A stretch of 34,020 nt of DNA, taken from NCBI GenBank assembly GCA_021731695.1, contig JAKFWZ010000080.1, positions 1 through 34,020 of the forward strand, written 5' to 3'. Position numbers and translations under genes: made by a program. This document shows positions 1 to 34,020 of the stretch, in pieces (the stretch's first letter is position 1; every line of letters starts with the position of its first letter). This DNA is from Candidatus Daviesbacteria bacterium (GTDB lineage: Bacteria; Patescibacteriota; Microgenomatia; Daviesbacterales; UBA10151). The notes beneath the pieces are model-generated. The model worked only from the letters and a program-made list of their open reading frames with translations. It searched no databases and had not been told where the DNA came from.

Positions 1-209
1 AGGTTGTCTTTGCTGGATCGGAAATCTTGTTCGGGATGACTCATTTTTAAAACACTTCCTTCGGATATAGAAATAATTTTTGAAGTAACTGCAACTATAG
101 AATTTTCTTTTAGGTCATTTATACTTTCATTAAGAATTTTGAATATATCATTATCCTCTGAAGTTATTTTTCTAGTTTTGATTGCTGTAATTTTCATGGG
201 CTGCATGAC

Positions 210-297
210 GTCATTGCGAGGAGCATAGCGACGTGGCAATCTTGATTATCAGGATTCCACGCCACGTTTAGTTTACATAAACGTGGCTCTGAATGAC
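210..297. repeat. Composite palindromic repeat (GTCATTGCGAGGAGC...GGATTCCACGCC...GCTCTGAATGAC)
   Basis: Same module order and termini as 5606-5679 and 7605-7681; inverted termini GTCATTGCGAG / CTCTGAATGAC. Confidence 0.85.
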
Positions 298-303
298 ACT
301 TAT

Positions 304-831
304 CTAATATAAAACCTCATAGGTTAAAAAAAGTGTTCCTTGATCATTTGCTCTCTCCATTGATTTTAACTTCAGATTTATATCCAATTTAGAATCTGCA
401 ATTATTGATCTACCTGAACCAAATATTTTGGGTTCTACTGTTAAAATAATTTCGTTTATTAATTTTTTTTCAAAAAATTCCTTATTCAAATTTTCACCAG
501 ACAAAAGCAGCAGCTCTTCAAAACCCATTCCTTCTAATCTTTCTATTAATTTTTCTAAGGGTTCATTCGTAAATTCTAATTGATTGTACACTTCATCTGC
601 AGCGAATTTTTTTGGATCACGGGTTACGACAACTCTCAATTTTCCTTCTTTTGGTTTTATATGAGATTTTGCCTGTTCATAAGTCTTCCCACCCATTAAT
701 AAAACTTTAGTTTCGGAAACCAATTTTCTCAAATGAATTTGATCTTCCTCTGAAGCCCATGATTGATCAGGCAAATCCCATTTTGTGGATTTACCGTCTA
801 CTGATATAACCATTGCTAAAATTATTTTCAT
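304..831 (-). CDS. Dihydrofolate reductase / RibD C-terminal domain family protein
   Basis: MKIILAMVISVDGK start and VLLMGGKTYEQ motif typical of the family. Confidence 0.8.
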   Translation of the reverse strand: MKIILAMVISVDGKSTKWDLPDQSWASEEDQIHLRKLVSETKVLLMGGKTYEQAKSHIKPKEGKLRVVVTRDPKKFAADEVYNQLEFTNEPLEKLIERLEGMGFEELLLLSGENLNKEFFEKKLINEIILTVEPKIFGSGRSIIADSKLDINLKLKSMERANDQGTLFLTYEVLY

Positions 832-957
832 ATTTAAAGTTTGTTCAGAGTTATACGGTTAGGATGCTGGTATCGAAGTAGGGTATGGAAGATGGTGAAA
901 GAGAAAAAACCCTATACCAATAACTCCTCACCATACCAGCTTCGTTACCCTTTAACG

Positions 958-1620
958 CTAAACTTTTTTGTCTCCTTTCAACCAATTAACTCCCCAATAA
1001 ACAATAGGCGTTTCTATAACCGAAATCAAACACTTAATAATCCAGTAAGGAATTGCTAACCCTGCGATGAATGAAAAGTTGGCCCCGAATGACTGGTCAA
1101 GTGCCCAAAAAGCCAGGACCATAAAGGTTATCGTATCAACAAATTGCGCCAAAAAGTTTGAAACGTTAACCCTTAACCAGAGATTTTTTTTACCAAGTTT
1201 TTTGCGCAGACGGGAAAAAATATAAACATCAAGAAAATCAGAAGAAATAAAAGCTATTAAACTTGCAAGTGAGAATCTAGCCGATAAACTAAAAATTTTA
1301 TCGTATGCGCTTTCTGATGAAGCAAATCTGGATGAAGGGGGTAATGCCGTTACAAGAAGCGAGTATAGAAAAATTAATAAAATTACAAATAAACTTGCGC
1401 GAATTATACTTCTTGTTCTCTCCGGACCATAAACTTCATTAACAATATCATTGATAATAAAAATTAATGGAAAGACAAAAATTGAGACAGATTGATTAAT
1501 GTTCCATCCGAAGATATTTCCTAAAGGGAATGTCTTCGCGCCCATTATCTCTGAAACCGCGATACAAAAAATATAGACCGCAATGAGCAGATCCATTTTT
1601 TCGATTTTTAAAAAGGTCAT
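958..1620 (-). CDS. yhhQ: Queuosine precursor transporter, VUT/YhhQ family
   Basis: Polytopic protein with SEIMGAKTF and INDIVNEVYGPERTR motifs. Confidence 0.75.
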   Translation of the reverse strand: MTFLKIEKMDLLIAVYIFCIAVSEIMGAKTFPLGNIFGWNINQSVSIFVFPLIFIINDIVNEVYGPERTRSIIRASLFVILLIFLYSLLVTALPPSSRFASSESAYDKIFSLSARFSLASLIAFISSDFLDVYIFSRLRKKLGKKNLWLRVNVSNFLAQFVDTITFMVLAFWALDQSFGANFSFIAGLAIPYWIIKCLISVIETPIVYWGVNWLKGDKKV

Positions 1621-1649
1621 TGGAATATTTTAACTGTAGGCAGAAATTA

Positions 1650-3071
1650 TCACAAGGTAACGGTTTTTAAATCGTTAGCTCTCTCTTTAATATCTAAAGG
1701 ATACTTACCATTAAACATTGATGTATTAAAAACATCCTTAGGCAAGCCTGTCGAGCGAATCATTCCTTCATAAGAAATAAAGTTTAAGCTGTCTGCACCA
1801 ATAAACTCACAAATTTCCGCAATCGATTTATTAGCCGCAATCAAATCTTTTTGGTAAGGAGTGTTAATTCCATAAAAATCAGGATATTTAACAGGAGGAG
1901 ATGAAATAATAACATGAACTTCTTTTGCACCAGCTTGTCTAAGCATCTTAACTATCTTTCCTGTTGTTGTACCTCTGACAATCGAATCATCAACTACAAT
2001 AACTCTTTTACCCTCTAAAACTTCGGGCACAGGAATTAGCTTCATTTGTACTGATTTATCCCGAAGCCTTTGGTCGGGCATAATAAAAGTCCGTCCGATA
2101 TAACGATTTTTAATTAATCCCTGTTGATATTGAATTCCTGAAGCCATTGAATAACCGATTGCCGCAGGAATTGCCGACTCGGGAACCGGAATAACCACGT
2201 CAGCTTCAATTGGAAATTCTTCTGCCAGGGTTTTGCCGAAATTTTGTCTGACTTCATAGATCCTTTTACCCAAAAGTTTTGAGTCAGGTCTGGCAAAATA
2301 TACAAATTCAAAAATATCCAGTCTTCTTTCTTCGCCTTTTGAAAGATTATATGTTTTAAGTCCATCTTTGTTCGCAACAACCATCTCACCTGCGCCAATA
2401 TCTTTAATAAACTCGGCATTTACTGTATCAAGGGCACAAGTCTCAGATGAAAATGCAAATCCCCCATTTAATTTACCAACTGATAGGGGACGAATTCCGT
2501 ATGGATCCTGCAGTGCTACTAGTTCATCTTTGCTCATAACAAGAAGGGCAAATGCTCCGGTGAAAAGGTGATATGTATAAGTTACCGCGTCCGATAAAGA
2601 TTTACCCTGACCCATTTCGTACTTAATGGCTTCATACATTAATTCCGAGTCATTAAGTCCGTGAACATCAACACCTTTTTCGGTTAGAAATTTTTCAAGG
2701 GCTTTTGTTGAGGGAAGATTTCCGTTATGAGCTAAGGCTAAAGGATCGCCAATTTTATGAACCGGCTGATTATGTTGATGCAAAGTTCCGCCTGAAGTTG
2801 AATAACGGTTATGGCCAATGGCAATTTTACCAACAAGATGATCAAAATCATTCTCCTGATAAACTTGGGCGACTAAACCTGTTGACGTGTGAAGATGAAT
2901 TTTTTTTCCGTCTGTTGAAGCTATTCCTGAAGATTCCTGTCCGCGATGTTGTAGTGAATAGAGTCCGAAGTAAACTTCCCTCGATGCGTTATGGCAATTG
3001 TAGATACCAAAAACCGCACATTTTTCTTGTAGATGGTCACAATCCGTAATGCCAGCGTCTGCATCACTCAT
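1650..3071 (-). CDS. purF: Amidophosphoribosyltransferase
   Basis: Class II GATase start (EKCAVFGIYN), GHNRYST, and PRPP motif VIVVDDSIVRGTTTGKIV. Confidence 0.97.
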   Translation of the reverse strand: MSDADAGITDCDHLQEKCAVFGIYNCHNASREVYFGLYSLQHRGQESSGIASTDGKKIHLHTSTGLVAQVYQENDFDHLVGKIAIGHNRYSTSGGTLHQHNQPVHKIGDPLALAHNGNLPSTKALEKFLTEKGVDVHGLNDSELMYEAIKYEMGQGKSLSDAVTYTYHLFTGAFALLVMSKDELVALQDPYGIRPLSVGKLNGGFAFSSETCALDTVNAEFIKDIGAGEMVVANKDGLKTYNLSKGEERRLDIFEFVYFARPDSKLLGKRIYEVRQNFGKTLAEEFPIEADVVIPVPESAIPAAIGYSMASGIQYQQGLIKNRYIGRTFIMPDQRLRDKSVQMKLIPVPEVLEGKRVIVVDDSIVRGTTTGKIVKMLRQAGAKEVHVIISSPPVKYPDFYGINTPYQKDLIAANKSIAEICEFIGADSLNFISYEGMIRSTGLPKDVFNTSMFNGKYPLDIKERANDLKTVTL

Positions 3072-3210
3072 AAGTCATTTCCCAGTTTTTTCCAATTAAG
3101 GAAAGAAAATCGGACGTTTAGTCCTATTTTCATTCTAGATCAAGAGTCAGGATTCTGTCTAGATAGTAAGTCTATCCCATAGTTGATTATATTGCAAGAC
3201 TTAAATATAA

Positions 3211-3239
3211 TTAAACTCAACCTATTTTTAGGTTATACT
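3211..3239 (+). promoter_or_regulatory. Putative purM promoter, TTAAAC-17 nt-TATACT, ending 6 nt before ATG 3246
   Basis: Sigma70-like hexamers with 17-nt spacer; start site would be at or near the ATG. Confidence 0.5.
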
Positions 3240-3245
3240 TATTTT

Positions 3246-4349
3246 ATGTCAGACACAAGTGACGCATACTCAAAATCAGGTGTTAACTACGAAAATCTCG
3301 ACAAAATAAAACGACTCGCCCAGCAAAAAGCCTCAGAAACTTCAAAAAATATCACTCCCCCATTTCAAGTTTTAGATGAAAGCCGGGGTGAAACTGCCTT
3401 CGTTTGGGATGAAGGAGATTCGTATAAGGCTTTAGTTATAGAAAGCTTGGGAACTAAAAGCACAATTGCTTCAGAAGTTTTAGATAAAACAGGAAAATCT
3501 TTTTTTAAGGAAATTGCACAAGATACTGTTGCGATGGTTATCAATGATTTAATTGTTGTTGGCGCAAAACCTCTTGTTATGAACGCCTACTTTGGTTTAG
3601 GTAACTCAAACTGGTTATTAGAAGGCGCGCAGGGAGAGGATTTAATTAACGGCTTCGGGGATGCATGCAATTTATCTGGAGTTGTTTGGGGCGGCGGTGA
3701 AACTCCATCGCTTACCGGAATCATTCAACCGGATGCAATTGATCTTGCAGGTTCGGCTGTGGGAATTATTAGTCCAAAGGATCGATTGACTTTAGGCGAT
3801 AAAATCACTGCCGGCGATTCAATTGTATTCATTGAATCAAATGGAATTCATTCTAACGGAATCAGCATGGTTCGTAAAATTGCGGATTCTCTTCCCGAGA
3901 GATATGAGACAAAATTGCCATCGGGGGCAACTTTAGGCGAAAGCGTTTTGAGACCAACTCATATTTATGCAAAGGCAATTCAATCGCTTTTCGATTCCGG
4001 AATAAATATTCATTATTTATCAAATATAACCGGACATGGTTTTAGAAAAATTATGAGAGCAAACGCTGAATTTTCTTATATTATCAATCAACTTCCGGAA
4101 GTTGATGAATTATTTAAGTTTATCCAGGAAACAGAAAAACTTTCCGATGAAGACATGTACGGCACTTTTAATATGGGCGCAGGATTTGCAGTAATTTTGC
4201 CGGAAGAGGAAGCTAGCAGAGCCTGTGAAATAATTACTGATGCAGGTTTTAAAGCAGTAATTGCAGGATCGGTTGAATCAGGTGAAAAACAGGTTGTAAT
4301 AAATCCATTTAATATTACATTCACAGGCGACACGCTAGAGATAAGATGA
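3246..4349 (+). CDS. purM: Phosphoribosylformylglycinamidine cyclo-ligase (ORF begins at 3183; ATG 3246 preferred)
   Basis: YSKSGVNYENLDKIKR, DTVAMVINDLIVVGAKP, SNGIHSNGISMVRK; promoter position supports 3246. Confidence 0.93.
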   Translation: MSDTSDAYSKSGVNYENLDKIKRLAQQKASETSKNITPPFQVLDESRGETAFVWDEGDSYKALVIESLGTKSTIASEVLDKTGKSFFKEIAQDTVAMVINDLIVVGAKPLVMNAYFGLGNSNWLLEGAQGEDLINGFGDACNLSGVVWGGGETPSLTGIIQPDAIDLAGSAVGIISPKDRLTLGDKITAGDSIVFIESNGIHSNGISMVRKIADSLPERYETKLPSGATLGESVLRPTHIYAKAIQSLFDSGINIHYLSNITGHGFRKIMRANAEFSYIINQLPEVDELFKFIQETEKLSDEDMYGTFNMGAGFAVILPEEEASRACEIITDAGFKAVIAGSVESGEKQVVINPFNITFTGDTLEIR

Positions 4350-4900
4350 ACAATATTGTATTTGAAGGAAAAACTCCGGACGGAATCCCCTATATAATTC
4401 GATACCCAAAAGACACGGATCTTACCAGTATGTGGAGGTATATAAATGAACTCTCCAAAGAACAAACTTATATCTCGTTTCAGGGAGAAGAGATTTCTCC
4501 AGAGGAAGAAAAAGAGTTCTTAAATTCATCTCTTAAAAATATTTCAGAGAAGAAAGGCTTGATGCTGATCGTTGAATTAAAGGGAGAAATAGTTGGGGTC
4601 TCAGATGTTCGCCCTCAACCAAGAGTTAGTTCTCATGTTGGAGTATTTGGAATTTCTTTAGCAAAAGAAGTAAGAGGCAAAGGTATTGGAAAAAAATTAA
4701 TGCAATTAGCTCTTGATGTTGCATCGAGAGATCTTAAAGGATTGCGTATATTAGAACTAGAGTGCTTCGGCAATAACCCAGTAGCACCACAACTCTATAA
4801 ATCTTTAGGATTTAAAGAATATGGTGTTTTGCCTGGTGGAATTGCACATAAAGGAAAGTTCGTCGATTGTATTTATATGTATTATGAAATTCCATCTTAA
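4346..4900 (+). CDS. GNAT family N-acetyltransferase
   Basis: VRGKGIGKKLMQLALDVA acetyl-CoA motif; ATGA overlap with purM stop. Confidence 0.85.
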   Translation: MNNIVFEGKTPDGIPYIIRYPKDTDLTSMWRYINELSKEQTYISFQGEEISPEEEKEFLNSSLKNISEKKGLMLIVELKGEIVGVSDVRPQPRVSSHVGVFGISLAKEVRGKGIGKKLMQLALDVASRDLKGLRILELECFGNNPVAPQLYKSLGFKEYGVLPGGIAHKGKFVDCIYMYYEIPS

Positions 4901-5639
4901 ATCAGATAATCAAAATTTATCTGCAAATCTAGTAAAACCTGAAAATTTAAGAGCAAAAAACCTGCCTGCCGGCAGGCAGGTCCCTGCACTTCTTTTCATT
5001 CACGGCTGGGGATCTTCTCAGGAAGGAAATATTTTACGTGCTGAAAAGCTTTCAGAACTGGGTTTCATCTGCGTAACGATTGATTTAAGAGGGCACGGTG
5101 AATCAGACGGAAAGTTAGAGGAGTTTTCGAGAAAAGATCATCTTGAAGATGTTTTAGCAGCTTATGATTATATAGCAAATCTTCCAGAAGTTGATAGAGA
5201 ACAAATCGGAGTAATTGGTGCAAGTTATGGAGGATATTTAGCTTCAATTTTAGCAGGCGAGCGGAAAATTAAATGGCTGGTTTTAAGAGTTCCGGCACTA
5301 TATTTCGATAAAAATTTTGATACTTCAACTTTGCAGTTAATAGAAAACGAAGTTGAGGCTTTTAAAACCAGTAACTTAAAACCAGAAGATTCTTTGCCTT
5401 TAAAATCAGTTCAAAATTTTAGCGGAGAGATTTTGCTAATTGAATCAGAAGACGACGCAATTATTCCCCATTCAGTTATTGAAAATTATTTGGAATATAT
5501 TAATAAAGATCAGCTTACATACAAAATTATGAAAAATACTCCGCATGATTTAAGGACAGAGGACCAGCAGAGAGAATATATAGGGATATTAAAATCATTC
5601 TTAGTGTCATTGCGAGCGAAGCGTCGCAATCTCGGTTAA
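4884..5639 (+). CDS. Alpha/beta hydrolase (ORF begins 4821; MKFHLKSD start preferred)
   Basis: LLFIHGWGSS, GASYGGYLA nucleophile elbow, late Asp and His; contains repeat-derived PAGRQ and C-terminal tail. Confidence 0.85.
   Translation: MKFHLKSDNQNLSANLVKPENLRAKNLPAGRQVPALLFIHGWGSSQEGNILRAEKLSELGFICVTIDLRGHGESDGKLEEFSRKDHLEDVLAAYDYIANLPEVDREQIGVIGASYGGYLASILAGERKIKWLVLRVPALYFDKNFDTSTLQLIENEVEAFKTSNLKPEDSLPLKSVQNFSGEILLIESEDDAIIPHSVIENYLEYINKDQLTYKIMKNTPHDLRTEDQQREYIGILKSFLVSLRAKRRNLG
4961..4980. repeat. Perfect 20-bp palindrome CCTGCCTGCCGGCAGGCAGG inside the hydrolase CDS
   Basis: Exact self-complementarity; near-identical copy at 11839-11859 in purP1. Confidence 0.95.
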
Positions 5640-5679
5640 TTGCAAATCAGGATTCCACGCCCTTCGGGCTCTGAATGAC
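5606..5679. repeat. Composite palindromic repeat overlapping hydrolase 3' end
   Basis: GTCATTGCGAGCGAAGCGTCGCAATC...GGATTCCACGCCCTTCGGGCTCTGAATGAC. Confidence 0.9.
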
Positions 5680-5721
5680 AGCATCTGGTATACAATCAAG
5701 TACTAAGCTATAATTTCTTTT

Positions 5722-5964
5722 ATGCCTTGGCAGGATGTCGTTTTTACAGTTGGAAATATCATTTTCGCGGGAGCTTTGATTCCGTCGATTTTAAGCAAAG
5801 ATAAACCATCGGTCTGGACCAGTTTACCGACGGCTGCCTTTCTCTATGTATTTGCCTACACTTATATAACTATGTCGCTTTGGGGATCTGCTTTTGCTAT
5901 TGGATTGGTGGCAATTTGCTGGACAATTTTAGCAATTCAAAAAATCCGAAGCCTTAAGAAGTAA
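5722..5964 (+). CDS. Small membrane protein, possibly SemiSWEET/PQ-loop-like
   Basis: 80 aa, about three hydrophobic segments, no firm family match by eye. Confidence 0.55.
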   Translation: MPWQDVVFTVGNIIFAGALIPSILSKDKPSVWTSLPTAAFLYVFAYTYITMSLWGSAFAIGLVAICWTILAIQKIRSLKK

Positions 5965-6625
5965 TTTCAATTTCTGTAAAATCTTTTAAATGCGCAATTG
6001 ATGGGTCAATTTTTTCAATTTGCTCTTTTGAAATTGTCTGACCAATAGCAACAACTACTGTCCCGGCATTTTTTGCGGACAGTAATCCGTTCGGCGCATC
6101 CTCGAATGACATACATTCTTTTGGATTCACCCCTAAAAGTTCTGCTGCCATTAAATATGCAGCCGGGTCCGGTTTCGGAGCTCCAAATTTATCAACCCCA
6201 ATTACAATATCAAAAACATCAGGCATACCGCTTTTACCTAATGAAAATTTAACCAGATTAGTTGTACTTCCTGAGACCACAGCTAATTTAAATCCAGCTT
6301 CTTTTGCTTTATTAAGAAATTCTATACTTCCTCCCATAGGAATCAGTCCTTCATTTTCTACCAAATCCTCAACTTTTTTATGAAATTTTTCCTGTATTAT
6401 TTCCGGATCTTCATTCAGATTATTTCGTTTAGTTTCAGTTTTTGAAACGTGACCAATTCCAGTCCCTGTGTATTCCTTTTTATGAGTTTCCCAATCCACA
6501 TAACTCTTGCCGTAACTTTTTAAGACTTCGTCAAGTGCTTTGTAGTGAGTCGGCTCGGAATCAATAAGTGTTCCATCCATATCGAATAAAAGAGCTTTGA
6601 ATTTTTTAGAGGAGATTTTTAACAT
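5954..6625 (-). CDS. HAD superfamily hydrolase, beta-phosphoglucomutase-like
   Basis: LLFDMDGTLIDSEPTHY, KPDPAAYLMAAELL, FEDAPNGLLSAKNAG. Confidence 0.9.
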   Translation of the reverse strand: MLKISSKKFKALLFDMDGTLIDSEPTHYKALDEVLKSYGKSYVDWETHKKEYTGTGIGHVSKTETKRNNLNEDPEIIQEKFHKKVEDLVENEGLIPMGGSIEFLNKAKEAGFKLAVVSGSTTNLVKFSLGKSGMPDVFDIVIGVDKFGAPKPDPAAYLMAAELLGVNPKECMSFEDAPNGLLSAKNAGTVVVAIGQTISKEQIEKIDPSIAHLKDFTEIEITS

Positions 6626-7562
6626 TACTGATTATCCTTTCTTCTGCAGGATAATCATATCCCTCAAACTTTTTGCCAGTTATTTTTTCATAAATTTCCT
6701 GATAAAGCTTGCTCATTTTTATAACAAATTCATCGGGCATAACCGGCGGTTTTCCTTCACCTTTATATCCCTGTTCCTTAAACCACATTCTCAAAACTTC
6801 CTTATCATAACTTTGCGGTTCCAGACCTTTTTTGAAACGCTCAGGATATGTTTCCTTCACCCAGTATCTTGAAGAATCCGGTGTGTGAACTTCATCAATA
6901 ACTACAAGTTTCCCATCGATTAAACCAAATTCATATTTTGTATCAGCTAAAATAACTCCGGCTTTATTTGCGATTGCTTGTCCTCGCTCGAACAGAGCTA
7001 ATGCAGCAGTTTTCATCTCTTTCCAAATTTTCGGTGACACTATTTCTTGGTCTAATATCTCTCTTTCAGTTAGTCTTTCGTCATGTCCTGAATCTGCTTT
7101 TGTTGTAGGTGTAATTACAGGAGTCGGAAGTTTTTGATTTTTCTTTAAACCATCCGGAAATTTAATTCCATAAATCATTCTTTCACCTCTTTCGTATGAA
7201 CCCCAAATCGAAGTATCGGTAACTCCGGTTATATATCCACGAACAACCATTTCAATCGGCACAACTTCCGCAGTCTTTGCAACCAATATATTTGGATCAG
7301 GCAAATCAATAATATGATTTGGAATAATATCTGCGGTTTTTTGAAACCAAAAATATGCGAGCTGATTTAAAACTGCGCCTTTGTATGGAATATGCCCTAA
7401 GACTCTGTCGAATGCAGATTGACGATCTGTAGTAATGATTATTCTTTTATCCTCGAGAATGAAAGTATCGCGGACTTTACCGTTATGTTTTTTAAGTTTC
7501 GGGATTGAAACCTGTTTTAAAACATTGGGTATTGAAGCTTTAATTTTTTTATCTGAAACCAT
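6606..7562 (-). CDS. purC: Phosphoribosylaminoimidazole-succinocarboxamide synthase (start inferred at MVSDKKIKA)
   Basis: GKVRDTFILEDKRIIITTDRQSAFDR, VVRGYITG; upstream part of the ORF reads into repeat sequence. Confidence 0.93.
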   Translation of the reverse strand: MVSDKKIKASIPNVLKQVSIPKLKKHNGKVRDTFILEDKRIIITTDRQSAFDRVLGHIPYKGAVLNQLAYFWFQKTADIIPNHIIDLPDPNILVAKTAEVVPIEMVVRGYITGVTDTSIWGSYERGERMIYGIKFPDGLKKNQKLPTPVITPTTKADSGHDERLTEREILDQEIVSPKIWKEMKTAALALFERGQAIANKAGVILADTKYEFGLIDGKLVVIDEVHTPDSSRYWVKETYPERFKKGLEPQSYDKEVLRMWFKEQGYKGEGKPPVMPDEFVIKMSKLYQEIYEKITGKKFEGYDYPAEERIISNVKNLL

Positions 7563-7604
7563 TTTAAAAAATGTCATCCGGTGAAAACCGAAATCCAAAT
7601 CTTC

Positions 7605-7681
7605 GTCATTGCGAGGAGTGAAACGACGTCGCAATCTTGATTAAATTATCAGGATTCCACGCCCTTCGGGCTCTGAATGAC
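7605..7681. repeat. Composite palindromic repeat upstream of purC
   Basis: GTCATTGCGAGGAGTGAAACGACGTCGCAATC...CCACGCCCTTCGGGCTCTGAATGAC. Confidence 0.9.
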
Positions 7682-7686
7682 AATCA

Positions 7687-7778
7687 CTGGATCCCAGATC
7701 CCCCTTGTCAAAAATTGTCATTTAGACAATTTTAGCAAGCGACCTCCTGGCTACGCCAGTCCGGTAGTCTGGGATGAC
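7687..7778. repeat. Second palindromic element, CTGGATCCCAGA...TCTGGGATGAC
   Basis: Terminal inverted repeat ATCCCAGA/TCTGGGAT; directly follows the previous repeat. Confidence 0.75.
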
Positions 7779-7785
7779 AAAACTC

Positions 7786-8304
7786 CTATTTCTTCTGAGC
7801 AAGATATTTTTCAACACCCAACTCTTCAAGTTTTTTATTTTTCTCTTCAACCTGAGTTTTGAGTAACTTTTTATAATCTAGCAGTTTTTGGGCGATCTCA
7901 TTGTCTTCAACTCCTAAAATTTCTAAAGCTAAGAGTCCGGCATTTTTTGCACCATTTACTGCAACAGTTGCAACCGGAATTCCAGGAGGCATTTGAACAG
8001 TAGCCAAAAGCGCATCTAAACCATCGATAGAAGCATTAATCGGGACACCGATAACCGGAAGTGTGGTTTGTGCAGCAGTTACTCCTGCCAGATGTGCAGC
8101 TCCACCAGCGGCTGCAATAATAACTTTAAGTCCATTATCTCGGGCATTTTTTGCATATTCTGCAACCAACTCCGGAGCTCTGTGTGCAGATAAAACTTTT
8201 ACTTCGTGGGCAATTCCAAATTCTTCAAGAATCTTCGCACTGTCTTTCATGACCGGAAGATCCGAATCCGAGCCCATTATTATACCGATTAATACTTTAG
8301 CCAT
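7786..8304 (-). CDS. purE: N5-carboxyaminoimidazole ribonucleotide mutase
   Basis: GIIMGSDSDLPVMKDSAKIL, VLSAHRAPELV, AAAGGAAHLAGV. Confidence 0.96.
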   Translation of the reverse strand: MAKVLIGIIMGSDSDLPVMKDSAKILEEFGIAHEVKVLSAHRAPELVAEYAKNARDNGLKVIIAAAGGAAHLAGVTAAQTTLPVIGVPINASIDGLDALLATVQMPPGIPVATVAVNGAKNAGLLALEILGVEDNEIAQKLLDYKKLLKTQVEEKNKKLEELGVEKYLAQKK

Positions 8305-8368
8305 AGATTAATTATAAGTAATATGCATCTTTTTCAGTTTTTTTTCAAGACTCATTGTTTAATGTTTT

Positions 8369-9179
8369 CTAAGGAACCATCCTAACATGTCTTTTTACCT
8401 GCCTTCGCCATCGATCATGATCTTTTGAAATAATATTTACTATCTCATCAATATTATCGGAAAAAGTTATAATGCTAAGATCAGCTTCGCTTATTAAAGG
8501 TTTTAACCCCCTAGCAACTCGTGAGTGATACATTGAATCATTCCAAGCCTCTACAGTTGGCTTCCAGAAAGGATCCGCAAGAATAGGAAATGTTCTCTCT
8601 AAATGACCAACTTGACGCGCCTGCGTTAACATCATCATTTCGTACAAAGTCCCAACTCCACCCTTTGCACTATAAGCTGCATAAGCTTGATCCAAAAAAG
8701 ACTGAAGTCTTGTAGAGAATTCCGGATGATTTCTTTCGTAATCTAAATGACCATTAGAATCCTGTTCAAAAAGGAAGGGTAATAGTTTCGCCGATGTTTC
8801 TTGCTTTATGTTTTCTCTTCTTTCTTCCCCCTGCTACTTCAACTGCCTGTCTCAATCCCAAATTGGCAGCCTCCATCACTCCTGGACCGCCACCTGTAAC
8901 TATATCAACATCCCTCGCTTTCACCAAGGCTTTAGTAAGTTGTGTTACAAACTCAAACTCATCTGTTTCTCGCTCTAATCTGGCACTCCCAAAGACATCA
9001 ACCCTATAGCGTCTTATTAGTTGTTGATATAGAACTACTCTCCTGGCTTCCTCATATCTTTTCCTCGCTCTATCAAGCCTATTTAAAGCATTTCTTCCGC
9101 CACTTCTGCTTAAAAAAACTAAACCGCCTTCCTCAATATCAGCACGAACTTGAGATAAAACCTCTCTTCGTATAGTCAT
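8369..9179 (-). pseudogene. LOG/lysine-decarboxylase-like nucleotide hydrolase split into two frames by +1 shift near 8766
   Basis: 8766-9179 encodes GGGPGVMEAANLG...ITLPF-stop; the +1 frame continues EQDSNGHLDYERNHPEFSTRLQSFLDQAYAAYSAKGGVGTLYEMM (GGxGTxxE motif). Confidence 0.75.
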
Positions 9180-9186
9180 AAAATTT

Positions 9187-10566
9187 TTAAAGGGCAGCAG
9201 TTATTTCTTTTACTAATTCTTTAGCTCTTTTTGGTGCGGTTCCCAAATGATTTTTCGGATCAATCATTGCGGCCAATTCGTCAGAACTAATATATTCCAA
9301 AATCTCTTCTCTTTTTTGCAAAAGTTCTAACATCGGATTTTCTTCTCCAACTGAAACTAAGGGCCAGGCTTCCATAGAGACTTCCCTTAAAACTTCATGC
9401 ATTTTTTGTCTGTCCGCTCCTTTTTTAACTGTTTCAATTATGATTTCTTCGGTTACTGAGAATGGCGCATATCTTTCTAAATTCTCCTGGATCTTTGCTT
9501 CATTAATAATTAATCCGTCTACAATTTTAGTAGCGGAATTTAACATTTCATCAACTGCTAAAAACATTTCCGGAATATAAACTCTTCGATTTGCACTATC
9601 GTCTAAAGTTCGTTCAAGTAAAGATAAAGACGCATTATCATCTGCGTTTCGGGAAAGCGATAAAACTAATTTTGCTAAGCTGCAAATTTGTTCAGATTTA
9701 ATCGGATTTTTCTTAAACGGCATTGCTGATGATCCGACTTGAGATTTACCAAAAGGCTCCTGTAATTCTCCGAAATTTGGAGATTGTAAAACTCTAAGGT
9801 CAAATGCGAATTTATATAAAGATTGTGCAATTGATGAAAGAATTGTTGAAATATAAAAATCCATCTTTCTCGGAGTAACCTGACCGGCAATTAACACCGG
9901 TTCAATTCCCAACTTTTCCATTAATTTACCTTCAAAATCCTGAGCATTCCCTAAAATCTTTTCATAAGAAGCTTGTGTTCCAACTGCTCCCTTAAAACCT
10001 TTAGATTTAATTTGTTTGTTTAAATCCTGAAGAAGTTTTAAATCCCACATCAAGTCTTGTGCATATAAAGCAAATCTATAACCCAAAGTAATCGGTTCAG
10101 CGGGTTGTAAGTGTGTATACCCGATTGCCGGAAAGTCTGCATATTTTTCAATTTTTTTAGCTAAAGATTTTAAAACTTTTTTTAAATCTTCTTCGATTAT
10201 TTCCAAACCTTGTTTAGCACGTACAGAATCTGCATTATCAACTATATCCATAGAAGTTGCGCCGAAATGAATTTTTCCTCCACCAACTTTTGCAACTTCT
10301 GCAAATTCTTTAATTGCAGCTACGACATCATGACTTGTTTCTTTTTCAATTTCCAAAATTCTTTCGATATCAATATTATTTTGATTCTTTTCTAAATCTT
10401 CCAACTCTTCACTCTTCACTAATCCCTCTTCACTTTGTATTCTCGCCATTTCAACCCAGATTTTTCTCCAGATTTTATATTTATTTTCTTCAGAAAAAAT
10501 CTGTCTCATTTTTTCAGATCCATATCTATATGAAAATGGTGATTGGTAATTTTTAAAATCGCTCAT
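9187..10566 (-). CDS. purB: Adenylosuccinate lyase (start at MSDFKNYQSPF)
   Basis: GSSAMPFKKNPIKSEQ signature, TSMDIVDNADS, YTHLQPAEPITLGYR. Confidence 0.95.
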   Translation of the reverse strand: MSDFKNYQSPFSYRYGSEKMRQIFSEENKYKIWRKIWVEMARIQSEEGLVKSEELEDLEKNQNNIDIERILEIEKETSHDVVAAIKEFAEVAKVGGGKIHFGATSMDIVDNADSVRAKQGLEIIEEDLKKVLKSLAKKIEKYADFPAIGYTHLQPAEPITLGYRFALYAQDLMWDLKLLQDLNKQIKSKGFKGAVGTQASYEKILGNAQDFEGKLMEKLGIEPVLIAGQVTPRKMDFYISTILSSIAQSLYKFAFDLRVLQSPNFGELQEPFGKSQVGSSAMPFKKNPIKSEQICSLAKLVLSLSRNADDNASLSLLERTLDDSANRRVYIPEMFLAVDEMLNSATKIVDGLIINEAKIQENLERYAPFSVTEEIIIETVKKGADRQKMHEVLREVSMEAWPLVSVGEENPMLELLQKREEILEYISSDELAAMIDPKNHLGTAPKRAKELVKEITAAL

Positions 10567-10577
10567 ATAAGTTTTCC

Positions 10578-10696
10578 AAGATACAAGAAACAAGTATTCC
10601 AAACAAATCACAAATTCTAAATCTTAATATTCAAATTTTTTATTTGATTTTTAAATTTTGATCATTGTTTGTTACTTGTACATTGTTACTTGATCA
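10578..10696. repeat. Degenerate 7-nt periodic array, 17 heptads, filling the purP1-purB spacer
   Basis: AAGATAC AAGAAAC AAGTATT CCAAACA AATCACA AATTCTA AATCTTA ... TTGTTAC TTGTACA TTGTTAC TTGATCA, ending at the purP1 stop. Confidence 0.7.
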
Positions 10697-11965
10697 TTAA
10701 GTCAAAATATCTTCCAACTTATTTTGACTTATCGCATCTTTAATTTGCATAGCTACTCTTTTCCCTGCTGAAATACTTTCTCCAAATAAATAGCCCGAAT
10801 ATGGTGTTGCAGAAATTCCTGGTGATCCGGGCATTCTTGGCGAGACATCAAAAACAATTATATCCTTTTTTGGAGGACCAGGAATAATCATTGTTTGCAA
10901 ACCGAATGGTCCGACAACCGGCATTCCTAAATCTTTTGTGGCCTTTACAAATTTCTCTCCCATTTCAAAAGCCGGTTCCAAGAGAGATTCTAAAACAGTT
11001 ACTGCAATATGCCCTGCTTCTTCATACTTAATTTGTACAATATTGTCTTTCAGAATTTCTTGTTGATCATTCGCTGGAATTCTTAATAGTCCATCAAGAT
11101 TTGTCTGTCGTCTTGTATCTGTTCCCATCAGCTCCAGCCTTTCACTAATTGAGTCGTAAAAGAAATTGAAATTTACCTGTGCTCCCATTACAAATTCTTC
11201 AATAACTGCTTTATCCAGAGCTTCCTGTGTAATTTTCCCTTCCTTTATTAAATGTTTTGAAATATTTATATAATCAGCAATCGATTTTGCTAAAAAGAAA
11301 GCTCTTTCAAACCCACGTTCTTTTTCCAGAACTTTTACAATAACTAAGCGATCAATTTCTGAAGCATCCTTAAATTGTTTTGGATATCTGATTCCCGCTT
11401 TATCCATAATACTGTACTGATCTATTCCACCGGATCCGCGTTCCTCAGACCGCAAAAGTTTTCTCTGACCAAACATCGGAACTTTGAATTCGTTTTCAAT
11501 TGCATCGTAATCATTGATATAAACTTCGAAAGATCTGTGGGGAATAAAAATTGCATTTCTTTTTAATAACTCATCCTGAATTTCAGGCTTTAAAATATCT
11601 TTAAAATTATCTAATTCCAAAACTTCGTCAACACAACCTATCTCTGTCATCCCATGCTCGACACTGGATCCAGATGTTTCTTCCTTGATTCCAGCTTCCG
11701 CAGGAATGACATTTTCTGTCTGATTGCTGACGACTGATTGCTGACGACTATTACTAGCTTCAGCTGGCAAGCTTGTCTTATAGTATTTTGAATATGGAGT
11801 TCCTCTGCCTTTTTCAGTAATTACTAAAGTTTTAAAGCCCTGCCTGCCGGCAGGCCAGGCTAAATTTTTCGCGCCTCTGCAAACGTCTAGCGCGGAATGA
11901 CTTCCCAAAACGGCTATTGTTATTTTACTTTTATCATAACCCCCAATTATTTGTTTTATATCCAT
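10697..11965 (-). CDS. purP: PurP-like formate-dependent FAICAR synthetase, copy 1, with repeat-derived insertions
   Basis: Colinear with 12064-13086: TIAVLGSHSALDVCRGAK, GFKTLVI, IFIPHRSF, GPFGLQTMI; PAGRQ and ~49-aa insertion absent from copy 2. Confidence 0.85.
   Translation of the reverse strand: MDIKQIIGGYDKSKITIAVLGSHSALDVCRGAKNLAWPAGRQGFKTLVITEKGRGTPYSKYYKTSLPAEASNSRQQSVVSNQTENVIPAEAGIKEETSGSSVEHGMTEIGCVDEVLELDNFKDILKPEIQDELLKRNAIFIPHRSFEVYINDYDAIENEFKVPMFGQRKLLRSEERGSGGIDQYSIMDKAGIRYPKQFKDASEIDRLVIVKVLEKERGFERAFFLAKSIADYINISKHLIKEGKITQEALDKAVIEEFVMGAQVNFNFFYDSISERLELMGTDTRRQTNLDGLLRIPANDQQEILKDNIVQIKYEEAGHIAVTVLESLLEPAFEMGEKFVKATKDLGMPVVGPFGLQTMIIPGPPKKDIIVFDVSPRMPGSPGISATPYSGYLFGESISAGKRVAMQIKDAISQNKLEDILT
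11646..11710. repeat. GTCAT...AATGAC palindromic element inside purP1
   Basis: gtcatcccatgctcgacactggatcc...gattccagcttccgcaggaatgac; encodes [23 protein letters not shown]. Confidence 0.85.
11722..11749. repeat. Tandem 14-mer (GATTGCTGACGACT)x2 inside purP1
   Basis: Exact duplication; part of the NSRQQSVVSNQ insertion. Confidence 0.95.
11839..11859. repeat. CCTGCCTGCCGGCAGGCCAGG palindrome inside purP1
   Basis: Near-identical to 4961-4980; encodes PAGRQ. Confidence 0.95.
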
Positions 11966-11970
11966 TCCCT

Positions 11971-12056
11971 GTCATTCCCGCGAAGGCGGGAATCCAATTA
12001 GCAATGATAGCTTATCTATCAAGATTGCCACGTCGGCTGCGCCTCCTCGCAATGAC
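11971..12056. repeat. Hybrid palindromic element (CCCGCGAAGGCGGG module plus CCTCGCAATGAC module)
   Basis: GTCATTCCCGCGAAGGCGGGAATCC...GATTGCCACGTCGGCTGCGCCTCCTCGCAATGAC. Confidence 0.9.
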
Positions 12057-12063
12057 GTTATAC

Positions 12064-13086
12064 CTAATCCAAAACCTTCTCTAATTCATTCTTCTCGATA
12101 GCCATTTTAATTTCTCTGGCAATTCTTCGACCTGTAGACATCGGCTCGTCATACATTAAATCAGAGTAGGGAGATCCTCCGATATATAACGAAGTTCCTG
12201 CAACAATTCTTCCGGAAATTTCAATTACAAACATTCTTTGATCAGGGGTTATAACCATTTCTAAACAAAACGGACCAAATAATCCCTTTCCACCCATTAG
12301 TTTTTTCGAAGTTTCAACAACTCTTTCCCCCATTGCATAAACTTCCGGTAAAAGAGATTCACGGATTATCAAAGGCTGATTTCCAACAACAACATAAGAA
12401 GGTTCTATATCTAAACCCTGTTGACCGTGAAGTGGGATTCTTCCTAATGAATCAACGTTTGTTTCATAACGGCGATCCATGGACATAACTTCAATTTCGT
12501 TAGTAATTGGTGAATAAAAATAAGCGACATACAAAGTTACCCCAATAATGTATTCCTGAATAACATATTGTTCTGTTTTAAAAGCTTTAATTTTTTTCTT
12601 AAAATCTTGCTTGTCACGAGCGTAAAAATAGCCTTTTCCGCCGGCAGCTCCATAAGTTTTAACAATCACCGGAAAAGTCACATCCTCAATATCATCAAAT
12701 TGTCTCGGCACATTAATTCCGGCTTTTTTAAGCCAGTTTCTTTGCATCACCCTATCCTGTTCCCAATCCAAAACTGCTTTGTTTCCAAAATAAGGGACTT
12801 TAATTTTCTTATTATTCTCGGCGCCAAGATATGCCACGAATGATCCGTGTGGGATTAAAATAACGTTTTCGTCTTTAAGTTGAGATTCGATTTTTTCATA
12901 TTCTGAAAAACTTTTAACAGTTAAAATTTTGTCAATGAATTTGAATCTTTTGTAAAAATCAACACGATCTATTGTGGAAACGATTAAAGTTTTGAAGCCT
13001 TCGTCTTTTGCACCTTTTAGAATTTGAAGCGCAGAGTGGGAACCGAGAGTAGCTATTGTGTATTTAGCTGTATCATCTTTTCCCAT
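12064..13086 (-). CDS. purP: PurP-like formate-dependent FAICAR synthetase, copy 2, no insertions
   Basis: ATLGSHSALQILKGAKDEGFKTLIV, VKTYGAAGGKGYF, GLFGPFCLEMVI typical of PurP. Confidence 0.88.
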   Translation of the reverse strand: MGKDDTAKYTIATLGSHSALQILKGAKDEGFKTLIVSTIDRVDFYKRFKFIDKILTVKSFSEYEKIESQLKDENVILIPHGSFVAYLGAENNKKIKVPYFGNKAVLDWEQDRVMQRNWLKKAGINVPRQFDDIEDVTFPVIVKTYGAAGGKGYFYARDKQDFKKKIKAFKTEQYVIQEYIIGVTLYVAYFYSPITNEIEVMSMDRRYETNVDSLGRIPLHGQQGLDIEPSYVVVGNQPLIIRESLLPEVYAMGERVVETSKKLMGGKGLFGPFCLEMVITPDQRMFVIEISGRIVAGTSLYIGGSPYSDLMYDEPMSTGRRIAREIKMAIEKNELEKVLD

Positions 13087-13160
13087 ATTTGTATCTTAAC
13101 AAATCAAACCTAAATACTGAAGAGAACTATTTTAACACTATGGGATTTATTTATCAAGAC

Positions 13161-13189
13161 TTGATTAATATTCTTTTTACCTTTAATAT
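13161..13189 (+). promoter_or_regulatory. Putative purA promoter TTGATT-17-TAATAT, 8 nt before ATG
   Basis: Consensus hexamers at ideal spacing; predicted start at or near the ATG. Confidence 0.6.
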
Positions 13190-13197
13190 TTCTCTAG

Positions 13198-14466
13198 ATG
13201 GTTTCACTTATTATCGGCTCTCAATGGGGTGATGAAGGCAAAGGTAAAATTGTTGATTTGCTTTCAGAGAAACAAGATTTGGTTGTCCGCTTCCACGGCG
13301 GCAATAACGCCGGACACACAGTTATCGCAAACGGCAAAAAATATCCTTTCCACTTAATGCCTTCTGGAATTTTACATAAAAAAGTCGCAGGGGTTATCGC
13401 CAACGGCACAGTTTTAGATCTCGACGTTTTAGTTTCTGAAATTGAAATGCTTCAAAAAGACGGTTATAAACTCGAGGGAAAATTATTAATTTCAGACCGG
13501 TGCCACATTATTATGCCCTATCACAAAGCCATGGATGAAGCGATGGAAAATGCACGCGGCAAAAATAAACTTGGCACAACAAAAAGAGGAATAGGCCCTG
13601 CACTTGCAGACAAAGTTTCATATAACGGAATTAGGCTTTATGAGCTCTTAAATTGGCCTCAGTTCGAGGAAAAATTTAAATTTCAAACTGAGATAAAAAA
13701 TAAAATACTGAAAGTTTTTAAAGTAAAACCAATTAATATTGTTGATGAACTTGCAAAGTTTAAGATTTTAATGGAATTTATTGAGCCATTTATTACGGAC
13801 ACATATCAGGTTATTAAAAAAGGAGTTAAGGAAAAAGAGAATATTTTATTTGAAGGCGCTCACGGCGTGATGCTGGATAATGATTTTGGTCCATATCCTT
13901 ATGTTACGGGTTCTAATGTTATAACTGGTGCAGTTAATACAGGTTCAGGATTACCGGTTAAAGATATGAAGGAAGTTTGGGCCGTTGTAAAAGCATACAC
14001 GTCAAGAGTTGGTGAAGGACCTTTTCCTACAGAATTATCAGGTAAACTTGCCGATTCGATTAGGGAAAAGGGTGCAGAATATGGCACCACAACCGGAAGA
14101 CCAAGAAGGGTTGGTTGGTTAGATTTAGAAGCTGTTAAATTTGCTTTAGAAGTTACGGGAACTACGAATATTGCAATTACAAAAATTGATGTCTTAAGCG
14201 GTTTAGATGAAATAAAAGTTTGTACCGGTTATAAATATAAAGGCAAAGATATTCCCTATTCTTCCTGTGGGTATGTTGAACTGGAAAAAGTTGAACCGGT
14301 TTATGAAGCTTTTAAAGGTTGGCAAAAAAATATTGACGGAGTTAAAAGTGAATCGAAACTTCCCAAAGAAGCAAAAGCATATTTAAAATTTATTGAAAAG
14401 TTTTTAGGAGTTAAAATAGGTATTATCTCCACAGGCCCTGCAAGAGAAGAGTATATAAAATATTAA
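13198..14466 (+). CDS. purA: Adenylosuccinate synthetase
   Basis: GSQWGDEGKGKIVDLL, HGGNNAGHTV, TTTGRPRRVGWLD. Confidence 0.97.
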   Translation: MVSLIIGSQWGDEGKGKIVDLLSEKQDLVVRFHGGNNAGHTVIANGKKYPFHLMPSGILHKKVAGVIANGTVLDLDVLVSEIEMLQKDGYKLEGKLLISDRCHIIMPYHKAMDEAMENARGKNKLGTTKRGIGPALADKVSYNGIRLYELLNWPQFEEKFKFQTEIKNKILKVFKVKPINIVDELAKFKILMEFIEPFITDTYQVIKKGVKEKENILFEGAHGVMLDNDFGPYPYVTGSNVITGAVNTGSGLPVKDMKEVWAVVKAYTSRVGEGPFPTELSGKLADSIREKGAEYGTTTGRPRRVGWLDLEAVKFALEVTGTTNIAITKIDVLSGLDEIKVCTGYKYKGKDIPYSSCGYVELEKVEPVYEAFKGWQKNIDGVKSESKLPKEAKAYLKFIEKFLGVKIGIISTGPAREEYIKY

Positions 14467-14747
14467 TGAAGATCAAGAAACTGATCTGGGATGATTGGAA
14501 TATTACTCATATTGCCAGGCATGGAATAACAAAAGAAGATGTAGAGGAAGTTTGTCAGAGGGAGTACGCTGTTGTAGATGGGAAAGAAGAAAGATTCTTG
14601 GTTATTGGTACAAACAACAATGAGAAGTTCATTCTGGTTGTATTGGATCCAGAACCCGAAGAAGGTGTATACTATCCAGTAACAGCTAGAACAGCAGATA
14701 AGAGGGAACGCTCAATTTACAAAGAAAAGAAAGGCAAACATGACTAG
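14466..14747 (+). CDS. BrnT family (DUF497) toxin
   Basis: LIWDDWNITHIARHGITKEDVEEV start, TARTADKRERSIY C-terminus; TAATG overlap with purA. Confidence 0.8.
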   Translation: MKIKKLIWDDWNITHIARHGITKEDVEEVCQREYAVVDGKEERFLVIGTNNNEKFILVVLDPEPEEGVYYPVTARTADKRERSIYKEKKGKHD

Positions 14748-15000
14748 GAAGACTAAAGATCCAATGCCGGGGAAAAATGCAACTCGTCAGGAATTAGCAG
14801 AATTTTGGGACACTCACAGCGTTGCAGACTATTTAGATGAATTAAAACCAGTTAAGGTAAATTTTTCTAAAAACCTAAAACACGAAGTTAGGATCACTCT
14901 AGACTCAAATGAAATGAAAAAGCTAGACGAAAAGGCCAATAAAAAGAAAACTAATATTGTTTCACTTGCACGAGAGTTAATCCTTCAACACCTTCAGTAA
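14740..15000 (+). CDS. CopG/BrnA-type antitoxin
   Basis: EFWDTHSVADYLDELKPVKVNFSKN plus ribbon-helix-helix-like C-terminus; overlaps toxin by 8 nt. Confidence 0.75.
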   Translation: MTRKTKDPMPGKNATRQELAEFWDTHSVADYLDELKPVKVNFSKNLKHEVRITLDSNEMKKLDEKANKKKTNIVSLARELILQHLQ

Positions 15001-16584
15001 TTATTCCCACTCCATAGTCGCCGGAGGCTTTGTGGAGATGTCATATACAACACGGTTTACTTCCGGAACTTCTGTCACAATTCTGTTTGACATAACCTGC
15101 AAAAGTCCCCAGGGAAGTTTGGCAAAATCTGCACTCATCGCGTCAGTTGCCTCAATCGCCCGAATCGCAATTGTTTCACCGTAAACTCTTTGATCTCCCC
15201 GAACTCCCGTTGTTTTAATTCCCGTAAAAACTGCAAAAGCCTGCCAGAGTTCTATACCGTAATTTTCAATTTCGTCCCTTACGATTTTATCTGCCTTTCT
15301 TAAGATTTTTAAATTTTCTTCAGTTACCGGACCTACAATTCTGACTGCTAAACCTGGTCCGGGGAAAGGCTGACGTTTTATTATTGCGTCAGGAATTCCT
15401 AAAATGCTTCCAATTTTTCTTACTTCATCTTTATAAAAAGTTCTTAACGGTTCAACTAAAGTTAAATTCATATCTTCCGGCAATCCTCCAACATTATGAT
15501 GAGATTTAATTTTTTCAGAATGTTTACTTCCTTTGCTTTCAATAACATCAGGATAAATTGTCCCTTGAACTAAAAAATTTGCTTTGTATTTTTTGGATTC
15601 TCTTTCAAGGACCTCTATAAAGGTCCTGCCGATTGCCATTCTTTTGGCTTCCGGTTCTGTAACTCCATCTAGTGCTTTTAAGAATTCATCTTTTGCATCA
15701 ACCACTTCAATTTTCATATCATAATTTTCCTTAAAAACATCTCTTAAAATATCCGTTTCCCCTTCACGCATTAAACCTGAATCAATGTAAATTGAGGTTA
15801 AATTTTCACCAATTGCCTTATGAACTAAAAGTGAAGCCACCGATGAATCAACACCACCGGATAGCGCGGAGATAACTTTTTCCTGGCCCAAACTTTCGCG
15901 TATATCATCAATTAATCCTTCTACAAATACGGGGTCGAGTTCCTGTTTTATCGGCACAACTCCACAGATTTCCAAAAAGTTAGATAAAATTTGTTCGCCA
16001 AATTGCGTGTGAATTACTTCGGGATGAAATTGAATTCCGTAAATTTTTTCTTTTTCGTTTCCCATTGCCGCAACCGGAATAGTTTTTGTAGTCGCAAGAA
16101 TTTTAAATTTTTCCGGAGGAGATTTTACTTCATCGCCATGTGACATCCAAACAGTGAACTCTTCTGCAGTATTATCAAAAAGCCCGACGTCATTGCGAGG
16201 TGCTCCCTCCGAAGCAATCCCAGTACGCTCTAAGATTGCTTTGCCACTTCGTGGTCGCGCAATGACCTGAAGAGTTGCAGGTCCATACTCTTTTTTATCC
16301 CCAGGTTTTACTTTAGCTTTCAAAAGGTGAGAAATTAATTGTTGTCCGTAACAAATTCCTAAAATTGGAATTCCCAGTTCCAGTACTTGCGTATCAATTA
16401 TTGGAGAATCTTTCCCATAGACTGATGCCGGTCCTCCTGAAAAAATTATTCCCTGAGGATTTAACTCTTTAATTCTTGCAATTGCATCCTCTGGTTCCAC
16501 AACCATAACAGTTTGCCCGAGCTCTCTGACTCTTCTTGAAATAAGATGTGCAGTTTGTGATCCGAAGTCTACGATAATAATCAT
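15001..16584 (-). CDS. guaA: GMP synthase (glutamine-hydrolysing) with in-frame repeat insertion
   Basis: GGPASVYG, GICYGQQL, SGGVDSSVASLLVHKA, QPFPGPGLAVR. Confidence 0.96.
   Translation of the reverse strand: MIIIVDFGSQTAHLISRRVRELGQTVMVVEPEDAIARIKELNPQGIIFSGGPASVYGKDSPIIDTQVLELGIPILGICYGQQLISHLLKAKVKPGDKKEYGPATLQVIARPRSGKAILERTGIASEGAPRNDVGLFDNTAEEFTVWMSHGDEVKSPPEKFKILATTKTIPVAAMGNEKEKIYGIQFHPEVIHTQFGEQILSNFLEICGVVPIKQELDPVFVEGLIDDIRESLGQEKVISALSGGVDSSVASLLVHKAIGENLTSIYIDSGLMREGETDILRDVFKENYDMKIEVVDAKDEFLKALDGVTEPEAKRMAIGRTFIEVLERESKKYKANFLVQGTIYPDVIESKGSKHSEKIKSHHNVGGLPEDMNLTLVEPLRTFYKDEVRKIGSILGIPDAIIKRQPFPGPGLAVRIVGPVTEENLKILRKADKIVRDEIENYGIELWQAFAVFTGIKTTGVRGDQRVYGETIAIRAIEATDAMSADFAKLPWGLLQVMSNRIVTEVPEVNRVVYDISTKPPATMEWE
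16189..16266. repeat. 78-bp GTCATTGCGAG...CGCAATGAC element inside guaA
   Basis: Terminal inverted repeats; encodes 26 codons (VIARPRSGKAILERTGIASEGAPRND). Confidence 0.9.
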
Positions 16585-16590
16585 AATAGT

Positions 16591-16660
16591 GACTAGAGTC
16601 GAGAGACCAGAGTCTAGACTAAGTGTACTAGATTCTAGACTCTGGCGACTAGACTCTAAT
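16591..16660. repeat. Degenerate heptad array (GACTAGA-like, 10 units) between purQ and guaA
   Basis: GACTAGA GTCGAGA GACCAGA GTCTAGA CTAAGTG TACTAGA TTCTAGA CTCTGGC GACTAGA CTCTAAT; includes the purQ stop. Confidence 0.8.
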
Positions 16661-17456
16661 TAAAGTAATCTACTCCATTCTTAAAGATTTGTAATCCCTG
16701 ACCTTCTTTCGCGAGCGTCTTTCCAGTTCTTTTTGCTTTTTCTTTTTCCAAAGGCCAATTTGGTGATTGCTCCGCGAACAACGCTCTTTCAGGATGGGGC
16801 ATCATTCCGAGCACCCTTCCCGTCACATCCGTAATTCCGGCAATATCTTCTAACGATCCATTTGGGTTATATTCTAAATCCTGGTATTCACAAATTTCTC
16901 CTTTGACATATTTTAACGCCACCATTTTTTTATCTTTAATTTCTTTTAAAGTTTTTGGATCTGCAAAAAATCTTCCTTCACCGTGTGCAATTGGACAACT
17001 AAAACCCTTTATATTTTTAAGCCATGGGGAATTTCCATGAGTTTCTAAATCCACCCAGCGATTTTGATAGCGGGCGTTTGAGTTATGCAAAAGTGCAACC
17101 TGTCTCTCGCCATATTTTCCATTTAGAGCAGGTAATAATCCGAGATTTGTCATAATCTGAAAACCATTACAAAAACCAATTACTAATTTTCCTGAACTTA
17201 TAAAATCAGTCAGATCATCAAAAATATTATCCCGAACGAGGTTAGCAAATGCTTTACCAGCTCCCGTGTCATCTCCATAAGAAAATCCTCCGGGGAAAAC
17301 TAGAATATTGTAATCCGCTAATTTCTTCTTTTTGGAAATTAAATCATTTATGTGAACAATATCAGCTTCTGCTCCAGCAGCAGCAAAAGCAAACGCTTCT
17401 TCTTCTTCACAATTTAATCCATATCCTGATAGCACCAGCACTTTTACGCTACTCAT
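16656..17456 (-). CDS. purQ: Phosphoribosylformylglycinamidine synthase subunit PurQ
   Basis: VFPGGFSYGDDTGAGKAFA, IGFCNGFQIM, MMPHPERA. Confidence 0.96.
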   Translation of the reverse strand: MSSVKVLVLSGYGLNCEEEEAFAFAAAGAEADIVHINDLISKKKKLADYNILVFPGGFSYGDDTGAGKAFANLVRDNIFDDLTDFISSGKLVIGFCNGFQIMTNLGLLPALNGKYGERQVALLHNSNARYQNRWVDLETHGNSPWLKNIKGFSCPIAHGEGRFFADPKTLKEIKDKKMVALKYVKGEICEYQDLEYNPNGSLEDIAGITDVTGRVLGMMPHPERALFAEQSPNWPLEKEKAKRTGKTLAKEGQGLQIFKNGVDYFN

Positions 17457-17475
17457 AATTTCTCCTCTCGGTCAT

Positions 17476-17628
17476 CCACCTCTCCCTAACCCTCGAAGGG
17501 TCGAACCCGCTGAAGCAGGATTCACTGCTTCAGCCCTCAAATGAGAGGGAACTCAAACAGTCCCTTCTCCCGGAGGATGTCCGTTGGACATCCGAGTTGC
17601 CTTAGGGAGAAGGCTAGGATGAGGGGTA
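17476..17628. repeat. CCTCTCCCTAACCCT...GAGAGGGA / TCCCTTCTCC...GGAGAAGGCTAGGATGAGGGG element(s) between purL and purQ
   Basis: Imperfect inverted repeats; related to 21905-21940 in purH; ends directly at the purL stop. Confidence 0.75.
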
Positions 17629-20600
17629 TCACCAATCCTTAAACCTTTCTGCATATTTTTCATAAACTTCATCCAAACTTAAATTGACAACATTTTTCCC
17701 GGAATTAGAAATTTCAATTTTTTTAGAATCAACAACTTCTCCTATTTCAGAAATTGAATTTCCTTCCATAATTTTTTCAAATTCTAATTTACGTTTCGGA
17801 TCCACTGAAACCAAAATTCTTCCCTGCGATTCCGAAAACAGCGCAAAATCATTCCTTTTTACATTTCCTTCGAGTTTCGATAAATCGATAGAAGCTCCAA
17901 TCATTCCGGCGAGTGATGATTTTGCGAGAGCAACTGATAGCCCTCCAATTCCCAAACCAATTCCCAATGCAATTAAGCCTTTTTCCAAAGCTTTTGCATA
18001 TGCTAAATATAATTTTAAATTTTTATCTGCATCAACTTTTGGAACTGAATTTCCAACTTCGTTTATGCTTTTGTAATATTCACTTCCTCCTAATTCTTCA
18101 TTAGTTTCACCTAAAACATAAATTAAATCACCCGAAATTTTAAAATCTGGTGTTGCGATTTTTTCGATATTTTCAACAATACCAATTGATGAAATTAAAA
18201 GTGTATACGGAACTGAAATTTTAATTGAATTCCCTTTTTCGTCAAATCCATTAAAATCATTAAACATTGAATCCTTGCCTGAAATATAAGGAGATTTGTA
18301 CGAAACTGCAAAATCATAAAGCGCTTCGTTTGCCCTCTTGAGGGCAAACAAACTTTCAGGTTCGTTAGAAGATGCCCAACAGAAATTATCAAGCAATGCA
18401 ATCTTATCCGGATTGGCTCCTGAAATAATTGCATTTTTAAAAGCTGTATCGATTGATGCAGCAGCCATCCAATACGTATCAATGTCAGAGTACGAAGGAT
18501 AAAATCCCTGTGATAAAACCAGGCCTTTTTGTGAAGTTAATAAAGGCCGCACAACTGTTGAATCAACGTTAACTCTCCCGCGTCCAGCGAGCGGATAAGT
18601 GACAGCAGTTCCCTGAACTGTATGATCATATTGTTTTGAAATAAATTCGAAAGACGATATATTAAGCCTCCCCATCATTTCCAAAAAGATTTTTCCCATA
18701 TCTTCAGGTTCTGCGAATTTTGGTTCCACTAGATTTTGTTTCTTGTATCTTGTTTCTTGCTTTCTTACTGGAAGTCCTTCATGCAAAAATTCTAAATCTA
18801 AATCCAAAATTGTTTTGCCTTTAAATTTAATTTCGCATTTTCCTGAATCTGTAAATTTTCCGATTTCCCATGCATCAACTCCCCGGCTTTTCATTAACTC
18901 TTCAAATTCTTTCCATTTGTTTTGCGGAATTGATAAAACCATTCTTTCCTGAGATTCTGAAATCCATATTTGCCACGGCGAAAGGCCTGAGTATTTTAAC
19001 GGCACTTTCTCTAAATCAACTTCAACCCCGCCTGATTCCCTCGCCATTTCTCCAACAGACGATGAAAGTCCACCAGCTCCACAATCTGTTATTGAATCAT
19101 AAAAGCCCTTATCCCTCGCTTCTTTAATAATCGCATCCGAGAATTTCTTTTGAGTAATCGGATCTCCAATTTGAACAGCGGTGGACGGAGAATCAGCACC
19201 CAAACCTTCTGATGAAAATGTGGCTCCATGAATCCCATCAGCTCCTACTTTTCCTCCAACCATTACAACCAGATCTCCGGGTTCTGCTTTTTTGGCAGTT
19301 GCAGATTTATCTCCAATTTTTTTAGGAATTAAACCAACAGTCCCTGCAAACACCAACGGCTTTCCTTTATACCTATCATCAAAATATAAAAACCCTGTCG
19401 GCGTGGGGATTCCCGATTGATTTCCACCGGCATTTATGCCGGAAACAACTCCTTCCAAAATTCTTTTTGGCGAAAGCATTTTTTGCGTTAGTAGTTTATC
19501 TTTAAAAATCGGCTCTTCATCTTCAGGATCTCCAACCATAAATCCATAAGTATTAAAAATTGGTTTTGCACCTAAACCAAAGCCGATTGCGTCACGATTT
19601 ACTCCAACGATTCCGGTAATCGCTCCACCAAAAGGATCGAGGGCTGAAGGTGTGTTATGAGTTTCAACTTTGTGTGTTATCAGAAAATCGTCATCGAAAT
19701 TTATAGCACCGGAATTATCATTAAAAACTTTTGCTGTAAAATCTTTTTTGTTAATTTTTTCAGTAGCTCCCTTAATGTATGTTTTAAATAATCCGTCTTT
19801 TACATCATCAATCGGATCTGCAAAAATTGTATGTTTACAATGCTCACTCCAGGTTTGAGCTAAAGTTTCAAGTTCAATATCGGTCGGATTTCTTTTTTTT
19901 AATTTAAAATAAGTTTGAATTGTTTTTAAATAATCTAAGTCTAAAGCGAGCGGGCCGCGCCTGCTTCCATCTTCATTTTTAATTCCTAACTTTCCGATTT
20001 TTTTTAACTCTTCATCTGGGACATTTAAATCTACGTAATCTGTATGGATCCCCGCCTTCGCGGGGACAAGCTTTACTTTTGGTACATAAAAATCCATTCC
20101 CGAATCTTTTTGATATTGACCAGCAGATTTAATAGAAACCCTTTGGATCAACGGATTAATAAAAGAGTTCACTATTTCAGTAACCTCATCTAAGGAAAGT
20201 TTTCCTGTTATAAAAATTACTTGAGAAGAATAAATTCCTTCATCGTCTGAAAATTTGATTTTTAAATGATCTTGCGCAGATTGTTTTGTTGTATTTCCAA
20301 CATTATCTGTAACCCCCGGTAAAAATCCTATTTCAATTGCAAAGTCAAAAGATATGTCATTCAGAGCCCCGCTTTTGCGTGACGTGGAATCTTGATTCGA
20401 CAAATTATTTTTTAATCGAGATTGCGACGCTTCGCTCGCAATGACACCTCCGTGATCTTGCTTTGCAATGACAAACGTTTTACCATTTTCTACTCTGATT
20501 TTTGAGTACTCAGTTACTGGATTTATAAGAATTTCTGCAACGGATTCTAACTGATTTTCAGACAATTTTTTGTCGACTGTATATATATCAACGATCTCAA

Positions 20601-20703
20601 TTTTATCTAATTTAAATTTTGGAAAGAGGGTTTTTAGAGTTTTTAGCCGTACTGCGTTTCGTGTATCGGGGACTTTAGAATATACGGCAATTCTCGAAAT
20701 CAT
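17629..20703 (-). CDS. purL: Phosphoribosylformylglycinamidine synthase, PurS-like N-terminus fused to PurL, several in-frame repeat insertions
   Basis: LAQTWSEHCKHTIF, THKVETHNTPSALDPFGGAITGIVGVNRD, DCGAGGLSSSVGEMA, GKDSMFNDF; no C-terminal glutaminase. Confidence 0.95.
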   Translation of the reverse strand: MISRIAVYSKVPDTRNAVRLKTLKTLFPKFKLDKIEIVDIYTVDKKLSENQLESVAEILINPVTEYSKIRVENGKTFVIAKQDHGGVIASEASQSRLKNNLSNQDSTSRKSGALNDISFDFAIEIGFLPGVTDNVGNTTKQSAQDHLKIKFSDDEGIYSSQVIFITGKLSLDEVTEIVNSFINPLIQRVSIKSAGQYQKDSGMDFYVPKVKLVPAKAGIHTDYVDLNVPDEELKKIGKLGIKNEDGSRRGPLALDLDYLKTIQTYFKLKKRNPTDIELETLAQTWSEHCKHTIFADPIDDVKDGLFKTYIKGATEKINKKDFTAKVFNDNSGAINFDDDFLITHKVETHNTPSALDPFGGAITGIVGVNRDAIGFGLGAKPIFNTYGFMVGDPEDEEPIFKDKLLTQKMLSPKRILEGVVSGINAGGNQSGIPTPTGFLYFDDRYKGKPLVFAGTVGLIPKKIGDKSATAKKAEPGDLVVMVGGKVGADGIHGATFSSEGLGADSPSTAVQIGDPITQKKFSDAIIKEARDKGFYDSITDCGAGGLSSSVGEMARESGGVEVDLEKVPLKYSGLSPWQIWISESQERMVLSIPQNKWKEFEELMKSRGVDAWEIGKFTDSGKCEIKFKGKTILDLDLEFLHEGLPVRKQETRYKKQNLVEPKFAEPEDMGKIFLEMMGRLNISSFEFISKQYDHTVQGTAVTYPLAGRGRVNVDSTVVRPLLTSQKGLVLSQGFYPSYSDIDTYWMAAASIDTAFKNAIISGANPDKIALLDNFCWASSNEPESLFALKRANEALYDFAVSYKSPYISGKDSMFNDFNGFDEKGNSIKISVPYTLLISSIGIVENIEKIATPDFKISGDLIYVLGETNEELGGSEYYKSINEVGNSVPKVDADKNLKLYLAYAKALEKGLIALGIGLGIGGLSVALAKSSLAGMIGASIDLSKLEGNVKRNDFALFSESQGRILVSVDPKRKLEFEKIMEGNSISEIGEVVDSKKIEISNSGKNVVNLSLDEVYEKYAERFKDW
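18738..18758. repeat. Heptad tract GTTTCTT GTATCTT GTTTCTT inside purL
   Basis: Encodes KQETRYKKQ; similar heptamers at 10578-10598. Confidence 0.8.
20046..20067. repeat. GGATCCCCGCCTTCGCGGGGAC hairpin inside purL
   Basis: Encodes VPAKAGIH; same core as 23674-23698. Confidence 0.85.
20355..20445. repeat. 91-bp composite GTCATT...AATGAC element inside purL
   Basis: Reverse complement matches the module order of 5606-5679; encodes VIASEASQSRLKNNLSNQDSTSRKSGALND. Confidence 0.92.
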
Positions 20704-20751
20704 TAAGTTACAGGATAATTTTAACCGAATTTAGCTTCAAAAACAAGGGCA

Positions 20752-22401
20752 CTAGTAATGCCAAAAGGTTCTTTCGTTTGTAAACACCATTGGAATTCCT
20801 GCTTTATCAGCGGCTTCTATCGAAACTTTATCATTTATCGATCCGCCTGATTGAATAATTGCACCAATTTTATTCTTACCCGCTAAAGATACGACATCAT
20901 CAAAAGGAAAAAACGCATCTGAAGCGAGAACTGCTCCATCACAATTTTCCTCCCCCGCAAGTTCCATTGCCATTTGAGCAGCTCTATAACGCGAAGTTTG
21001 TCCTGTTCCGATTCCTGTAGTTTGCGGTAAAGTTTTATGCATAATGATTACCGTATTTGAACGCATTCTTCTAATAAATTTCCAGGCAATTTCCATTTGT
21101 TTAAGTTGCGCTTCTGTTGGTTTTGTTTTTGTTACAACGGTCCATTTTTTTTGCCCCATATCAGTTTGGGAGTCAACAGATTGATAAACAAATCCTCCGA
21201 TAATTTCTTTTAGACTTTTTTCCTTTTCCGATGATTTTTTAATCCCCGATAAAATATAAACTCCCATACTTTTTCTAACCCCAGTTAATATTTCTTTTGC
21301 TTCCCCGTTAATCCCCGGCGCTGCAACAATATCAAATAACCCCTTTCTTTCATCCTTAAACGATGTAACAACTTCTGCGGCTTTCTTATCAAAAGGTTTA
21401 TTAGAAACGACAACTCCGCCAAACGCCGATTCAGGGTCTGCATCAATTGCGCGTTGCAATGCTTCAGCCTGTGTAGAGCCCAAAGCAATCCCACATGGGG
21501 TATTATGCTTTATAACAACAGCCGCGGGCTCTTCAAAAAGCCTAACTGCTTCTAGCCCTGCGTTAATATCTGTAACGTTCATCATTGATAATTCTCTTCC
21601 GGCAATATGCTCAATATTTTCAAAAGGCGAATTCGAATTTGGAGTTAAATATAAGGCGGCAGTCTGGTGAGGATTTTCACCATAGCGTAGTTCTTTAATT
21701 TTTCTGCCCGCGATTGTAAGCTCTTTGGGATATTCCTTGTCATTCCGGTGAAAACCGGAATCCAGGCTATCTTTACTGGATCCCGAATCAAGTTCGGGAT
21801 GACTAATCTGTTTTCTAAAAAAATTCGCGACCTGAGAATCATAAAATGATAAATGTTCAAAAGTTTTTGCTGCAAGTTCCTTTCTAAAACTCTCACCATT
21901 AGTTCCCCTCTCCTGAGGGAGAGGGCTAGGGAGAGGGATATTTTCAGAATCTTTCAAAAACTCAATAACTCTTTCATAATCTTCCGGATCACAAACTGCT
22001 AAAACGCAGTTATAATTTTTTGCTGCAGATCTCAACATCGTTGGCCCGCCAACATCAATATTTTCTATCGAATTTTTTTCTTCAAAAGGATATAAATTGC
22101 AGACAACAATTTCTATATTCGGCAAACCCAATTTCTCCGCTTCTTCAACTTGCTTAGGATTTTTTCTGTCATATAAAATTCCGCCTTCAACCTGATATGA
22201 AATTGTTTTTATTCGTCCATCTAAAGCTTCAGGATTTTTTGTGATTTCCTCAACTGGTGTAACTTCGATTCCTGCGTCTTTTAGGGTTTTAGCTGTACCT
22301 CCTGAAGATATAAGGAGATACCCAAGAGAACTTAACTCTTTGGCAAATTTTTCGATTCCTGACTTATCAAAAACGCTTAGCAAAGCGTAGTTTGCGCTCA
22401 T
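20752..22401 (-). CDS. purH: Bifunctional AICAR transformylase/IMP cyclohydrolase (start MSANYALLS)
   Basis: ALLSVFDKSGIEKFAKEL, LRYGENPHQTAALY, VVIKHNTPCG, DAFFPFDD; two repeat-derived insertions. Confidence 0.95.
   Translation of the reverse strand: MSANYALLSVFDKSGIEKFAKELSSLGYLLISSGGTAKTLKDAGIEVTPVEEITKNPEALDGRIKTISYQVEGGILYDRKNPKQVEEAEKLGLPNIEIVVCNLYPFEEKNSIENIDVGGPTMLRSAAKNYNCVLAVCDPEDYERVIEFLKDSENIPLPSPLPQERGTNGESFRKELAAKTFEHLSFYDSQVANFFRKQISHPELDSGSSKDSLDSGFHRNDKEYPKELTIAGRKIKELRYGENPHQTAALYLTPNSNSPFENIEHIAGRELSMMNVTDINAGLEAVRLFEEPAAVVIKHNTPCGIALGSTQAEALQRAIDADPESAFGGVVVSNKPFDKKAAEVVTSFKDERKGLFDIVAAPGINGEAKEILTGVRKSMGVYILSGIKKSSEKEKSLKEIIGGFVYQSVDSQTDMGQKKWTVVTKTKPTEAQLKQMEIAWKFIRRMRSNTVIIMHKTLPQTTGIGTGQTSRYRAAQMAMELAGEENCDGAVLASDAFFPFDDVVSLAGKNKIGAIIQSGGSINDKVSIEAADKAGIPMVFTNERTFWHY
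21739..21803. repeat. GTCATTCCGGTGAAAACCGGAATCC...GGATCCCGAATCAAGTTCGGGATGAC inside purH
   Basis: Two hairpins with shared GTCATT/ATGAC termini; encodes SHPELDSGSSKDSLDSGFHRND. Confidence 0.92.
21905..21940. repeat. CCCCTCTCCTGAGGGAGAGGGCTAGGGAGAGGGATA element inside purH
   Basis: Encodes IPLPSPLPQERG; related to 17476-17628. Confidence 0.85.
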
Positions 22402-22484
22402 ATTTGTTTTTGCAAACTGTGTAATGATATGCGAGTTAAAAGAAAAAAACAAGAATAAGATTTCTTTTTACCGCTTTGTGTTAA

Positions 22485-22656
22485 TTGCGAGCATGAACGC
22501 AGCGCCGTATAGAATTCTGAAGTGAGGTATCAGGGAGTGTCGGCTTCAGCGAAGCTGAAGGCCGAAGTGGGGGTCCCGATTACCGAACTGAAGAATTTAG
22601 GCGACCGTTCCTGTCTCGCAGAGTTTTGATACTTTTGCGGTCAAAAGTACAAGAAA
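22485..22656 (+). repeat. Long repeat element, copy C
   Basis: TGCGAGCATGAA...TATCAGGG...GGGTCCCGATTACCG...GAGTTTTGATACTTTTGCGGTCAAAAGTACAAGAAAG; same landmarks at 32203-32408 and 32424-32596. Confidence 0.75.
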
Positions 22657-22657
22657 G

Positions 22658-22689
22658 AATCAAGATTGCGACACTTCGTTCGCAATGAC
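22658..22689. repeat. Half copy of the GTCATTGCGA...GCAATC element
   Basis: aatcaagattgcgacacttcgttcgcaatgac abutting copy C. Confidence 0.85.
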
Positions 22690-22696
22690 TAAAAGT

Positions 22697-24373
22697 TTAT
22701 TCTAAAAACTTCTTTATTAATTGATTAGTCGAAGAGTCATGTTTCATTTCCGCAGATTCCCCTTCAATTTCCCCCAAAATCTTTTTGGCTAAAATTTTTC
22801 CAAGTTCTACTCCCCACTGATCAAATGAATCTATCCCCCAGATTACACCTTGAACAAAAACGCTGTGTTCATAAAGCGCAATTAGTTGGCCTAAAGAGTA
22901 AGGCGTTAATTTATCAATCAAAATAGAATTTGTCGGACGATTCCCAGGCATAACTTTATGAGGTATTAATTTTTCCTCAACCCCTTCGGCTTTTAATTCC
23001 TCTGCTGTCTTTCCAAAGGCGAGAGCTTCGGTCTGTGCAAAATAATTTGCCATTAATTTTTGATGATGATCTCCTATCGGATTTAGCGTTTCTTTAAAAC
23101 CAATGAAGTCGGCAGGAACTATTTTCGTCCCCTGATGCATTAATTGAAAAAATGCATGTTGTCCGTTCGTTCCGGGTTCTCCCCAAATAATCGGACTTGT
23201 TTGAAAATCAACCGGCTCACCATTTTCGGTTACAGATTTTCCGTTAGATTCCATAATTAACTGCTGTAAATATGCGGGCAAACGAAGCAAGTACTGATCA
23301 TAGGGAATTATTGCCTGAGTCGAAAAGTTAAAATAATTATTATTCCAAATACTAATAAGCCCCATTATCACCGGAAGATTCTCATTTAACGGTGCGGTTT
23401 CAAAATGTGCATCAACCGAGTGGAATCCTTTTAACATTTCTTCAAAGTTTTCGTAACCAATTGCAATCATTAACAAAAGTCCAATCGCACTGCAAAGGGA
23501 ATATCTTCCGCCGACAAAATCCCAAAAAGGAAACATGTTTTCTCCTTTAATTCCAAATTTCTCAACTTCTTCTAGGTTTGTTGAAAGGGCAATAAAATGT
23601 TTCGCCACAATTTCATTTTTCTTATCATCATCCCCGACCCGTTCAGGTAACCATGTGTTTCCGTCTGTTAATTGGATTCCCGCCTCCGCGGGAATGACAG
23701 AATGCAAAATCCAATTCTTTGCAGTTTGAGCATTTGTCATAGTTTCCTGAGTTGTGAAAGTTTTAGAAGCCACAATGAAAAGTGTTTCTTCAGGGATTAA
23801 ACCACGAACAGTTTCTGCAAAATCAGTTCCGTCAATATTCGAAATAAATTTTATATTAAGTTCGCGATCAGAATAAAATTTTAGTGCTTCATACGCCATG
23901 ACTGGCCCTAAATCTGATCCTCCAATTCCGATATTTATTACATTTTTAATTTTTTTGCCCGTAAAACCTGTAAACTCTCCGTTTCTTAAAGACTCTGAAA
24001 AATTCTTCATGCGAGTTAAAACATTTGAAATTTCTTCATCAATATTTACCCCACCTAAAACAATTGATTCGTGTGCTGCGTTTCTTAAAGCAACATGCAA
24101 AACTGCACGATTCTCACTTAAATTAATTTTTGTGCCAAGAAACATTGCCTTTATTTTCTGTTTTAAACCTGCCTCATTAGCTAGAGCTAAAAGCGACTCA
24201 AAGCCTTCCGATTCAATTCTGTTTTTGGAAAAGTCCAGGAAAATGCTTTCAAATTGCAATGAAAATTTTTCGCCCCGAGCCGGATCCGAAGCAAACAAAT
24301 CCCTAAGGCTTTTATCTTTAACCTTCGAGAAATACTCCAACAGTTTAGGATGCGAAGATAAACGGGTTAGCAT
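22697..24373 (-). CDS. pgi: Glucose-6-phosphate isomerase (ORF begins 24391; ATG 24373 preferred)
   Basis: [51 protein letters not shown]; repeat insertion [11 protein letters not shown]. Confidence 0.94.
23674..23698. repeat. GGATTCCCGCCTCCGCGGGAATGAC hairpin inside pgi
   Basis: Encodes VIPAEAGIQ on the minus strand. Confidence 0.92.
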
Positions 24374-24381
24374 CAACAGAA

Positions 24382-24410
24382 AGTATGTCAAAGTTTGAGA
24401 GTTGATTCAA
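24382..24410 (-). promoter_or_regulatory. Putative pgi promoter TTGAAT-17-CATACT, 8 nt before ATG 24373
   Basis: -35 lies in the palindrome TTGATTCAA shared with zwf. Confidence 0.5.
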
Positions 24411-24430
24411 GCCCTGCCATGATGTAAATT
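24402..24430 (+). promoter_or_regulatory. Putative zwf promoter TTGATT-17-TAAATT with TG extension, 4 nt before ATG
   Basis: -35 overlaps that of pgi; predicted start at or near ATG 24435/24438. Confidence 0.5.
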
Positions 24431-24434
24431 AAGC

Positions 24435-25889
24435 ATGATGTCAGAAACCTTCACGCTCATCATTTTTGGAATTACTTCGAACCTCGCACAAAAATATATT
24501 ATTCAGGCGCTTTACGACATGGAGGAAAAAGGCGTTTTGCCTGAAAAGATGACTGTCGTCGGGAATGCCAGGAGAGAATTAACAGATGTAGAGTTTAAAG
24601 ATTTTATCCGTGACGCGCTAAATAAAGAAAATAGACACCACAAACACGAATTCAAAAAGGAAGTTATTGAAAAATTATTAAAAAGGATGCACTACGTTGC
24701 CGGACATTTAGACAATCCTGATTACTATACTAAACTAAGAAATTTTCTGGATAAGATCGCAAAATCCTCAAAAGGAAAGGACGACAGAATCTATTACCTG
24801 GCAACATACCCCGACTTGTATCAAAGTATTTTTGAAAATCTGAAAACCCAAGGATTAACGGATGAAACACACGGATTTGTAAGACTCATGATTGAAAAGC
24901 CTCTGGGACATGATTTTATGTCAGCAAAGCATATTAATGATTTGATGGCAAAATATTTTAAACAATCTCAAATTTACAGAATGGATCACTATTTAGGTAA
25001 GGAAACTTTGCAAAATATTTTAACATTTAGATTTGGAAACGGATTATTCGAGCCTTTAATTAACAAAGATTACGTTGATCATATCCAAATCACAGCGAGC
25101 GAGGATTTTGGGATTGGTGCGCGGGGAGGATTTTATGATGCTGTTGGGGCGTTAAGGGATGTTGGTCAAAACCACCAAATGCAGATGCTGGCTTTTGCCA
25201 CAATGGATGAACCGAGGGCGTTTACAAATGAAGCAGTGACCGAGGAAAGAATTAAAATTCTTAAGGCTTTAAAACCAGATTCAAAAGATGTAGTTTTTGG
25301 GCAATATGAAGGATATAAAAAAGAGGATAATGTCACGCCAGATTCAAAAACAGATACATTCTATGCATTTAAAGGAGAATTAGATAACGCGAGATTTAAA
25401 GGTGTGCCAGTTTATGTCAGAGCTGGAAAGCAGTTGGCCCAAACAGTTACTGAAATTTCGATAGTTTTTAAAATCCCTGAAAACAGATTATTTAAAAATC
25501 TTGACAAGGGAAAAGAGCCGAATGTTTTGATTTACAGACTTCAACCGAATGAAGGAATTGTTGTCAGATTTTTGACTAAAAAGCCTTCTACTATGGAACT
25601 TGAGGAAAATTTTTTGCAATACTGTTACAAAATCGAGACAGAGCATTCACACTACATTCCTGATCCATACGAGAGATTAATACTGGATGCAATAAAAGGT
25701 GATCAGACTTTCTTTGCAGATGCAGAAGAAATTGAAACAGCCTGGAAATTTGTTGACACTTTAATTGAGGCAAAAGATAATCCTGTTGAATACAGAAAAG
25801 GTTCATGGGGACCGAAAGAAGCTGATGAATTGATTAAAAAAGATGGCAGAGAATGGTTAATGCCATCAGATGCCTTTTGCAGGATTTAA
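24435..25889 (+). CDS. zwf: Glucose-6-phosphate 1-dehydrogenase
   Basis: RMDHYLGKETLQNILTFRFGN signature; RAGKQL. Confidence 0.96.
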   Translation: MMSETFTLIIFGITSNLAQKYIIQALYDMEEKGVLPEKMTVVGNARRELTDVEFKDFIRDALNKENRHHKHEFKKEVIEKLLKRMHYVAGHLDNPDYYTKLRNFLDKIAKSSKGKDDRIYYLATYPDLYQSIFENLKTQGLTDETHGFVRLMIEKPLGHDFMSAKHINDLMAKYFKQSQIYRMDHYLGKETLQNILTFRFGNGLFEPLINKDYVDHIQITASEDFGIGARGGFYDAVGALRDVGQNHQMQMLAFATMDEPRAFTNEAVTEERIKILKALKPDSKDVVFGQYEGYKKEDNVTPDSKTDTFYAFKGELDNARFKGVPVYVRAGKQLAQTVTEISIVFKIPENRLFKNLDKGKEPNVLIYRLQPNEGIVVRFLTKKPSTMELEENFLQYCYKIETEHSHYIPDPYERLILDAIKGDQTFFADAEEIETAWKFVDTLIEAKDNPVEYRKGSWGPKEADELIKKDGREWLMPSDAFCRI

Positions 25890-26131
25890 CGCATTACCTT
25901 TTGACGTAATTCCATGATTACATGTCCTAGAGGCGGACTCGCATCTGGGGTGAAAAGTCTTCCACCTTCGTAGTGAGAACTTGGCCCTAGCGCTGCTAAA
26001 ACTTTGCTCGCACCCACTTCATTGTGAACAGGAAGCTGGCGGTGGTAGATAACAGTCACTACTCTTCTTCCGCCGTTTACCGGAGGTTTGTCTAAAAAAT
26101 CTACTTTTGTAAATGTTTCTGGGGTCAGCAT
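25886..26131 (-). CDS. Hypothetical protein, 81 aa
   Basis: Open frame in an otherwise vacant interval between zwf and gnd; no family recognised. Confidence 0.45.
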   Translation of the reverse strand: MLTPETFTKVDFLDKPPVNGGRRVVTVIYHRQLPVHNEVGASKVLAALGPSSHYEGGRLFTPDASPPLGHVIMELRQKVMR

Positions 26132-26234
26132 ATACGTTGAATATATTCCTAAGTTTAGTCAATGTCAAGATTGTGTCAGAAAAAAGTAAAAGTTTTGTAA
26201 AGATTATTGGCCATTAAAATTACTATTTAGTTTA

Positions 26235-27152
26235 TCAGGATTTTTTAACTGAGTGACCGCCGAACTTTCCCCTCATGGCTGAAACTGCCTTGTTACGAAA
26301 ACCGTCTGGAGAATTTTCATCAACTTCTCCTGATTCAACTCTAATCTCAAATGATTCCTCAATTACTTCCGCATCCACCCCTAACTCTTCAGCAACTTTT
26401 ACAGTCCACTCTCCTTCACCCGTATGATTAATTTTTGAGGAATACTCGGAAAGCTCAGGATCTTCCTCCAATGCTTCTCTGGTCCAACCAACCAAGCGGG
26501 ATTCTATAACTGATTTATTGTTATAAACTCTAAATACATCATTTAAATCCAGATCAAAATCTGAAGCTTTTAAGATTGCAGCGCCTTCCGCTATCGCTTC
26601 CATCATTCCGTATTCAATTCCGTTGTGAACCATTTTCGCGAAATGCCCGGCTCCAACTTTTCCAAAATGTCCCCAAGCATCAGGCGCAGATGCTTTTTCT
26701 ATTATTTCCTTTATTCGCTTAACGTCTGCCTCATCCCCTCCTATCATTAAACAAGCTCCGGTTCTCGCACCTTTTGGTCCGCCTGAAACCCCGATATCCA
26801 TAAAATGAATTCCTGTGGGCTTTATCTTCTCTGCCCTTCTTAAAGTGTCTTTATAGAACGAATTTGCCCCATCTATTAAAAGGTCACCTTCACTCATTAA
26901 GGGCAATAATTTATCAATATATTCATCTGTTGTCTCACCCGCCGGAAGCATTAACCAGATTATTCTTTCACCTGCAGCACCAGAAGTTTCAATTACATCT
27001 TCAACATTTTCAACAGTTTGCGCCCCCGCAGCTTTTACTTCTTCGCGGGGCTCAGGAGAACGATTCCAGGCAACGATTTCAACTCCTTTTTCAAGAAGAT
27101 TTAAAACCATGCCTTTACCCATTTTTCCTAAACCGATATAACCAATTTTCAT
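26235..27152 (-). CDS. gnd: 6-phosphogluconate dehydrogenase, short (GndA-like) form
   Basis: KIGYIGLGKMGKGMVLNLL, DIGVSGGPKGARTGACLMIGG, HFAKMVHNGIEYGMM. Confidence 0.92.
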   Translation of the reverse strand: MKIGYIGLGKMGKGMVLNLLEKGVEIVAWNRSPEPREEVKAAGAQTVENVEDVIETSGAAGERIIWLMLPAGETTDEYIDKLLPLMSEGDLLIDGANSFYKDTLRRAEKIKPTGIHFMDIGVSGGPKGARTGACLMIGGDEADVKRIKEIIEKASAPDAWGHFGKVGAGHFAKMVHNGIEYGMMEAIAEGAAILKASDFDLDLNDVFRVYNNKSVIESRLVGWTREALEEDPELSEYSSKINHTGEGEWTVKVAEELGVDAEVIEESFEIRVESGEVDENSPDGFRNKAVSAMRGKFGGHSVKKS

Positions 27153-27326
27153 TATTTAAGAGGATAACTTAATACTGATAAAACTGCAATGGACTTTAAA
27201 AACAAAATCTGGAAGCGGCATTGTCAGTCCAAACCATAACAAAAATCACATGATCATGTCATTATTGTTGCGATCTGTCTCCTCCTAAAAACCTTACTAT
27301 CTATACTGTATACTTAATTATTACTT

Positions 27327-28163
27327 ATGTTTTTATCAATTGATATTGGCGGAACTTCAACCCGCATTGCCCTTTCAAAAGATGGCAAAAAGATAGAGAA
27401 AGAAGTTAAATATGATACTCCTAAGAAATATGATGACGGAATAGATTTACTTCAGGAAAATATTGAAAAACTAACCCGTCACAAACCAAAAGCTGTTTCA
27501 GTGGCAGTTGCCAGTCCGATTGATTACGAAAAAGGCACACTCATTAAACCTCCCAACTTGCCAAATTATAAAGGGCATGCAATCAGAAAAGAATTAGAAC
27601 TTAGACTCCGGACAAAAGTTTTTCTGGAAAATGACGGCGCTTTAGGCGGTTTAGGTGAATACTCACAAAGAAAAAAAGTTAAGGTTCTAGGCTATATAAC
27701 TTTATCTACGGGCGTCGGTGGTGTCAGAATTGTTGACGGAAGAATTGATTATCATGCTCTTCCCTTTGAACCCGGACACCAGATCCTGGATCCTCATGGA
27801 AGATTCTGGCCTGGTTGTGGGCAAAAAGGGTGTTTTGAAGCGCTGGCTTCCGGTACAGCCTTCGAAATGACATATGGTGTAAAGCCTGAATTTTGCGAAG
27901 ATGACCGGATTTGGGAAGAGCATGCAGAAATTACATCTCAGGGACTGGTTAATGTTATTACACTTTGGACACCTGAAGTTTTAGTTATTGGCGGAGGGCT
28001 AACGAAAGCTGGTTCAAAGTTTACCAAACCCTTAATAAAATTCACAAAAGAAAAGTTAAAAATTTATTCACCGCCGAAAATTGAAATATCAAAAATGGGA
28101 GATGAGAATGTTTTACTCGGAGGACTTATACTGCTTTCAGGAAAAAATCACTTTGGTTCGTGA
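27327..28163 (+). CDS. ROK family sugar kinase (glucokinase-like)
   Basis: SIDIGGTSTRIALS, CGQKGCFEALASGTA. Confidence 0.9.
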   Translation: MFLSIDIGGTSTRIALSKDGKKIEKEVKYDTPKKYDDGIDLLQENIEKLTRHKPKAVSVAVASPIDYEKGTLIKPPNLPNYKGHAIRKELELRLRTKVFLENDGALGGLGEYSQRKKVKVLGYITLSTGVGGVRIVDGRIDYHALPFEPGHQILDPHGRFWPGCGQKGCFEALASGTAFEMTYGVKPEFCEDDRIWEEHAEITSQGLVNVITLWTPEVLVIGGGLTKAGSKFTKPLIKFTKEKLKIYSPPKIEISKMGDENVLLGGLILLSGKNHFGS

Positions 28164-28723
28164 TACTTACTTTCAAAATTTTCCCTGCCATGTTTTAAGG
28201 CTTTTGCCATCCAAATCAACTCAGTGTATGTACGTTCAATTCTTTTGATATATTTTTCATCTAAAAGATTCCCTTTTTCATCAAATAAATCCTGAATTCT
28301 CGGAAATTGAACATCTGTAAAAGTCGCCACCATTCCCATTTCTCTTACGCAGTCGACTAAACCTTCAATTGCCCTAACTCCTCCCCAAAGTCCATCTGAA
28401 ACTCCGGCAAAAGCTACGGGTTTATGAATATAATTTTTTAATTCAGAGTCTAAAAGTCTTTTTAAAGTTCCCGGATAACCATGATTATATTCAGGAGTAA
28501 CAATAAAAAATGCATCTGCATCCGCAGTTAATTTTGTGTATTTTGGATCTTTGTTTTCATCATCATTTCCGTCAAATGGCAGATTGAAATCTTCAGGACA
28601 AACTAAAGTTATCTCTATTCCTTCAATATCTTTTCCAATTTTTTCAATTAATTTTGCAGCGTGGATTGAGCGTCTTTTAGGGCGGGCTGTACCTTCAATA
28701 ACCAGAATTTTTAATTTCGTCAT
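28148..28723 (-). CDS. NADPH-dependent FMN reductase
   Basis: VIEGTARPKRRS, FFIVTPEYNHGYPGTLKRLLD. Confidence 0.9.
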   Translation of the reverse strand: MTKLKILVIEGTARPKRRSIHAAKLIEKIGKDIEGIEITLVCPEDFNLPFDGNDDENKDPKYTKLTADADAFFIVTPEYNHGYPGTLKRLLDSELKNYIHKPVAFAGVSDGLWGGVRAIEGLVDCVREMGMVATFTDVQFPRIQDLFDEKGNLLDEKYIKRIERTYTELIWMAKALKHGRENFESKYHEPK

Positions 28724-29493
28724 CAGTCAATTTCATAGCTTATCGTCACAGTCATCACTAATTCATCTTCTCCTGGCTGAGTTTGAGTTGGTATATCGCC
28801 TCCTCTGGCATCCTCTGCTTTTGCCATGTAAGGAACGGGATACCCCCCACCTTCTGATTCAGAATAATTTGTGATTTTTCCTAATCTAAATCCTGCAGAT
28901 TTGGCCGCAGCTTCCGCTTTTTTCTTTGCATCCGCAACCGCCATTACCCTCGCTTCATTCATAGCATTTTCCTTATCTTTAACCTGATAATTTACTCCTC
29001 CAACCTGATTAGCACCGCTGGCTGTTGAAGCATCAATAACTTTGTCCGCAAGTGCCGGATCTCCCAAAGATATTGTGATATTTGTATTTGCGTTATAACC
29101 GGTAATTCCGTTTTCATCAGTAGGAGGCGCTGGTGCAATTGGCATAATACGAACATCTCCATATTCAGGATAAATATTATAGTTGTCAGTTTTTATATCT
29201 TTGTCTGCAACTCCTAGCGCTTTTATTGAGGCAATAACTTTATTAATGTTTCCGTTCAATAAATTCTGTGCTTCCTGTTGAGTCGGAGCTTTAGCTGTAA
29301 CGCCAACAGTTACGGTTGCAGAATCAGGAGTAGCGTTAACTTTTCCTTCACCCGAAACAGTAAAGCCTTCATATGATTGAATGTTGTTTGTGCTAAAGGG
29401 TATGGGTCCTAAAAGTTTTGTAAAACCAAAAAGAATCAGGAAAAAAACCAGAACTGTAACCAGATTAGTAATCAGTTGAGATTGATTTATCAC
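28723..29493 (-). CDS. SIMPL (DUF541) domain protein with N-terminal membrane anchor
   Basis: FTVSGEGKVNATPDSATVTVGVTA; ARVMAVADAKKKAEAAAKSAG. Confidence 0.88.
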   Translation of the reverse strand: MINQSQLITNLVTVLVFFLILFGFTKLLGPIPFSTNNIQSYEGFTVSGEGKVNATPDSATVTVGVTAKAPTQQEAQNLLNGNINKVIASIKALGVADKDIKTDNYNIYPEYGDVRIMPIAPAPPTDENGITGYNANTNITISLGDPALADKVIDASTASGANQVGGVNYQVKDKENAMNEARVMAVADAKKKAEAAAKSAGFRLGKITNYSESEGGGYPVPYMAKAEDARGGDIPTQTQPGEDELVMTVTISYEID

Positions 29494-29508
29494 GTTTTAA
29501 TCTTACTA

Positions 29509-30774
29509 CTATGAAACCTTTGCAGCAAGTCTGTTCAAAGCAAGTATATATGCAGCAAGTCTTAAGTTAACTTTTTTATTTTCCGCAATTTCCCAAACCT
29601 CTTCAAAAGCCTTTTCCATTTTTTCTCTCAATTTTCCCCTCACTTCTTCAAGTGTCCATTTTTCATTATGCATGTTCTGATACCACTCAAAATAAGAAAC
29701 TGTCACTCCGCCGGAATTTGCCAAAACATCCGGCACAACTATAATCTGTTTTTGATCCAATATTTTTTCTGCATCAGCAGTAGTAGGACCATTAGCTAAT
29801 TCTAAAATCACTTCAGCACGAATTTCAAAAGCATTATCTTTTGTTATAACTCCCTCCAGTGCCGCCGGAACCAAAATATCAACTTCTAACTCCAAAAGTT
29901 TTTCGTTTGTAATATGGTCAATATTTTCCATTTCCATACCTTCAAAACTTTTACCGCTTTCCTTCCATTCAATTATTTTTGGAATATCCAGTCCCCCATT
30001 TCCTCCTCTGTCAACTATCGCTGTTTTGGAATCCGAAACCGCAATAACTTTAAATCCAGCTTCATATGCAGCCAAAGCAAAAAAAGAACCGACATTACCA
30101 AATCCCTGAATCGCAATAGTCGGCCTTCCTTTTAAATCAATTTTTTTTAAAAGACTTTGCAAAACAATAAATCCGCCTAAACCTGTTGCTTCAGTTCTGC
30201 CTTCTGAACCTCCATTCTCCAGGGGCTTTCCTGTGACTACAGCTTTTAAAAATCCTTCAGTATATTTGAGATTTGAGTTTTGAGATTTGAGATTTTTTTC
30301 GTATTCATCTGAAATCCATGACATTATTTGTGCGTTTGTATTTACGTCTGGTGCCGGAACATCAATCCCGGGCCCAATATTTGGAAATAATTCATCTGTA
30401 AAAGCCCTGGTTACTCTTTCCAGCTCCTTATCGCTAAACTCTTTAGGATCTATTTCCAACCCGCCTTTTCCTCCACCAAAGGGCACATTACAAACTGCAT
30501 TTTTTATCATCATCCAAAATGAAAGCGCTTTAACTTCTGATAAATTAACTTGTGGGTGATAGCGTAAACCGCCTTTATACGGACCTAAAATATTGTTGTA
30601 CTGAACACGATAGCCATTAATTGGAATAATGCTTCCGTCATCTTTTTCCAGAGGAAATCTCAACTCAATGATTCTTTCAGGTTCCTGAAGCAAATTGACT
30701 AACCAGTCAGGAGCTTCGGAATACTTCGCAGCTTTATTTAAAATTGAAATCCCGTCTTTAAAAGGGTCCTGCAT
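29509..30774 (-). CDS. gdhA: Glu/Leu/Phe/Val dehydrogenase (glutamate dehydrogenase-like)
   Basis: PYKGGLRYHPQVN, NVPFGGGKGGLEIDPKEFS, IQGFGNVGSFFA. Confidence 0.93.
   Translation of the reverse strand: MQDPFKDGISILNKAAKYSEAPDWLVNLLQEPERIIELRFPLEKDDGSIIPINGYRVQYNNILGPYKGGLRYHPQVNLSEVKALSFWMMIKNAVCNVPFGGGKGGLEIDPKEFSDKELERVTRAFTDELFPNIGPGIDVPAPDVNTNAQIMSWISDEYEKNLKSQNSNLKYTEGFLKAVVTGKPLENGGSEGRTEATGLGGFIVLQSLLKKIDLKGRPTIAIQGFGNVGSFFALAAYEAGFKVIAVSDSKTAIVDRGGNGGLDIPKIIEWKESGKSFEGMEMENIDHITNEKLLELEVDILVPAALEGVITKDNAFEIRAEVILELANGPTTADAEKILDQKQIIVVPDVLANSGGVTVSYFEWYQNMHNEKWTLEEVRGKLREKMEKAFEEVWEIAENKKVNLRLAAYILALNRLAAKVS
30264..30291. repeat. Heptad tract (ATTTGAG)x4 inside gdhA
   Basis: ATTTGAG ATTTGAG TTTTGAG ATTTGAG; encodes LKSQNSNLK. 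Confidence 0.9.
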
Positions 30775-30856
30775 AAGTTAACATTAAATAATTGCAGAGT
30801 AATCAACTTGACAGAAAGAAGACAGCAAAGTTGATAGTAATGATTATACAAATTCA

Positions 30857-30891
30857 CGAACTACGAACTACGAACTACGAACTACGAACTA
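30857..30891. repeat. Heptad array (CGAACTA)x5 spanning the M16 peptidase stop codon
   Basis: Five exact tandem copies. Confidence 0.97.
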
Positions 30892-32150
30892 CTTAATATC
30901 TTCTCAAACTTTGCTGAATCTTTAATCGGAGCAATTACTTGCAAATTAAATCTGTTCTTATCAAATAAATATTTCGCGACAGTTAAAATATCCTCCGGTG
31001 TGACTTTATCTATTTCTTTTAAATAATCATCAAATTTTTCAAGTTTTCTATCAAGAATAAATTGTGTTCCAAAATGCTCTGCTAAAAAGTTAGTCGACTC
31101 ACTTCGAAGAGCCAATCTCCCCCGGATTAATTCCTTAGCTTTATTTAATTCTTCACTTCCGACAACTTCTGAGGAAATTTTATTCAGTTCCTCAATTATA
31201 ATTTTAAGTCCCTCGTAAACTTTTTCTAATTTAAGTCCTGCATAATTTATAAACATTCCGGTATCGATATATGAATCAGCATCGGAAGAAACATGATATG
31301 CCAAACCACGTCTCTCACGGACCTGCATAAACAATCTTGAAGACATTCCCTCACCTAAAATAACTGAGAGAACTTTTGCAGCATGACGATTATTATCATG
31401 TCTGTTAAAACCTTCAACCCCCAAAATCAAATTTGCCTGGTCTGTTTTTTTGTAGTGAACATGTGCTCTGGCTTTTGTTTGTTTCTGAGGTACGAAACCC
31501 GCAGGTTTGTGTTCGCCTCTTTTTGGCAAATCGTCAAAATATTTAATGGCAATTTTTTCAATATCTTCTGGTATTTTTCCGGCATAAACTAAAACAGAAT
31601 TTGTTGGGGCATATAAAGAATTTACATATTTTATAAAATCATCACGATTTAGCGAATTAATTGTTTTTTCATCTCCACCAATATCCCAACCTAAAGGCTG
31701 ATCTCCGAATTGCAAATTTTCATAAAGATCCCAAATTAACCTTGCCGGATTGTCACGGTACATTCTAAGTTCCTCAATAATCACACCCTTTTCTCTTTCC
31801 ATTTCATCTTTTTCCACAAGTGAATCTTTCATCATCGAGGAAATTAAATCAGTTGCGAGTTCCACATGTTTTGCTGCAGATTTAATCCAATAATAAGTCC
31901 ACTCTTTCGAAGTTGCTGCATTATTTACAGCTCCTATTGAATCAACCATTGTTGAAATAATTTCTGCAGAAGGATATTTTTTCGAGCCCTTAAAAAACAT
32001 ATGCTCAAGAAAATGCGAAATTCCGTTTACTTTTTTTGCTTCGTATCTTGACCCTGCACCAACAGCAACTAAAGTGGTCACCGATTCTAAAGAAGGAATT
32101 GGGATAGTAATTAGAGTAAGTCCGCTTTTTAAAGTCTTAAGTTTAAACAT
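30882..32150 (-). CDS. M16 family zinc metallopeptidase (start MFKLKTLKSG inferred)
   Basis: GISHFLEHMFFKGSKK (HxxEH motif). Confidence 0.93.
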   Translation of the reverse strand: MFKLKTLKSGLTLITIPIPSLESVTTLVAVGAGSRYEAKKVNGISHFLEHMFFKGSKKYPSAEIISTMVDSIGAVNNAATSKEWTYYWIKSAAKHVELATDLISSMMKDSLVEKDEMEREKGVIIEELRMYRDNPARLIWDLYENLQFGDQPLGWDIGGDEKTINSLNRDDFIKYVNSLYAPTNSVLVYAGKIPEDIEKIAIKYFDDLPKRGEHKPAGFVPQKQTKARAHVHYKKTDQANLILGVEGFNRHDNNRHAAKVLSVILGEGMSSRLFMQVRERRGLAYHVSSDADSYIDTGMFINYAGLKLEKVYEGLKIIIEELNKISSEVVGSEELNKAKELIRGRLALRSESTNFLAEHFGTQFILDRKLEKFDDYLKEIDKVTPEDILTVAKYLFDKNRFNLQVIAPIKDSAKFEKILSSS

Positions 32151-32202
32151 GAAGGCTAGTTTAGCAAAGATACTCTGTATGCACAATATCATTAATATCT
32201 AG

Positions 32203-32408
32203 TCTTTTTTTGCTTTTGCCACTTTGACCGCAAAGTGGCGCAAACTCTGCTCGCGGAAAGTCGCGCAACACACCCCTGTTACTCAGGCAAATTTTCTCGC
32301 TCGTTAATCGGGGAACCTTACCCCTTCGGCTTTTTTGCTGATCACAAAAAACCGAAATCCCCTGATAACTCACTCTAAAATTCTTTACGCGCTTTGTTTC
32401 AAGCTCGC
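32203..32408 (-). repeat. Long repeat element, copy A
   Basis: Reverse complement TGCGAGCTTGAAACAAAGCGC...TTATCAGGGGATTT...GGTTCCCCGATTA...GCGGTCAAAGTGGCAAAAGC. Confidence 0.75.
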
Positions 32409-32423
32409 ATCTCAGAAAAATCT

Positions 32424-32596
32424 TGCATCGAACGCAGCTGCCATAAAACCTGAATGAGGGTATCAGGGGGAGATGCCTGAGAGCGAAGCGAACCAGGAGG
32501 GGGATCCCCCGATTATGCCGAAGAGGGTTTTAGGCTAGACCGTTCATCGCAAGAGAGTTTTGGGCGACTTTTACGGTTAAAAGTCGCAAAGAAAAA
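32424..32596 (+). repeat. Long repeat element, copy B
   Basis: GCATCGAACGCAGC...GGTATCAGGGGG...GGGATCCCCCGATTATGCCG...GAGAGTTTTGGGCGACTTTTACGGTTAAAAGTCGCAAAGA. Confidence 0.75.
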
Positions 32597-32597
32597 C

Positions 32598-33389
32598 CTA
32601 GAAATAAAAGAGTAGCAAAAACACTAAAGCCAGGATTATTCTATAAACCCCGAACCAAAATAAATTATTTGTTTGTACATATTTTATAAACCATTTAACA
32701 ACAACTAGGGCAGTTATAAATGAACCAATAAAACCAACCCCTGAGAGCAGAACTTCATTTGATGAAAAATTAAAATCAGATTTTACTAAATCTAAAAAAG
32801 TTGCAGCTGCAATCGTAGGAATTGCTAAAAGAAACGAGAATTCAACTGCAGTTTTTCTACTCGCTCCAACTAACATTCCTCCGACTACAGAGGCTGCTGC
32901 TCTCGAGGTTCCGGGAATAACTGAAACTGCTTGTGCCACTCCAATTAAAAAGGATTGCCTTAGTGATAATTTTTCAATTGAATCTATTTTTGGATTCCCG
33001 TCTTCACGGGAATGACGGAAAAAAGGCAATTTTTCAATTACAATGAGCAAAATTCCACCGATAAAAAGCGCTGCAATAGTGATTAAAATATTTTCAAATA
33101 AAACTGCTTTAATAAAGTCATATAGCAGGAACCCGATGATTGCTGTCGGGATAAACGCCGCAATTATATTTTTCAAAATCCCAATTCCTCCAATTAATTT
33201 TTTCCAAAACAAAACCACCACCGCCAAAATTGCTCCGAGTTGAATAAATATTTCGAATGATTTAACAAATTCTGTTTGAGAAATTTTTAGTAAGTCAGAA
33301 GCCAGTAAAAGATGTCCTGTTGAAGAAACCGGAAGAAATTCTGTAACTCCTTCAACTATTGATAATATCAGTGCCTGTATTAAATCCAT
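32598..33389 (-). CDS. uppP: Undecaprenyl-diphosphatase with in-frame repeat insertion
   Basis: SIVEGVTEFLPVSSTGHLLLA and VIPGTSRAAASVVGGML. Confidence 0.95.
   Translation of the reverse strand: MDLIQALILSIVEGVTEFLPVSSTGHLLLASDLLKISQTEFVKSFEIFIQLGAILAVVVLFWKKLIGGIGILKNIIAAFIPTAIIGFLLYDFIKAVLFENILITIAALFIGGILLIVIEKLPFFRHSREDGNPKIDSIEKLSLRQSFLIGVAQAVSVIPGTSRAAASVVGGMLVGASRKTAVEFSFLLAIPTIAAATFLDLVKSDFNFSSNEVLLSGVGFIGSFITALVVVKWFIKYVQTNNLFWFGVYRIILALVFLLLFYF
32992..33016. repeat. GGATTCCCGTCTTCACGGGAATGAC hairpin inside uppP
   Basis: Encodes RHSREDGNP; same core as in pgi but read in a different frame. Confidence 0.92.
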
Positions 33390-33483
33390 GATTATTGATT
33401 ATAGATTAATGATTAATGAAAATAATTTCTATTACGACCAGCCAGATTCTTCAACCTATAATCAATAATCTTTAATCAAATTT
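33390..33483. repeat. Two facing heptad arrays between cmk and uppP
   Basis: GATTATT GATTATA GATTAAT GATTAAT and CTATAAT CAATAAT CTTTAAT CAAATTT; 15-bp perfect inverted pair 33390-33404 / 33456-33470. Confidence 0.8.
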
Positions 33484-34017
33484 TTTCTGATATTCTTCCA
33501 GCATCTTCTCAACAGTTTCTTCTGTACTGATATTCGATGTATCAATTGTCACGGCATCTTTTGGCACTCTCATTGGCGATGCTTCGCGAGTCGCGTCGGT
33601 CATATCCCGCTTTTCCATATTTTTTAAAACTTCCTCAAAATTCGCACCGGTATCAGTTTTTGCGATTTGATCATATCTTCTTTGGGCTCTGACTTTTTCA
33701 TCAGCAGTAATAAAAAATTTTAACTTTGCATCAGGAAAAATTTCAGAACCAATATCTCTTCCTGCCATTACCGTATTTTTTTCAGAACCAATTTTTTTCT
33801 GAAGTTTTTTTGCAAAAAAACGGGCTTTTGCAAATGCTGCAATTTTTGGAACAATAAAAGTCACCTCCGGAGAATGAATCACAGAGTTCACATCTTCCCC
33901 ATCCAAAAACAATTTAACTTTATCGCCAACATGTCTAAATTCAACATTAAGATTTTCAAAAACTGCAGAAACTTTATCTTCATTATCAACCGGAATTTCA
34001 TTTCTTAATATATACAA
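33472..34017 (-). CDS. cmk: Cytidylate kinase, probably truncated at its 5' end by the window edge
   Basis: VMAGRDIGSEIFPDAKLKFFITADEKVRAQRRYDQ; lacks the N-terminal P-loop. Confidence 0.88.
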   Translation of the reverse strand: MYILRNEIPVDNEDKVSAVFENLNVEFRHVGDKVKLFLDGEDVNSVIHSPEVTFIVPKIAAFAKARFFAKKLQKKIGSEKNTVMAGRDIGSEIFPDAKLKFFITADEKVRAQRRYDQIAKTDTGANFEEVLKNMEKRDMTDATREASPMRVPKDAVTIDTSNISTEETVEKMLEEYQKKFD

Positions 34018-34020
34018 AGC

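Follow-up and report, generated by a model that had tools for sequence, protein, structure and literature searches.

Copy 1 of two adjoining purP genes is very probably an intact, selected gene for a cluster II PurP protein, into which dispersed palindromic repeats have landed at two surface loops. The gene lies in a 34,020-nucleotide stretch of DNA, referred to below as the window, and belongs to a draft genome (G000) of 1.45 Mb in 102 contigs, 97% complete. Both segments are insertions relative to every orthologue compared, their repeats are dispersed through the genome, the reading frame is retained across them, they are placed in loops and the gene has evolved no faster for carrying them. 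Intragenic palindromic repeats are a known phenomenon, encountered here in a new host lineage and at a new locus: the case is clear but not unprecedented. A search of open-access papers yielded no published account of such intragenic palindromes for Patescibacteria; one may exist. Repeat counts given below come from genome searches and from about 0.4-0.5 Mb of sampled stretches.

The two genes follow each other on the same strand, separated by a 98-bp gap:

10697-11965, minus strand: purP copy 1, 422 aa, cluster II PurP paralogue with DUF1246 and DUF1297 (Pfam)
12064-13086, minus strand: purP copy 2, 340 aa, cluster I PurP, free of inserts

Copy 2 matches PF1517 of P. furiosus (2r84) at E=9e-106 (phmmer), and has both the equivalent of M. 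jannaschii Asn258 and a GGKG P-loop. Copy 1 has a histidine at the position of Asn258 and, like its family, is without the glycine-rich P-loop; the family comprises 86 members (copy 1 and 85 distinct orthologues), 100% of which have this histidine and in which the glycine-rich loop is replaced. His27 and Arg314 are both kept in copy 1. Published work tells cluster II from cluster I PurP by the residue at position 258 and the state of the P-loop, and the split between the clusters has been proposed to be older than the archaeal radiation (PMC3261824). Judged by these residues, the copies are an ancient tandem pair, one from each cluster, and not the product of a recent duplication. Copy 1 orthologues standing beside copy 2 are conserved in Patescibacteria, Woesearchaeota, Heimdallarchaeota and others. 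A PurH gene (20752-22452), with MGS and AICARFT/IMPCHase matches, is present in addition to the two PurP genes, so that either PurH or PurP may be the enzyme that formylates AICAR here. The initial annotation had taken the paralogues as an internal control for repeat insertion; since the clusters are proposed to have separated early and differ in the loop itself, orthologues, and not copy 2, are the right control for the copy 1 inserts.

Two sites in copy 1 depart from these orthologues:

11840-11860, minus strand: site-1 insertion, 21 bp, encoding AWPAGRQ (residues 36-42) between L35 and G43
11639-11773, minus strand: enlarged loop of site 2, spanning residues about 65-109, net gain of 41 aa
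11720-11747, minus strand: tandem 14-mer, a perfect duplication (TCGTCAGCAATCAG x2), chance expectation 0
11646-11710, minus strand: 65-bp element, CGTC-type REP dimer, read in frame within copy 1

At site 1, codon alignment with L031 (a Candidatus Daviesbacteria congener within Microgenomates, Patescibacteria, and the nearest named relative found) and with other orthologues reveals a clean 21-bp insertion, GCCTGGCCTGCCGGCAGGCAG, placed after K-N-L. The K33-G43 spacing is 2 residues in 84 of the 86 family members and 9 in copy 1 alone (+7 aa). The insertion carries the palindrome GCCTGCCGGCAGGC, whose 14-bp core (11842-11855) is perfect; a longer 20-bp palindrome has one mismatch, and the peptide therefore reads AWPAGRQ and not LPAGRQ. 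At site 2, the Y62-C111 loop has 48 residues in copy 1, whereas the family median is 7 (IQR 7-7). The 65-bp element within it consists of a CGTC-1 unit, TGTC-ATTCCTGC-GGAA-GCTGGAAT, whose tail is CAA and not CCA, and of a degenerate loop-5 unit. For the first ~10 aa of the site (TSLPAEASNS, the AAGCTTGCCAGCTGAAGCTAG part), a search of the sampled 0.4 Mb turned up no further copy.

Much of what had been noticed earlier from the sequence stands. The tandem 14-mer and the GTCAT...AATGAC element are both real, and the stacking of repeats in one paralogue only is borne out, with palindrome, 14-mer and 65-bp element all in copy 1. The quoted peptides were exact, save that the palindrome peptide at site 1 is not LPAGRQ. 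The extra block of about 49 aa shrinks to the net gain of 41 aa against orthologues, the other ~7 aa being normal for cluster II. The same reading had considered that orthologues might carry these segments as conserved sequence; none in the 86-member family shares the segment at either site.

Both kinds of repeat recur well beyond this gene. The 14-bp palindrome core has 30 copies in the genome when one mismatch is allowed (control 0). The 65-bp GTCAT...AATGAC type has 11 in G000, where a reversed-pattern control gave 0, 14 in the genome of L054 (Gottesmanbacteria) and 18 in that of another relative (control 0 here too). By its tag, stems and loops, the copy 1 element is a dimer of CGTC-type REPs dispersed in G000. 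A scan that required the GTCAT core and left the first base free recovered 48 CGTC units in 0.5 Mb, compared with 1-3 in shuffles; the tag is TGTC in 38 and CGTC in 8, the stem starts with AT, stem and loop measure 8 and 4 in 24 units and 8 and 5 in 22, and a CCA tail is present in 39/48. The 11 dimers of G000 have both tags outward, which fits pairing in opposite orientation and may be the arrangement called HH in the published description (PMC3733652). Further dispersed elements lie within the window:

About 11970-11996, plus strand: CGTC-1 REP unit in the gap that separates the two purP copies, TGTC-ATTCCCGC-GAAG-GCGGGAAT-CCA
12018-12057, no strand: intergenic dispersed repeat, CGTCATTGCGAGGAG...CGACGTGGCAATCTTGAT, same family as 209-248 and 7604-7643
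21739-21803, plus strand: second 65-bp CGTC-REP dimer, in frame in PurH, minus-strand reading SHPELDSGSSKDSLDSGFHRNDK

The first two, which the earlier reading had missed, share the 98-bp gap between the purP genes, and the core 14-mer of the 12018-12057 repeat ranks with the most frequent 14-mers of the sampled stretches. The PurH dimer has the length and plan of the one in copy 1 and folds far better than shuffled sequences (z = -5.3); alignments of PurH to relatives stop around it, at about residues 215-240.

Other genes of the window bear related segments. A CGTC-1 REP unit lies in frame inside Pgi at 23675-23698 (VIPAEAGIQ), where the Pgi of a close relative matches residues 7-196 only, and another inside UppP/BacA at 32993-33016 (HSREDGNP). 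PurL has two further repeat-derived segments, at 20412-20447 and 20044-20074 (VIASEASQS and VPAKAGIH). Period-7 tandem arrays lie at 10404, 18736, 30264, 30856, 33388 and 33458; of the array periods that were counted across the sampled stretches, perfect heptads are the commonest, with 10 arrays of at least 3 units. An Rfam scan of the window gave no match. As a mobiliser we considered a Y1 (IS200/RAYT) transposase and rejected it: PF01797 is present in 17 of the 19 genomes searched and has 0 matches in G000, and at ten RAYT loci sampled from relatives neither repeat occurs within about 1.5 kb.

The loop enlarged at site 2 has also gained sequence elsewhere. L054 carries a GTCAT...GAC REP dimer in the same cluster II loop, and L037 and L050 carry GTCCTTCGAC...GCTCAGGAC there, the GTCCTTCGAC element having 3 copies in each of these two genomes (control 0). 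Other short extensions of this loop are seen in L029, L031 and L038; L031 lacks both copy 1 inserts, yet its own loop at site 2 is 16 residues long. Alignment thus places different dispersed repeats in the same copy-1 loop in at least three other lineages. Since no common sequence was inserted, these gains look independent of one another. Of the 78 members of the copy-2 family, 76 have a loop of 6-8 aa and none has an expanded one, whereas its length varies among copy-1 orthologues.

An incipient pseudogene, redundant with copy 2 and gathering insertions before its loss, would account for inserts that concentrate in copy 1 and are absent from copy 2, and the initial annotation had raised decay of copy 1 next to tolerance of loops. 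We consider this very unlikely, and the relative-rate result led us to reject it. Distances (dN) to four outgroups are 0.266, 0.264, 0.316 and 0.278 for copy 1 and 0.269, 0.273, 0.333 and 0.286 for L031, so that copy 1 is equal to or below this sister, which lacks both of its inserts, for each outgroup. The dN/dS comparison once proposed as a check for decay likewise gave a low ratio, which is qualitative only because dS is saturated. The frame is open through all inserts, and catalytic and family-invariant residues are kept. Copy 1 orthologues are, as described above, maintained next to copy 2 across distant groups, and repeats lie in frame in further core genes too, for example PurH.

Tolerance of loops is the part of that suggestion that the structural models favour. 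Both copies were modelled, as had been proposed. The AlphaFold model of copy 1 has a mean pLDDT of 88.7, falling below 50 at residues 73-93 and 95-99, and aligns with 2r7m at a TM of 0.91 on the target (Foldseek). Each insert is flanked by a helix on one side and a strand on the other, and the remainder is a confident PurP fold; the large insert is predicted to be a disordered surface loop, at a position where the model of copy 2 has a short turn.

The small palindrome shows a marked preference for one reading frame. A 16-bp form of it is present in 58 of the 137 class genomes, and within ORFs 150 aa or longer the frame reading (L)PAGRQ was used in 12/14 cases in G000 and 12/16 at loci of class genomes, a total of 24/30 (binomial p = 2e-7 against a chance of 1/3). 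All three frames of the palindrome are open, and both frames other than (L)PAGRQ encode a cysteine. Of the cases that depart from this frame, some are located at the ends of ORFs, and these may not be coding at all. The ORFs were called by a crude method, and the bias is therefore a lead rather than a settled result. On this footing we tentatively suggest, as an idea that could well prove wrong, that Patescibacteria of this class host a frame-locked coding palindrome, CCTGCCTGCCGGCAGGCAGG, mostly in the cysteine-free (L)PAGRQ frame. It would be a short selfish repeat that evolution or filtering has turned into a peptide tag which proteins can tolerate. Conserved enzymes would be the places through which it spreads, and loops such as the one in cluster II PurP would be recurrent landing sites. 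In the window, an alpha/beta hydrolase-like ORF contains the same palindrome at 4964-4977, read in frame as NLPAGRQ. It is also in frame in ORFs at L150:14130, L155:17993, L162:8758, L212:1502 and L209:1502, which we take to be, respectively, an Obg GTPase, a P-type ATPase, GatA, TatD and GlmS; some of these palindromes presumably sit very near conserved motifs. A literature search on the peptides PAGRQ and VIPAEAGIQ found nothing relevant.

Repeated gains in the same cluster II PurP loop, together with the preferred (L)PAGRQ frame, might also be read as signs of an adaptive module, in which the loop would owe a new role, such as partner binding or regulation, to the peptides that the repeats encode. 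This we regard as highly improbable: the inserted sequences differ in every lineage, the large insert is predicted to be disordered, and the same peptides are present in unrelated enzymes. Least credible is an assembly chimera at site 2, to which a 102-contig draft might be prone since assemblies fail at repeats, but both flanks align in order to the same orthologues with the frame kept across several repeats, the inserts are short, and comparable in-frame inserts occur in independent assemblies.

Insertion of dispersed repeats into an intact cluster II gene thus remains our preferred reading. Site 1 would hold one small palindrome, and site 2 a CGTC-type REP dimer together with a local tandem duplication. 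The elements may stem from single-stranded hairpins that were copied in a transposition-like way, or from template switching where hairpins form, and selection would have removed insertions that were out of frame or disrupted the core. Those that remain would survive as neutral passengers of the loops, a neutrality of the encoded peptides that we infer; being in frame, free of stops and hydrophilic may have let them persist, helped by a cluster II PurP loop that tolerates changes in length. In-frame palindromic repeats, best known from Rickettsia, are thereby extended to a large bacterial group whose members are uncultured and have small genomes. A homologous loop that holds different repeats in several lineages offers a natural experiment on how far proteins tolerate selfish DNA. 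There is also a practical warning: where predicted proteins of these bacteria contain odd peptides such as PAGRQ and VIPAEAGI, repeats are their source.

Among known systems, the closest likeness of plan is to the CGTC-tagged REP elements, which include dRS3 of Neisseria and RPE-6/RPE-4 of Rickettsia conorii and are known from alphaproteobacteria (PMC3733652). The T/CGTC tag, the 8-bp stem starting with AT, the loop of 4-5 and the CCA tail are the same, as are the pairs in opposite orientation, the presence of some copies in frame in genes and a transposase of their own that has not been found; the host, by contrast, belongs to Patescibacteria (Microgenomates), for which we found no account of these elements, and the second purP unit is degenerate. 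REPINs and GTAG REPs with their RAYT (PMC3116915, PMC2817692) are likewise short paired palindromes dispersed in genomes, but the tag here is of the CGTC type and not GTAG, and no Y1 transposase was detected in G000. Rickettsia RPE-1 elements are palindromic dispersed repeats of 105-146 bp (Ogata et al. 2000, 2002, reviewed in PMC2229807, PMC10969869). They too are dispersed palindromes in frame in conserved protein genes with no evident loss of function, whereas the elements described here measure about 20 and 65 bp. As for the recipient protein, copy 1 agrees with described cluster II PurP (PMC3261824) in the histidine at 258, the missing P-loop, His27 and Arg314, and a cluster I partner gene; it differs in its repeat-derived loops and in its host, which is a member of Patescibacteria and not an archaeon.
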